Below, in pieces: positions 1 to 64,000 of a DNA stretch of 64,000 nucleotides. The position numbers were made by a program, and so were the translations under genes. Numbering within the stretch: position 1 is the stretch's first letter; the number at the start of each line of letters is the position of its first letter. This DNA is from a sulfur-oxidizing endosymbiont of Gigantopelta aegis (GTDB lineage Bacteria > Pseudomonadota > Gammaproteobacteria > GRL18), in assembly GCF_016097415.1 (NCBI RefSeq), contig NZ_JAEHGE010000001.1, forward strand, positions 1,222,914-1,286,913, given 5' to 3'. The notes under the pieces were generated by a model, which did no database searches, was not told where the DNA came from, and saw only the letters and a program-made list of their open reading frames with translations.

Positions 1-198
1 ACGACTTTACAAATTGCCAGTGCAGCAGAACAACAGGTGATTTTATCTAATAGTGCTAATGATACCTTATCTGATATTAGTGATGTGAGTGAATTAACGG
101 TCGAAACACTGGAAAGCTCCAGAAATATTAGTGAGGAACTCAGTAAACTTTCTACCATGTTATTTGATTTATCAGTCCAATTTCGTGAGCCGATTTAA
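1..198 (+). CDS. Methyl-accepting chemotaxis protein, C-terminal end (partial)
   Basis: Frame 1 is open from the first base and stops with TAA at 196-198, giving the last 65 residues of a protein whose start lies outside the window. The peptide carries QIASAAEQQ followed by a polar Ser/Asn/Glu-rich helix, which is how the cytoplasmic signalling coiled coil of chemotaxis receptors ends. The domain normally contacts CheA and CheW. No C-terminal CheR-docking pentapeptide is present; the protein ends VQFREPI. It converges with nth, 11 bp away. The family call rests on a short piece. Confidence 0.6.
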   Translation, partial: TTLQIASAAEQQVILSNSANDTLSDISDVSELTVETLESSRNISEELSKLSTMLFDLSVQFREPI

Positions 199-209
199 TC
201 TGTCCTGAA

Positions 210-845
210 TTAATCATATTGTTTCTTTTTAAACTCACAGAGATCTTCAATCAGGCAGGCACCACATTTAGGTTTTCTGGCGGTGCATATATAGCGCCCA
301 AGCAAGATTAGCCAATGATGGGCATCGAGCATAAACTCTTCTGGAATGAGTCGCACCAGACGTTTTTCCACTTCAACAACATCTTTGCCATGGGCAATTT
401 TAGTACGATTTGACACTCGAAATATATGCGTGTCAACAGCCATTGTTGGATGACCAAAGGCTGTATTAAGTACTACGTTAGCTGTTTTTCGTCCAACACC
501 AGGTAGGGCTTCCAATGCTTCACGATCATCAGGAACTTGGCTATCATGTAATTCAACCAGCATTTGGCAGGTTTTTATGATGTTTTTGCCTTTGCTATTG
601 TATAAGCCAATAGTCTTAATGTATTCCTTCAAACCGGCTTCGCCCAGTGCATAGATTGCTTCGGGTGTGTTAGCAATGGGGTATAGTTTATCCGTGGCTT
701 TATTAACGCCTTTATCCGTTGCTTGAGCGGAAAGTATGACGGCAATTAATAATTCAAAAGGATTGCTGTAATGGAGTTCAGTTTTAGGATGAGGATTATC
801 CTCTCTGAGGCGGGTAAATATTTCTATGCGTTTTTGTTTGTTCAT
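210..845 (-). CDS. nth: Endonuclease III (DNA glycosylase/AP lyase)
   Basis: Base-excision repair enzyme that removes oxidised pyrimidines and nicks the abasic site. The 211-residue length matches the family. The helix-hairpin-helix motif LPGVGRKTA holds the catalytic lysine K120, and the catalytic aspartate is D138 in AVDTH. The C-terminal 4Fe-4S loop is complete: C187, C194, C197 and C203 (C-x6-C-x2-C-x5-C). It is the last gene of the leftward rnf operon, 19 bp after rnfE, the same rnf-nth linkage seen in Escherichia coli and relatives. Confidence 0.97.
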   Translation of the reverse strand: MNKQKRIEIFTRLREDNPHPKTELHYSNPFELLIAVILSAQATDKGVNKATDKLYPIANTPEAIYALGEAGLKEYIKTIGLYNSKGKNIIKTCQMLVELHDSQVPDDREALEALPGVGRKTANVVLNTAFGHPTMAVDTHIFRVSNRTKIAHGKDVVEVEKRLVRLIPEEFMLDAHHWLILLGRYICTARKPKCGACLIEDLCEFKKKQYD

Positions 846-864
846 ACGTTGCTTATAAAATAGT

Positions 865-1593
865 TTAGGCGGGTGAAGCTTCAGTTGTTATGATGCTTTG
901 TCTTTGTAATTTTTTCTTTTCGAGTTGTTTTTTCTCATAGAAATTTCGCGCGGCAAGTAAAAAAGCCAGACCAATAAAGGCACCGGGAGGTAAGATAGCC
1001 AGTAGAAAACCATCATAATTGGGTATCACTGTTGTGGTAAGATTGTGGAAACTAGCACCAAACATGATATGGGCATTGGCAAAAATTGTCCCCATGCCGA
1101 TCACTTCACGCAGGGTGCCTAAAACGAATAATACCAAGGTAAATCCCAGTCCCATCATCAGTCCATCAAAGCCAGATTTCATTACGGTATTTTTGGATGC
1201 AAAGGCTTCTGCGCGAGCAATAATGGCACAATTGGTGACAATAAGCGGGATGAAAATACCTAACACTAAATATAACTCATGAAACCAGGCGTGCATGACC
1301 AATTCGATTGCGGTCACGGCAGAGGCGATAATGACGACAAATACCGGCAGACGGATCTCTGGTCGAACAATATTACGAATCAAGGAAACGGACATGTTGG
1401 AAATAATTAATACCATCATGGTGGCAATGCCTAGGCCTAATGCATTGACCATGGTATTGGACACGGCCAATAGCGGGCAGAGTCCCAACATCTGGGCAAA
1501 GACCGGATTGCTAGTCCACAGGCCATCCTTTGCAATAGGCGCATATTCCTCAATAAAAGAGGCTTTGGTTTCTTCAGTATCATTATTTGTCAT
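865..1593 (-). CDS. rnfE: Rnf complex membrane subunit RnfE (RsxE)
   Basis: Integral membrane subunit of the Rnf complex, which couples electron transfer between ferredoxin and NAD to Na+ or H+ movement. The 242-residue protein has about six hydrophobic segments and the family phrases NPVFAQMLGLCPLLAVSN near the N-terminus and VTNCAIIARAEAFA near residue 120; the conserved cysteines in such segments belong to the RnfA/RnfE Fe-S pair. It is paralogous to RnfA at the other end of the operon. It lies 34 bp downstream of rnfG. Confidence 0.96.
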   Translation of the reverse strand: MTNNDTEETKASFIEEYAPIAKDGLWTSNPVFAQMLGLCPLLAVSNTMVNALGLGIATMMVLIISNMSVSLIRNIVRPEIRLPVFVVIIASAVTAIELVMHAWFHELYLVLGIFIPLIVTNCAIIARAEAFASKNTVMKSGFDGLMMGLGFTLVLFVLGTLREVIGMGTIFANAHIMFGASFHNLTTTVIPNYDGFLLAILPPGAFIGLAFLLAARNFYEKKQLEKKKLQRQSIITTEASPA

Positions 1594-1627
1594 CTGATAA
1601 AACTCGCTAGTGTCACGGTAAATAGGT

Positions 1628-2317
1628 TTATTTTTTTCTAGTGCCTAGATTATTGTATTGGCTTTGCTCAAGAAATAATTTGTTTTTATTATCGTCATAA
1701 TAATCTAAGGCCTTATAGACTGCTCTAACGACAGCACGTGGTGTGATGGTTGCACCGGTGAATTGATCGAACACTCCACCGTCTTTTTTCACTTTCCATT
1801 TTTTTCGTTCGGGATCATCAAGGCTTCTATTGTTGAAACTCAGTATCCAGTTGTTTTTGATGATTTCAATTTTATCGCCCAAGCCTGGGGTTTCTTTATG
1901 ACTGATCACCCGTACACCGGAAATTTGTCCGTTTTCTTTAATCGCAACTAACAAGGTAATATCGCCGCTATAACCATCATGCGCAATGATAGAAAACGCA
2001 ATTGCAATCGGTGTTTTATCTTGCCAGGCTTGATAAATAGTCGTATTTTTATCTTTCCCCAATGCTTCTGTAGGGGGAACGATTAATTTGTTATCCAATA
2101 AGTTATTATTATAAGACTCAGCGGGAATAATATTATTCAGGTTACGTAATAGATTCGCTTTTTCACTGGCTTCAATTTGATCTTTAGTTTGTTCAAATGT
2201 CACCATGACTAGGCCTGTTCCCAAAGCGCCAAATGTGGCCAACAACGTGGCACTGATGATCATATTTCTCAGTATCTGGGTTTTTTTCATGGGCGATATT
2301 GTGCTATTAGAACTCAT
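1628..2317 (-). CDS. rnfG: Rnf complex FMN-bearing subunit RnfG
   Basis: Periplasm-facing electron carrier of the Rnf complex. One membrane anchor (about residues 15-38) is followed by a soluble FMN-binding domain. The covalent flavin motif is visible as TGAT at 187-190, where the last threonine would carry FMN through a phosphoester bond; HKETPGLGDKI near 140-150 is a further family signature. The start overlaps the rnfD stop by 4 bp, which suggests translational coupling. Length (229) is normal. Confidence 0.96.
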   Translation of the reverse strand: MSSNSTISPMKKTQILRNMIISATLLATFGALGTGLVMVTFEQTKDQIEASEKANLLRNLNNIIPAESYNNNLLDNKLIVPPTEALGKDKNTTIYQAWQDKTPIAIAFSIIAHDGYSGDITLLVAIKENGQISGVRVISHKETPGLGDKIEIIKNNWILSFNNRSLDDPERKKWKVKKDGGVFDQFTGATITPRAVVRAVYKALDYYDDNKNKLFLEQSQYNNLGTRKK

Positions 2318-3384
2318 GATGAACTCTCGTCATCAACATCATGGCCATAGACTCTAGGTTGTGTATAGTAGTCTAATAAGGGTGCGCACATATTCATGAG
2401 TAAGACTGCAAAAGCAATGGCATCAGGATAGCCACCCCAGGTACGAATAATATAAATCAGCATACCAATACCGGCACCATAAATAATGCGACCTTTGGGC
2501 GTTGTACTGGCAGTAACGGGATCGGTAGCAATAAAAAAAGCCCCGAGCATAGTCGCGCCAGAAAACAAATGAAACAAAGGTGAAGGGTTGCTGTCCAGTT
2601 CAAAACTACCGAATAATAATGATAAAAAGCCTAACATCGCTAATAAAGAGACTGGAATATGCCAGCTGATGAGGCCTTTGCGCATCATAAATAAACCACC
2701 GGCAAGAAAGGCCAGATTAACCCATTCAGTGCCTATACCACCATCAAAGAGTCCAAAGGCAGTTGCTTCAGCATGAATTTCATCAATAGTGGCTGAACCA
2801 TTTAATACTGAAGTTCGCACAATATCTAAAGGCGTTGCCGAGGTCAGAGCATCAATGCTTATACCGGTTGGTAATTGCGCAAATAGTTGGAAGTTAATGC
2901 TTTCCAGTAAGCTCAAGCTTTGCCCCCCGGTTTGAGCGAGGAGCATGGTAGGGGTTTGCCAATAGGTCGTCATTTGTGCAGGAAAAGAGATCAATAAAAT
3001 GGCATAGGCTACCATTGCCGGATTAAAGGTATTATAACCCAAACCACCATAAAGCTGTTTGGCGATAACGATGGCAAAAAACAGTCCGATAAAAGTAAGC
3101 CACCATGGGGCTAAAGGCGGTAGGGAAACGCCAATGATGACCGCTGTGAGCAGTGCACTTTTATCATTGAGATACACTTTGATCGGGCGCTTGCGCAAAT
3201 ACAGAATGGCGGCCTCAAATCCCAGTGCAAAGACAATGGCCAGAAAAACATTAACCAAGACACCATAACCAAAGATATAGGTGGAGGTTAAGATTCCCGG
3301 AATCATTAAGAGTGTGACCACCAGCATCATTTTTGATACTGACATCTCCGGTTTTAAATAAGGTGAACTTTGAGCTAAAAACAT
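2314..3384 (-). CDS. rnfD: Rnf complex membrane flavoprotein RnfD
   Basis: Polytopic membrane subunit, 356 residues, with about nine to ten hydrophobic segments. The covalent FMN attachment motif TSATP (T184) lies in the long periplasmic loop, as expected. LYGGLGYNTFNPAMVAYA (111-128) and ATDPVTA are family signatures. It overlaps rnfG by 4 bp and sits 3 bp from rnfC, inside one transcription unit. Confidence 0.96.
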   Translation of the reverse strand: MFLAQSSPYLKPEMSVSKMMLVVTLLMIPGILTSTYIFGYGVLVNVFLAIVFALGFEAAILYLRKRPIKVYLNDKSALLTAVIIGVSLPPLAPWWLTFIGLFFAIVIAKQLYGGLGYNTFNPAMVAYAILLISFPAQMTTYWQTPTMLLAQTGGQSLSLLESINFQLFAQLPTGISIDALTSATPLDIVRTSVLNGSATIDEIHAEATAFGLFDGGIGTEWVNLAFLAGGLFMMRKGLISWHIPVSLLAMLGFLSLLFGSFELDSNPSPLFHLFSGATMLGAFFIATDPVTASTTPKGRIIYGAGIGMLIYIIRTWGGYPDAIAFAVLLMNMCAPLLDYYTQPRVYGHDVDDESSS

Positions 3385-3387
3385 AGT

Positions 3388-5223
3388 TTATTTAATATCC
3401 TCAGACTGAGCGCGTTTACGGCGACGCTCATTAACCGCGTCTATTTTTTGTTGCTGAGATTCGCTTAAATGGTCAGTATTTTTTTTCAGCCCTTGTTGCT
3501 GTGCTTTTTTTGCTTTAGCACGGGCAATGGCTTCCTGAATGAGATCGGCACTGCTACTTTTGGCTGCTTTTTTGTCACTGCTATGTTCAGCTTTGCTCGA
3601 ATCATTTCCTTCGCTAGGTGAATTTTCAGCGTCCAGTGCTTTTTTCTTGGCGAGCTTTTCTTTTCTTAATCTTGCCGCTTCTGCTTTGGCTTCTTTCATC
3701 TTTTCTAAGCGTTCATTGCGAAACTCATGACGTTCACGGGCAATGTTTGCCTTGTTTCGTTCGCGCTCATCATCCCATATTTCAGTTTTGGCATAGCGAA
3801 AATACTGCACAAGAGGAATATTGCTGGGGCAGACATAAGAGCAGCAACCGCATTCAATGCAATCAAAGAGATTGTAGTCCTGCACTTTTTCTAAATCACG
3901 GGCCTTGGCAAACCAATACATTTGCTGTGGTAATAAAGACATAGGGCAACTATCTGAGCAACGAGCACAACGAATACAGGGCATGGCCGGTGGTGGAGTG
4001 GCTAATTCGCCGGGCTCACTGACTAGAATGCAATTGGTTGCCTTGGTAACGGGGGCATCGATGGAGGGTAAAGAAAAGCCCATCATAGGACCACCCATAA
4101 TCACTTTTTCTATCTTGCTTTCATCCAGACCTGCTTGATTTAAAATATTCCGAATGGGGGTACCCAATGGCACTTCCATATTTTGTGGATGTTTGATTGC
4201 ACCGCCAGTAATGGTGACAATTCTTGAAATCAGAGGTTCACCGCGATAAATCGCCTGGTAAACTGCAACGGCGGTAGTGACATTATGGCAAATAATACCG
4301 ATGTCCATAGGAAGTCCCTGAGAGGGAACTTCATAGCCGGTGAGCACTTGTATTAATTGTTTTTCACCACCAGCCGGATAGCGGGCTGGCACTTGAACGA
4401 TTTCGATGAGATCATCATGAGAGAGCTTGTTATTCGCATAACCCTGAATGCATTTTTGCAGTGCTTGATAAGCTTCAGGTTTATTATCTTCTATACCGAT
4501 AATACATTTGCTGGCACCGACGACCTTGCGGATCAATAATATGCCGAGAATGACTTCTTCAGGACGTTCACGCATTAATACATCATCACAGGTGATATAA
4601 GGCTCACATTCTGCGGCATTAATGATCAGGGTATCGGTTTTCATTTTTCCGGCAGTACGTAATTTCACCGCCGATGGATACAATGCTCCACCTAGGCCAA
4701 CGATGCCAGCCTGAGCAATTTGCTCATTGATTTGTTCACTGCTTAAATCGTTGATAGTCTGTGAATGAGTGCCTTGTGGAAGGCTGCTTTGTAAATCATT
4801 GCCTTGTAAACCACCGCTTGCCTGTGTAATGAGTGGTGCGCATTCAATCCACTGATCATAGCCATCGGTGTCGATGATGACACTCAGAGCTGATAAGCCT
4901 GATGGATGGGGTATGAGACGTTCTTCAATGGCGACGACGATACCTGATCCAGAAGCATGAACGGGAGCGCTGACATGACCGCTGGCAAAGCCTATGAGCT
5001 GTCCTTTAAGCACCTTATCGCCTACTTTCACTATGGCTTCAGCAGCTTGACCTATATGCTGAGTCAAAGGAATACTCAGTTGCAAGGGGATTTCAGCAGT
5101 ACTGATGGACTGCTGATTGGACTCTGCTTTATGCCCGGGTAGTTTTAAACCACCGGGAAAAGGCCATAAATGCCGTAATTTGTCGGTTAGCTGGGTAATG
5201 GATGAGGGTATAGGTTGGCTCAT
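3388..5223 (-). CDS. rnfC: Rnf complex NADH-binding iron-sulfur subunit RnfC
   Basis: Peripheral subunit that exchanges electrons with NAD(H). The protein is 611 residues. The N-terminal part has the glycine-rich NADH/FMN region ([15 protein letters not shown]), followed by two 4Fe-4S clusters written [12 protein letters not shown] and [12 protein letters not shown]. The last 120 residues form a charged Lys/Ala/Glu-rich tail of varying length across gammaproteobacteria. Its start overlaps the rnfB stop by 4 bp. Confidence 0.96.
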
Positions 5224-5870
5224 GAGCGACTATTCTCCGCCAGAACATGATCAAGGGTGGTAAAAATTGTCTCTGCCTCCTGATTATTGGCTGTATATTG
5301 TGGTTCAGGCCAACGCCAGTTTTTTAAGGTTTGCTTAATTGGAATGATTTCAATGCAATCGACCGGGCAAGGGGGCACACAGAGTTCACAGCCGGTACAT
5401 TCGCTTTCAATGACAGTATGCATTTGTTTGGCTGCACCGAGAATGGCATCGACTGGGCAGGCTTGAATGCAAAGCGTGCAACCGATACAGGTATCCTCAA
5501 TAATGACGGCAACGACCGGTCCCTGATAAGCATCTTCCTCGTCCATGGGAAGTACTTCAACATCTAGTAAATCAGCCAGAGATTGTATTAAATTTTCTCC
5601 ACCGGGAGGGCATAGATTGATTTGTGCCTCACCCGCTGCAATGGCCTCGGCATAGGGACGACAACCGGCAAATGAACATTGTCCACATTGTGTTTGCGGT
5701 AATAGGGCATCAATCTGCTCGACTACCGGACTGGATTCTACTTTAAATACAATCGCAGCCAGCCCTAAGACCAGACCAAAAAAAGCAGCCAGTGCTACGA
5801 AGGCTATCAGGCCACCGAACATGGCATTGTATTTGCCACTTAATAATTCAGTGATGGCTTCGCTGAACAT
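5220..5870 (-). CDS. rnfB: Rnf complex ferredoxin-like subunit RnfB
   Basis: Electron-input subunit. A single N-terminal membrane helix (about 15-42) is followed by the CGQCSFAGC...CPPGG cluster typical of RnfB, then two 4Fe-4S ferredoxin motifs ([12 protein letters not shown] and [12 protein letters not shown]). The 216-residue length fits the short gammaproteobacterial form. It abuts rnfA (stop and start on adjacent bases) and overlaps rnfC, so the three are probably translationally coupled. Confidence 0.96.
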
Positions 5871-6458
5871 CTAGTTAAGCCCCTTATCGAGACCTGTAAA
5901 ACCAAGGAAGGCAATGGACATTAAACCCGCAGTGATCAAACCAATGGGGGCGCCCTGAAATACTTCGGGCACATCAGCAACAGCCAAGCGTTCGCGAATG
6001 GAGGCAAAAAGTATCATGACCATCGAAAATCCCACCGCAGCACCAAAACCAAAGAGAATGGATTCAAAAAATCCATAACCGGTTTGCACGTTAAGCAGGG
6101 CGACACCGAGTACAGCGCAGTTGGTGGTAATTAAGGGTAAGAACATGCCCAATACTTGATACAGCATAGGACTGGTTTTATGTACCATCATCTCGGTGAA
6201 ATTCACCACGGCAGCAATGACGAGAATAAAGGCGATAGTGCGCAAATATTCAATGTCTAAGGGCAATAAGATGTATTGATTAACCAAGTAACTAGAAGCA
6301 GAGGAGAGGGTCAGTACAAAGGTCGTAGCCAGTGCCATACCAGTGGCCACTTCAAGTTTGCGTGACGAGCCCATGAATGGACAGAGTCCCAGAAATTTCA
6401 CCAGAACAAAGTTGTTCACAAAAATCGTGGAAACCAATAATAAAAAATATTCACTCAT
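5871..6458 (-). CDS. rnfA: Rnf complex membrane subunit RnfA
   Basis: First gene of the rnfABCDGE-nth operon. The 195-residue protein is almost entirely six membrane helices. [12 protein letters not shown] (residues 20-31) and [12 protein letters not shown] (about 109-120) carry the conserved cysteines shared with RnfE. It lies about 100 bp downstream of metG on the same strand; the spacer holds a GTAGGGTGG...CGCCCACC sequence at about 6484-6503 related to the palindrome at 13220. I see no clear promoter, so read-through from metG is possible. Confidence 0.96.
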
Positions 6459-6559
6459 AGGAAAATGTCATTTATACAAAAATGTAGGGTGGCATCGCCC
6501 ACCAATTGATGTTAATAAATTGTGTTAATCAATACTTCTGGCGGGCAGTTGCCCAGCCA

Positions 6560-8668
6560 CTATTTTACTTTCATACCCGGTTGTGCGCCATTCGCCTGGT
6601 CACCTTCGGGATTCAGTATCCATAAATCTTCACCACCAGGGCCTGCGGCTAACACCATGCCTTCAGAAACACCAAAGCGCATTTTTCTCGGTGCTAAATT
6701 GGCCACCATCACAGTGAGTTTGCCTTCTAAATCTTCGGGCGCATAAGCGGACTTGATGCCAGCAAACACGTTGCGGGTTTCACCCCCAATATCCAGGGTT
6801 AATTGCAATAACTTATCAGCCTTCTCGACATGCTCTGCTTTGATGATTTTGGCAATACGTAAATCTATTTTAGCAAAGTCCTCGAAACTTACCATATCGC
6901 TAATGGGGTCTGCGAGTCGGTGATCCGGATCACTATCACTGACAACCGGTGTGGTTTCTATGCTCTTATCGGCTTTCTTTTTCTTGCTTGGCTTAGCCGG
7001 TTCTGCTGCTTGGGTAGTATCTGCTGAGGCATCCACAATGGCTTGTACCTTATCTTCTTCTACGCGCATCATTAAGGGCTTAAACTTTTTGATTTCATGA
7101 TTAGTCAGTGGTGTTTGCACATCACTCCACTGCATGGCTTCAATGTTTAAAAAGTCACAGGTTTTTTCAGCCATCACGGGTAATACCGGGCTGAGATAAA
7201 TCATTAATTGGCGAAATAGATTCAGTCCCATGCTACAAACGTCATGCACTTCTTGCTCACGACCTTCTTCTTTAATCGCCTGCCAGGGTTTCTTGTCATC
7301 AATGTATTGATTGGCCAAGTCAGCCAAGGCCATGATTTCCCGAATGGCCTTACTGAACTCACGCGCCTCATAATGTCCTGCAATAGACTCGGCAGCATCA
7401 GCAAACTGAGCAAATAATGCGGGTTCACTGATGGTTTCAGAGAGTGTGGAATTAAATTTCTTTTTCACAAAACCGGCACAGCGGCTGGCAATGTTGACTA
7501 CCTTACCGACCAGATCGGAGTTCACACGGAGACGGAAATCTTCCAGATTCAAATCCAAATCGGTGACACCGCTGCCCAGTTTGGCAGAGAAATAATAACG
7601 TAGGTATTCAGGATTTAACTCATCTAAATAAGTCCGCGCCTTGATAAAAGTACCGCGTGACTTAGACATCTTCTTGCCATCAACGGTTAAGAACCCGTGT
7701 GAGAAAATAGCGGTAGGGGTTCTAAAACCAGAACCACTGAGTATGGCAGGCCAGAATAAACCGTGGAAATAAATAATGTCCTTACCAATGAAGTGATACA
7801 GTTCAGTGTCACTATCGGCTTTCCAGAAGCTATCAAAATCGATTCCCCGTTTATCACAGAGGTTTTTAAAGCTGGCGATATAACCAATGGGTGCATCTAA
7901 CCAGACATAGAAAAATTTGCCCGGCGCATTGGGAATTTCAAAACCAAAATAAGGCGCATCACGGGAGATATCCCATTCTTGTAAACCGGCTTCAAACCAT
8001 TCTTTTAATTTGTTGCTGACTTCATCCTGTAAGTGACCAGAGCTAGTCCAGTCTTTTAGCATGGCTTCAAAATCAGGCAGCTTAAAGAAATAGTGTTCGG
8101 AGTCTTTTTCAATGGGCTTGGCACCGGAAACCACAGACACGGCATTTTTCAGCTCGGTGGTACTATAGGTTGCTCCACAGGCTTCACAATTATCACCGTA
8201 TTGATCTTCTGCACCACACTTAGGGCATTCACCCTTAATGAAGCGATCCGGTAGGAACATTTCTTTTTCCGGATCATAGGCCTGAGAAATGGTGCGTTTA
8301 CTGATATGACCCGCATCATAAAGACGATTATAAATGGTTTCCGATAACTCGCGGTTTTCATCAGAGTGGGTGCTGTGAAAATTATCAAAGGCGATAGAAA
8401 AGTCTTTAAAATCCGCCTGATGTTCCTTGCTGGTATCACTGATTAACTTTTCCGGGGTAATTCCTTCGGATTGAGCGCGTAGCATAATCGGCGTACCATG
8501 TGCATCATCGGCACACACATAGTAACATTCGTGACCTTGCATTTTTTGAAAACGTACCCATATATCTGTCTGAATATACTCGACGAGATGCCCTAAATGG
8601 ATTGAGCCATTGGCATAGGGTAAAGCGCTGGTAACCAAAATTTTTCGTTTGTTGGAGTGTGATGCCAT
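6560..8668 (-). CDS. metG: Methionyl-tRNA synthetase
   Basis: Charges tRNA-Met. Full-length 702 residues. Class I signatures are both present: HLGH in the first 25 residues (HIGH motif) and KKMSKSRG near residue 335 (KMSKS). A zinc knuckle is written CPKCG...CEACG at about 147-162. A Lys/Ser-rich linker leads to a C-terminal tRNA-binding OB-fold of the Trbp111/EMAP type (from about residue 600, with [11 protein letters not shown]), present in the dimeric long form. Divergent from mrp with 229 bp between. Confidence 0.98.
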
Positions 8669-8807
8669 TAAAGGACTGCCTGCGGATGATAAGTTGAAAA
8701 ATAAACAGGGTATCTTAACAATTTTATCGGTTCCTTCTCAAGCTCAGGCTTGATTTTATCCACATCTTGAAGATTACCGATGGTATGTATAACTAAATTT
8801 GATTCAT

Positions 8808-8835
8808 TTGAGTATTTTATCAAAGTCTGTATAAT
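8808..8835 (+). promoter_or_regulatory. Candidate sigma70 promoter for mrp
   Basis: TTGAGT at 8808-8813 and a perfect TATAAT at 8830-8835, 16 bp apart, lie about 60 bp before the mrp start codon. A Shine-Dalgarno GGAG is at 8885-8888. Predicted from sequence only. Confidence 0.55.
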
Positions 8836-8897
8836 AACCGACTAATTTACTCAAGAATTTATCTGTCTTAGAAATAATATAGCTGGAGTTTCGAAAC

Positions 8898-9983
8898 ATG
8901 GCAACTATTGAACAAGTTGAAGAAAAATTAAAAGAATTTATTGATCCTTATATGGAGAGCGATTTGGTCTCTGCCCATTGCGTTAAAAATACGCAGGTTG
9001 ACGGTTCAAAAGCAATAGTTGATATCGAACTGGGCTTCCCTCATAAGGGTTATGAAAAAGAATTAAGCGAAAAATTAAGCACTTTATTGACTGAACTTGA
9101 TGGTATCGATGCGGTACAAATTAATCTCAGTAGCCGTATTGTGGTTCATGCCGTACAAAAAGGTGTGCAACCTATTAAGGGTGTGAAAAACATCGTTGCC
9201 GTTGCCTCAGGCAAGGGTGGTGTGGGTAAATCAACCACTACCGTTAATATCGCGCTGGCGCTAGCCGCTGAAGGTGCTACTGTTGCAGTTTTGGATGCGG
9301 ATATTTATGGTCCGAGTATGCCAAGAATGTTAGGTATCACTGGCAAGCCTGAATCCGAAGATGGTCAATCTTTAGAGCCTCTGGTTAATTATAATATTCA
9401 AACCATGTCGATTGGTTTCTTAGTGGATGATGATACTCCAATGATTTGGCGTGGCCCTATGGTGACTCAGGCTTTAGAGCAGTTATTTAAAGATACTCGT
9501 TGGAAAGATGTTGACTATTTAGTAGTTGATTTGCCACCGGGTACGGGCGATGTGCAATTAACCCTAGCACAAAAAATCCCTGTTTCTGGTGCGGTTATAG
9601 TCACAACACCTCAGGATATTGCCTTATTGGATGCCCGTAAGGGTTTGAAAATGTTTCAGAAGGTGAATGTACCTGTACTGGGTGTGGTCGAAAATATGTC
9701 TACTCATATTTGTAGCAATTGTGGTCATGAAGAGCGTATCTTCGGTGAAGGCGGTGGTCTGCGTATGTCTGAAGAAGAAAATGTAGCCCTACTAGGTACA
9801 TTACCCTTGGATATGAGCATTCGTCAGTTAGCTGATGATGGTAAACCAACCGTCGTTTCAGAACCTGATAGTCGAATCACTGAACTCTATGTTGATATCG
9901 CCCGTAAAGTAGGCGCTAAATTAGCCCTTAAAGCACGTGACTATAGCAACAAGTTCCCTAAAATTGTGATCAAGAATGACTAA
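8898..9983 (+). CDS. mrp: Iron-sulfur cluster carrier protein Mrp/ApbC
   Basis: P-loop ATPase that carries Fe-S clusters to apo-proteins. The 361-residue protein starts with a MIP18/DUF59 domain (1-90), then a deviant Walker A GKGGVGKST near 110, the VVDLPPGTGD switch region, and the C-terminal CSNCG (CxxC), the cysteine pair that binds the bridging cluster. The operon is apparently monocistronic. The E. coli gene is likewise divergent from metG, so this is a conserved neighbourhood. Confidence 0.96.
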   Translation: MATIEQVEEKLKEFIDPYMESDLVSAHCVKNTQVDGSKAIVDIELGFPHKGYEKELSEKLSTLLTELDGIDAVQINLSSRIVVHAVQKGVQPIKGVKNIVAVASGKGGVGKSTTTVNIALALAAEGATVAVLDADIYGPSMPRMLGITGKPESEDGQSLEPLVNYNIQTMSIGFLVDDDTPMIWRGPMVTQALEQLFKDTRWKDVDYLVVDLPPGTGDVQLTLAQKIPVSGAVIVTTPQDIALLDARKGLKMFQKVNVPVLGVVENMSTHICSNCGHEERIFGEGGGLRMSEEENVALLGTLPLDMSIRQLADDGKPTVVSEPDSRITELYVDIARKVGAKLALKARDYSNKFPKIVIKND

Positions 9984-10477
9984 GTAAATATATTTATTCT
10001 CTGTTATCCTAAAAGCAGGTTCTAACTTATCCCCGAGTTGTCAGGTGCCTGCTTTACAGAGTTTATTAAGCCAATTCCTCCGTATTAAATCCAAAGCAAA
10101 AAAATACCTTAGTTCATAATGCCGCCGGTGATATTTTTCAGATGAATTCGATGCGGTTCGTGCCTCACCACATCCTACGTTGATGGGCAAATATGTCATG
10201 TGTTAGTCATAACTCGTAGGATGTGGTGAGGTACGAACCGCATCATGGTATATTAAACCTAAAAAAATCAGTTGAACCTACTGCGACTGCCTTATGCACT
10301 GAATCTTAAGGATTTTCCAGAACATTTTGACTTCACCCGTAGGTGACTACGAATAAAGCCAAAATAACCTGTAAAACCCTTAATCTTCAGCACCTAAGTC
10401 GCTCTCGCTACGATTCAACTGATTATTTTAGGTTAAAACACCTCAAGCCATACAAACATATTCAAAGGATTGAATTT
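9984..10477. other. Spacer with REP-like palindromes and repeat remnants
   Basis: No convincing gene. After mrp there is a weak stem (AAAGCAGG 10012-10019 with CCTGCTTT 10048-10055). A facing pair of REP-like palindromes occupies 10150-10244. A second repeat, 10258-10302, is the reverse complement of part of 27988-28043. The end of the same repeat seems to recur as ACTGATTATTTTAGG near 10418-10432. An open frame from 10343 reads into the RAYT gene but its first 45 codons look like non-coding sequence. Confidence 0.5.
10150..10244. repeat. REP-like inverted pair upstream of the RAYT gene
   Basis: A 30-bp unit beginning GATGCGGTTCGTGCC and ending CATCCTACG (10150-10179) is followed by its reverse complement with one mismatch (10215-10244), separated by 35 bp. 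The same unit occurs just after the RAYT gene (11007-11036), and variants lie at 23422-23511 and 56275-56303. This is the head-to-tail-inverted arrangement of REPIN/BIME elements. Confidence 0.75.
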
Positions 10478-11008
10478 ATGACTAATTATCGCCGAGCAAA
10501 AATCGAAGGTGCGAGTTATTTCTTTACCGTTAATCTTGAACAACGTTCTCAAAACAATCTCTTAATCGAACATATTGAGTCATTACGTAATGCATTTCAT
10601 CAAGTTAGAAATAAACATCCCTTTACCATTGATGCCATTGTCATTTTACCAGAGCATCTTCATTGCATTTGGACCTTACCCGAAGGGGATGCGGATTTTA
10701 AAACGCGTTGGGGATTAATAAAGGCCAATTTTTCACGGCAAATCCCAAGCGGTGAAAAGTGTTCACAAAGTCGAATTAAACGAGGTGAACGTGGTATTTG
10801 GCAACGACGATATTGGGAACACTTACTTCGTGATGAAGTTGATTTTCAACATCATGTTGATTACATTCATTGGAATCCGGTTAAACATGGCTGGGTAACT
10901 GAAGTAAAACAATGGCCTTATTCGAGCTTTCATCAATATGTTAAAAAGAGAATTGTGCCGGAAAACTGGGCTTCGGATAGCAATATCATTATTTCGGCGG
11001 GAGAGTGA
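10478..11008 (+). CDS. REP-associated tyrosine transposase (RAYT, TnpA-REP, Y1 HuH family)
   Basis: Single-strand DNA transposase of the IS200/IS605-related Y1 class that acts on REP palindromes. I place the start at 10478 because AAAGGA lies 8 bp before this ATG and the match to the family begins MTNYRRAK; an in-frame ATG at 10343 would add 45 unlikely residues. In the 176-residue protein the HuH pair is H60 and H62 (PEHLHCIW), and the catalytic tyrosine is probably Y129 in DYIHWNPVKHG, a very characteristic RAYT phrase. It is flanked on both sides by the same REP-like unit, its likely substrate. The downstream unit begins inside the stop codon. Confidence 0.9.
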   Translation: MTNYRRAKIEGASYFFTVNLEQRSQNNLLIEHIESLRNAFHQVRNKHPFTIDAIVILPEHLHCIWTLPEGDADFKTRWGLIKANFSRQIPSGEKCSQSRIKRGERGIWQRRYWEHLLRDEVDFQHHVDYIHWNPVKHGWVTEVKQWPYSSFHQYVKKRIVPENWASDSNIIISAGE

Positions 11009-11036
11009 TGCGGTTCGTGCCTCACCACATCCTACG
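11007..11036 (+). repeat. REP-like unit downstream of the RAYT gene
   Basis: Identical for 30 bp to 10150-10179 and overlapping the last two bases of the RAYT stop codon. With the upstream pair it brackets the transposase gene. Confidence 0.75.
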
Positions 11037-11085
11037 TTGTTATGCTGTAATAAAATTTAGGTATGTTACAAAAAATAGGGCAATT

Positions 11086-11112
11086 TGTCATAAATGTCAT
11101 ATAAGTGTCATA
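11086..11112 (+). promoter_or_regulatory. Pho box upstream of phoB
   Basis: TGTCAT repeats start at 11086, 11095 and 11106. The last two have the 11-bp period of PhoB half-sites (TGTCAT-ATAAG-TGTCAT). This implies that phoBR is autoregulated by phosphate starvation, as in E. coli. Confidence 0.8.
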
Positions 11113-11166
11113 CTTATGGTGTGTAATATTGCGGTAAAGTGATAAGTTGCATTCAGAGGAATGAAA

Positions 11167-11853
11167 ATGGCGCAAAAAAAGATATTACTGGTTGAAGATG
11201 AATTAGCCATTCGGGAAATGATGAAGTTTGCTTTTTATAAAAGTGACTATACCTTGCTAGAAGCAGAAGATGCTGAACAGGCTCAGGTCATGATCATGAA
11301 AGAGCACCCCGACTTAATTCTTTTGGACTGGATGTTGCCGGGTATCAGTGGTTTGGAATTAGCGCAGCGTTTGAAAAAAGACAGCTCAAGTAAAGAAATT
11401 CCAATTATTATGCTCACTGCGCGTGGTGAGGAAAATGATCGGGTGCGTGGTTTAGATGCCGGTGCGGATGACTATGTGACCAAGCCTTTTTCGCCCCGTG
11501 AATTAATGGCGCGGATTAAAGCGGTGCTACGTCGCACTACGCCGGATGAAGATGGCATTCTAGAATTGGGCGGTATCCGTATGGATAGTGCCAAGCACCG
11601 TTTATCCGTCGCGGACAATAAATTTGACTTAGGGCCGACTGAATACAAATTATTACACTTTTTTATGACTCATCCCGAGCGTGTTTATGATCGCAGTCAA
11701 CTCTTGGATCGTGTCTGGGGTGGTGATGTTTATATTGAAGAACGCACGGTCGATGTGCATATTCGTCGTTTGCGTAAAGTATTATCCGAATTCAAAGTGG
11801 AGCATTTAATTCAGACTGTACGTGGTGCGGGATACCGTTTTTCTACCGAATGA
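11167..11853 (+). CDS. phoB: Phosphate regulon response regulator PhoB
   Basis: OmpR-family DNA-binding regulator that activates genes with Pho boxes when phosphorylated by PhoR. Receiver domain with the acidic pair ED (about 10-11), phospho-acceptor D54 in LLDWMLPG and K in VTKPFSP; winged-helix effector domain from about residue 130 (RTVDVHIRRLRKVL). I prefer the ATG at 11167 because AGAGGA at 11155-11160 is 6 bp before it but touches the ATG at 11161. Pho boxes precede phoB itself, pstS and pstC in this window. Confidence 0.96.
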   Translation: MAQKKILLVEDELAIREMMKFAFYKSDYTLLEAEDAEQAQVMIMKEHPDLILLDWMLPGISGLELAQRLKKDSSSKEIPIIMLTARGEENDRVRGLDAGADDYVTKPFSPRELMARIKAVLRRTTPDEDGILELGGIRMDSAKHRLSVADNKFDLGPTEYKLLHFFMTHPERVYDRSQLLDRVWGGDVYIEERTVDVHIRRLRKVLSEFKVEHLIQTVRGAGYRFSTE

Positions 11854-13175
11854 GTCAGGATAAGGATTATATTTTTAATGAGATCTTTTGGGTTTCATTA
11901 GGACTCGTTGCTTTACTGCTTTTGGGGTATGCCATTGGCAGCCCCTGGTTTCTCTTTTCTATGGGCTTGCTGATTTATATCTTCTGGCACTTGCGTCAAC
12001 TCACCCGTATGGTGCAATGGTTAGCAAAAAATGAACTGGACATGCCCCCTGATGCTAGTGGCTTCTGGGGTGAAATATTTCGCCATCTCTATCGTATTCA
12101 ACGTCATAATCGGCATCGTCAGGAAAAATTAATGGTGGTGCTGAATCGCTATAAAGAATCCACTGAGGCGATGCCCGATGCGACCATTATTTTAGGGCGT
12201 AATTGGGAAATTGAGTGGTTCAATTCTAAATGTGAAAGCTATTTCGGCCTGAAAAAAAATCAGGACGTAGGCCAGATTCTGACTAATTTAATGCGCAGTC
12301 CAGTGCTTTTGGCCTTTATTGAAAGCCAGAATCAATGGCATGAAAAAGAGGGTGGTGATAGGCAAAAAGCCCTGGAAATGCTTGCACCGGATGGTGCTCG
12401 TACTTTATCTATTCGTTTGATCCCCTACGGTAAAAAATACCTGCTGATTGCTCGCGATATCAGCAGTATCCAAAAACTAAAAACCATGCGCCGAGATTTT
12501 GTGGCCAATGTTTCCCATGAATTACGCACTCCCTTAACGGTGATTACGGGCTATTTGGAAACACTGGATGAACATTTGCGTGAAGAACCGATGTTTCATA
12601 ATTCTATCAAATTGATGCAGCAGCAATCTAATCGTATGTGTCATATTGTGCAAGATTTATTATTATTATCCACGATAGAAAGTAATGAACGACAGAATTT
12701 AAAAACGGATTATATTGATATGTCAGCGCTGGTAATGATGTTAAAAAAAGAAGCATTGGCACTGAGCAATGGCAAGCATCAAATCACTGCAAGCGCTACC
12801 GGTGTTAAATGGCTCAAGGGTGATAGCAATGAGTTACAAAGTGCTTTTTCAAATCTCATTAGCAATGCTATTCGTTATACCCCGGTAGAAGGTGAAATTA
12901 CTATACGCTGGTATATGAATGATGAGCAACAGGGTTGTTTTGAAGTGCAGGACAATGGTGAAGGAATTGCCGAAGAACATATTGAGCGATTGACTGAGCG
13001 TTTTTATCGTGTGGATGTTGGACGCTCCAGAGATACGGGTGGTACAGGCCTGGGGTTGGCAATTGTGAAGCATGTGGTGAATCATCATTATGGCAAACTG
13101 ACTATTCTGAGCACGCTTGGTGCGGGCTCAAGCTTCTGCTGTGAATTTCCACAAAAAATGCTGAAATCTGAATAG
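11850..13175 (+). CDS. phoR: Phosphate regulon sensor histidine kinase PhoR
   Basis: Membrane histidine kinase that controls PhoB. Two N-terminal hydrophobic segments (about 13-48) with almost no periplasmic loop, a DUF3329-like linker, a PAS domain (about 100-200), then HisKA with the H-box VSHELRTPLT (H223) and an ATPase domain with N-box NLISNAIRYTP, DNGEGI and GTGLGLAIVKH. The start overlaps the phoB stop in ATGA. The tiny periplasmic part fits the view that PhoR senses through Pst/PhoU rather than phosphate directly. Confidence 0.96.
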   Translation: MSQDKDYIFNEIFWVSLGLVALLLLGYAIGSPWFLFSMGLLIYIFWHLRQLTRMVQWLAKNELDMPPDASGFWGEIFRHLYRIQRHNRHRQEKLMVVLNRYKESTEAMPDATIILGRNWEIEWFNSKCESYFGLKKNQDVGQILTNLMRSPVLLAFIESQNQWHEKEGGDRQKALEMLAPDGARTLSIRLIPYGKKYLLIARDISSIQKLKTMRRDFVANVSHELRTPLTVITGYLETLDEHLREEPMFHNSIKLMQQQSNRMCHIVQDLLLLSTIESNERQNLKTDYIDMSALVMMLKKEALALSNGKHQITASATGVKWLKGDSNELQSAFSNLISNAIRYTPVEGEITIRWYMNDEQQGCFEVQDNGEGIAEEHIERLTERFYRVDVGRSRDTGGTGLGLAIVKHVVNHHYGKLTILSTLGAGSSFCCEFPQKMLKSE

Positions 13176-13178
13176 TTA

Positions 13179-13312
13179 GTGTCCATCCGTTTATTCTAGA
13201 ATTATTTGATAATTTTGACCGTAGGGTGCCCACGCTGAAAGTGTACATAATAAGCGCTTGAGTCAGCGTGGGCAGATAAAGCCATGCCCACCCTACGATT
13301 ATTTATATAAAA
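13179..13312. repeat. Palindromic spacer element between phoR and pstS
   Basis: CGTAGGGTG (13220) pairs with CACCCTACG (13289-13296) and, inside it, CCCACGCTGA pairs with TCAGCGTGGG, making a long hairpin. Outside it GTGTCCATCCGT (13179-13190) is matched, with one mismatch, by ACGGATGGGCAC at 16342-16353 on the far side of the IS nest. The IS elements thus probably landed inside an older palindromic repeat. Confidence 0.5.
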
Positions 13313-13603
13313 TGATGTGTCAACACTTTTCCGGACAGTTTTCTAAATATTTTTTTGGCTGTTTCAAGTGATTTTTGTCATTTTGTATTTCCTATCATTT
13401 TAGTTTCTCATGTTAACTTTAAACAGATGAAGAGAAAGGGCTTTGCCCTCTGGAACGATAGAGCCGTTCCATTCACCCAAGGTATTTTCACAACGGTAAT
13501 GATCCTGTTACAATATCTTCACGGCACAGGCTGAGGAGCCGATGGCCGTCAACGGTAATGGGCGGCATTTATGTCGCCTTTTACCCCTCTTCAATCAATC
13601 GAT

Positions 13604-14330
<727 letters not shown>

Positions 14331-14616
14331 ATGATGTGTCAACACTTTTCCGGACAGTTTCTAAATATTTTTTGGCTGTTTCAAGTGATTTTTGTCATTT
14401 TGTATTTCCTATCATTTTAGTTTCTCATGTTAACTTTAAACAGATGAAGAAAGGGCTTTGCCCTCTGGAACGATAGAGCCGTTCCATTCACCCAAGGTAT
14501 TTTCACAACGGTAATGATCCTGTTACAATATCTTCACGGCACAGGCTGAGGAGCCGATGGCCGTCAACGGTAATGGGCGGCATTTATGTCGCCTTTACCC
14601 TCTTCAATCAATCGAT

Positions 14617-15470
14617 TTAAGCTATTTCCTGCTGTATTTCATAATCGACTGGTGACAAATAATCATTAGCCGAATGAAGTCGCTCCCGATTATAAAATAC
14701 CTCAATATATTCAAATATTGCCTGCTTTGTTTACTCTGGTTTTGAATCGACAATGGTGCGTCAATTCAGTTTTCAAACTATGAAAGAAGCTCTCTGATAC
14801 AGCATTGTCCCAGCAATTTCCTTTGCGGCTCATAGACTGAATTATGTTATGATCCGACAATATTTTCTATGACTATCAGAGGCATATTGGCTACCTCGGT
14901 CAGTATGCCAAAGCAATCCATCCATTGGTTTACGCTTCCATATGGCCATCAGTAAAGCATCATTGACTAGCTTGGCTTTCATTCGCTCATCCATCGACCA
15001 GCCAACAATTTGCCTAGAGAATAAGTCAATGACAACCGCTAAATATAACCAGCCTTCCTTGGTGGCAATATAGGTAATATCACCCACATAGTAGCGATCA
15101 GGTTGAGACAGTAAACTCTCTTTCCAGTAAATTTGAGATATACGCTTATTATGCTTGGAATTAGTCGTCGCTTTAAAGCGTCTCTTCGTTTTACAAAACA
15201 AACCGGCTTTTTCATTAATCGACCAATTCTCCGGCGGCTTATATGAACGCCTTTTTCAGCCAGTTTTCTTTTTAAGACGACGGGTTCCATAAGTCTTGCG
15301 ACTGTCTTCAAACAGTTTTTTAGCTGCTCAGTAAGCGCTTCATTTTCTTTCTCTATCCGTTTTAGGAGAGCTAACCCAATCATAATAGCAACTACGGAAA
15401 CATCCATAAAACGGCACAGAATCGTTACCGGGTAATCTTTAGCCTGATCAGTTATCCATGCGTACTTCAC
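14617..15470 (-). pseudogene. IS3 copy 2 orfB (DDE transposase), frameshifted
   Basis: Same integrase-type transposase as in copy 1, from [14 protein letters not shown] to EIQQEIA. Indels split it into at least three frames (breaks near 14730, 14860 and 15200). The DDE residues are encoded, but no single frame contains all three. Confidence 0.75.
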
Positions 15471-15499
15471 AAAGTTTCCCTTGCAAAGTACGCTGTGGC

Positions 15500-15766
15500 C
15501 TTTTTAATAAATCACGCTCCTGAATCACTTTTGCCAATTCTTTTTCAGACGTTTTACTTCATCATAAATGTGTTCATCACTTCTATTGGCTACCGTCTTC
15601 ACCGGTTTGGAATATTTACTGATCCAGGTATGTAGAGTATTTACATTAACACCTAGCTCCCTGGCAGTCTGAGAAACGGGTTGATCCGTCTCATTAGCTA
15701 ATTTGACAGCTGATTCTTTAAATTCTGATGTATAGCTTTTATTCGGTTTTTTGTTTGATCATTCAT
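15500..15766 (-). pseudogene. IS3 copy 2 orfA (helix-turn-helix subunit), frameshifted
   Basis: Starts MNDQT, but the A-run after it is six long rather than seven, which breaks the frame. Downstream sequence still encodes the helix-turn-helix [18 protein letters not shown] and the coiled-coil stretch VKRLKK. Confidence 0.65.
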
Positions 15767-16020
15767 TTTAGGTCACACTTTTTATCTTTTAGTTGTTTTA
15801 AGTTGTGTGTCCGGTTAAGTATAGCCACATTATCATTTTCTTTCTCTCTATCCGTTTTAGGAGAGCTAACCCAATCATAATAGCAACTACGGGAAACATC
15901 CATAAAATGGCACAGAATCGTTACCGGGTAATCTTTAGCCTGATCAGTTATCCATGCGTACTTCACAAAGTTTCCCTTGCAAAGTACGCTGTGGCCTTTT
16001 TAATAAATCACGCTCCTGAA

Positions 16021-16263
16021 TCACTTTTGCCAATTCTTTTTCAGACGTTTTACTTCATCATAAATGTGTTCATCACTTCTATTGGCTACCGTCTTCACCG
16101 GTTTGGAATATTTACTGATCCAGGTATGTAGAGTATTTACATTAACACCTAGCTCCCTGGCAGTCTGAGAAACGGGTTGATCCGTCTCATTAGCTAATTT
16201 GACAGCTGATTCTTTAAATTCTGATGTATAGCTTTTATTCGGTTTTTTTGTTTGATCATTCAT
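16021..16263 (-). CDS. IS3 copy 1 orfA (helix-turn-helix subunit), truncated by frameshift
   Basis: An 80-residue frame, MNDQTKKPNKSYTSEFKES at the start, with the helix-turn-helix [17 protein letters not shown] (about 35-50) that recognises the IS ends. It ends early at RLKKNWQK because an A-run has five rather than six bases; longer copies continue ELAKVIQERDLLK. Confidence 0.75.
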   Translation of the reverse strand: MNDQTKKPNKSYTSEFKESAVKLANETDQPVSQTARELGVNVNTLHTWISKYSKPVKTVANRSDEHIYDEVKRLKKNWQK

Positions 16264-16365
16264 TTTAGGTCACACTTTTTATCTTTTAGTTGTTTTAAGT
16301 TGTGTGTCCGGTTAAGTATGGCCACATTAAAAAACCTATTTACGGATGGGCACTAGTTACAAATA

Positions 16366-16384
16366 ATGTCATCATCCTGTCATG
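16366..16384 (+). promoter_or_regulatory. Pho box upstream of pstS
   Basis: TGTCATCATCCTGTCAT: half-sites at 16367 and 16378 with the 11-bp PhoB period. It lies 37 bp after the end of IS copy 1 and about 90 bp before the pstS start, so phosphate control should survive the insertion. Confidence 0.8.
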
Positions 16385-16436
16385 CTTTGGGGGGATAATC
16401 ACTGCTTGTCACAGCAGTTTTTAAAAATGGATATCT

Positions 16437-17448
16437 ATGTTTTTTAATATAACAATGCGCACTTTGCTGTCTATTCTAGGCTTGTTTGTCTCAATACTAT
16501 TGATGCAAAACATACAGGCTTCCATGTCTTCTTTACAAACAATTGATGAACATACACCGGTTTATCATAAGTCCAGTGGCGTATCCGGTAATTTATCCAG
16601 TGTGGGTTCAGATACACTGGCGAATTTAATGACCCTCTGGGCAGAAGAATATAAACGCCTTTACCCCAATGTGAATATCCAAATTCAAGCGGCGGGTTCA
16701 TCGACAGCACCACCAGCATTAACGGAAGGAACGTCAAACCTAGGGCCGATGAGTCGCAAAATGAAGTCCAAAGAAATGGCCGCATTTGAAGATAAATATG
16801 CCTATAAGCCGATGGCTATTCCAGTGGCAATTGATGCGCTGGCCGTTTATGTTAATCGTGATAATCCAGTGAAAGGTTTGACGCTGGCGCAGGTGGATGC
16901 CATTTTTTCTTCCACACGAAAATGTGTTGGTGGGAGTAATATTTCTAAATGGGGTGATGTGGGATTAAAGGGGGAGCTGGTCAGCAAAAAGCATTCAACT
17001 TTATGGTCGTAACTCTGTCTCAGGTACTTATGGTTATTTTAAAAAGAAAGCCTTATGCAAGGGCGATTTTAAAAATAATGTCAATGAACAACCGGGTTCG
17101 GCATCGGTGGTGCAATCAGTGACGACCTCAATCAATGGTATCGGTTACTCAGGCATTGGCTATAAAACCTCGGGGGTCAGAGCCGTGCCCTTGGCCAAAC
17201 GGTCTGACTTACACTATATTCCCGCCACACCCGAAACATCAGCCTCGGGTCAATATCCCTTGTCTCGATTTCTTTATGTTTATGTGAACAAAAAGCCCAA
17301 CCAGTCTTTAGCGCCTTTAGAGAAAGAATTTATTAAAATGATTCTGTCACAAAGTGGTCAAAAAGTGGTGTTAAAAGATGGTTATATTCCATTGCCCTTC
17401 AATGTTTTGAGTCGAGCGCTAGAAAGTATTGAGAAACCAGAGCATTGA
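16437..17448 (+). pseudogene. pstS: Phosphate-binding protein PstS with a one-base frameshift
   Basis: Periplasmic phosphate receptor of the Pst ABC transporter. ATG codons at 16437 and 16455 both give a signal peptide (hydrophobic stretch [13 protein letters not shown], cleavage likely after QNIQA). The mature part has the phosphate-site phrases [11 protein letters not shown] and [11 protein letters not shown]. The frame breaks in AGCAAAAAGC (16984-16993): with four A instead of five it would continue as [19 protein letters not shown] and join the second frame to the stop at 17446. Because it is a single homopolymer base in an otherwise intact operon, sequencing error is as likely as real inactivation. 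A 16-bp tandem duplication (ATTGAGAAACCAGAGC) straddles the stop. Confidence 0.85.
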
Positions 17449-17503
17449 GAAACCAGAGCATTGAGTAATCAATTTGTAATAAAACCAAAAACATAGCGCC
17501 TGA

Positions 17504-17536
17504 TGTCATACAAATGTCACAAAAAAGTCATATAAT
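17504..17536 (+). promoter_or_regulatory. Pho box and -10 box upstream of pstC
   Basis: Three half-sites, TGTCA at 17504, TGTCA at 17515 and AGTCAT at 17526, are exactly 11 bp apart, followed by TATAAT at 17531-17536. A PhoB array replaces the -35 box, so pstCAB-phoU has its own phosphate-starvation promoter besides that of pstS. Confidence 0.82.
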
Positions 17537-17563
17537 AGCGATCCCTCACAATGATATCGCTAA

Positions 17564-19963
17564 ATGCGCTTTATGACACAAAGATCAACGACCAAACAAG
17601 CAAGCAATAGCATTGTCCTGCCTTCTGAACACCCTCAACGCCTGCGCCATTGGAAGTTTAGAGTTTTCAAAGATAAACTCGCTCAAATAGTGATTAGTCT
17701 GGGCGGAAATTCCGTGATTGTGGCTATTTTGTTAATTTTTTTCTATCTGGTTTATGAAACAGCGCCACTGCTTAAAGGGGCGGATATCAGTTCTTTAAGT
17801 GACTATTCACTCACAGACCATGACCATAATGCAAAAAAAATACTGACCCATAGTTATTATAGCCTTGAAGAGCAGGGTGAAATAGCGGTTCAATTTGCCT
17901 TAAACGGGGATATTCGGTTTTTTGCTAGTCGCTTAGGAAAAACAGCTTCAGTAAAAAAACCTTCATCAAAAAAAGACCCTCTAAACAAAACAATTCATCT
18001 GACTCTGCCACAAGATGTATCGATCAGCAGCTTCTACGCCGCCCATTCTGCAAGTGGTTTAGTCGCTTATGGGCTGAGCAATGGGCAACTGATATTGCTC
18101 AAACACGACTATAAAATTAGCTATCCTAATGAACAACGCCTGATTACGCCTGAGATTCTTTATCCCATGGGTAAGTCTCCAATGACCATAACGGAGAGCG
18201 GTGAGCCACTGGCTTTAATCGCTTTTGAACACAATGATGATGAAATGACCTTCGTTTCCTTACTGCAAGATAAGCGTCTGATCATGAGTTATTTTTCCAA
18301 AGAAGAGTCATTAACACAATTAAGCTTAGAACCTGAAAATGAGGCTTCTGCCTACCAGCGTCAGGATGTAGAAATCCCCCTGACGGAATCCTTGCTCAAG
18401 GGAAATATCTCACAATTATTAATTAATCGTGAACAAAACCAACTTTTTATTGCCTATCGGGATCAGGCTGGACGTAGTCTACTGGAATTTTATTCCCTAC
18501 GTGATAAAGCGCATCCACAGTTTGTTCAACAAGTGTTGTTGGCAGAGGCATCAAATCCTGTGACCGTCATTACTTATCTCACAGGCAAAATTTCTTTATT
18601 AGTGGGACAGCAAAGTGGTCGTATTTCTCAGTGGTTTCCCGTTACTAGTGATGGCCAGGGCGAGCAACTTAAACTGATCCGTGAATTTAATGATCAGCAT
18701 TCACCTATCACCGTTATTCAATCTGAAATACAACGCAAAGGCTTTATGGCCGGTGATCAATCAGGCACTTTAGGCATTTATCATAGCACTGCTGAAAAGA
18801 CCTTATTATTGGAAAAAATAGCCGCTAATCCAATCGCTCAACTGGCTATTGCCCCTAGGGCTAATTTTTTATTAAGCATTGATGATCAAGCGAATGTGGT
18901 CTATTGGGCCGTTGATAATGAGCATCCGGAAATTTCCTGGCATTCTATGTGGGATAAAGTCTGGTATGAAAGTTATCCGCAGGCGGAATATATCTGGCAA
19001 TCATCCTCAGCCAGTAATGATTTTGAACCCAAGTTTAGTTTGACCCCATTAGCCTTCGGCACTTTAAAAGCAGCCTTTTATGCCATGCTATTTGCTATTC
19101 CTCTGGCCATTATGGGAGCGATTTATACCGCCTATTTTATGAGCCCTAGAGTACGTGGTCTGGTCAAGCCATCCATTGAAATTATGGAAGCATTGCCCAC
19201 GGTTATTTTGGGTTTTTTAGCAGGCTTATGGCTAGCACCCTTGATAGAAGATAATTTGCCTGCTGTGTTTATTTTACTCCTGGTCTTACCGCTGTCGGTA
19301 TTATTGACGGCCTGGGCTTGGCATTCCTTGCCAAAATCAATGCGTCAATCAGTACCCGAAGGTTGGGAAGCTTTTATTCTGATGCCGGTGCTGATTTTTG
19401 TTATTTGGGCAACCTTTGCCCTGTCTCTGCCCATAGAAAAATTGTTTTTTGACGGCGATATGCAAAGTTGGTTGACCAATGAAATTGGCCTTGATTTTAA
19501 TCAGCGAAATTCAATTGTTGTGGGCATCGCCATGGGCTTTGCCGTCATTCCGACTGTTTTTTCCATTACCGAAGATGCCATTTTTAGTGTCCCTAAACAT
19601 TTAACTCTGGGCTCGTTAGCTCTGGGAGCAACACGTTGGCAAACTTTGATCAGAGTCGTTATCCTGACGGCCAGTCCGGCGATTTTTTCAGCGGTCATGA
19701 TAGGCTTTGGTCGTGCGATTGGTGAGACCATGATCGTGCTAATGGCCACAGGTAATACGCCTATTATGGATTTCAGTTTGTTTCAGGGCATGCGGACTTT
19801 GTCTGCTAATGTGGCAGTTGAAGTGCCGGAATCTGAAGTGGATAGTAGCCATTATCGAGTGCTTTTTTTAGCTGCGCTGGTGTTATTTGCCTTTACCTTT
19901 TTCTTCAATACGATTGCTGAGTTGATTCGTCAACGCTTGCGTCACAAATACAGTAACTTATAG
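17564..19963 (+). CDS. pstC: Phosphate ABC transporter permease PstC, long form
   Basis: Membrane permease of the high-affinity phosphate transporter. At 799 residues it is much longer than the roughly 310-residue E. coli protein. One membrane helix (about residues 42-66) is followed by an insert of about 430 residues, rich in beta strands and GxxSG-type turns, resembling a WD40/propeller-like fold; the permease helices occupy about 500-790 with the EAA loop LGSLALGATRWQTLIRVVI. Long PstC forms are known in Pseudomonas and other gammaproteobacteria. It overlaps nothing and is 10 bp before pstA. An ATG at 17573 (MTQRS) is an alternative start. Confidence 0.93.
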   Translation: MRFMTQRSTTKQASNSIVLPSEHPQRLRHWKFRVFKDKLAQIVISLGGNSVIVAILLIFFYLVYETAPLLKGADISSLSDYSLTDHDHNAKKILTHSYYSLEEQGEIAVQFALNGDIRFFASRLGKTASVKKPSSKKDPLNKTIHLTLPQDVSISSFYAAHSASGLVAYGLSNGQLILLKHDYKISYPNEQRLITPEILYPMGKSPMTITESGEPLALIAFEHNDDEMTFVSLLQDKRLIMSYFSKEESLTQLSLEPENEASAYQRQDVEIPLTESLLKGNISQLLINREQNQLFIAYRDQAGRSLLEFYSLRDKAHPQFVQQVLLAEASNPVTVITYLTGKISLLVGQQSGRISQWFPVTSDGQGEQLKLIREFNDQHSPITVIQSEIQRKGFMAGDQSGTLGIYHSTAEKTLLLEKIAANPIAQLAIAPRANFLLSIDDQANVVYWAVDNEHPEISWHSMWDKVWYESYPQAEYIWQSSSASNDFEPKFSLTPLAFGTLKAAFYAMLFAIPLAIMGAIYTAYFMSPRVRGLVKPSIEIMEALPTVILGFLAGLWLAPLIEDNLPAVFILLLVLPLSVLLTAWAWHSLPKSMRQSVPEGWEAFILMPVLIFVIWATFALSLPIEKLFFDGDMQSWLTNEIGLDFNQRNSIVVGIAMGFAVIPTVFSITEDAIFSVPKHLTLGSLALGATRWQTLIRVVILTASPAIFSAVMIGFGRAIGETMIVLMATGNTPIMDFSLFQGMRTLSANVAVEVPESEVDSSHYRVLFLAALVLFAFTFFFNTIAELIRQRLRHKYSNL

Positions 19964-19973
19964 TGACTCGCTG

Positions 19974-21659
19974 ATGAATATTTTGACTAAAACAAAAAAT
20001 TGGTTTGATACAGGCGAACCCTGGGTCTGGCTGAATGCCTCGGCAGTCAGCCTCAGCCTGCTCATGGTTTTCGGCTTACTGGCTTTGATTGCCTATAATG
20101 GTCTGGGACATTTTTGGCCAGCAGATCTCATGGAAGCGGAACTGGTGGATGGCAATAGACGCATAGTGTTAATCGGTGAAATTCGTGATACTGAAACCGT
20201 ACTCGCCCAACAGGTTAGAGATGCAGGCATTGATTTGCCTGAAGCTGTGCAAGTAGTGAAACGCTTATTAATTAAACAGGGTAATCGCGATTTTTATGGC
20301 TTGGATTTTCGTTGGGTGTTGGCAAGGGATATTCAAAATAAGCATTATCCCAAGGATTTATTGAGCATAGAACGACGGGAATGGGGACAACTCTATGGGC
20401 GTCTTGTCAATGTTAAAACAAAGGGACAGGTTGTTAAATCGGATGACCCGTATCACACTCTGCAAGCCCGTCTTGCCCAAGTGCTGGTATTGCATGATTT
20501 GGCAGAAGATATTTCTCGTGATGAGATAGGCAGTATTAATTATTCACTGGAACAGCTGCGTTTAAGTGAGAAAAAATTACACTTAAAGTATAAAACCGAC
20601 AATAATTTGAGCCTGCAAAAGAAGCTATTAAACATTGAGCAACAGCGTCAGTCATTGCAAAAAAAATTCGCTCAATTACAAAACACTTTAAGACAGTACC
20701 ATGAAAAAATGGCTGAGGATGTAATGTTAGTTCAGCTTGCATCCGGTGAAATAGTTGAAGTAGCATTGGAAAAAGTAATTCAGGTCATTCGTCCCAATGC
20801 CATGGGCAATGGCGAAAAAATTGCCTATTACTTTCATCAAATTGGCGCATTTATCAGTGATGATCCCCGTGAAGCGAATACAGAGGGCGGAATTTTTCCA
20901 GCCATATTTGGTACGGTATTAATGGTGATTATTATGAGTATTATGGTGACGCCTTTAGGCGTGATTGCAGCGATTTATTTACGTGAATACGCCAGTCAGG
21001 GCATGATGGTACGTATTATTCGTATTGCAGTGAATAACCTGGCCGGTGTACCTTCGATTGTTTATGGTATCTTTGGTCTGGGATTTTTTGTCTATTTTAT
21101 TGGTGGCTCGATAGATGATTTGTTTTACCCTGAAGCCTCACCTGCTCCTGTTTATGGTACACCGGGTTTATTATGGGCATCCATTACTCTGGCCTTATTG
21201 ACCTTGCCCGTGGTGATCGTAACGACTGAAGAAGGCCTATCGCGGATCCCGTCTTCGGTAAGAGAAGCAAGTCTGGCACTGGGGGCAACTAAATTTGAAA
21301 CCTTGTGGTACATTGTTCTGCCAATGGTGAGTCCAGCGATGATCACGGGCTTAATTTTAGCCGTAGCCCGTGCTGCCGGAGAAGTAGCACCCTTGATGCT
21401 GGTAGGCGTAGTGAAGTTGGCTCCGACTTTGGCGCTGGATGCGAATTATCCATTTTTGCATCTGGATAGAAAATTTATGCATCTGGGCTTTCACATTTAT
21501 GATGTTGGTTTCCAAAGTCCCAATGTTGAAGCCGCGCGACCACTGGTTTACGCAACGGCATTATTATTAGTTGTGGTTATTATTTTGTTGAATTTAACGG
21601 CTATCACAGTGCGTAATCGCCTGAGAGAAAAATACAAAGGTCTTGAACATGAGTCGTGA
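19974..21659 (+). CDS. pstA: Phosphate ABC transporter permease PstA, long form
   Basis: Second Pst permease subunit. Of the 561 residues, the first helix (about 22-42) precedes a roughly 250-residue insert with a predicted coiled coil (about 190-245, rich in Leu/Gln/Lys). The permease core begins near residue 300 ([18 protein letters not shown]) and contains the EAA loop [19 protein letters not shown]. Both permeases carrying inserts suggests a matched periplasmic module in this transporter type. It overlaps pstB by 11 bp. Confidence 0.94.
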
Positions 21660-22446
21660 ATTGAATAGCAATATAAAGATTTTTACTGAAGAACCTGTGG
21701 CGATCACCCTCAAAGAACTCAGTTTGCATTATGCTGAGAAGCAAGTCTTGCATGATATTAGCTTACAGATCCCGGATAAGAAAGTAACTGCTTTTATTGG
21801 CCCTAGTGGTTGTGGCAAATCAACCCTATTACGTTGCTTTAATCGTATGAATGACCTGATTAATAGTTGTCGTATTCAGGGTGAAATTATTATCGATGAT
21901 GAAAATATTTACGATAAATCAGTCAATGTTGCGGACTTAAGGCGTAAAGTCGGCATGGTGTTTCAACAGCCTAATCCTTTTCCCAAAAGCATCTATGAAA
22001 ATGTTGCCTATGGCCTGCGCTTACAAGGCGTGAAAAATCGTTTATTATTGGATGAAGTGGTAGAAAAATCCTTGCGCAGTGCGGCACTATGGGATGAAGT
22101 GAAAGATCGCCTCAATGATAACGCGCTGGGTATATCCGGTGGTCAGCAACAACGTCTGGTGATTGCCCGTGCCATTGCCATTGAGCCGGAAATCTTATTG
22201 TTGGATGAACCTGCCTCGGCACTTGATCCCATTTCAACCTTAAAAATTGAAGAACTCATTTATGACTTGAAACAAACTTATAGCATTGTCATTGTGACTC
22301 ATAATATGCAACAGGCAGGGCGGGTATCGGATTATACGGCCTTTATGCACTTGGGTAATATGGTCGAGTTTTCTAAAACCAGTGCGCTTTTTACCAACCC
22401 CAGAGACAAACAAACAGAAGATTATATCACTGGCCGTTATGGTTGA
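21649..22446 (+). CDS. pstB: Phosphate ABC transporter ATPase PstB
   Basis: ATP-binding subunit that powers phosphate import. 265 residues, with Walker [10 protein letters not shown], signature ISGGQQQRL, Walker [12 protein letters not shown] and the switch histidine in [10 protein letters not shown] choose ATG 21649 (MSRELN) over an in-frame TTG at 21643 because AGG at 21638-21640 is well spaced from it. Its 5' end overlaps pstA by 11 bp. Confidence 0.96.
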
Positions 22447-22474
22447 TCGCTAGAAGCGTTTACTTAAAATTAAA

Positions 22475-22642
22475 GTAACTATTCAGTAAATTTTAAAGCA
22501 TGTATAGAGTATCAGGTTGAGGTGTTTATCTTTATAGGGTTTTGAAAACAGGATGTTTTCATAAAGCGTCACATGGATGTGCTCGAGCGACCCTGTAAAG
22601 ACAAACACCTCAATCTGGTACGGGTTTATGCTGAATAGTTAC
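22475..22642. mobile_element. 168-bp MITE between pstB and phoU
   Basis: Perfect 12-bp terminal inverted repeats (GTAACTATTCAG at 22475-22486 and CTGAATAGTTAC at 22631-22642) are flanked by a perfect 8-bp direct repeat AAATTAAA (22467-22474, 22643-22650), the target-site duplication. Inside, GAGGTGTTTATCTTTATAGGGT pairs imperfectly with the sequence at about 22591-22613, so transcripts crossing it would fold into a long hairpin. It has no coding capacity. It is not related to the IS3 or IS66 ends in this window. Confidence 0.85.
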
Positions 22643-22664
22643 AAATTAAAGAGCAAAATAATTA

Positions 22665-23357
22665 ATGGATACTCCCAGAACAGGCAAACATATTTCTCAG
22701 CAGTACAATGATGAGCTAGAAGAAATAAAGACACATTTATTGACCATGGGCGGACTGGTGGAACAACAGCTTGAAAAAGCCACTCGAGCTTTGGTTGAAG
22801 GTGACTCGGCCTTATCAAATGAAGTCTATAAAGAAGGTCGTCGAGTCAATGAGCTGGAAAAACTGATTGATGAAGAAAGTGCCCAATGCCTTGCTCGTCG
22901 TCAGCCTGCGGCCGGTGATTTACGCTTAATCGTGACTGTTATTAAAGCGGTGAGTGACATTGAACGTGTTGGGGATCAGGCGGAACGACTGGCACGCTTT
23001 GCTGCTCAGTTAACAGAACATCCACGGCCTAAAAATAACTATCATGAAGTTTATCGCCTAGCGCAGCATGTACAAAAAATGTTTCATGATGCACTCGATG
23101 CCTTTGCCCGTGGCGATGAAAAACTTGCCTTGAGTGTTATTAATGAAGATGTGAATGTTGACCACGAATACGAAGGGATTATGCGCCAACACATCACTTA
23201 TATGATGGAAGATCCCCGTTCGATTAATAGCTCGCTGGATGTATTGTGGGCGATTCGAGCCTTGGAGCGCATTGGCGATCATGCCTGTAATCTCTGCGAA
23301 TACTTAGTTTATCTGGTCAAAGGCCAGGATATTCGTCATACCAGTAAGCCTGAATAA
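22665..23357 (+). CDS. phoU: Phosphate signalling protein PhoU
   Basis: Cytoplasmic three-helix-repeat protein that links Pst activity to PhoR inhibition. 230 residues, two PhoU repeats, each with the metal-binding acidic signature (VSDIERVGDQAERLA near 100 and LERIGDHACNLCEY near 205). It is the last gene of the pst operon, separated from pstB by a MITE that may tune its expression. Confidence 0.96.
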   Translation: MDTPRTGKHISQQYNDELEEIKTHLLTMGGLVEQQLEKATRALVEGDSALSNEVYKEGRRVNELEKLIDEESAQCLARRQPAAGDLRLIVTVIKAVSDIERVGDQAERLARFAAQLTEHPRPKNNYHEVYRLAQHVQKMFHDALDAFARGDEKLALSVINEDVNVDHEYEGIMRQHITYMMEDPRSINSSLDVLWAIRALERIGDHACNLCEYLVYLVKGQDIRHTSKPE

Positions 23358-23421
23358 TTCCAGCCGATCACATCATAAACCTGAGTTTTGCTTAACAAAT
23401 ACGACAAGTTAACTTAATAGT

Positions 23422-23511
23422 GGTGCGCTTCGTTCCTCAGCAGCACCCTACATTTATCTGCAAATAATGTATTGTAGAACAGTAGGATGCTGCTGAGGAA
23501 CGAAGCGCATC
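23422..23511. repeat. REP-like inverted pair between phoU and dcd
   Basis: GGTGCGCTTCGTTCC...ACCCTAC (23422-23451) and its near reverse complement (23482-23511) face each other around a 30-bp loop. They differ from the RAYT-flanking units at about five to eight positions but keep the same architecture and the CATCCTAC end. The spacer 23358-23662 holds nothing else I can support. Confidence 0.7.
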
Positions 23512-23662
23512 ATAAATAGTGAAAACTGAACAATACCGTTTATTATTAGCCAGAACTCAGGCTAATAGGCTGAAAATTTTGCCGCTTTGCACGATACTTG
23601 TTTTTATTGCTCATCACATGGATAATATGCATCCAAACATCAACAACACGAGTAATTCATAG

Positions 23663-24229
23663 ATGAGTATTAAGTCCGACCACTGGATCCGTTCCATGGC
23701 AGAAAACGAAGGCATGATTGAACCATTTGAGTTTGGTCAGGTAAAAGAAAATAATGGTGAGCGCATCGTTTCTTATGGCACTTCAAGTTATGGCTATGAT
23801 GTCCGTTGCTCGAGAGAGTTTAAGATTTTTACCAATATCAATTCCGCCATTGTTGATCCCAAAGATTTCGATAATAATAGCTTTGTTGATGTGGAGTCTG
23901 ATGTCTGTATTATTCCCCCCAACTCTTTTGCGCTCGCTCGCACTATTGAATACTTTAGAATTCCCAGAAAAGTACTGACCATCTGCTTAGGAAAATCAAC
24001 CTATGCTCGTTGTGGCATTATCGTCAATGTCACGCCATTAGAGCCAGAATGGGAAGGTCATGTGACCCTAGAATTCTCAAATACCACGCCATTACCGGCA
24101 AAAATTTATGCCAACGAAGGCGTGGCGCAAATGTTGTTTTTTGAATCAGATGAAGTGTGTGATGTGTCGTATAAAGACCGTCAAGGTAAGTATCAGGGGC
24201 AAACCGGCGTCGTGACTCCTAGAACATAA
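23663..24229 (+). CDS. dcd: dCTP deaminase
   Basis: Converts dCTP to dUTP, the main route to dTMP in many gammaproteobacteria. The 188-residue protein has the family signatures SYGYDVR, the catalytic region [11 protein letters not shown] and [15 protein letters not shown] with the general-base glutamate, and the nucleotide-closing C-terminal tail GQTGVVTPR. The last six codons and stop are the first unit of a tandem repeat. Confidence 0.96.
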
Positions 24230-24336
24230 GTCGTGACTCCTAGAACATAAGTCGTGACTCCTAGAACATAAGTCGTGACTCCTAGAATATGAGTCGTGAC
24301 ACTTAGAAAACATAAGTTGTGACACTTAGAACATAA
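24209..24336 (+). repeat. Tandem repeat of the dcd 3' end (6 units of about 21 bp)
   Basis: Units start at 24209, 24230, 24251, 24272, 24293 and 24316. The first three are identical, the fourth has two changes, the fifth is 23 bp and diverged, the sixth is 21 bp. Each 21-bp unit equals seven codons of dcd ending in TAA, so the array is a serial duplication of the gene's own last codons (VVTPRT-stop) past the stop. Confidence 0.9.
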
Positions 24337-24348
24337 GTTACTGCTTGC

Positions 24349-25161
24349 TCACTCGTTATGAGTCATGCCTTCCTGATAAGAAATCAATGTTGACACAAAG
24401 GTGGGTTTGCCAGTTTCTTCCTGAATGATCTTAACCGGCAAATACTCCAGCTCAGGTGCGCACCATAGGGTGATCATTTTTCCTTTCTTATAGCGCTTAT
24501 GCTGTATTTTGACTGCTTTATAACTGCCCAAAGACGTATAAACCCGTTCTTCACCCAGAATTTCAAAATAATATTCTTTTAGTTTGCCGCCATCAGCAAT
24601 ATGAAAACCGAAGCTTCGCTTGGGATCATGCGCCAGTTTGAGCATCAAAGCTAATTGATAAGAGAGTTTATCAATGGTTTGTGCCGGTATGGGCATAGTC
24701 CATTTATTTTTCTTATGCTTATGATTGTTGCTCACGGCATTGTGTAGCCAGTCAAACTTTAGTTCAACATCTCGCCGGGTTTTATTATTGCGGATTTGTA
24801 AAAATGTATATTTTTGGGGCTGTATCGTGCCATTGATAAATAAGCCTTCACTTTGCTCATCGCGAGTTTCATCTTTTTTGAACGCCAGCAGACCAATCGG
24901 CATGGAATAGGATTTGAACTGATAGGCTTGAGACTTTTTACTGATACTGAGCGAGTTGGTGACATTAATGCCTTCCAGCCCCATGGCAGTGATCATGTAG
25001 GTGGCGACAAAAGGCCTGAGTGTGCTTGATTTCTTATGTGATTCAGCTGAACCGGCAAAGCTCTGACTGCTCAGCAGCGTGAGTAATAATAAGACACAAA
25101 ATAAGCCTGTGTTAAAGAATGACGCTTTTGTATGAGTTGTATTCAGTATTTTATATTGCAT
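24349..25161 (-). CDS. DUF3108 family exported protein
   Basis: 270 residues with an N-terminal signal peptide (hydrophobic stretch GLFCVLLLLTLLSS, likely cleaved after SFA). The mature part reads YMITAMGLEGINVTNSLS, LTLWCAPELEYLPVKI and QEETGKPTFVSTLISYQ, the pattern of DUF3108, a beta-rich envelope protein of unknown function often encoded beside purMN. It follows purN by 21 bp on the same strand, so it is probably co-transcribed. Confidence 0.8.
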   Translation of the reverse strand: MQYKILNTTHTKASFFNTGLFCVLLLLTLLSSQSFAGSAESHKKSSTLRPFVATYMITAMGLEGINVTNSLSISKKSQAYQFKSYSMPIGLLAFKKDETRDEQSEGLFINGTIQPQKYTFLQIRNNKTRRDVELKFDWLHNAVSNNHKHKKNKWTMPIPAQTIDKLSYQLALMLKLAHDPKRSFGFHIADGGKLKEYYFEILGEERVYTSLGSYKAVKIQHKRYKKGKMITLWCAPELEYLPVKIIQEETGKPTFVSTLISYQEGMTHNE

Positions 25162-25182
25162 CTTTTGGGCTGACGATTAATG

Positions 25183-25824
25183 TTATTCAGACAAAATAAC
25201 CTGATTATCAACTAATTGCAAACGCCCTTGAGCAAACCATTCGATAACCTGAGGGTAGGCAAGGTGTTCCTGAACTAAAACCCGTTGGGCCAGGCTCTTT
25301 TCCGTGTCATCGGCCAAAACCGGTACTGACTGTTGAAAAATAATCGGCCCGCCATCCAACTCAGCACTGACATAATGAATGCTAAGGCCATGTTCACTGT
25401 CACCAGCGTCCAAAGCGCGTTTATGGGTATGTAGTCCACGGTATTTGGGTAGCAGAGAAGGGTGGATATTAATCATTTTGCCATAAAAATGATTAACAAA
25501 ATCAGCCGTTAAAATACGCATAAAGCCGGCCAGCACAATTAACTCAGGCTGATATTTTTCAATACGACGGGTGAGTTCGGCATCAAAGGCGTCACGGGTT
25601 TCATAGTCCGCATGAGCAATGATTTCGGTGGGAATATTGGCTTCTTGAGCGCGCTGCAAAGCATAAGCATCAGCTTTGTTACAAATGACCGCAGCAATTC
25701 GGGCACTCAGAGTGCCCTTGGCAATGGCATCAATCAATGTTTGCAGATTACTACCACTGCCGGACACAAGTACGACAATAGGAAAAGGCGTCTGAGCGCC
25801 TAATTCAGAAGTGTGTTTCTTCAT
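25183..25824 (-). CDS. purN: Phosphoribosylglycinamide formyltransferase PurN
   Basis: Third step of purine synthesis: formylates GAR using 10-formyl-tetrahydrofolate. 213 residues with the phosphate-binding SGSGSNLQ near the N-terminus, catalytic Asn/His in INIHPSLLP and Asp in ELDGGPII. It is downstream of purM on the same strand, the standard purMN order, but the pair is separated by 179 bp that contain an inverted-repeat element. Confidence 0.96.
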   Translation of the reverse strand: MKKHTSELGAQTPFPIVVLVSGSGSNLQTLIDAIAKGTLSARIAAVICNKADAYALQRAQEANIPTEIIAHADYETRDAFDAELTRRIEKYQPELIVLAGFMRILTADFVNHFYGKMINIHPSLLPKYRGLHTHKRALDAGDSEHGLSIHYVSAELDGGPIIFQQSVPVLADDTEKSLAQRVLVQEHLAYPQVIEWFAQGRLQLVDNQVILSE

Positions 25825-25840
25825 TAATCTCTATATCCGT

Positions 25841-25989
25841 GATACTTGGAAATGCACCCCAAGGGCACTTCTTTCAGGGTGCAGCGAGGCATTTTGACTA
25901 AGAGCCGATTGAGTGTATAAATACGACATGATTGAGGCTTTTAGTTACATCTCTTAACAAAGAAAACAAAGCCTGCATTTTCAAGTATC
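25841..25989. repeat. 149-bp inverted-repeat element in the purM-purN spacer
   Basis: GATACTTGGAAATGCA (25841-25856) and TGCATTTTCAAGTATC (25974-25989) are inverted repeats with one mismatch. A short hairpin GCACCC...GGGTGC lies just inside the left end. No target duplication is evident. MITE-like, but older or different from the 168-bp element. Confidence 0.6.
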
Positions 25990-26003
25990 ATGGGTATATT
26001 GTC

Positions 26004-27044
26004 TCACTCACTAATGGTAACAGAGGGTGTTTCATCATCGCTGGCTTCAATAGTGCCCAGTGTGAAAACGGTTTCGCCTTGTTGCTCAAGAAAATCAATG
26101 GTTTTTTGCTGATTTTCTGGCGAAACTACAACCACCATGCCAATACCACAGTTAAAGGTACGATACATTTCAGTGGCTTCAATATTGCCTTCTTCCTGTA
26201 ACCAGTCAAAAACAGCAGGGCGAGACCAACTCTTGCCATCAATGTTTGCCATGGTGTTAGCAGGCATGACACGAGGCAGGTTTTCTAATAGACCACCACC
26301 GGTGACATGACAGAGAGATAAAATTTCCACTTCTTTAGCCAGCGCTAAGAGTGGCTTAACATAAATGCGTGTCGGTTCAAGTAAGCGCTTGCCCAGAGTC
26401 TCGCCATCGAACTCAGCATCTAAATCAGCCCCTGAGACTTCAATGACCTTACGAATCAGTGAATAACCATTGGAATGAGGTCCACTAGAAGCTAAACCGA
26501 GTAGAATATCGCCAGCTTTAACCTTAGATCCATCAATGATGTCTTCTTTTTCAACGATGCCGACACAAAAACCGGCTAAATCGTAATCTTCTCCCTCATA
26601 CATGCCGGGCATTTCAGCGGTTTCACCCCCAGTGAGGGCACAACCGGACTGAATACAGCCTTCGCTGATGCCCTTAATGACATCGGTCGCCGTATCAACA
26701 TCCAGTTTGCCCGTGGCATAATAATCAAGGAAAAACAGTGGTTCAGCCCCGGCGACAATTAAATCATTGGAACACATAGCAACCAGATCAATACCAATCG
26801 TATCATGTTTGCCGATGTTCAGTGCCAATCTTAACTTGGTGCCGACACCATCTGTACCCGAAACCAGTACTGGATTCTTATAACGATCCAGTGGTAATTC
26901 AAACAAGGCTCCAAAACCACCCAAGCCACCCATAACACCGGGGCGTTTAGTGGCCTTGGTATAGGGCTTTATGCGTTCGATAAGCGAGTTTCCCGCGTCT
27001 ATATCTACACCTGCATCACGATAACTGAGAGATTTTTTGCTCAC
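26004..27044 (-). CDS. purM: Phosphoribosylformylglycinamidine cyclo-ligase PurM
   Basis: Makes AIR, the fifth step of purine synthesis. I set the start at a GTG (27044-27042) giving 346 residues beginning [15 protein letters not shown], because GGAG lies 5 bp before it and the length equals the E. coli enzyme; an upstream ATG (27101) would add 19 non-conserved residues. Signatures: [26 protein letters not shown] and [13 protein letters not shown]. Confidence 0.95.
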
Positions 27045-27181
27045 GGGCACTCCAAATTTGAGAGAGGAAAATTTAAAAGAGCTATTATACCGCAAACACA
27101 ATTAGAGAATCTAGATGCAAGAAAAATAAGGCACCGATCAAACCTTGTTTACACATTTTACCAATTTGTCCTTATATTGGC

Positions 27182-27298
27182 TTATTTGATCTGTCCCAAA
27201 ATGTTTTTACCATGTTGATCGATGACTATTTCTTTGCGTATCGCTTTGAGTTGTTGAACCGCATCATCAATGCTCAAATGTGTTTTTGCAAGAATCAT
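27182..27298 (-). CDS. Possible 38-residue ORF, unknown
   Basis: Short frame reading MILAKTHLSIDDAVQQLKA at its start and ending HGKNILGQIK, between ynbA-like and purM on the same strand. The composition is protein-like and amphipathic, but there is no clear ribosome-binding site and no family is recognised. It may be the tail of a decayed gene. Confidence 0.25.
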   Translation of the reverse strand: MILAKTHLSIDDAVQQLKAIRKEIVIDQHGKNILGQIK

Positions 27299-27317
27299 CC
27301 AAGTTGAAAAATGAGTT

Positions 27318-27929
27318 TTAAAGCTGAGTATTTGATTCAAGCAGTGCTTTTTGAGTGCGGTTAATTAAAGTCATTACCAACAATACAGTCAATAAGGGCA
27401 TTAACCAGAATAACCATGCTGGAAATACACCCATAAGACCGAACCATAACCCTAATGCGCCAAATGTCAGCGCCCGATCACTTTTGCCCATGGGACCGTC
27501 ATAACGTCTTGAACCGCCAATCGTTAAGCCTAAGACACCGACAAACTCAACCAAAGTGGCCAGAAAAATAATCAATGCGATGCCAGAAAAACTAAAAGGG
27601 GCGGTTAGTGCAAAGGGAATGTAAAGCGCTGCATCGGAAATAACATCACTAACTTCGTTTAAAATAGCCCCCAGCTTACTTTGCTGGTTAAATTCACGGG
27701 CTAGCATGCCATCGATGGCATTCAGTCCCATACGGATAAACATCCACAAGGGAATCAGTAAAAACAATTGAGTGATATGTGAATATAGGCTAATCGTCAA
27801 ACCGAGAAGCACAGAGCCTATTGTTGCGATGAGAGTGACTTGGTTGGCCGTGATGCCAAAGCTCGCCATTTGTTTGACCAGTGGCCTGAGTAGTGATTGA
27901 AACTGAGGTTTGATGTCGTATAAAGTCAT
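27318..27929 (-). CDS. CDP-alcohol phosphatidyltransferase family protein, YnbA-like
   Basis: Membrane enzyme of the CDP-alcohol phosphotransferase class, 203 residues, about six helices. The motif region is N70-A-I-D73-G-x2-A-R78, then G87-x3-N91-x3-D95. The canonical motif has Asp at positions corresponding to N70 and N91. E. coli YnbA, as I recall it, has Asn at the same two places and matches MTLY.IKP.FQSLLRP at the start, so this looks like a subfamily trait rather than damage. Substrate unknown; altered metal ligation would suggest a changed reaction. Confidence 0.8.
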   Translation of the reverse strand: MTLYDIKPQFQSLLRPLVKQMASFGITANQVTLIATIGSVLLGLTISLYSHITQLFLLIPLWMFIRMGLNAIDGMLAREFNQQSKLGAILNEVSDVISDAALYIPFALTAPFSFSGIALIIFLATLVEFVGVLGLTIGGSRRYDGPMGKSDRALTFGALGLWFGLMGVFPAWLFWLMPLLTVLLVMTLINRTQKALLESNTQL

Positions 27930-27987
27930 TATCTTATTCCTTTGCTGTTATTGTAGTTGGTTTACTATGGATGCAGTTTGTATTAAA

Positions 27988-28043
27988 CCTAAAATAATCA
28001 GTGCATAAGGCGGTCGCAGTAGGTTCAACTGATTTTTTTTAGG
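27988..28043. repeat. Imperfect palindromic repeat, partner of 10258-10302
   Basis: CCTAAAATAATCAGT at the left and ACTGATTTTTTTTAGG at the right form an inverted repeat around GCATAAGGCGGTCGCAGTAG. The reverse complement of most of it recurs at 10258-10302, and both copies are preceded by TATTAAA. The rest of the spacer (28044-28215) holds a direct repeat GTCGC..TTATGAGG (about 28150 and 28172) and no gene. Confidence 0.6.
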
Positions 28044-28215
28044 GTAAAGTATCGATCTTTATCCTTATCAGAACGAGAAGGCTATAGTCTGCTATTTGCA
28101 TTTCGCCCCTGGCGACCTTATATTTTTGAAAATATGAGAAGAAAAGAGAATTGAGTCGCGACTTATGAGGGATATAAGTCGCGCTTTATGAGGAAATGTA
28201 CAGGTATACCCGTCG

Positions 28216-28914
28216 TTAGCCGCACTTACTATCGCCACAACTCAAGCAAGTCATGCAGCCATCCATTAACACTAATGCCTTGGTTTGGCATTTGCCACAG
28301 AGCAGTGCTTTTTTAGGAAAATTATTATCATCGTCAGCTTCAGTTTTGTTTTTTTCTTCAAATTGCTTACGTTTTTCTGCAATTAACTTTTTTTGATGCT
28401 CATCCAACTCATTGTCTTTAAGCATACCGATAAGCTTCATGTGGGACTCAATGGCGCAGCCGATTTCAGCGACTAAAGAGGGCATGAAAACACCGCCTTT
28501 CTTGAAATAACCACCCTTGGGATCAAATACCGCTTTAAGCTCTTCTACCAAGAAACAAGCATCGCCACCCTTGCGGAATACGGCTGAAATAACTCGTGTG
28601 AGTGCCAGCACCCATTGGAAGTGTTCCATATTTTTGGAGTTAATGAAGACTTCATAAGGACGGCGTTCTTCATGCTCTGTCCCCATATTGAGTACCATGT
28701 CATTGATGGTAATATAAAGCGCATGTTCAGATTGAGGGGTCTTTATTTTGTAGGTTGAACCCAAGAGCATTTCTGGGCGCTCCAGATTTTCATGCATGCT
28801 TTCCACATCATTGATTTTGTCATCATTGCATGATTCAGAGGGTTGTTTTTTATCATCTTCAGTGAGCACTTTGTAACTGACGATTTTGCTGTTGATTTTT
28901 ATAGCCATGTTCAT
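28216..28914 (-). CDS. nrdJb: Class II ribonucleotide reductase, C-terminal subunit NrdJb
   Basis: Second half of a split adenosylcobalamin-dependent ribonucleotide reductase; in Pseudomonas NrdJb is needed for activity with NrdJa. 232 residues. The TSCPD-like domain is visible from about 75 to 165 (RRPYEVFINSKNM, CFLVEELKAVFDPKGG). A Lys/Glu-rich linker leads to a C-terminal zinc ribbon CGKCQTKAL...CMTCLSCGDSKCG, whose last cysteines probably re-reduce the active-site disulfide. It follows nrdJa by 72 bp. Confidence 0.9.
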   Translation of the reverse strand: MNMAIKINSKIVSYKVLTEDDKKQPSESCNDDKINDVESMHENLERPEMLLGSTYKIKTPQSEHALYITINDMVLNMGTEHEERRPYEVFINSKNMEHFQWVLALTRVISAVFRKGGDACFLVEELKAVFDPKGGYFKKGGVFMPSLVAEIGCAIESHMKLIGMLKDNELDEHQKKLIAEKRKQFEEKNKTEADDDNNFPKKALLCGKCQTKALVLMDGCMTCLSCGDSKCG

Positions 28915-28986
28915 AAACCTTTTTATTCCGTAGTCAGCTCATTTTTTGAGCGCGAATAATCTTTCTCTAATGAGCGCTTTATCGCT

Positions 28987-31137
28987 CTAAAATTTTCCGT
29001 AATAACCTTCTTTTAAAGCATCAAACAAGTTGGCGGCGGTATGCATTTCACCATCGTATTCAACTTCTTCATTGCCTTTAAGATTGACTACGTCACCGTC
29101 TTCGAGTGTAAACTGATAGGTGGTGTTTTCTAAGTCAGCTTCTTTCACTAAGACGCCCTGAAACACTTCAGGATTAAAGCGGAAAGTCGTACAACCTTTT
29201 AAGCCCATATCGTAAGCGTATTCATAGATATGCTTGAAGTCTTCATAAGGATAATCTGTGGGCACATTGGCGGTTTTAGAGATGGACGAATCAATCCATT
29301 TTTGCGCCGCTGCCTGCACATCAACATGTTGCGTGGGTGTAATGCTATCCGCAGTAATGAAATAATCCGGCAGTTGCTCATTCGTTTCTTCTGAATAGGG
29401 CATTGCCTTTGGATTCACCATTTCACGATAGGCCAACAATTCAAAAGAGAAAACATCGACTTTTTCTTTGGTCTTTTTACCTTCACGAATCACATTGCGT
29501 GAGTAGTGATGTGCAAAACTTGGCTCGATACCATTACTGGCATTGTTGGCTAAAGATAATGAAATTGTGCCCGTTGGTGCAATCGAACTATGGTGGGTGA
29601 AACGTGCGCCGGTAGTGGCAAGTGCTTCGACTAGCTCAGGTTCTTCTTGCGCCAGTTGCTGCATATAACGGCTGTATTTAGCATGTAATACTTTACCGGC
29701 AATTTCATCACCGACTTTTAAGCCATCGGTGAGCATTTCTGGACGCTTGTGCAGCATTTCACCGGTTACGGTGAACATTTGATCCATGATCTTAGCTGGA
29801 CCCTTTTCTGTGGCCAAATCCAGACCGGCTTTCCAGCCTTCGACTGCCATGACTTTGGTCACTTCTTCGGTAAATGATAAGGAGTTTTTATCCCCGTATT
29901 TCATACCCATCATGGTGCAGGATGAACCTAAGCCCAGGTAGCCCATACCGTGGCGACGTTTATTGGTAATTTCTTCACGCTGCTGTGGTAGTGGCAGGCC
30001 ATTGATTTCAACCACGTTATCCAGCATGCGAGTGAAGATATGAATGGTTTTACGGTAGTTATCCCAATTAAATGATGCTTCGCTAGTGAAAGGCTTTTCG
30101 ATAAAACGGGTTAGGTTGATTGAACCTAATAAACAACTGCCATAAGGGGGCAGTGGTTGCTCACCGCAAGGATTGGTGGCACGAATGTTTTCACAAAACC
30201 AGTTGTTATTCATTTCATTGACTTTATCAATCAAAATGAAGCCCGGCTCGGCATAATCATAGGTGGAAGCCATGATGATGTCCCACAAGCGACGGGCTTG
30301 CAGGGTACGGGTCACACGACAGGCAATTAGCCCATTGTCGTTAGTAATATAGCCGTCTTTATTGGGTAGGTCTCGCCAGATGACTTGTTCGGTATCGCTC
30401 AGGTCAATTTCATCTTGTTGAACTTCTTTGTCGGTGACGGGGAATGATAATTTCCAAGGGCCGTCATTTTTAACTGCCTCAACAAATTCGGTGGTGATCA
30501 ATAAGGACAAGTTGAACTGGCGTAAACGACCGTCTTCACGTTTGGCACGAATAAAATCAATGACATCCGGATGACCAATGTCAAAGGTTGCCATTTGTGC
30601 GCCACGGCGGCCACCGGCAGATGACACGGTAAAACACATCTTGTCATAGATATCCATAAAGGATAAAGGCCCGGAGGTGTAAGCACCTGCACCGGAGACA
30701 TAGGCATTTTTAGGACGCAAAGTAGAGAATTCATAGCCAATACCACAACCGGCTTTCAGAGTCAGACCCGCTTCATGCACTTTGTTGAGGATGTCGTCCA
30801 TGGAGTCTTTAATGGCACCGGAAACAGTACAGTTAATGGTCGATGTGGCCGGTTTATGTGCTTGAGCACCGGCATTGGAGATGATGCGTCCTGCAGGGAT
30901 AACGCCCTGACGTAGAGCCCATAAAAATTCTTTGTAATAACGTTCTTGATTTTTTTTGCCCGTTTCTACATCGGACAATGCTTTAGCAACACGTTGATAA
31001 GTCTCATCGATATTGGCATCAACGGCCTCACCCTCTTTTGTTTTTAAACGGTATTTGGTGTCCCAGATGTCTAAAGATGCATCCTGCAATGCTATTTCTG
31101 TCACTGTATTGGGTATGGCGTGTAATTGAGCTGTCAT
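28987..31137 (-). CDS. nrdJa: Class II (B12-dependent) ribonucleotide reductase, catalytic subunit NrdJa
   Basis: Reduces ribonucleotides to deoxyribonucleotides without oxygen or a second radical subunit, using adenosylcobalamin. Catalytic barrel signatures: NCTVSGAIKDS (N-terminal redox Cys), AGCGIGYEFSTLRP, NPCGEQPLPPYGSCLLGS (radical-site Cys and Glu) and the phosphate loop TGTISLSL. I favour ATG 31137 (716 residues) because GGGGA is 9 bp upstream; an in-frame ATG at 31155 would add 6 residues. A paired NrdR site lies 134-180 bp upstream. Confidence 0.93.
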   Translation of the reverse strand: MTAQLHAIPNTVTEIALQDASLDIWDTKYRLKTKEGEAVDANIDETYQRVAKALSDVETGKKNQERYYKEFLWALRQGVIPAGRIISNAGAQAHKPATSTINCTVSGAIKDSMDDILNKVHEAGLTLKAGCGIGYEFSTLRPKNAYVSGAGAYTSGPLSFMDIYDKMCFTVSSAGGRRGAQMATFDIGHPDVIDFIRAKREDGRLRQFNLSLLITTEFVEAVKNDGPWKLSFPVTDKEVQQDEIDLSDTEQVIWRDLPNKDGYITNDNGLIACRVTRTLQARRLWDIIMASTYDYAEPGFILIDKVNEMNNNWFCENIRATNPCGEQPLPPYGSCLLGSINLTRFIEKPFTSEASFNWDNYRKTIHIFTRMLDNVVEINGLPLPQQREEITNKRRHGMGYLGLGSSCTMMGMKYGDKNSLSFTEEVTKVMAVEGWKAGLDLATEKGPAKIMDQMFTVTGEMLHKRPEMLTDGLKVGDEIAGKVLHAKYSRYMQQLAQEEPELVEALATTGARFTHHSSIAPTGTISLSLANNASNGIEPSFAHHYSRNVIREGKKTKEKVDVFSFELLAYREMVNPKAMPYSEETNEQLPDYFITADSITPTQHVDVQAAAQKWIDSSISKTANVPTDYPYEDFKHIYEYAYDMGLKGCTTFRFNPEVFQGVLVKEADLENTTYQFTLEDGDVVNLKGNEEVEYDGEMHTAANLFDALKEGYYGKF

Positions 31138-31270
31138 TAAGAAAAATCCCCACAATTGAAACTGACAAATTAAAGTGTCATGAAATAAGTCCCTGCTAAC
31201 ACCCTGAAAACTTTTATTATTTTTAAGAGAGGGCAGTTCATTTTGTTTTGTTTATATTGGTTTAGCTGAA

Positions 31271-31317
31271 ACAAGCTATCTTGTGTTTTCGCTGTTAAGA
31301 AACACAATATGTTGTGT
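31271..31317 (-). promoter_or_regulatory. Paired NrdR boxes upstream of nrdJab
   Basis: ACACAATATGTTGTGT (31302-31317) matches the NrdR consensus acaCwAtATaTwGtgt fully. ACAAGCTATCTTGTGT (31271-31286) matches with a few changes. They are 31 bp apart, three helical turns, the usual spacing for NrdR repressor pairs. The spacer 31138-31578 otherwise holds a CTGTTTTATAAAAAAACAG hairpin near 31469 and no gene; no cobalamin riboswitch was found. Confidence 0.85.
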
Positions 31318-31578
31318 TCTGATGAGGGAATCGTAAATTTTTCGGTGGCTCAGGTCAAGTCCTTTTGTGATAAAAAATTCATGTTTTTTTAGCAAAAAAA
31401 GTGGACATTTTTGAGAGCTAGACAGGACAAGGGATGTAGAAAATTTAGTATATTAGTAAATTACTAGCTGTTTTATAAAAAAACAGTAAATAGATTAAAT
31501 TTTAAGCACTTTAACGGCAATGACATTTTTCTGACGCCGCTTGTTAGAGCAAAGATGAAACGGCGAATTCATTCTTAT

Positions 31579-32964
31579 CTAAGCGTCCCCACTTTTAGAA
31601 CAAAGAGGGCGACCGGGCTTGAGATTTTGTTTGATTTCATCCACGCTTACCAGCGCCTGATCGTTAGCAAAACAGAGCCTTACCTGTTGTCCGGGACTAA
31701 GTTGTGTGGCTGATTTAATTAACTGATTGTCCTTATCCTTCACCAGACTATAACCACGCGCCAAGGTTGCCAGCGGACTATAGGCATCCATTCCTAGCGC
31801 GAAGGTGGCAATTTTTTGTTGTAATTGCTCTAAATGCTGTTGCATATTATGCGCTAAGCGCTGTTGTAAATATCTCAGCCGACTCTGTTGTAATGTAATG
31901 CCATGCTCAGGGGAATGTTGCTGTAATTGTGCGTTTAAGGTCAGCACTTTAGCCTGGCGGGCTTTTAATTGCAGACGCAGGTGTTGTTCCATACGGGCTG
32001 ATAAATCATCAATCCGCTGTGCCACTTCCTCCAGATAACGCCCCGGATGTTTGAGTTGCTTATATTGCCATTGTAATTGCTGTTGCAGCGCACGCAAGTG
32101 ACGCTCTATATGCTGCGTCAATTGTTGTTCAATACCACGCAACCAAGACAGCCATTCTTCTCGATCGGGGATGACCAGTTCTGCGGCAGCAGAAGGGGTT
32201 GCAGCACGTACATCAGCGACAAAGTCACAAATGGTAAAATCGACCTCGTGCCCGACTGAACTGAGCACTGGAATGGTACAAGCAAAAATAGCTCGTGCCA
32301 GTGCTTCATCATTGAACGCCCAGAGATCTTCAATAGAGCCACCACCACGACCAATGATCAGCACATCGCATAAATTTTGTGATTGTGCCTGCTGCAAGGC
32401 ATGCAATAATTGCTCAGGCGCATTAGCACCCTGTACCTGAGCCGGATAAATAATGATCGGTAAGGCAGGAAAACGGCGTTTTAGTACATTAAGAATATCC
32501 TGCAAGGCCGCGCCGGTAGGGGAGGTAATAATGCCTACACAGCGGGGGAGTTCGGGCAAATCCTGCTTATGTTGTGCATCAAACAAGCCCTGCGTTTGTA
32601 ATTTCTGTTTGAGCTGTTCATAAGCACGTTGTAACGCCCCCACACCGGCATCTTCCATGCTATCAACAATGAGCTGAAAGTCGCCACGCGCCTCATAAAG
32701 ACTGACCCGAGCCTTGACTAAAATCTGCATGCCTTCAGTGGGTACAAAAGTCAGACGCTGATTGCTTTGGCGAAACATTGCGCAACGCACTTGAGCACGT
32801 TCATCTTTCAGGGTGAAATACCAATGCCCAGAACGAGGCATCGCCAGATTAGAAATTTCTCCTGAAACCCAGGTCGTGGGAAAATTATATTCCAACACGC
32901 TTTTTACATTGCGGGAAAAATCAGAAACAGACAGGATATTAAGTTCAGTGCGCGTATTGCTCAT
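31579..32964 (-). CDS. xseA: Exodeoxyribonuclease VII large subunit
   Basis: Catalytic subunit of ExoVII, a single-strand exonuclease for repair. 461 residues. N-terminal OB-fold (about 5-100, GHWYFTLKDERAQVRCAMF), catalytic domain with PTGAALQDI, GRGGGSIEDLWAFN and SSVGHEVDFTICDFVADVRA, then a long Gln/Leu-rich coiled coil (260-400) that binds XseB subunits. The coiled coil creates several antisense and out-of-frame ORFs that are not genes. Confidence 0.96.
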   Translation of the reverse strand: MSNTRTELNILSVSDFSRNVKSVLEYNFPTTWVSGEISNLAMPRSGHWYFTLKDERAQVRCAMFRQSNQRLTFVPTEGMQILVKARVSLYEARGDFQLIVDSMEDAGVGALQRAYEQLKQKLQTQGLFDAQHKQDLPELPRCVGIITSPTGAALQDILNVLKRRFPALPIIIYPAQVQGANAPEQLLHALQQAQSQNLCDVLIIGRGGGSIEDLWAFNDEALARAIFACTIPVLSSVGHEVDFTICDFVADVRAATPSAAAELVIPDREEWLSWLRGIEQQLTQHIERHLRALQQQLQWQYKQLKHPGRYLEEVAQRIDDLSARMEQHLRLQLKARQAKVLTLNAQLQQHSPEHGITLQQSRLRYLQQRLAHNMQQHLEQLQQKIATFALGMDAYSPLATLARGYSLVKDKDNQLIKSATQLSPGQQVRLCFANDQALVSVDEIKQNLKPGRPLCSKSGDA

Positions 32965-33102
32965 AGGAAATTGTTGGTCATTTTTTCTTGAAGAGAAGCC
33001 AGAAAGCCATCATACAGAAAAATGCATCCGAGTCATAGTTACTAAAAAAGCCAATTTTTGCCCTGATTCATGGACATGGCTCACAGCATTTACGCACATT
33101 GA

Positions 33103-33131
33103 TTGATCCTGCCCATACTTTTCGCTAAAAT
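33103..33131 (+). promoter_or_regulatory. Candidate promoter for vgrG
   Basis: TTGATC (33103-33108) and TAAAAT (33126-33131) with 17 bp between, about 90 bp before the vgrG ATG, in a 259-bp spacer with no other feature. Confidence 0.4.
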
Positions 33132-36004
33132 AGCCGAACTTCATCTATCAGGACGATGGGTGAGTGGTCTCTATACAAACGACACAAAACGTATTTAATA
33201 CGGCTTCGATAAGGAAATCAACCATGGCTTCAGTCTCTCAAGACCCGATTACGCCCGGCAATACTCAGCGTTTGACTCTGGATATCAGCAATTGCATCGA
33301 AGACACCACAATCTTTGAGCTGTCAGGGCAACAAACACTCTCTGCACCCTATGAACTCAGCGCCCGTTTTATTTGTGGCATTCCTGATTTAGACCTGAGC
33401 CAATTAGTTCGCCAAGCGGCTATCATCACCTTATATTACAAAAACGAATCCCGCTATTATCACGGCATCATTAAAGACGCTACCCTGCTGGGCGAAAACG
33501 GCCAGTCCTACGTCTATGAAATCACTTTAGTACCGAAAGTCTGGTTTTTAAACTACCGCCGCAACTGCCGTATTTTTCAGCAAAAAAATGTTCAACAAAT
33601 TATCACGCAGCTCCTTGATGAAGCCGGACTCAGCGGTGAAGAAGTTCAGTTTCATCTTAAAGAACAATATGCGACGCTCAACTATACCGTGCAGTTCAAT
33701 GAAACAGACTTTGCCTTTATCTCACGTTTGCTCGAACGCCACGGCATCCATTATCACTTTGTGCATGAAAGTGATAAACATATACTGGTTTTTGCCGATA
33801 TTAATGAATCACTGCCACATATCGAAGCAGCCGATTTGGAATTACGCCCCCGCAATGGCTTAGAGCCGGACTATACCAGCTTTGCCAGTTTTCAACGCGG
33901 CGCAAGGATTGGCCATGACCATGCGACCCACATTGGTTTTGACCTGAGCAAACCCGCTAAAGATCTGAAACACGTACAACGTCTCAATGATAGCCAGTTT
34001 CTCGAACACTATAGCTTTCACGACCACCAAAGCTTCCAGAATGCCGAAGCCGGTCAACACTATATCGACCAAAGCCTACAAGCCTTCAAAGCCCAGACCG
34101 ATTTTGGTGAAGGCAAAAGTGACGTGATCCGAGCCGAACCCGGGTATCGTTTCATTCTCAACAATCACCAGCGTAGCGACTATAACCAGAAATACCTGAT
34201 CCATAATGTTAACTTTAAAGTCAGACAATACGCCTCACTGGAAGAATATGCCGGTGATGATAGTGGCTTTCACTATGATAATACCACGAAGTTCATCCCT
34301 GATAGCGTACGTTTCAAACCCGAACAAATCACCCCCAAACCTCAACTAGACTATCAGGATGGTGTCTTTGTCAGCGGCCCCAAAGGTGAAGAAATTTATA
34401 CCGATAAATACGGTCGCATTAAAGTCCAGTTCCCCTGGGACAGAGAAGGCCAGAATGATGAAAACTCCTCCTGTTGGATACCCGTCAGCCAAAGCTGGGC
34501 GGGCAATCAATGGGGTAAAATTCATATCCCAAGAATAGGCCATGAAGTCTTAGTCAGTTTCATCAATGGTGATCCCGACCAACCCATCGTTGTCGGCTCA
34601 CTCTACAATGCCGTCAATCGTCCTCCTTATGCATTGCCCAAACACAAAACCCGTAGCACCACCAAAACCAATAGCTCGCTAGGGGGCAAAGGCTTTAATG
34701 AAATTCGTTTTGAAGACAAAAAAGGGCAGGAACAAATTGCCATCTTTGCCGAAAAAGACATTGATAGCCGAGTCAAAAATGACCGCCGTGAACACATCAA
34801 TCACGACCGCCACCTCATCGTCAACAATACCCGTTTTGAACACATCAAAAACAACAAGCACCTCATTATTGATAACAACCAGAATATTGAAATCGGTGGT
34901 GATGCCCACCTCGATGTCGGTCAAACACACCACATCAAAGTCGGTCAAGATTATTATCTGGAAGCGGGCACAGAAATTCACATCAAAGCGGGCAATAAAA
35001 TGGTCTTTGATGCCGGTGAAATGCTCAGCATGAAAGCCGGTGGCAGCGTCATGAAAACCAGTGCTGGCGGTGTCGGCTTTAATGGCGCAACTATCCGTAT
35101 CAATGAAGGTGGTAGTCCCGGCAATGGTTCCGGTGCCAGCCCGCAAGCGCCCAAAATGCCCCAAGAAGCGGATAAGGATTATCCGGGCTATCAGGATAAA
35201 GTGCGTAAGGCACAAGCTAAGCATGTGCCACTACGCTTAATGGAGCAAGAAGTTCCACTTGAACCCAAACCCTTTCCTCCGAGAGTTTTTAATGACGAAT
35301 TACTTGCACCACCAATTGCACCCAAAGTGCCGTTTTATTTTTCAGCACAATTGAGGGATCACAATAATAAAATTCTGTCAGGCATTGCTTATGAATTGAC
35401 CTTAGATGGTGAAATGTTTAAGGGTTCAACGAATGGGGAGGGATTTATTGAGTTTGAAATTGAAGAAAAGCCGAAAGAATTAACGCTTTCTTATCGACCC
35501 ATTAAAGCCAATCCTGATTACATTGAATATTGGGAAGGTAGCATTGATACGCTTGAAAGTGAGTCGGAGACAAAAGGACAACAGAAACGCTTGCGACAAC
35601 AAGGATATTATCCAGGTGCTTTAGATGGGCAGGATATGGGTAAGACATCATCGGCCTGGTCTAAATTCACGGAACATCAAGGAAAGAGTTCGCGTGATGG
35701 ACAACGTTTGAATATGATGTGTCAACACTTTTCCGGACAGTTTTCTAAATATTTTTTTGGCTGTTTCAAGTGATTTTTGTCATTTTGTATTTCCTATCAT
35801 TTTAGTTTCTCATGTTAACTTTAAACAGATGAAGAGAAAGGGCTTTGCCCTCTGGAACGATAGAGCCGTTCCATTCACCCAAGGTATTTTCACAACGGTA
35901 ATGATCCTGTTACAATATCTTCACGGCACAGGCTGAGGAGCCGATGGCCGTCAACGGTAATGGGCGGCATTTATGTCGCCTTTTACCCTCTTCAATCAAT
36001 CGAT

Positions 36005-36860
36005 TTAAGCTATTTCCTGCTGTATTTCATAATCGACTGGTGACAAATAATCATTAGCCGAATGAAGTCGCTCCCGATTATAAAATACCTCAATATATTC
36101 AAATATTGTGCTTCTACTCTGGTTTTGAATCGACAATGGTGCGTCAATTCAGTTTTCAAACTATGAAAGAAGCTCTCTGATACAGCATTGTCCCAGCAAT
36201 TTCCTTTGCGGCTCATAGACTGAATTATGTTATGATCCGACAATATTTTTCTATGACTATCAGAGGCATATTGGCTACCTCGGTCAGTATGCCAAAGCAA
36301 TCCATCCATTGGTTTACGCTTCCATATGGCCATCAGTAAAGCATCATTGACTAGCTTGGCTTTCATTCGCTCATCCATCGACCAGCCAACAATTTGCCTA
36401 GAGAATAAGTCAATGACAACCGCTAAATATAACCAGCCTTCCTTGGTGGCAATATAGGTAATATCACCCACATAGTAGCGATCAGGTTGAGAGACAGTAA
36501 ACTCTCTTTCCAGTAAATTTGGAGATATACGCTTATTATGCTTGGAATTAGTCGTCGCTTTAAAGCGTCTCTTCGTTTTACAAAACAAACCGGCTTTTTT
36601 CATTAATCGACCAATTCTCCGGCGGCTTATATGAACGCCTTTTTCAGCCAGTTTTCTTTTAAGACGACGGGTTCCATAAGTCTTGCGACTGTCTTCAAAC
36701 AGTTTTTTAGCTGCTCAGTAAGCGCTTCATTTTCTTTCTCTCTATCCGTTTTAGGAGAGCTAACCCAATCATAATAGCAACTACGGGAAACATCCATAAA
36801 ACGGCACAGAATCGTTACCGGGTAATCTTTAGCCTGATCAGTTATCCATGCGTACTTCAC
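36005..36860 (-). pseudogene. IS3 copy 3 orfB (DDE transposase)
   Basis: The N-terminal segment (36627-36860, KYAWITDQ to WLKKAFI) and the catalytic segment (36010-36603) are in different frames joined at CTAAAAAACTG. A -1 shift on A AAA AAC would give [14 protein letters not shown] and read through. Near 36110 a deletion changes the C-terminus from [15 protein letters not shown] to an unrelated tail. Confidence 0.8.
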
Positions 36861-37155
36861 AAAGTTTCCCTTGCAAAGTACGCTGTGGCCTTTTTAATAA
36901 ATCACGCTCCTGAATCACTTTTGCCAATTCTTTTTTCAGACGTTTTACTTCATCATAAATGTGTTCATCACTTCTATTGGCTACCGTCTTCACCGGTTTG
37001 GAATATTTACTGATCCAGGTATGTAGAGTATTTACATTAACACCTAGCTCCCTGGCAGTCTGAGAAACGGGTTGATCCGTCTCATTAGCTAATTTGACAG
37101 CTGATTCTTTAAATTCTGATGTATAGCTTTTATTCGGTTTTTTTTGTTTGATCAT
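36838..37155 (-). CDS. IS3 copy 3 orfA (helix-turn-helix subunit)
   Basis: 105-residue frame with helix-turn-helix [18 protein letters not shown], then a leucine-zipper-like VKRLKKELAKVIQERDLL. The usual start MNDQ (37159) is out of frame by one base here (8 A rather than 7), so translation would use the ATG at 37155. It overlaps the start of orfB as in other IS3 elements. Confidence 0.8.
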   Translation of the reverse strand: MIKQKKPNKSYTSEFKESAVKLANETDQPVSQTARELGVNVNTLHTWISKYSKPVKTVANRSDEHIYDEVKRLKKELAKVIQERDLLKRPQRTLQGKLCEVRMDN

Positions 37156-37375
37156 TCATTTTAGGTCACACTTTTTATCTTTTAGTTATTTTAAGTTGTG
37201 TGTCCGGTTAAGTATAGCCACATTAATAATCCAGAAGAATCAACTTCAGACACAAAGAATAAATAATTACAATTGAGTTAATAATCAAGGATGAAATGAT
37301 AAGCAATGGCTTCGAATGAAATTGACCTGAAAGACATATTACTGGATTGTCGTGAGGCTGAGCTTTTATTAGCAC

Positions 37376-38618
<1,243 letters not shown>

Positions 38619-38916
38619 CACAGCAACAGCAGAAAAAAAAATGCTCTGCATACAGAAGTTAATAACTATTATGAAAAGTACAATTCTCATCCCCTAAACT
38701 ACTGAGAGAATATACTGAAGTTCAAGATCGCTGTGATGTTCTGCAACAACAGTGGCAACAGTTATCGTCGTTGAGTGGAGAAATAAATCCTGATTTTCAA
38801 GCTTGCCGTCAATGGTTGGATAAAATGAGAGACGTGGTTTCACAATGTTTCACAATGTGATATTAATCTTTTAAAAACACAACTTAAACTAAAAGATCAA
38901 CGTGATTTAAAAGTAA

Positions 38917-39925
<1,009 letters not shown>

Positions 39926-39955
39926 GCAGTAAAGCGACTGAACGAAAAAGGGTGA
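39926..39955 (+). pseudogene. Possible 3' end of a gene lost at IS3 copy 5
   Basis: Directly after the IS end the frame AVKRLNEKG-stop is followed 51 bp later by the nuclease gene on the same strand. It could be the last nine codons of a deleted gene (for instance a partner methylase) or of the coiled-coil gene, or chance. Too short to decide. Confidence 0.2.
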
Positions 39956-40427
39956 GGGAAGTACTGGCCTTATTCGAACCAACAAATAATAGTTAGTGGT
40001 GAATTTATGACTATGTCAACGAAAGAAGCATGGAACAAACTATTTGTTGAATTAGATATTAAAAACAATATTAATGCTCATGGTGTATTTTATCTGCAGG
40101 CTGATCGGATCAAGGCTATAACCCAAAAAGAGCCCCGATTAATGTGTAAGTTTGATCATCGTGAGTCAAGGCCTGCCATCTTACAGGAAAATAATTACAC
40201 TATACTGTCTGTTAAAAATGGGCATTATGCCATTGTTGATGCTGATGGCTATGCTGATATTCAGACAGATGATGTTATCCATCCATTCTATTGGCCGAAG
40301 TTAGGCCAATTACAAACATTACCACTTGGTTTTCGGTCTGAATCACAGGTTATTGATGCGGTGTATGCCAGTGGTATTTTTGAAGATTTTGTTGGAGAAA
40401 ATGAATTAGTTTTAACAGTGAGATAAT

Positions 40428-40658
40428 GTGGCTACACTTAACAAATTTAAAGAATCAGCTGTCAAATTAGCTAATGAGACGGATCAACCCGTTTCTCAGA
40501 CTGCCAGGGAGCTAGGTGTTAATGTAAATACTCTACATACCTGGATCAGTAAATATTCCAAACCGGTGAAGACGGTAGCCAATAGAAGTGATGAACACAT
40601 TTATGATGAAGTAAAACGTCTGAAAAAAAGAATTGGCAAAAGTGATTCAGGAGCGTGA
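40428..40658 (+). pseudogene. IS3 copy 6 orfA, N-terminally deleted
   Basis: Frame from a GTG or ATG within the IS end reads [18 protein letters not shown], then the usual helix-turn-helix. It ends early (KKRIGKSDSGA) because the A-run near 40623 has seven bases. Confidence 0.7.
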
Positions 40659-40699
40659 TTTATTAAAAAGGCCACAGCGTACTTTGCAAGGGAAACTTT

Positions 40700-41562
40700 G
40701 TGAAGTACGCATGGATAACTGATCAGGCTAAAGATTACCCGGTAACGATTCTGTGCCGTTTTATGGATGTTTCCCGTAGTTGCTATTATGATTGGGTTAG
40801 CTCTCCTAAAACGGATAGAGAGAAAGAAAATGAAGCGCTTACTGAGCAGCTAAAAAACTGTTTGAAGACAGTCGCAAGACTTATGGAACCCGTCGTCTTA
40901 AAAGAAAACTGGCTGAAAAAGGCGTTCATATAAGCCGCCGGAGAATTGGTCGATTAATGAAAAAAGCCGGTTTGTTTTGTAAAACGAAGAGACGCTTTAA
41001 AGCGACGACTAATTCCAAGCATAATAAGCGTATATCTCCAAATTTACTGGAAAGAGAGTTTACTGTCTCTCAACCTGATCGCTACTATGTGGGTGATATT
41101 ACCTATATTGCCACCAAGGAAGGCTGGTTATATTTAGCGGTTGTCATTGACTTATTCTCTAGGCAAATTGTTGGCTGGTCGATGGATGAGCGAATGAAAG
41201 CCAAGCTAGTCAATGATGCTTTACTGATGGCCATATGGAAGCGTAAACCAATGGATGGATTGCTTTGGCATACTGACCGAGGTAGCCAATATGCCTCTGA
41301 TAGTCATAGAAAAATATTGTCGGATCATAACATAATTCAGTCTATGAGCCGCAAAGGAAATTGCTGGGACAATGCTGTATCAGAGAGCTTCTTTCATAGT
41401 TTGAAAACTGAATTGACGCACCATTGTCGATTCAAAACCAGAGTAGAAGCAAAGCAGGCAATATTTGAATATATTGAGGTATTTTATAATCGGGAGCGAC
41501 TTCATTCGGCTAATGATTATTTGTCACCAGTCGATTATGAAATACAGCAGGAAATAGCTTAA
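40700..41562 (+). pseudogene. IS3 copy 6 orfB (DDE transposase), split only by the A6 site
   Basis: GTG start at 40700 reads [14 protein letters not shown] to WLKKAFI (40933); the -1 frame carries on from [10 protein letters not shown] through MKKAGLFCK (40957) to EIQQEIA (41562). All DDE residues are open in the second frame. Apart from the A AAA AAC site there is no other lesion in this orfB, so this is the copy to test for programmed frameshifting. Confidence 0.8.
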
Positions 41563-42789
41563 ATCGATTGATTGAAGAGGGGTAAAAGGCGACATAAATG
41601 CCGCCCATTACCGTTGACGGCCATCGGCTCCTCAGCCTGTGCCGTGAAGATATTGTAACAGGATCATTACCGTTGTGAAAATACCTTGGGTGAATGGAAC
41701 GGCTCTATCGTTCCAGAGGGCAAAGCCCTTTCTCTTCATCTGTTTAAAGTTAACATGAGAAACTAAAATGATAGGAAATACAAAATGACAAAAATCACTT
41801 GAAACAGCCAAAAAAATATTTAGAAAACTGTCCGGAAAAGTGTTGACACATCAAGAGGGCGTCTTCGGTCTAAACAATTTGATTTTTTTATGAGTACTCC
41901 ACAAGGGGAGATTTCATTTGAAATTGATGGTGTTCAGGTTGAGGTTGATGCGGGTTATGAAGGTGATCAAGTTTACTTGATTGAAGCAAAAATGGGTGAA
42001 ACAGAAAACTTTCATATGCGTCAGCTTTTTTATCCTTATCGCATGTGGCAGGCAGAAGGTGTCACTAAAAATATCATTCCTATTTTTTTATCATACTACA
42101 ATGGTATTGTGAGTTTAACGCAATATAAATTTACGAATGATGCTTACTATGATTCCTATCAGGTAGTTAAATCTAAACAATACACATTTGAAACAGACCC
42201 TGTAGCCAATTCTTTAGTTGAGATTTTAGACTGTATCAGTTTTGCACAAACTACAGAGACAAACGGTGCCCCACCTTTTCCTCAAGCTAATGACTTGAGG
42301 AAAGTCAGAGATGTGATTGATTTAATTTATTGTGAGATTAATACGAAAGATACTATTGCGGCTTATTGGGATCTTGAACCAAGACAAGGTGATTATTATG
42401 CAAATGCTGCTGCTTACCTTGGTTATATAGAGAAAGAACATGGCTCCTGGGTTCTGACCGAAAAAGGATTAAACTATGTCAGTTTACCCACATCTAAAAG
42501 AAAGCGGGCATTTATATTAAGTATTTTGAAGCGAACTGTTTTTTATGTCTTAACAAAAAAAATGATTGAATCTGATAGCGTGCCTGAAAGGAATGTTATT
42601 AAGGATGTTATTTTAGAATACATTAATATCAATGAAGTAACTGCTAATCGACGTGCGTCAACTGTAAAAAGTTGGCTGGTGTTTATCAGAAACTATTTTA
42701 GCTAATTTAATTGTGGTCAAAGTACTGCAGTTGAATCTGAGTATGTTATCAAAAGCTCTGTTAATAAATATCCGGGAGGAAAAAATTTA

Positions 42790-43383
42790 ATGCAAAGTAA
42801 ATTTTTCGCCTATTTAAGTCGCCTTCGCTGGATCAAACGGTGGGGTCTGAAACGCAACTCAGAACCAGAAAACGTTATGGAGCATTCCTGGGAGGTTGCT
42901 ACTATTGCCCATGCTCTGGCCTTAATTAAAAACCACTACTTTGATGGCAATGTGGATGCTAATTTTATTGCTACAGCAGCTCTTTACCATGATGCCAGTG
43001 AGGTAATAACGGGAGATCTGCCGACGCCAGTTAAATATCACTCATCTATGATCAGGGATTCGTATCATAAAATAGAACGTCAAGCAGTTAGGGAGTTGGT
43101 TAAATTACTGCCTGATGAATTGCAGCCAACCTATAAACAGTTTGTTGATGAAGAAACTTTGGATAAAGAAGCCAGAAATATTATCAAAATGGCGGACACT
43201 TTGTCGGCTTATCTAAAATGCCGCTATGAAATAAACAATGGTAATAAGGAATTCTCTATTGCCATTCAAGATATCACAAAGAAGCTGGAAAGCTTTCAGG
43301 CACCGGAAATTGCTTATTTTATGGATGTATTTGTCTCATCCTATGATTTGACCCTGGATGATTTATTATCGGATAAACATTAA
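42790..43383 (+). CDS. HD-domain 5'-deoxynucleotidase, YfbR-like
   Basis: Hydrolyses deoxynucleoside 5'-monophosphates if it acts like E. coli YfbR, to which it aligns end to end. The 197-residue protein has the metal ligands H32 (VMEHSWEV), H67-D68 with E71 (YHDASEV) and a later Asp in IIKMADTLSAYLKC. GDLPTPVKY is a family signature. A strong GGGAGG at 42775-42780 precedes the start. It is 84 bp after the nuclease gene on the same strand and before AbiE. YfbR is usually a housekeeping gene; here it sits in accessory DNA. Confidence 0.9.
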   Translation: MQSKFFAYLSRLRWIKRWGLKRNSEPENVMEHSWEVATIAHALALIKNHYFDGNVDANFIATAALYHDASEVITGDLPTPVKYHSSMIRDSYHKIERQAVRELVKLLPDELQPTYKQFVDEETLDKEARNIIKMADTLSAYLKCRYEINNGNKEFSIAIQDITKKLESFQAPEIAYFMDVFVSSYDLTLDDLLSDKH

Positions 43384-43540
43384 TGTCATCAAAGGATGTG
43401 AATGGCTGTTAATAATTGGCTGCATTTCATTAAAACAGGTAGTTTCAACTGATGTTGAAAGATATGAAGTAAGTGAAATTATACCTGAATTGAAATTATC
43501 ATACCTTATACATCATGTTATATGTTAAATTTGTATTAAT

Positions 43541-43653
43541 GACAAAAATACGACAATGTAATAATGAAAATGCATTTATTATCAGTGTATTAGCAAAAGT
43601 CATATAAAAACACATGAATATTGTTTTTATTGACTTTTTGTCGTATTTTTGTT
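43541..43653. promoter_or_regulatory. Inverted-repeat operators upstream of abiEi
   Basis: GACAAAAATACGACAA (43541-43556) and TTGTCGTATTTTTGTT (43638-43653) are inverted repeats with one mismatch, 81 bp apart, ending 39 bp before the abiEi start. AbiEi antitoxins are known to repress their own promoter by binding two inverted repeats, so these are probable operators. The 309-bp spacer (43384-43692) holds no gene. Confidence 0.7.
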
Positions 43654-43692
43654 ATATTTTAGTTGTTTTTAATTAAAAGTAACAGAGCAATC

Positions 43693-44103
43693 ATGAAACG
43701 CATAAGTCTCAAATCAAAAATCAGTGATAAAATTAAATACTCTCGCCGGTTGGTATTCATGCGCTCTGATTTTGAGGAGCTGGGAGGCTATGATCAAGTT
43801 GGTAGAGTTTTACGCAATTTAACAGCAGAAGGAAAACTGATTAAAATCGGTTATGGCCTTTATGCAAAAGCACGTACAAACCGATTGACAGGAAAACCGA
43901 TGCTAATAGCCAAAGGCGGTTTTATCCAGGTTGCTAAGGAAGCTTTGAGACGATTAGGTGTTAAATGGAGTCCTTCAGATTCAGAAGTATCCTACCTGGA
44001 AGGTTCAACACAAATTCCAGCTAATGCAGAAGTTATTATTTTTGATCGGTTTAATCGCAAAATAGCAACCGATAAATTTAAACTTCAGCTGAACAGATCA
44101 TAA
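43693..44103 (+). CDS. AbiEi/DUF6088-type antitoxin
   Basis: Antitoxin and autorepressor of a type IV toxin-antitoxin system. Start ATG 43693 (MKRISLKSKISDK) is preferred over an in-frame TTG at 43663. The 136-residue protein has an N-terminal winged helix (FMRSDFEELGGYDQVGRVLRNLTAEGKLIKIGYGLYAK, about residues 22-60; shown in parts MRSDFEEL and LIKIGYGLY) and a C-terminal domain. The stop codon shares a base with the toxin ATG (TAATG), indicating translational coupling. Confidence 0.83.
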   Translation: MKRISLKSKISDKIKYSRRLVFMRSDFEELGGYDQVGRVLRNLTAEGKLIKIGYGLYAKARTNRLTGKPMLIAKGGFIQVAKEALRRLGVKWSPSDSEVSYLEGSTQIPANAEVIIFDRFNRKIATDKFKLQLNRS

Positions 44104-45041
44104 TGCCACCATTTGATCCGACTCTTTTTTCAGATGTTGCTGATGCACTGGGTATTAGTAGCCCTGTTCTTGTTGAAAAAGACTATTACGCCGTTCAATT
44201 GCTTAATATTATCAACAATCTGTCGTTTGATGGTTATCAGCTAATCTTTGCCGGAGGAACTTGCCTGGCCAAAGCACACAAAAACACCTACCGCATGTCT
44301 GAAGATGTAGACATTAAACTGGTTCCATCAAGAAAAATCTTAGCTCAATCACACACCAGACAACGGCAATTCAGGCGAGACATTCATCAGGCAATACTCT
44401 CAGCTATCAACTCATCAGACTATTTTAAGTTGGTTGGATCAGCTAAAAAACGCAATGAAGGCAGATATCAGCAATTCTTAATCGAATATCCTCAGTTCCA
44501 TGGACAGTTCCATTCACTCCGCCCACATTTACAATTAGATATTACTGAGTCTCTGCTACTTACTCCTGCCATTGAAAAACCAATTGGCTCGCTCTATGCT
44601 GAAGTTGCCAATCTGAAACATGAAATATCGAGTTTTCTTTGTGTCAGCATGGAATCCACTGCATGTGAAAAATTTGTGTCGTTACTTCGCCGTACTGCAG
44701 CATCCGATAGAGACCGTTCTCGCCCTGTTGATGAAACATTGATCCGTCATGTCTATGATCTCCATTTGATTGAGAAATCATTACCCAATCTAATCGAATT
44801 AAGGGAACTTGTACAACAGGTGATTCAAACTGATGTGGAACAATTTGGTAATCAACATGAAGCTTTTAGAGATAACACATACCAGGAACTTCAACATGGA
44901 TTACAATTGTTAACTGAACAGGCGCGGTATCAGGAACGATATGAAAAGTTTATTGGACCGCTGGTTTATCATCCTTCTCCTGCAAGTTGGGATGAATCTA
45001 TAAAAACGGTATTAAATATGGCTTCTATATGGTTAAAGTAA
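44103..45041 (+). CDS. AbiEii-type nucleotidyltransferase toxin
   Basis: Toxin of the AbiE system; the family are nucleotidyltransferases that cause reversible growth arrest and phage abortive infection. 312 residues. The motif FAGGTCLAK (GGT at 51-53, K57) followed by MSEDVDIKL (S66, D68, D70) is the GG(S/T)-x9-DxD core of DUF1814/AbiEii. SLRRTAASDRDRSRP and HVYDLHLI match the later conserved region. It overlaps the antitoxin by one base. Confidence 0.88.
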   Translation: MPPFDPTLFSDVADALGISSPVLVEKDYYAVQLLNIINNLSFDGYQLIFAGGTCLAKAHKNTYRMSEDVDIKLVPSRKILAQSHTRQRQFRRDIHQAILSAINSSDYFKLVGSAKKRNEGRYQQFLIEYPQFHGQFHSLRPHLQLDITESLLLTPAIEKPIGSLYAEVANLKHEISSFLCVSMESTACEKFVSLLRRTAASDRDRSRPVDETLIRHVYDLHLIEKSLPNLIELRELVQQVIQTDVEQFGNQHEAFRDNTYQELQHGLQLLTEQARYQERYEKFIGPLVYHPSPASWDESIKTVLNMASIWLK

Positions 45042-45065
45042 CCATTAATTAATCATGCTTTGGAA

Positions 45066-45085
45066 ATCCCCCTGTAAAGGGGGAT
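45066..45085. terminator. Stem-loop between convergent abiEii and helicase genes
   Basis: ATCCCCC TGTAAA GGGGGAT, a perfect 7-bp stem with a 6-base loop, lies between the convergent stops at 45041 and 45101. There is no long T-run, so termination strength is uncertain. Confidence 0.5.
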
Positions 45086-45100
45086 AAAGTCGCATTTTAG

Positions 45101-47410
45101 TTATTTAAGCAGCTGTTTGGCCAAAGCCACTTCAACCGAATCTCCATCTTGATTCAAAATATCTAAACCAGTATCCGGAACATCACCTGAAGTGGATTGG
45201 CTCACCGCTATTTTCTTGGCCATTAAACTCAGACAGGTTATCTGTGCAGAATTAGCATAACCAAGATAATAAACATCCACATCCTCTGTTTGACCAATTC
45301 GCCAGGAACGGCGGGAGGCTTGTTGCAGAGTGTAAACATTATAGCCGGACTGCATAAATACAATCGTTGGAAACTCCAGCAGATCCAGACCAGTTTTGAC
45401 CAGTTCAGGATTGCAAACCATGCAGTCTATGCCCCTGTCAACCTGATCTAAAATCCAGTCCTCTCGTTTCATAGTACTGACACTGGAACGTAATACAGCT
45501 GTTTTCAGACCAGCTTTTGTCAGTAGCGTCTTCAAACGTGAAGCGGTATCACGCTTGCCCGTATAAGTGGTATAAACCAGCGTTCGACGATGCCTACCTT
45601 TGTTATCCAGTGCAATTCGGATCAGCTCTTTCTCTTTAGGGGAAAGAGTATCCTCATCAAAAACACTGGGCATAAAGGCCAGCAACGAATGTGAACGAGG
45701 GTGTTTCACTGTCTCAGCATTAAAACAGGTATCAGGCCAGCGAAGCAGAACATTAAGAACAACGCCCAGCAATGTGGTATCACCTCTTGCCAAAGATTGT
45801 CTTAATTCTGTTTCCAGTTGATTTTTCAACTTCACATAGCATTCACCTTGTGTACTGGTCATGTCCACTTCAATGAAGTGTTCCCGATAAGGAGGCAGTA
45901 CATTTTGTCCAATATCCCTCAGCTTTAAAAAAGCGGTATAAGGCAGAACAAAACGAGCAATTCCTTTAGGACCAAAACCAGGTGCTTTTACTGTGCGAAC
46001 TGTCATGGATTTACCACGGGCAGTACGATGAGAACGGATTTCAGACTCTTTATAGATATCTTTTAATACTCCGTGTTCACGCATAAAACTCATGGCAGCA
46101 CTGCTGAGTGTATTTCGGTTGTTATACCGGTAACCATCCTGCAGCATCACTTGAGGCATCGCTCGCCAGAGTAGATAGAAAATATCATCGGCATAACCAC
46201 CCATTAAGGTACCGGTTAGCAAAATTGTTTTCTTGACCAGAGTTGATAATACACCCATGGCCTGTCCCTGAGCTGAATGCTGATTTTTATACTCATGTGC
46301 TTCATCAACCAGCAAGTTTGAGAAATAGCCTTTAGGAATATAGCGTTTAATAAACTCAGTGGGTTGATAGCCACCTTGTCCAAAACCAAATTCCAGTTTT
46401 GCTAATGCTTTCTCAATTCGTCTGGCCTGGCGATCAGAAAAAACTAGCTCACCATTATCATCCATAAGATTAACAAACTCATAGATATTATCAGCCAGCA
46501 TACTGCCCAACAAATTTTCACCAAAAATATTCAGCAGATTCTCTGCAGACTTTGGTCCTATTGTCGGGATCTGTTGCATTGCACGGCTGACAATATCTTT
46601 ACGGGATTTTTGCTTATTCCCGGCTCGGATTAATGTCCACAATGGCGAATAACAATGACTGCAATTCATCTGTTTTTCCTGAGGAAAAGCAGCAAATTCA
46701 ATTGAATTGCCATCTTCATCACACTGCACCGTACCGCAATCCGGACAGGCTGCTAATTCATGAGTATGAAAGATTGATTTACTTTCTGGATTAGTCGGAC
46801 TCACAGGAGAAGATACATGACGTTTTCTGGAAACAATACTGCTTTTCCAGTTAAATCCCATCCTCATTCGCACACGACCAATAACAAAAAATTCTGGCTC
46901 ATGACTTTCTGGTTCACCCAGAGCATCACGAATGGCCAGTAATTTTGCCAGTGTATCAGGACCATTGAGTACCCAGACTTTTGCATCAGGTACAGTATCC
47001 ATAATTTCCCTTCGCCACTTGTAAACAAGGTGGGGAGGTGAAATCACTAAAGTACGTTTAAAACCTTCTGCATCGAGTATTGCAGCTGCAACAATCGACA
47101 TTAGTGTTTTTCCGGTACCCATTTCACCATTAATAATCGAAGCACCAAGACCTCGATCAATTAACAGGTGGGATACTGATTGGATGACACCACGTTGAGC
47201 ATCAAAGGGTGAGCGCAACATCTTATCCATCAATAATTCTCTGGTTTGCGAAGGCGTACCATCAAATATGGGTGGATTTTGAGCCTGGACGGCCTGCATC
47301 AGGCCAGAACCAAACTGTTGAATAAAATCAGTTAAAGTAATCACTGATGAACTCTGAGTCTCAATAACAGACTCAGATTGATTATCAAGTTGTTCAGCGG
47401 TGTTATTCAT
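45101..47410 (-). CDS. SNF2-like DEAD/DEAH-box helicase with zinc-ribbon insert
   Basis: 769 residues from ATG 47410 (MNNTAEQLD), chosen because GGAG lies 8 bp upstream. Walker A GEMGTGKT at 95-102, LVISPPHLVYKWRREI (motif Ia), a Cys insert CPDCG...CSHC near 250, motif II LLVDEAHEYKN, motif III LLTGTLMGG, and motif VI ASRRSWRIGQTEDV typical of SNF2 proteins. Such helicases occur in plasmids and ICEs, where their role is not well known. It is the last gene of a leftward operon of small genes. Confidence 0.85.
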   Translation of the reverse strand: MNNTAEQLDNQSESVIETQSSSVITLTDFIQQFGSGLMQAVQAQNPPIFDGTPSQTRELLMDKMLRSPFDAQRGVIQSVSHLLIDRGLGASIINGEMGTGKTLMSIVAAAILDAEGFKRTLVISPPHLVYKWRREIMDTVPDAKVWVLNGPDTLAKLLAIRDALGEPESHEPEFFVIGRVRMRMGFNWKSSIVSRKRHVSSPVSPTNPESKSIFHTHELAACPDCGTVQCDEDGNSIEFAAFPQEKQMNCSHCYSPLWTLIRAGNKQKSRKDIVSRAMQQIPTIGPKSAENLLNIFGENLLGSMLADNIYEFVNLMDDNGELVFSDRQARRIEKALAKLEFGFGQGGYQPTEFIKRYIPKGYFSNLLVDEAHEYKNQHSAQGQAMGVLSTLVKKTILLTGTLMGGYADDIFYLLWRAMPQVMLQDGYRYNNRNTLSSAAMSFMREHGVLKDIYKESEIRSHRTARGKSMTVRTVKAPGFGPKGIARFVLPYTAFLKLRDIGQNVLPPYREHFIEVDMTSTQGECYVKLKNQLETELRQSLARGDTTLLGVVLNVLLRWPDTCFNAETVKHPRSHSLLAFMPSVFDEDTLSPKEKELIRIALDNKGRHRRTLVYTTYTGKRDTASRLKTLLTKAGLKTAVLRSSVSTMKREDWILDQVDRGIDCMVCNPELVKTGLDLLEFPTIVFMQSGYNVYTLQQASRRSWRIGQTEDVDVYYLGYANSAQITCLSLMAKKIAVSQSTSGDVPDTGLDILNQDGDSVEVALAKQLLK

Positions 47411-47442
47411 TATGCTTCTCCATAAATGGGAGACACACAATT

Positions 47443-47485
47443 CCCCTGATCAGGGATTTGTATGCTCCCTGTTGGGGTTAAAGAC
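47443..47485 (-). promoter_or_regulatory. Structured leader before the helicase gene
   Basis: On the transcribed strand GTCTTTAACCCC is followed by the perfect palindrome CCCTGATCAGGG (47444-47455) and GGGG. A leader of the same design occurs at 49618-49657, and a related stem-loop at 54709-54743, each just before a gene of this operon. Confidence 0.45.
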
Positions 47486-47493
47486 AGCTCAGA

Positions 47494-47661
47494 TTATTGA
47501 GCCAGTTTTTTAGTTGCCATCACATATAAATAGGGATAGCGCTCAGTTAATGCTGGATACTGTTTAAACATATCCATTACTTTTTTTGCCATAAGGACAG
47601 AACCATGGCATGAATGACTCAAACAGCGACTGATCCATTGCAGCTCTATCAGGTCTATCAT
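47494..47661 (-). CDS. Small protein (55 residues), unknown
   Basis: Frame begins MIDLIELQWISRCLSHSCHG and ends YLYVMATKKLAQ. A strong AAGGAG (47669-47674) is 7 bp before the ATG, which supports real translation. It lies between the broken gene at 47700 and the helicase on the same strand. No family is recognised. Confidence 0.6.
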   Translation of the reverse strand: MIDLIELQWISRCLSHSCHGSVLMAKKVMDMFKQYPALTERYPYLYVMATKKLAQ

Positions 47662-48035
47662 TGTTATCTCCTTACATGAGTAAATTAGTGTGATTAATCT
47701 TAGGTTATTTTGACTGCATCAATGATCAGACAAATTTCATCCTGTTCATTGCGGGCAGAAATTAGTTTGAATAAAGTCAGTTCAAGCTCAGTAATGCGAA
47801 TTTTACGAACCAAAATATAACGATTAAAAAACAATTCCTTTTCAGGGATCTTTTCTTTACCAGCAGATAGAAGATTGATTACATCTTTTAAAATTTGATT
47901 TTGTCGTTCATGCTGGGTTTGATGAACATTAAAAAATTGATCATCTTCAGCACTCCAGACAATATAGGTTAATGTGGCTATACTTAACCGGACACACAAC
48001 TTAAAATAACTAAAAGATAAAAAGTGTGACCTAAA

Positions 48036-48275
48036 ATGAATGATCAAACAAAAAACCGAATAAAAGCTATACATCAGAATTTAAAGAATCAGCTGTCAAA
48101 TTAGCTAATGAGACGGATCAACCCGTTTCTCAGACTGCCAGGGAGCTAGGTGTTAATGTAAATACTCTACATACCTGGATCAGTAAATATTCCAAACCGG
48201 TGAAGACGGTAGCCAATAGAAGTGATGAACACATTTATGATGAAGTAAAACGTCTGAAAAAGAATTGGCAAAAGT
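48036..48275 (+). pseudogene. IS3 copy 7 orfA, frameshifted
   Basis: ATG 48036 starts MNDQTKNR instead of MNDQTKKPNK because the A-run has six bases. Downstream the helix-turn-helix is intact in another frame. Confidence 0.65.
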
Positions 48276-48329
48276 GATTCAGGAGCGTGATTTATTAAAA
48301 GGCCACAGCGTACTTTGCAAGGAAACTTT

Positions 48330-49164
48330 GTGAAGTACGCATGGATAACTGATCAGGCTAAAGATTACCCGGTAACGATTCTGTGCCGTTTTATGGATGT
48401 TTCCAGTAGTTGCTATTATGATTGGGTTAGCTCTCCTAAAACGGATAGAGAAAGAAAATGAAGCGCTTACTGAGCAGCTAAAAAAACTGTTTGAAGACAG
48501 TCGCAAGACTTATGGAACCCGTCGTCTTAAAAGAAAACTGGCTGAAAAAGGCGTTCATATAAGCCGCCGGAGAATTGGTCGATTAATGAAAAAAGCCGGT
48601 TTGTTTTGTAAAACGAAGAGACGCTTAAAGCGACGACTAATTCACAAGCGTATATCTCCAAATTTACTGAAGGTTTACTGTCTCTCAACCTGATCGCTAC
48701 TATGTGGGTGATATTACCTATATTGCCACCAAGGAAGGCTGGTTATATTTAGCGGTGTCATTGACATTCTCAGGCAAATTGTTGGCTGGTCGATGGATGA
48801 GCGAATGAAAGCCAAGCTAGTCAATGATGCTTTACTGATGGCCATATGGAAGCGTAAACCAATGGATGGATTGCTTTGGCATACTGACCGAGGTAGCCAA
48901 TATGCCTCTGATAGTCATAGAAAAATATTGTCGGATCATAACATAATTCAGTCTATGAGCCGCAAAAAATTGCTGGGACAATGCTGTATCAGAGGCTTCT
49001 TTCATAGTTTGAAAACTGAATTGACGCACCATTGTCGATTCAAAACCAGAGTAGAAGCAAAGCAGGCAATATTTGAATATATTGAGGTATTTTATAATCA
49101 GGAGCGACTTCATTCGGCTAATGATTATTTGTCACCAGTCGATTATGAAATACAGCGGAAATAG
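48330..49164 (+). pseudogene. IS3 copy 7 orfB (DDE transposase), frameshifted
   Basis: Frame 48397-48693 shows the uninterrupted native reading [28 protein letters not shown] (quoted here as [16 protein letters not shown]) that the other copies reach only by frameshift. Further deletions break it at about 48640, 48755 and 48965. The Glu region is changed to [11 protein letters not shown]. Confidence 0.75.
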
Positions 49165-49617
49165 CTAATCGATTGATTGAAGAGGGTAAAAGGCGACATA
49201 AATGCCGCCCATTACCGTTGACGGCCATCGGCTCCTCAGCCTGTGCCGTGAAGATATTGTAACAGGATCATTACCGTTGTGAAAATACCTTGGGTGAATG
49301 GAACGGCTCTATCGTTCCAGAGGGCAAAGCCCTTTCTCTTCATCTGTTTAAAGTTAACATGAGAAACTAAAATGATAGGAAATACAAAATGACAAAATCA
49401 CTTGAAACAGCCAAAAAATATTTAGAAAACTGTCCGGAAAAGTGTTGACATCAGGTTTCCCACACAAAGTGGGTCACATAAAGATTAAAGTCTGCATCAA
49501 AGCCCAGAAGTTGGGCATTTTGAGTCATATCAATATACTGATTGCTTTCAATCTGCACGGGGCAGATCCATTTTCAGAAGTCATTATTTGTATCTCCTAA
49601 TGATTTAGGAAACACCA

Positions 49618-49657
49618 CCCCAGAAAACGGGATGATGATCCGTTTTGGGTTTAAAGA
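49618..49657 (-). promoter_or_regulatory. Structured leader before the broken gene at 49584
   Basis: AAAACGG (49624-49630) pairs with CCGTTTT (49640-49646) around GATGATGAT, bounded by CCCC and GGGTTTAAAGAC. Same plan as the helicase leader. Confidence 0.45.
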
Positions 49658-50381
49658 CATACCTGATTCCACAAGGGAACACTCTGATTTCAAGGTACAT
49701 GCAGAGTTATTTAAAGTTGTCACATAAGCCGTGACCGCTGTAATTCATAAATTAATAATTAAGCAAACTCAATTTCTTCAAGTCTTGCTTTAACACTTTT
49801 AAAGGTTCTGGCTTAAAGTGCAGATCGAGTTCTACGTTATTTTCAATTAATTCGGCAATTGAGATATATCCATATTCCGGGTATCCCATACTGCCTAAAC
49901 CAAAGGCCTGAATTTGCTCATCAAGCATATCTTTCTCTGAAATGTACCAGTCAAAGGCTCCAACAAAATAATGTAAATAAGCAATTGCTTCATCACCTTT
50001 ATTTTCCTGTTCACCAGTCTTTGGCATTGTTTTAATCAAAGTAGCCATTTCAGCCAGTTTTTCAAAAAGAATGGCTTCTCTTCACTACGGCAACCATCGA
50101 TGATGCTTTCTAATTGCACTTTTCCGATAAAATCTTCAAGTGATTTAGCTGCTTTGAGAGCATCAGATATATTGTTAACTGAGATAGTGATTGATCAGGT
50201 TTAGGCACAAGAACAGGACCTGAAACACTTTTTTTAAGTGTCAAACAGCCTTCTTTGATCTTTTGTGCTAAAACGCTTTCCACATCTTGCTGAACAAAAT
50301 TAACCTTAATGGCTGTAAGCGCTAACCATCTAGCGTTATTCAAAAATATCTCCTGCCTCATAATCAATCCATCGATTAATT

Positions 50382-50720
50382 ATGAGGCACATCAAGAAAC
50401 CAGAAACCCAAGCCAACTCAAAACAATTTTGGCAAGACCACGTTAATCAATGGAATGAAAACAGTATCAGCCAGGCATCCTATTGTCAGGAACATGGGCT
50501 ACCCATCAAACGTTTTGGCTATTACAAGCGTAAGTTGCTGGGTGCAACAACGCAAACCAGTGCGATGACAAAGGGGAATGGTTTTATTCAACTATCTTCC
50601 CGACACACTATTCAGCCCGCACCTCAGCATTAATTGTAGAATTACCCAATCAGCTACGCATTGAAGGGGTGACTGCCGATAATGTACAGCTGGTAAAACA
50701 ATTAGCAGGATTGTTCCAAT
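50382..50720 (+). pseudogene. tnpA: IS66 tnpA, frameshifted
   Basis: Reads MRHIKKPETQANSKQFWQDH to about 50622 (GFIQLSSRHTIQ), then the true frame continues IVELPNQLRIEGVTADNVQL to the stop at about 50721. Typical IS66 OrfA layout (helix-turn-helix SISQASYCQEHGL). Accessory protein required for IS66 movement. Confidence 0.8.
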
Positions 50721-51078
50721 GAAGTCAGCCATACTTCCATCACTCAGCCTGCCACAGGTGTATCTCTATCTGAAGCCTGTTGATTTTCGTAAAAGTTTTA
50801 TTGGCCTCAGTGCCATTGTTGAATGTGAATTAGGTCATAATCCTTTGCAGGCCATCTGTATGCCTTTACCAATCGTCAGCGTAATAAAATTAAATGCCTC
50901 TTCTGGGATAATACCGGTTTTGTACTCTATTACAAAAGTCTCTCAGAAGAAAGTTCAATGGCAAGGTGAAGATGACCTGATGAATATCACCGGACAACAA
51001 ATCAACTGGCTATTAGACGGCTATGATATCAGTGTCATGAAACCGCATAAGAAATTGCATTATGAGTCTGTATTTTAA
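50719..51078 (+). pseudogene. tnpB: IS66 tnpB, frameshifted out and back
   Basis: A 119-residue open frame that begins VYLYLKPVDFRKSFIGLSA, the IS66 OrfB hallmark, but between about 50850 and 50950 the family sequence (HLYAFTNRQRNKIKCLFWDN, then GFVLYYKSL) is in another frame. The end (QINWLLDGYDI) is back in frame. The intact ORF is therefore misleading. Confidence 0.8.
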
Positions 51079-51113
51079 GTACTTTTAGTCTATTTTTTGT
51101 TATAATAAAGCCA

Positions 51114-52668
51114 TGCAAAACAAGGCTGAATCCACAAAAACGACTCTATATTTTCCGCTTTTCACACGCGGACAAGAATGAATTGTTGAGTGTCATTGAA
51201 CAGAAAAACCAACGTATAAAAATACTGGAAGAAGCCCTTCGTCTGGCTCGTAGTAAACGCTTTGCACCCAGCAGTGAAAAAAGTGATGGTCAGGAACGCT
51301 TATTTGATGAAGCTGAGCAGGCGGCTGACGATGAGGGCTCCCTGAACCTAAAACCACTTGCCTAAGAAGAAAGAAAAACAGGCAGGAAGCCTTTCTCAAA
51401 GACTATTCCAAGAGTCCCTGTCTTCATCGATCTGACAGATGAAGAAAAAGCCGGTGCCATTGAGGTTTTTTACACTAAAGTCAGAGAAGAGCTGGATATC
51501 ATTCCAGCTAAAGTCCAAATACTGGAATACTTCCAGGAAAAAGCCGTCTTTGCAGGCACCAATGACACAGACAGTCGTTCAATGAAAGCTGCGGTCATGC
51601 CAAAACATCCATTACCTAAATCAATGGGCAGTATTCACCTGATGGCACACATCATTATCTCAAAATATGCCGATGGTTTGCCTCTGTATCGAATGGAAGG
51701 CATATTATCACGCTATGGCGGCGATATAACCCGAGCCACCATGGCCAATTGGGCTATTAAACTGGCTCATCAGTTCCAGCCGCTCATCAACCTCATGCGA
51801 GAACATCAACTGTCGGGTGACATCATCCAAATGGATGAAACGGTGCTCAAAGTATTAAAAGAGCCGGGACTTAGTGCTCATTCGAACAAATACATGTGGG
51901 TCAGTCGTGGCGGGCCACCTGGACAACCCAGTGTGCTGTTTGAATACGATCCTTCTCGTAAGAAGGAAGTACCACTGCGCCTGCTTGATGGCTTTAGCGG
52001 CTATCTGCAAACCGATGGCTATGCCGGTTACAATGCCGTGTGTGCACAAAATAATGCCACATCGGTCGGCTGCTGGGATCACACTCGCCGTAAATTCAAA
52101 GATTCTCAGACGGCACAACCAAAGAAAAGAGCAATCAAAAGCCTACAAAGCCGATGTGGCACTGGCCCATATCAATAAGCTGTATTTAATTGAGCGTGAG
52201 ATAAAAGAAGCCAGTGTTAATGAAAAATTTAAGGTTCGTCAGAAACAGAGCCTGCCGCTTCTTGAGAAAATAAGAACATGGGTCGATAACACCCTGGGCA
52301 AAGTGCCGAACGACAGCTTGACAGGAAAAGCACTCACCTATATTGATAATCAATGGCCTAAGCTGACTGTTTATTGTGAAGATGGTCGGTTGAATATCAG
52401 TAATGTGCTGGCAGAAAATGCTATCCGTCCATTCTGCGTGGGTAGAAAGGCCTGGTTATTTTCAGATACGCCAAAGGGTGCACATGCCAGTGCAGTTCAT
52501 TATAGTTTTATTGAAACCGCTAAGGCCAATGATATTGAGCCATATGCGTATATGGTCTATGTATTAACCCAATTACCTTATGCGGATACGGTTGAAAAGC
52601 TGGAAGCATTGCTTCCCTGGAATTTTAAAAAATCAGAATTGGAAAAGGTAAAGAACGCTGTTCGTTAA
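51114..52668 (+). pseudogene. tnpC: IS66 tnpC transposase, frameshifted
   Basis: IS66 DDE transposase split among frames 51183-51365, 51582-52178 and 51874-52668. Recognisable parts are the leader RIKILEEALRLARSKRFAPS, the first Asp region IIQMDETVLKVLKE, the second Asp QTDGYAGYNAV, and the Glu region NVLAENAIRPFCVGRKAW. Breaks occur near 51365, 51420 and 52115. Confidence 0.85.
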
Positions 52669-52784
52669 GCGCTTACTAATGGCTTGAATACCCTCGCCGT
52701 TGAGTGTTTGTATCCAACTAATGTGGCTATACTTAACCGGACACACAACTTAAAATAACTAAAAGATAAAAAGTGTGACCTAAA

Positions 52785-53232
52785 ATGAATGATCAAACAA
52801 AAAACCGAATAAAAGCTATACATCAGAATTTAAAGAATCAGCTGTCAAATTAGCTAATGAGACGGATCAACCCGTTTCTCAGACTGCCAGGAGCTAGGTG
52901 TTAATGTAAATACTCTACATACCTGGATCAGTAAATATTCCAAACCGGTGAAGACGGTAGCCAATAGAAGTGATGAACACATTTATGATGAAGTAAAACG
53001 TCTGAAAAAAGAATTGGCAAAAGTGATTCAGGAGCGTGATTTATTAAAAGGCCACAGCGTACTTTGCAAGGGAAACTTTGTGAAGTACGCATGGATAACT
53101 GATCAGGCTAAAGATTACCCGGTAACGATTCTGTGCCGTTTTATGGATGTTTCCCGTAGTTGCTATTATGATTGGGTTAGCTCTCCTAAAACGGATAGAG
53201 AGAAGAAAATGAAGCGCTTACTGAGCAGCTAA
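52785..53232 (+). pseudogene. IS3 copy 8 orfA fused in frame to start of orfB
   Basis: From 52948 one frame reads through RLKKELAKVIQERDLLKGHSV into [14 protein letters not shown], because the A-run at 53044 has four rather than five bases. The first codons after ATG 52785 are frameshifted (A6 and a lost G in CAGGAGCTAGG). Confidence 0.7.
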
Positions 53233-53940
53233 AAAACTGTTTGAAGACAGTCGCAAGACTTATGGAACCCGTCGTCTTAAAAGAAAACTGGCTGAAAAAG
53301 GCGTTCATATAAGCCGCCGGAGAATTGGTCGATTAATGAAAAAAGCCGGTTTGTTTTGTAAAACGAAGAGACGCTTTAAAGCGACGACTAATTCCAAGCA
53401 TAATAAGCGTATATCTCCAAATTTACTGGAAAGAGAGTTTACTGTCTCTCAACCTGATCGCTACTATGTGGGTGATATTACCTATATTGCCACCAAGGAA
53501 GGCTGGTTATATTTAGCGGTTGTCATTGACTTATTCTCTAGGCAAATTGTTGGCTGGTCGATGGATGAGCGAATGAAAGCCAAGCTAGTCAATGATGCTT
53601 TACTGATGGCCATATGGAAGCGTAAACCAATGGATGGATTGCTTTGGCATACTGACCGAGGTAGCCAATATGCCTCTGATAGTCATAGAAAATATTGTCG
53701 GATCATAACATAATTCAGTCTATGAGCCGCAAAGGAAATTGCTGGGACAATGCTGTATCAGAGAGCTTCTTTCATAGTTTGAAAACTGAATTGACGCACC
53801 ATTGTCGATTCAAAACCAGAGTAGAAGCAAAGCAGGCAACATTTGAATATATTGAGGTATTTTATAATCGGGAGCGACTTCATTCGGCTAATGATTATTT
53901 GTCACCAGTCGATTATGAAATACAGCAGGAAATAGCTTAA
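53080..53940 (+). pseudogene. IS3 copy 8 orfB (DDE transposase), frameshifted
   Basis: Catalytic part open from MKKAGLFCK (53336) to [12 protein letters not shown], then one A missing near 53690 shifts the frame; the rest (53695-53940) carries the Glu region and C-terminus. Confidence 0.75.
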
Positions 53941-54708
53941 ATCGATTGATTGAAGAGGGGTAAAGGCGACATAAATGCCGCCCATTACCGTTGACGGCCA
54001 TCGGCTCCTCAGCCTGTGCCGTGAAGATATTGTAACAGGATCATTACCGTTGTGAAAATACCTGGGTGAATGGAACGGCTCTATCGTTCCAGAGGGCAAA
54101 GCCCTTTCTCTTCATCTGTTTAAAGTTAACATGAGAAACTAAAATGATAGGAAATACAAAATGACAAAAATCACTTGAAACAGCCAAAAAATATTTAGAA
54201 AACTGTCCGGAAAAGTGTTGACACATCAAACCTTGCTGTTCAAACGTAGAAAGAACAGTTTCTTTCAGTGATCAACAAAGGTAAATGACAGGCTTCTTTG
54301 ACGATTTCCCAGATATCTGGTTTTTCATCCAGATAAAAAGCAAAGCTTGATTATTCAAAGCATCCGGCTTAACGGCCAGTTTGTCATAGATAAATACATG
54401 AGAAAGCTGACCAAAGACTTTGCTTTGAGCTCGGCCATTGGTTTTTCCAGTTTTCAATATCAGGGATATCAATAAAGTGTGTCTGATTGGTGTTCAGGTT
54501 TTCAAGATGAATTTCTCGTAAACCTTGTTCAGACTTGGGCAGTGTCAATCGGGCAAAGAATTCCTGCAATGCAGTATCACGGCCCCAGACAGATAGAAAG
54601 ACCAATTGAGATTGATCGATTAGAAAAGCATCAACGTATAAATCGCTGACTTCATCTATTTTATACAAAGTATTCATAGCATCTCCATAATTACATTAAA
54701 GTAGGGTA

Positions 54709-54743
54709 GGGACGTACAAATCCTGTCAGGATGTGAACGTCCC
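54709..54743 (-). promoter_or_regulatory. Structured leader before the broken gene at 54677
   Basis: GGGACGT (54709-54715) pairs with ACGTCCC (54737-54743), with the inner palindrome ATCCTGTCAGGAT (54720-54732) forming a second stem. It sits 32 bp before the start codon at 54677 and resembles the leaders at 47443 and 49618 in position. Confidence 0.45.
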
Positions 54744-54831
54744 GACAGGGTTATAAAACAAGAGATAATGTGGCTATACTTAACCGGACACACAACTTAA
54801 AATAACTAAAAGATAAAAAGTGTGACCTAAA

Positions 54832-55071
54832 ATGAATGATCAAACAAAAAACCGAATAAAGCTATACATCAGAATTTAAAGAATCAGCTGTCAAATTAGC
54901 TAATGAGACGGATCAACCGTTTCTCAGACTGCCAGGAGCTAGGTGTTAATGTAAATACTCTACATACCTGGATCAGTAAATATTCAAACCGGTGAAGACG
55001 GTAGCCAATAGAAGTGATGAACACATTTATGATGAAGTAAAACGTCTGAAAAAGAATTGGCAAAAGTGATT
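54832..55071 (+). pseudogene. IS3 copy 9 orfA, frameshifted
   Basis: Several single-base losses (A6 run, AATAAAGC, CAACCG, CAGGAGC, TTCAAACC) break the helix-turn-helix subunit. Confidence 0.65.
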
Positions 55072-55121
55072 CAGGGCGTGATTTATTAAAAAGGCCACAG
55101 CGTACTTTGCAAGGAAACTTT

Positions 55122-55979
<858 letters not shown>

Positions 55980-56274
55980 ATCGATTGATTGAAGAGGGGT
56001 AAAAGGCGACATAAATGCCGCCCATTACGTTGACGGCCATCGGCTCCTCAGCCTGTGCCGTGAAGATATTGTAACAGGATCATTACCGTTGTGAAAATAC
56101 CTTGGGTGAATGGAACGGCTCTATCGTTCCAGAGGGCAAAGCCCTTTCTCTTCATCTGTTTAAAGTTAACATGAGAAACTAAAATGATAGGAAATACAAA
56201 ATGACAAAAATCACTTGAAACAGCCAAAAAAATATTTAGAAAACTGTCCGGAAAAGTGTTGACACATCACTATT

Positions 56275-56303
56275 GATGCAGTTCGTTCCTCATCACATCC
56301 TAC
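56275..56303 (+). repeat. Single REP-like unit beside IS3 copy 9
   Basis: GATGCAGTTCGTTCC...CATCCTAC, related to the units at 10150, 11007 and 23422. It is alone, without its facing partner; the other half may have been lost at the IS3 copy 9 junction. Confidence 0.6.
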
Positions 56304-56351
56304 ATTTTAAGTGTAAAGCAGGTTTTGATCTGTCTTCAGAATTCTGCTTAT

Positions 56352-57260
56352 TTAATTCATCGAATGATAAATCACACGCACATAATGATCGGTTAAAAGA
56401 AAAGCAAATAACAAGCCCAAATATAAAATGGAATATGCAAAGGTCTTCATTGCATACATATCACCTTCAGTGCGATAAAGTCTAAAGGCATGAAAGATAA
56501 AGCCAATGCCTAAGGATATCGCGCCACTCAAATAAATCAAACCACTCATCTGTGTCACAAACGGAAATATCGATACTGCAAGTAACATAAAAGTATAAAG
56601 TAAAATTTGTAGTTTGGTGAAATTAATACCATGAGTCACAGGCAACATCGGAAGTCCTGCTTTGGCATAATCATTTTTTCTTTTAATGGCTAATGCCCAA
56701 AAGTGTGGTGGCGTCCAGATAAAGATAATAAGAAATAACAATAAGGCTTCTGAATTAATTTCACCGGTGACTGACGTCCAACCTAATACCGGAGGCATTG
56801 CACCTGCTGCACCACCTAAGACAATATTATGCGGCGTATGACGCTTCAGATACATGGTATAAATCACTGCATAACCAATTAAGGCAATGAGAGCTAATAA
56901 GGCTGTCAGGACATTCACGGTATAAGATAAAATCACCATTGATAATGCCCCCAGGCTTAGGGCAAAAATCAGTACAGATTTTGCGGTAAGCACTCCCGTT
57001 GGCAAAGGTCGTCCCTTGGTTCTACCCATTTGTGCATCAATATATTGATCGACAACATGGTTAATGGCTGCTCCCGATGCCGAGGCCAAAGCAATACCAA
57101 GAGAGGCAAATATGAAAATATCAACGGGCAGCGCACCGGGTGACGCAAGTAACATACCTACGATGGCAGTGAATACTAATAAAGCAACCACTTTGGGTTT
57201 AGTAGTTTCCAGATAGGCTTTTGCGATGGTGGAGAATGGTATTTGACTGGCTATTTCCAT
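56352..57260 (-). CDS. ctaB: Protoheme IX farnesyltransferase (heme O synthase)
   Basis: Converts heme B to heme O for the terminal oxidase. 302 residues, about nine membrane helices. The prenyl-diphosphate site NHVVDQYIDAQMGRTKGRPL (about 65-84) has the NxxxDxxxD motif, and the second acidic region is at KRKNDYAKAGLPM. The last gene of the cox cluster, 39 bp after the SCO-like gene. Confidence 0.95.
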   Translation of the reverse strand: MEIASQIPFSTIAKAYLETTKPKVVALLVFTAIVGMLLASPGALPVDIFIFASLGIALASASGAAINHVVDQYIDAQMGRTKGRPLPTGVLTAKSVLIFALSLGALSMVILSYTVNVLTALLALIALIGYAVIYTMYLKRHTPHNIVLGGAAGAMPPVLGWTSVTGEINSEALLLFLIIFIWTPPHFWALAIKRKNDYAKAGLPMLPVTHGINFTKLQILLYTFMLLAVSIFPFVTQMSGLIYLSGAISLGIGFIFHAFRLYRTEGDMYAMKTFAYSILYLGLLFAFLLTDHYVRVIYHSMN

Positions 57261-57299
57261 CTGATATTCCTTGTTTTTATGCTGTTATATTATAGTTTT

Positions 57300-57947
57300 T
57301 TATTGTGTGTTCGTTGCAACATCATTTGAATTAACTAAAATCAAACGCTTCAAATCACTTAATAAATCTTTAGGTTGGAGTTCTGAAGCATAATGCATCA
57401 TGACTTTGCCAAAAGGATCAATGATAAACACTTTATTTTTGGTATCTTCATTGGCGATGGTTTGAAGAAATGTCTCTAACATTTTCATATCATTTGTATT
57501 GCCTGTCACGATAGGCATTTTAGAATAGTCTTTTAGAAACTCATTGAACATGCTAGAAGTGGCTGAATCTTTCATGATGAGTAAACGCTCAGTATTATGG
57601 CTGTCCTTACCCAGTGATGTTTTAACTTGACGCATGAGGTAAATATTCTTTTTACATAAATCATCACAAGATGAATCGGCTAAGAGCATGAGAGTCCACT
57701 TGCCCTGATTAGATTTAAGAGTAAAAGCTTGATTATCTTTTATTGTATGTAATTTTATGTCAGGGAATTGTTGTGCCTGTACTAGGGTACCTTTATTCAT
57801 GCGGCCATCAGGCATCATGCCAGAATAGTACATAAAATAAGCTGCAATAGGGGGTAGGGCAAAGACAAGAATAATCATCCAGAATGAGATGATATTACTT
57901 TTGTTAAGGGGTTCTTTTGTTTCAACTTGAGTAGCATGTTCGGACAT
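57300..57947 (-). CDS. SCO-like cytochrome oxidase assembly protein
   Basis: 215 residues from ATG 57947 (MSEHATQVE). One N-terminal membrane helix (about 21-40) anchors a thioredoxin-like domain outside the membrane. The copper or redox motif CxxxC is present as C94-DDL-C98, and IIDPFGKVMMHYASE near 180 holds a candidate third ligand. More diverged than classical Sco1. Position between surf1 and ctaB supports a role in copper or thiol handling for CuA. The 58004 start would overlap surf1 by 26 bp. Confidence 0.8.
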   Translation of the reverse strand: MSEHATQVETKEPLNKSNIISFWMIILVFALPPIAAYFMYYSGMMPDGRMNKGTLVQAQQFPDIKLHTIKDNQAFTLKSNQGKWTLMLLADSSCDDLCKKNIYLMRQVKTSLGKDSHNTERLLIMKDSATSSMFNEFLKDYSKMPIVTGNTNDMKMLETFLQTIANEDTKNKVFIIDPFGKVMMHYASELQPKDLLSDLKRLILVNSNDVATNTQ

Positions 57948-57978
57948 TATAGGGTTTTCCAGTTTTAAAAATATTTTT

Positions 57979-58734
57979 TTATTTGTGTATACGTTTGGTT
58001 GCAATGGATAAATAAGCTAATAGAGAAAATAAAGCAAAGGCAAACCATTGAATTGCATAACCTACGTGCATCTCTGTATTGGCCTTAAATTCAGGCCATT
58101 GTCTAATAAATCCATGTGGATTTTGTTTGTCTAAAAGTAAAATATAAGGCACCAGCTTTGTGCCTGATAATTGGCTATAAAAATCTAAATCATTATAAAG
58201 CCAGATGCCGCCTAAGTTCTCAGCCGGTTGTGATATACCGGGTCTAAAGCGAGCTTTTACTGGTAAACTCAACTGGCCATCGAGTGTAATATTAGCTTCA
58301 TTGGTTTTAACGGTCGGCAAAACATTTCTTCTGCCACCTGAATCAACCCAGCCTCTATTAACCAAAATGGTTTGTTGGCTTTGTTCAATGATAAATGGGC
58401 TTATTACATGATAGCCTGTACGGGTATTATATTTTTTATTGTCAACAAAATACTGGTTCGTTATATCAAAATGCCCGCTTAATTTTATTTGTCTATAAGC
58501 TAAATCTTTTTGTAATAATAACTGCGTATTCTTGATGCTACTATTGTTGTTTAACACTAGCGTCTCAGACGATATGCGTTCACTAATTTGTAATGCTTGA
58601 GTTTTCTTTTCTTCGGCACGATTTAATTGCCAAATTCCTAGTGCAATCAGAAGACTAATCATAGTTAAAAAAAACAAACTTAAAAAAAGTCCTGGTGCAA
58701 AGTTATATTTATTTCCGGTGAAGGGTAGAATCAT
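57979..58734 (-). CDS. SURF1 family cytochrome oxidase assembly protein
   Basis: Helps insert heme a into subunit I. The 251-residue protein has two membrane helices (about 16-35 and 225-245) around a periplasmic domain. Signature ILVNRGWVDSGGR (about 130-142) and GYAIQWFAFAL near the C-terminus are family hallmarks. It is followed closely by the SCO-like gene. Confidence 0.9.
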   Translation of the reverse strand: MILPFTGNKYNFAPGLFLSLFFLTMISLLIALGIWQLNRAEEKKTQALQISERISSETLVLNNNSSIKNTQLLLQKDLAYRQIKLSGHFDITNQYFVDNKKYNTRTGYHVISPFIIEQSQQTILVNRGWVDSGGRRNVLPTVKTNEANITLDGQLSLPVKARFRPGISQPAENLGGIWLYNDLDFYSQLSGTKLVPYILLLDKQNPHGFIRQWPEFKANTEMHVGYAIQWFAFALFSLLAYLSIATKRIHK

Positions 58735-58827
58735 CAGAGACCTGTGCTAAACTAGCAAACTAACATTAAATGTGAGCGTTTTGTAAGGTCTAAACGCTGG
58801 ATAAAATAGTTATACGAGGAAGCTGTC

Positions 58828-59040
58828 TTGATTTTGATATTTAAAATTGTGTTCGCCTTAGTTTTTATAACCATACTGATTAGTCTGGGCTTTGCCTTGT
58901 TCTTTTTAACAACAGACGATGAAAAGAACAGTAAAAAAATGATAACTGCCCTAAAAATTCGTATTTCACTTTCTGTGACATTAATTGTTATGTTAGTGAT
59001 AGGCTATTATACTGGTTTAATTCAGCCTAACATTCAGTAG
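58828..59040 (+). CDS. DUF2909 twin-helix membrane protein
   Basis: 70 residues, two membrane helices (about 3-27 and 47-63) separated by TTDDEKNSKKMITALKIRIS. DUF2909 proteins are small and frequent beside cytochrome oxidase genes; function unknown. The start is TTG at 58828, supported by GAGGA at 58816-58820. It is the only rightward gene in the cox cluster. Confidence 0.8.
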   Translation: MILIFKIVFALVFITILISLGFALFFLTTDDEKNSKKMITALKIRISLSVTLIVMLVIGYYTGLIQPNIQ

Positions 59041-59054
59041 TGAGTGTTTATTGG

Positions 59055-59093
59055 TTTTAGCTTCCCCCTTTTCTAAAAAAGAGGAAAGCTAAA
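59055..59093. terminator. Bidirectional terminator between DUF2909 gene and cox3
   Basis: TTTAGCTTCCCCCTTTT pairs with AAGAGGAAAGCTAAA across a short loop, between convergent stops at 59040 and 59109, with T- and A-rich flanks. Confidence 0.6.
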
Positions 59094-59108
59094 GACGTAG
59101 CCGCATGT

Positions 59109-59972
59109 TTATAGCCAGTAAACGAATAAATACAAACCTAACCATACCACATCAACAAAGTGCCAATACCAAGCAACCGCTTCAAAAGCAAAATGCTTCT
59201 CTGGTGTAAAATGCCCCTTCATTGCACGAATCGTGATAACCATTAACATGGTTGCCCCTAATATAACGTGAAAACCATGGAAGCCCGTCAGAATATAAAA
59301 GGTTGACCCATAAACACCGGTTTTGAGGGTGAGGTTCAGTTCTGAATAGGCATGAATGTATTCATAAGCTTGAAATCCAACAAAGACGACACCTAAAATC
59401 ACTGTGGCCATTAAGCCCATAATAAGTTGTTTTTGATTGTTTACTTTTAAAGCATGGTGAGCCCAAGTGATGGTGACACCACTACTGAGTAGCAAAATGG
59501 TATTGATTAAAGGTACGCCTAATGCACCCATTGAAGTAAATTCAACTGCTTGAGGTCCACTGGTAGGCCAGACGGCTTTAAAACCATCATAGAGTTCATT
59601 GGTACTACCTAAGTAGCCTTCACCACTGAGCCAGGGCAAGGCGAATATTCTAATATAAAGCAGGGTGCCAAAGAAGCATAAAAAGAAGAAAAATTCGGAT
59701 GAAATAAACCACATCATACCAATACGAAATGATCGATCCACTTGTTTGTTGTAACAACCTGAACGGCTTTCATCGATGACATCACCAAACCAGCCATAGA
59801 ACAAAAATAGCAATAAAAAGAATCCGGCTGCTGCAGTATAAGGTCCAATACCAATATCATGAATAGACATTGCGGCCCCTAAAAGCAGGGTTAATATCGA
59901 TAGCATTGCTATGATAGGCCATTTACTTGGCTCTGGTATAAAGTAAGTATCTTCAGTGTGTGCAGACATCAA
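59109..59972 (-). CDS. ctaE: Cytochrome c oxidase subunit III
   Basis: Seven-helix subunit of aa3 oxidase. 287 residues. Signatures: FFGTLLYIRIFALPW, WAHHAL near 170, GFHGFHVILGATML and the C-terminal AVAWYWHFVDVVWLGLYLFV. It helps keep the catalytic core stable and may hold lipids. Downstream of ctaG by 85 bp. Confidence 0.95.
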   Translation of the reverse strand: MMSAHTEDTYFIPEPSKWPIIAMLSILTLLLGAAMSIHDIGIGPYTAAAGFFLLLFLFYGWFGDVIDESRSGCYNKQVDRSFRIGMMWFISSEFFFFLCFFGTLLYIRIFALPWLSGEGYLGSTNELYDGFKAVWPTSGPQAVEFTSMGALGVPLINTILLLSSGVTITWAHHALKVNNQKQLIMGLMATVILGVVFVGFQAYEYIHAYSELNLTLKTGVYGSTFYILTGFHGFHVILGATMLMVITIRAMKGHFTPEKHFAFEAVAWYWHFVDVVWLGLYLFVYWL

Positions 59973-60057
59973 TTAACCCCCTAGTAGATAAAAATAGTTA
60001 AAGAATATTTTCCTAATATTCTCATGGCTTTACAAAAATAATGTGTTAGTTAAAGCT

Positions 60058-60663
60058 TTATAATTTTTTTTGATATTTTTTTGCCGATGCTTTTTCAGCA
60101 TTTAAAAATGTGTAAGAAACGACTAAAGTTCGCATTTCCTGCGGTAAATCTTCAGACAAAGTAAAAAGTAGTGGCATATCTTTTTCTTCGCCCGGTTGTA
60201 GTGTTTGTTTTGTGTGACAAAAACATTCAATTTTTGATAAAAAAGGTTCCGCTTGCCAGGGTGTTACATTGGCAATGGACTGACCCGTAATAACTTCGTT
60301 AGTAAGGTTTTTAACTCGATAAGTGATTTTTTTTAATTCACCCGGATGTACGGTAATTTTTTTGTCCAGTGGTATAAAAGACCAGGGTAGATTTTCATTG
60401 ACCGTGGCATCAAATCTAACCGTAATAACACGCTCATCGGTGACTTTTTTACTCTTTAGTTCTTTAATGATGGCAGCGGTTGAATTGGTGTCTATTTTTT
60501 GTCGTGAGCTTAAAGAATTGACACCAACAGCCTTGCAAAATAGACCGTATAATTGTATTTGTGCAAAGGCAAAAAGAAACATACCCAGAGCAATGAAACC
60601 TAGCCATTTAACCGTCTTGGCATTTTTTGCTTTGAGCGCTGCCGCTTGATCGATGGTGATCAA
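60058..60663 (-). CDS. ctaG: Cytochrome c oxidase assembly protein CtaG/Cox11
   Basis: Copper chaperone that helps load CuB in subunit I. 201 residues, one N-terminal membrane helix (about 20-40) and a periplasmic beta domain. The copper motif CFCHTKQ replaces the usual CFCFxxQ at about 147-153. NVTPWQAEPFLSKIECF and VSYTFL are family phrases. Confidence 0.94.
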   Translation of the reverse strand: MITIDQAAALKAKNAKTVKWLGFIALGMFLFAFAQIQLYGLFCKAVGVNSLSSRQKIDTNSTAAIIKELKSKKVTDERVITVRFDATVNENLPWSFIPLDKKITVHPGELKKITYRVKNLTNEVITGQSIANVTPWQAEPFLSKIECFCHTKQTLQPGEEKDMPLLFTLSEDLPQEMRTLVVSYTFLNAEKASAKKYQKKL

Positions 60664-60664
60664 A

Positions 60665-60778
60665 TTATTTTGCTATCTCAAGTGCTGACCAGATATAGTT
60701 CATTGAGCTATACATAACAAACATCACTAGACCAATCAAAGACCAGGCAAGTAATACATTTTGAGTGTTTTTTTCCAT
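60665..60778 (-). CDS. Small cytochrome oxidase-associated membrane protein (37 residues)
   Basis: Reads MEKNTQNVLLAWSLIGLVMF and ends NYIWSALEIAK, one membrane helix. It ends one base before the ctaG start and follows coxA by 98 bp. Very small single-helix proteins at this position are known as cytochrome oxidase small assembly proteins in related bacteria. Confidence 0.7.
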   Translation of the reverse strand: MEKNTQNVLLAWSLIGLVMFVMYSSMNYIWSALEIAK

Positions 60779-60876
60779 TTTTATTCTCTCAATATATTTA
60801 AAAAATTCTAAACTCATTTATTAGTAAAATAAGTATGAGTTTAGATGTTGATTTACAAGGTATTATTTGGAAGACC

Positions 60877-62478
60877 CTATTTAATAGTGGGTGCAGACGT
60901 CCAACTATGGAATGGAGGCGGGCTTGATAATTCCCACTCTAAACCTTTAGCGCCTTCCCAGACATTATTAGATAATTTCTCATCGGTCTTTTTACCACCC
61001 CAGACTGCTTTAATGATGATATAGAGTAGTATTAGATGACTGAGACCAAAGATCAAAGCACCAATACTGGATATCACATTAAATTCCAGGAATTGAACAT
61101 TATAGTCAACGATTCGTCGCGGCATACCGGCTAGTCCTAGGAAGTGCTGAGGGAAGAAGGTAATGTTAAAGCCAACGATAGTCGTCCAGAAAAATAGTTT
61201 ACCCAGCGCTTCGTCATACATTCTGCCAGTCCATTTTGGTAACCAGAAGAAAATGCCGGCATAAAGTCCAAACAGGGCACCCGGTAATAATACATAGTGG
61301 AAGTGAGCCACAACAAACATACTATCATGGTATTGCATGTCGGCAGGAACAACCGCCAGCATCACGCCCGTTAGACCACCAAAGCTAAACATGATAACAA
61401 TGGCAATGGCAAAAAGCATGGGTGTTTCAAAGGTCATAGCACCACGCCACATGGTCGCAATGAAATTCAAAATCATCAGACCCACAGGAATAGATATCAA
61501 AATAGTACCAATCATGAAATAAGTCACAGCGCCAAGAGACATACCAATGGTGTATTGGTGATGTGCCCAAACGACCATGCCTAATGTGGCAATGATAAAC
61601 ATTGAACCCACCAGCGAGTTATAGCCAAATAAAGGCTTTCTGGAAAATGTTGGAATGACATGCGATAAAGCACCTACAGAAGGTAGTAATAAAATATAGA
61701 CTTCAGGATGTCCGAAGAACCAGAATAAATGCTGGAACAATACAGGATCACCACCACCAGCTGCATCAAAGAAACTCGTGCCAAAGTTGCGGTCAAATAA
61801 TAGCATGGTAACGCCACCGGCCAATACAGGTACGACTAAAATGAGTAGGAAGGCAGTAATTAACCAAGTCCAACAGAACATTGGCATTTTACCCAAGGTC
61901 ATACCCGGTGCACGCATATTAATCAAAGTAACGATAATGTTAATTGACGCAAGGATTGAAGAAATACCTAATAGATGAATAGCAAAAATTAGGAAGTCCA
62001 TTGACATACCGACTTTAATGGATAGAGGAGGATAGATTGTCCAACCGGTGTTGATTTGTGTGCCACCGCCGGGGAAGAATGGAATAACAAAAGATAAAAT
62101 CAACATGACAGCTGCTGCTGGAAGAATCCAAAAACTAAGATTGTTCATGCGAGGCAAAGCCATGTCGGGGGCTCCGATCATCATGGGTATCATCCAGTTA
62201 GCCAAACCTGCGGCGGCTGGCATGACAGCACCAAAGATCATCATATAAGCATGATTGGTGACAATATTGTTATAAAGATCAGGTTCTAAAAATTGTAGTC
62301 CAGGCATAAATAATTCAGCGCGGATAACCATCGCGCTGGCACCACCCAGAAACAACATGGTCAATGCAAAGAATAAATACATGGTACCAATGTCTTTATG
62401 ATTGGTACTAAATAACCAACGTCCTATGCCTTTGGGTGGGCCATGATGTTCGGCTTCATGTGCTACTGTTGTTGTCAT
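60877..62478 (-). CDS. ctaD: Cytochrome c oxidase subunit I
   Basis: Heme-copper catalytic subunit. 533 residues, twelve helices. Low-spin heme ligand in [10 protein letters not shown], CuB-Tyr pair in [12 protein letters not shown] (the His-Tyr cross-link expected), CuB histidines in [11 protein letters not shown], and the heme a/a3 ligands in VVAHFHYVL. The glutamate of the D-channel pattern falls within the GHPE region, so it is a type A enzyme by this motif. 10 bp after coxB. Confidence 0.97.
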
Positions 62479-62488
62479 TCAAAGTCTC

Positions 62489-63661
62489 CTATTTTTTTTC
62501 ACGTGCAGCTTTAATATCAGCTGGTTGCACAACATCATTGGTATTATTGCCCCAAGCATTTCTTTCATAAGTAATGATGGCGGCTAAATCTAAGTCGGAC
62601 TCTGCTGCCCAGGCAGGCATGGTATTCTTACCATGAAGAACAATATTGAGATGATCTGCAACAGGCCCAGTGGCAATTTTGCTGCCTTTAAGTGCAGGAA
62701 ATGCTGGTGGTATACCTAAGCCAGTGGCCTGGTGACAGGCAGCACATTTAACATTGTATATGGTTTCACCTTTTGCATAGAGTTCATCTTTAGTCCAAAC
62801 CTTACCTGAGCTGGCTTCAGCAAGCTTTGCAGCCTTTACAGCTTGTTGCTCGGCTACCCAAAGGGCAAATTTTTCTTTGCTGACGGCTTCAACAACAGCC
62901 GGCATTCTTGCATGCCAGGTACCACATAATTCAGCACATTGGCCTCGGAAGATGCCTTCTTTAATGATTTCTCCCCATGTTTCACTGATATAACCGGCGA
63001 TAGCATCTTTTTTGAATGCTAGCTCAGGTATCCAAAAAGCATGGTTGACATCAACTGACGTTTGCAAAAAACGAATTTTGGTATTAATCGGTAGGACAAA
63101 ATTGTTATCGACGGCTCTTAGATAATTGTCACCCGCTAGCTCTTGTGGCGTGTAGCGACTTTCAATTTTAATGCCTAAGTCGGGATACTCATATTCCCAC
63201 CACCACTGATGACCGGTAATCTTGACGATCATGTCATAGCACTTATCTTTGTTTTCTTCTTTGAGCGTAGGGTCACTACATTCCTTGGTGGGTGATTCCC
63301 AGAGCATTTCTAAAATGGGCTGGGCTTTTCCGGCAATACTTAAATCAACCATTAATACGGCTATTGGAACAATAACCCATGACCAACGGCCAAACCAACT
63401 ATTATGAAATTCTTGATCAGGTTCATAACCCTTGTCTTTGCGAAACGTGAAGACCGCATATAGGACAATGGACGTTATGATAATTAACAGAACAGTGATA
63501 ATGCCCATAGTTAACATGTGGACATCGTAAATGTCCTGTCCTATCGGTGTTACCGGTTCGGGAAAATTGTACTTATATTCTGCTAATGCAGTCCCTGTCC
63601 ATAGCAAACTTGCACTGACGGCAATTGAGCTAATTACTTTTTTTATGAAATCAACCAACAA
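62489..63661 (-). CDS. ctaC: Cytochrome c oxidase subunit II with fused cytochrome c domain
   Basis: Electron entry subunit. 390 residues. Signal region and two membrane helices (about 51-72 and 94-108), then the CuA domain with H207, C242, C246, H250 and M253 (CAELCGTWHARM). A C-terminal cytochrome c domain has the heme site CAACH at 306-310 and an axial Met in NTMPAWA. The start is TTG at 63661, supported by GGGGGAG 7 bp upstream. First gene of the operon. Confidence 0.95.
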   Translation of the reverse strand: MLVDFIKKVISSIAVSASLLWTGTALAEYKYNFPEPVTPIGQDIYDVHMLTMGIITVLLIIITSIVLYAVFTFRKDKGYEPDQEFHNSWFGRWSWVIVPIAVLMVDLSIAGKAQPILEMLWESPTKECSDPTLKEENKDKCYDMIVKITGHQWWWEYEYPDLGIKIESRYTPQELAGDNYLRAVDNNFVLPINTKIRFLQTSVDVNHAFWIPELAFKKDAIAGYISETWGEIIKEGIFRGQCAELCGTWHARMPAVVEAVSKEKFALWVAEQQAVKAAKLAEASSGKVWTKDELYAKGETIYNVKCAACHQATGLGIPPAFPALKGSKIATGPVADHLNIVLHGKNTMPAWAAESDLDLAAIITYERNAWGNNTNDVVQPADIKAAREKK

Positions 63662-64000
63662 TTTATACTCCCCCTATGAATATTTAATAGCGATCTAGAT
63701 TTAAAGCAAACTAATATACAACGGTGTTCTAGTTATATGTGTTCATTTTGAAGCGTTACGTAAATTAAAAATTATTCTAAAATGGTAAGTGTTTAGCTAA
63801 AGCTAAGCCTTTTAAGTTACTTTGGAAAATACTTATCTATAAGGTTTATTTTTAATTTAAGGTTCTTAGCTTAACATTGAGCAATGGTGGGCAAAAATTT
63901 AAGATGGGTAAATTCTGCATGGGCGACTCAATGATATTTATTTTATTATTATTATTTTTTAAAACTCATAATGTCGAAATAAATAGATTACTGTAAAACT
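63662..64000. other. Spacer upstream of coxB, no gene seen
   Basis: AT-rich, with no open frame that I can support and no clear promoter match. It presumably carries the cox operon promoter. Confidence 0.4.

Follow-up and report, generated by a model that had tools for sequence, protein, structure and literature searches.

The question raised by this locus is whether a RAYT gene with REP units on both sides accounts for the related REP units that are dispersed in the same genome. The gene is located in the window (the whole stretch of 64,000 nucleotides that was analysed), which is derived from a sulfur-oxidizing endosymbiont of Gigantopelta aegis. An earlier note on this DNA had viewed the locus as a live or recently live REPIN system. 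The part of this view which stands is that the RAYT is genuine and its REP unit is dispersed, but dispersal by the RAYT does not follow, as most of the copies read lie inside an IS-derived MITE. We consider it very likely that two separable systems share one hairpin here, viz. a REPtron and a short element (referred to as MITE-A), and that most of the dispersed REPs are the cargo of the latter.

The RAYT gene and the REP units beside it

The RAYT open reading frame is intact and its stop codon, TGA, occupies positions 11006-11008 (Table 1). The encoded protein is a member of the NCBIfam family REP_Tyr_transpos (NF047646), with a score of 207.7 bits against a cut-off of 80, and E. coli TnpA-REP (4ER8) matches it with an E value of 1.7e-48 across residues 1-175; its score with Pfam Y1_Tnp is 19.8, under the cut-off of 23. 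In the alignment with 4ER8, HLH stands opposite HMH and VDYIHWNP opposite VDYIYINP, both the HUH motif and the tyrosine region being thus present. The gene is found in a single copy, at a site between mrp and phoB, and this genome yielded no other close RAYT, the next-best match within it showing 24% identity only. The catalytic tyrosine presumably lies within the VDYIHWNP region, and the designations mrp, phoB, phoU and dcd are provisional, being in part those of the earlier note.

Matches to the RAYT (E <= 1e-10) are present in 17 of the 57 genomes compared, viz. its own genome, one of the 15 congeners (G007, with 59% identity) and others. It was possible to locate phoB in 13 of the 15 congeners (E <= 1e-60), and mrp adjoins it at 5 of these 13 loci (L386, L387, L389, L390 and L391); among 18 phoB loci, only the one described here has a RAYT. 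The RAYT with its own naked REPs forms a single-copy REPtron at the mrp/phoB site, which is absent there in the 5 readable congeners, the mrp-phoB gap of the congeners being too diverged for placing the exact boundaries of the RAYT insertion. This gap is variable among the congeners, and in G008 (L387) it is about 800 nt long with an extra small gene inside it apparent by eye. Upstream of phoB, the sequence TGTCATATAAGTGTCATA at positions 11095-11112, which resembles a Pho box, aligns together with the sequence downstream of it to the mrp-phoB gap of five congeners.

The REP unit beside the RAYT (family A), as read from its conserved end, is GTAGGATGTGGTGAGG[CTA]ACGAACCGCATC. When the window was searched with GATGCGGTTCGTGCCTCACCACATCCTACG, allowing up to 3 mismatches, there were three matches, at 10150-10179 (+, exact), 10215-10244 (-, 1 mismatch) and 11007-11036 (+, exact), and none in 100 dinucleotide shuffles. 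The gene is therefore located, as the earlier note had described, between a pair of units (10150-10244) and a further unit, which starts inside the stop codon because the RAYT reading frame ends at 11008. The units at 10150 and 11007 are identical across 33 nt. The RAYT is bracketed by the units at 10215 and 11007 with their GTAG ends pointing outward, and the extra unit at 10150 forms with that at 10215 a GTAG-in pair, which is the reverse of the usual REPIN. This pair folds into one long hairpin (z -10.3), and the lone unit at 11007 folds little or no better than shuffled sequences (58 of 200 equally good). A repeated element that is unrelated to the REPs (element D) separates the RAYT from its upstream REP, and it also interrupts a REP pair elsewhere; 24 ends of this element are present in the 469 kb examined, and it splits the linkers of REP pairs at C1:3640622 and C1:256435.

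The surroundings of RAYT genes were compared for 104 loci (80 belonging to named relatives, 23 which the search for relatives had yielded, and the present locus), leaving out the short or fragmentary loci L134, L141, L142 and L145-L147. A repeated GTAG unit is found near the RAYT gene in 88 of these, and where units are present on both sides (81 loci, own included) they show the same outward GTAG orientation as here in 56 cases. Six of the 8 nearest RAYTs have units starting with GTAGGATGCGGTGAG, which is close to the family A unit. In the comparison of RAYTs with REP groups, which the earlier note had proposed as a check, the similarity of the REPs tracks that of the RAYTs weakly (Mantel r 0.22, with 2 of 999 permutations as high). 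Because of the match to the RAYT family, the outward GTAG REPs on both sides, and the similar arrangement at the loci of the relatives, the RAYT and its flanking REPs can be recognised from sequence as a textbook REPtron.

Table 1. Positions in the window of the RAYT gene, the REP units and the elements associated with them (strand of the family A REP units refers to the GTAG strand)
Feature	Positions	Strand	Remarks
REP unit, family A	10150..10179	-	loop GCA; without MITE arm
REP unit, family A	10215..10244	+	loop GTA; without MITE arm
Element D	10253..10437	.	24-nt inverted ends, 92% complementary; between upstream REP and RAYT start
RAYT / TnpA-REP, 176 aa	10478..11008	+	HLH (HUH motif) and VDYIHWNP (tyrosine region) both matched in the E. 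coli TnpA-REP alignment
REP unit, family A	11007..11036	-	overlaps RAYT stop codon; without MITE arm
Family B element, phoU/dcd intergenic	23379..23562	.	inverted ends ACCTGAGTTTTGC.. / ..CCAGAACTCAGGC around GTAG-in REP pair
REP unit, family B	23422..23451	-	GTAGGGTGCTGCTGAGGAACGAAGCGCACC
REP unit, family B	23482..23511	+	GTAGGATGCTGCTGAGGAACGAAGCGCATC
REP-less MITE-A shell, 68 bp	27130..27197	.	tips present at both ends; lacks REP and target duplication
Truncated MITE-A copy	56275..56336	-	REP (56275-56303) and outer arm; other half replaced by IS end

Dispersed family A units and the MITE-A shell

The family A unit is present (<=3 mismatches) in 125 copies in this genome, and the dispersal beyond the RAYT gene that had been proposed earlier is thus borne out. 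At the same threshold it is found in 4 of the 57 genomes, and it is absent in the 15 congeners and in 8 other genomes of the same family. The genomes G045, G051 and G055, from the same class, contain 1-3 units each, all with RAYT matches, and as all four genomes with the unit have a RAYT, its occurrence in RAYT-less genomes, which would have spoken against the earlier proposal, is not seen. The arrangement of the dispersed copies was determined in a sample of 469 kb around the listed sites, where the first list included 100 of 120 sites. Most of the 142 A units in this sample stand in GTAG-out pairs (59 pairs); there are also 3 pairs in the GTAG-in form, 17 single units and one A unit that is paired with a B unit. 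The GTAG-out form accounts for 23 of the 25 adjacent pairs among the first sites listed and for 59 of the 62 pairs in the blocks that were read. The singles of the first scan were initially candidates for lone REPs; this was ruled out, as many of them have a partner with a longer loop.

The conserved sequence does not end at GTAG but is continued by GGGACAGATCAAACCTTGTTTACACTTCAGAT on the left and by the complement of GGGACAGATCAAATAAGCCAATTTATCTTTACATTG on the right. In comparison to shuffled flanks, this arm (viz. that of MITE-A) is present on the GTAG side of 97 of the 142 A units and on the inner side of 5, and it is lacking in all 3 RAYT-flanking units and in all 6 units of the GTAG-in pairs. 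The 45 units without a significant arm (32 in GTAG-out pairs, 6 in GTAG-in pairs and 7 singles) include those of the RAYT, the two upstream units being among the GTAG-in and the downstream unit among the singles, and some of these armless units may be RAYT products.

MITE-A is an element of about 148 bp with GGGACAGMTCAAA ends and a GTAG-out pair of A REPs inside. Its tips are recognisable at both ends in 30 of the 59 A pairs, and all 30 of these elements are 145-178 bp long, i.e. they have the short length and the lack of a transposase gene that characterise a MITE. Perfect 8-bp target duplications are present in 12 of the 30 (permuted mean 0.00, maximum 0, in 2,000 permutations) but not in the other 18, and no perfect duplication of 9 bp was found in these 30 elements; with a match of at least 7 of the 8 positions the number is 17 of 30 (permuted mean 0.60, maximum 4, in 2,000 permutations), the tips being allowed in this test, control included, to shift by up to 2 nt per side. 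Three of the 59 A pairs share flanks by eye with another pair (C1:3782054, C3:4619 and C3:250684). After removal of two shared-flank loci, 11 of 28 duplications are perfect, and all three pairs were dropped from the comparisons of linker with shell and of conservation, which are based on 56 distinct pairs. Duplications of this kind point to a DDE-type insertion of the whole element of about 148 bp. Very probably, a DDE transposase that recognises the GGGACAGMTCAAA ends carried the composite to many sites, with target duplications of 8 bp, so that most of the dispersed REPs are passengers of the element.

Of the two variant locations noted earlier, the unit at 56275-56303 is a diverged family A copy, as had been thought, but that at 23422-23511 belongs to a different family (see below). 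The fold of the lone 56275 unit is matched by 28 of 200 shuffles. The IS end which truncates this copy is CTGTCCGGAAAAGTGTTGACACAT, at 56244-56274. As the DNA query for this copy included the IS end, most of its matches outside of its own genome concern that end; the congener G003 gave 15 matches, those listed falling there, and only 3 matches in G006 are on the MITE arm and one in G055 is on the REP. A third REP family, GTAGGGTGGGCA..., shows 28 core matches in the 469 kb; one GTAG-out pair of this family lies between two A units and another adjoins a MITE-A end (L232 = C1:2884046; L286). The stretch C1:1028899-1033105 was considered as one clean element, and it was rejected because of the DDE_Tnp_1 and ISL3 sequences that it contains and because its outer flanks are mismatched. 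Other Y1 transposases of this genome (C1:215470, C1:3682180 and C3:247116) were also rejected as drivers of MITE-A, no GGGACAG end being found within about 1.5 kb on each side of them.

Exact tips are present in 19 of the 57 genomes; lone tip matches are at chance level, because the backwards control gave 7 matches in 6 of the 57. Only G000, G002, G006 and G009 stand out in this regard, and G008, G012 and G015 were accepted on inspection. One example is the congener G008, where an intact IS of 1,750 bp (G008:C152:3911-5660) has MITE-A-type tips, a transposase of 510 aa and a perfect 8-bp duplication (GATTTATA), and its ends resemble by eye both of the MITE-A arms past the tips. An autonomous element with MITE-A ends is thus present in this congener. 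Its transposase is a distant ISL3/IS256/Mutator-type DDE protein (28.4 bits with Pfam PF01610, cut-off 23; 39.4 with NCBIfam ISL3, far under the cut-off of 180). Matches to this transposase (E <= 1e-20) are found in 3 of the 57 genomes, viz. G008, G002 (fragments) and the present genome (broken), in which no intact transposase of the parent IS was found. A DDE IS of the G008 type is, on this basis, the probable parent of MITE-A. MITE-A would then be a short derivative of a DDE IS that has as its interior the GTAG-out pair of the RAYT's REP; the IS transposase would have moved it, and a REPIN would have been acquired by the shell in one or a few events.

The MITE-A shell is also present with other cargo in four congeners (G006, G009, G012 and G015). 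The cargo in G009 is a GTAG-out pair of GTAGGTTGGGGTGAGGCACGAACCCCAAC, and the shells in the other three contain several other palindromes, some of them GTAG-tagged. Both ends could be read in 9 congener shells, and a perfect 8-bp duplication flanks 8 of them, L352 being the one with none; this check left out the shells running off their contig (L317, L354, L381 and L383), and the tip variants used in it were typed after viewing the congener copies. G009 contains 9 units of the GTAGGTTGGGGTGAGGCACGAACCCCAAC type at 6 loci, each locus adjoining a shell arm; both arms are present at 4 loci and one arm at the 2 that are near contig ends. One of the six loci has collapsed to a single unit and another has a shortened second unit. 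No RAYT match was found in G009, whose draft consists of 460 contigs, from which the gene could be absent. G020, of another genus in the same family, has a RAYT and four GTAGGTTGGGGTGAGGCACGAACCCCAAC-type REPs on its contig, with none elsewhere (<=2 mismatches), and G056, from the same class, has two such units with no shell in the flank that was read.

Conservation of REPs within decayed shells

In the 56 distinct pairs the conservation jumps sharply at GTAG, but this column conservation is biased toward intact REPs, because the sites (100 of 120) were chosen by REP match. When the copies were collected from the tips alone, 37 ends had a REP-like unit; the REPs at these ends have 97.7% identity across 26 positions (25 of them match exactly, 9 show a single mismatch, and the others have 2, 4 and 7), and the sub-terminal shell shows 86.5% identity to the best of four consensus arms, with gaps penalised. 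At the rates of the shell, exact REPs would be expected in 2% of cases, in a calculation that treats the 37 ends as independent, although some of them are two ends of one element. Of the 55 tip hits, 52 were read, and the 15 which lack a REP-like unit include chance matches, IS ends and, by eye, about six shells with the REP deleted or truncated.

The excess conservation of REPs in old shells may be due to upkeep by the RAYT, to gene conversion or to selection, any of which could have kept the REPs near-identical after their dispersal. That ordinary purifying selection (on a terminator, an mRNA end or a protein site) or gene conversion is responsible, without involvement of the RAYT, has about an even chance of being correct. 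If conversion occurred between the arms, then these should agree in loop type, and they do so in 32 of the 37 pairs with 3-nt loops, compared to a permuted mean of 14.6; 34 of the 37 tip-linked REPs with 0 or 1 mismatch are also in accordance with this explanation. However, conversion tracts are not expected to end at GTAG. Alternatively, a DDE IS may have spread the REPs within the MITE, and the resident RAYT may then have kept them identical by site-specific replacement from GTAG to the hairpin end, while the shell and linker decayed. This is a tentative suggestion with a rather small chance of being right. If true, the RAYT would maintain the REP sequence, which would borrow other elements in order to be dispersed, and two more cases of such borrowing would be the REP pair of G009 in the same shell and family B in a second inverted-repeat element. 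Of the two roles which the earlier note had ascribed to RAYTs, mobilisation is thus not upheld for most of the copies, and maintenance is possible in view of the better conservation of the REPs than of the shells. The decayed shell next to an intact REP provides an internal standard for testing REP maintenance, with or without a RAYT.

It is distinctly unlikely that the RAYT has repeatedly inserted REPINs into pre-existing MITE shells acting as targets. The REPs do appear younger than the shells, and another species has a different REP pair in the MITE-A shell, but the linker, which forms part of the REPIN interior, has been inherited together with the outer shell. The type of linker is associated with that of the left and of the right shell (Fisher p 2.0e-5 and 1.2e-4; 22 and 20 of the 56 pairs classifiable, in classes defined after inspection of the sequences), and therefore the linker and shell have travelled together, in opposition to repeated REPIN insertion in old shells. 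Further, the junctions are alike in most of the copies aligned (not counted), and the REP-less shells among the 52 tip hits number only about six by eye. An ordinary REPIN system, in which the RAYT itself copied REP pairs throughout the genome, is highly improbable, for although the RAYT is intact with adjacent REPs, the A units are confined to RAYT-bearing genomes among the 57 and the pairs mostly have the usual GTAG-out form, the conservation runs past GTAG to inverted tips with 8-bp duplications, G009 shows the pattern of REPs in a shell with no RAYT match, and the RAYT of G020 has its REPs on its own contig alone. Most of the copies sampled here are explicable by another transposon; it is therefore advisable to look for embedded copies among the REPINs counted in other genomes before rates of transposition by RAYTs are inferred from such counts.

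Family B and the comparison with known systems

The REP pair between phoU and dcd had been interpreted earlier as one of the dispersed offspring of this RAYT. However, it consists of family B units (GTAGGRTGCTGCTGAGGNACGAAGCGCAYC, 64 copies at <=3 mismatches), whose stem differs from that of family A by changes on both sides. GTAG-in pairs make up 13 of 14 pairs in family B versus 3 of 62 in family A (Fisher p 4.9e-11), and an arm of another inverted-repeat element is present on the outer side of 25 of 66 B units and on the inner side of 1 of 66. The region 23410-23525 forms one long hairpin (z -11.7). Seven family B elements have both tips, and 3 of them show by eye perfect duplications of 6-7 bp; the phoU-dcd copy is not among them and has no clear target duplication. 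Based on the second REP family, the opposite dimer orientation and the other inverted-repeat element, the sequence argues firmly that this pair is not an offspring of the RAYT described here, and as there is no second close RAYT, family B would be an orphan or a guest. Units of family B are also seen in two further repeated contexts, whose flanks are identical or closely similar (L196, L198-L200, L188, L214; and L205, L249, L255, L263).

In comparison to the known REPtron (E. coli TnpA-REP, 4ER8, NF047646), as described in part in PMC2817692, the present locus shares the protein family, the HUH and Tyr regions, the single copy, the inverted GTAG REPs on both sides and the imperfect hairpin. 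It differs from it in having an extra upstream REP, an unrelated repeated element before the start codon, and its absence from this site in 5 congeners. According to the relevant passage of Nunvar 2010 (PMC2817692), known members of IS200/IS605 make no target duplications. The spread of REPs has been called poorly understood (in a passage of PMC8266576), and the duplication of REPINs is attributed to RAYTs (in a passage of PMC8049555). The dispersed GTAG-out pair with a short linker, of which there are 59 in the blocks read here, is shared with the REPIN in the account of Bertels and Rainey 2011 (PMC3116915); however, the pair here forms the inner part of a larger element, which has terminal repeats of its own and is flanked by 8-bp duplications, and for most of the copies the REP pair itself is not the unit moved by a RAYT, the conserved unit extending to the duplicated tips.

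Both dimer orientations and REP dimers within palindromes are already in print. For Anabaena variabilis, Di Nocera 2013 (PMC3733652) describes GTAG-15 dimers inside long palindromes that are taken as targets; TT and HH dimers and TIRYT ends with GGGGWSAS are also described there, and the term 'target site' is absent from the main text of this paper. That case and the present one have in common REP dimers regularly embedded in other inverted repeats and both dimer orientations, and the MITE-A tip resembles the GGGGWSAS motif, but the composite here has been transposed as a whole, and a DDE IS, not a Y1 gene, is its likely parent. Searches of open-licence papers brought up no case of a REPIN that travels in an IS-derived MITE with target duplications. 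With the IS-derived bacterial MITEs, such as MITEAba12 (PMC6382973, in part), MITE-A shares its short length, terminal inverted repeats, target duplications and a parent IS, and it differs from them in carrying as cargo a REP pair that matches the REPs belonging to the resident RAYT.
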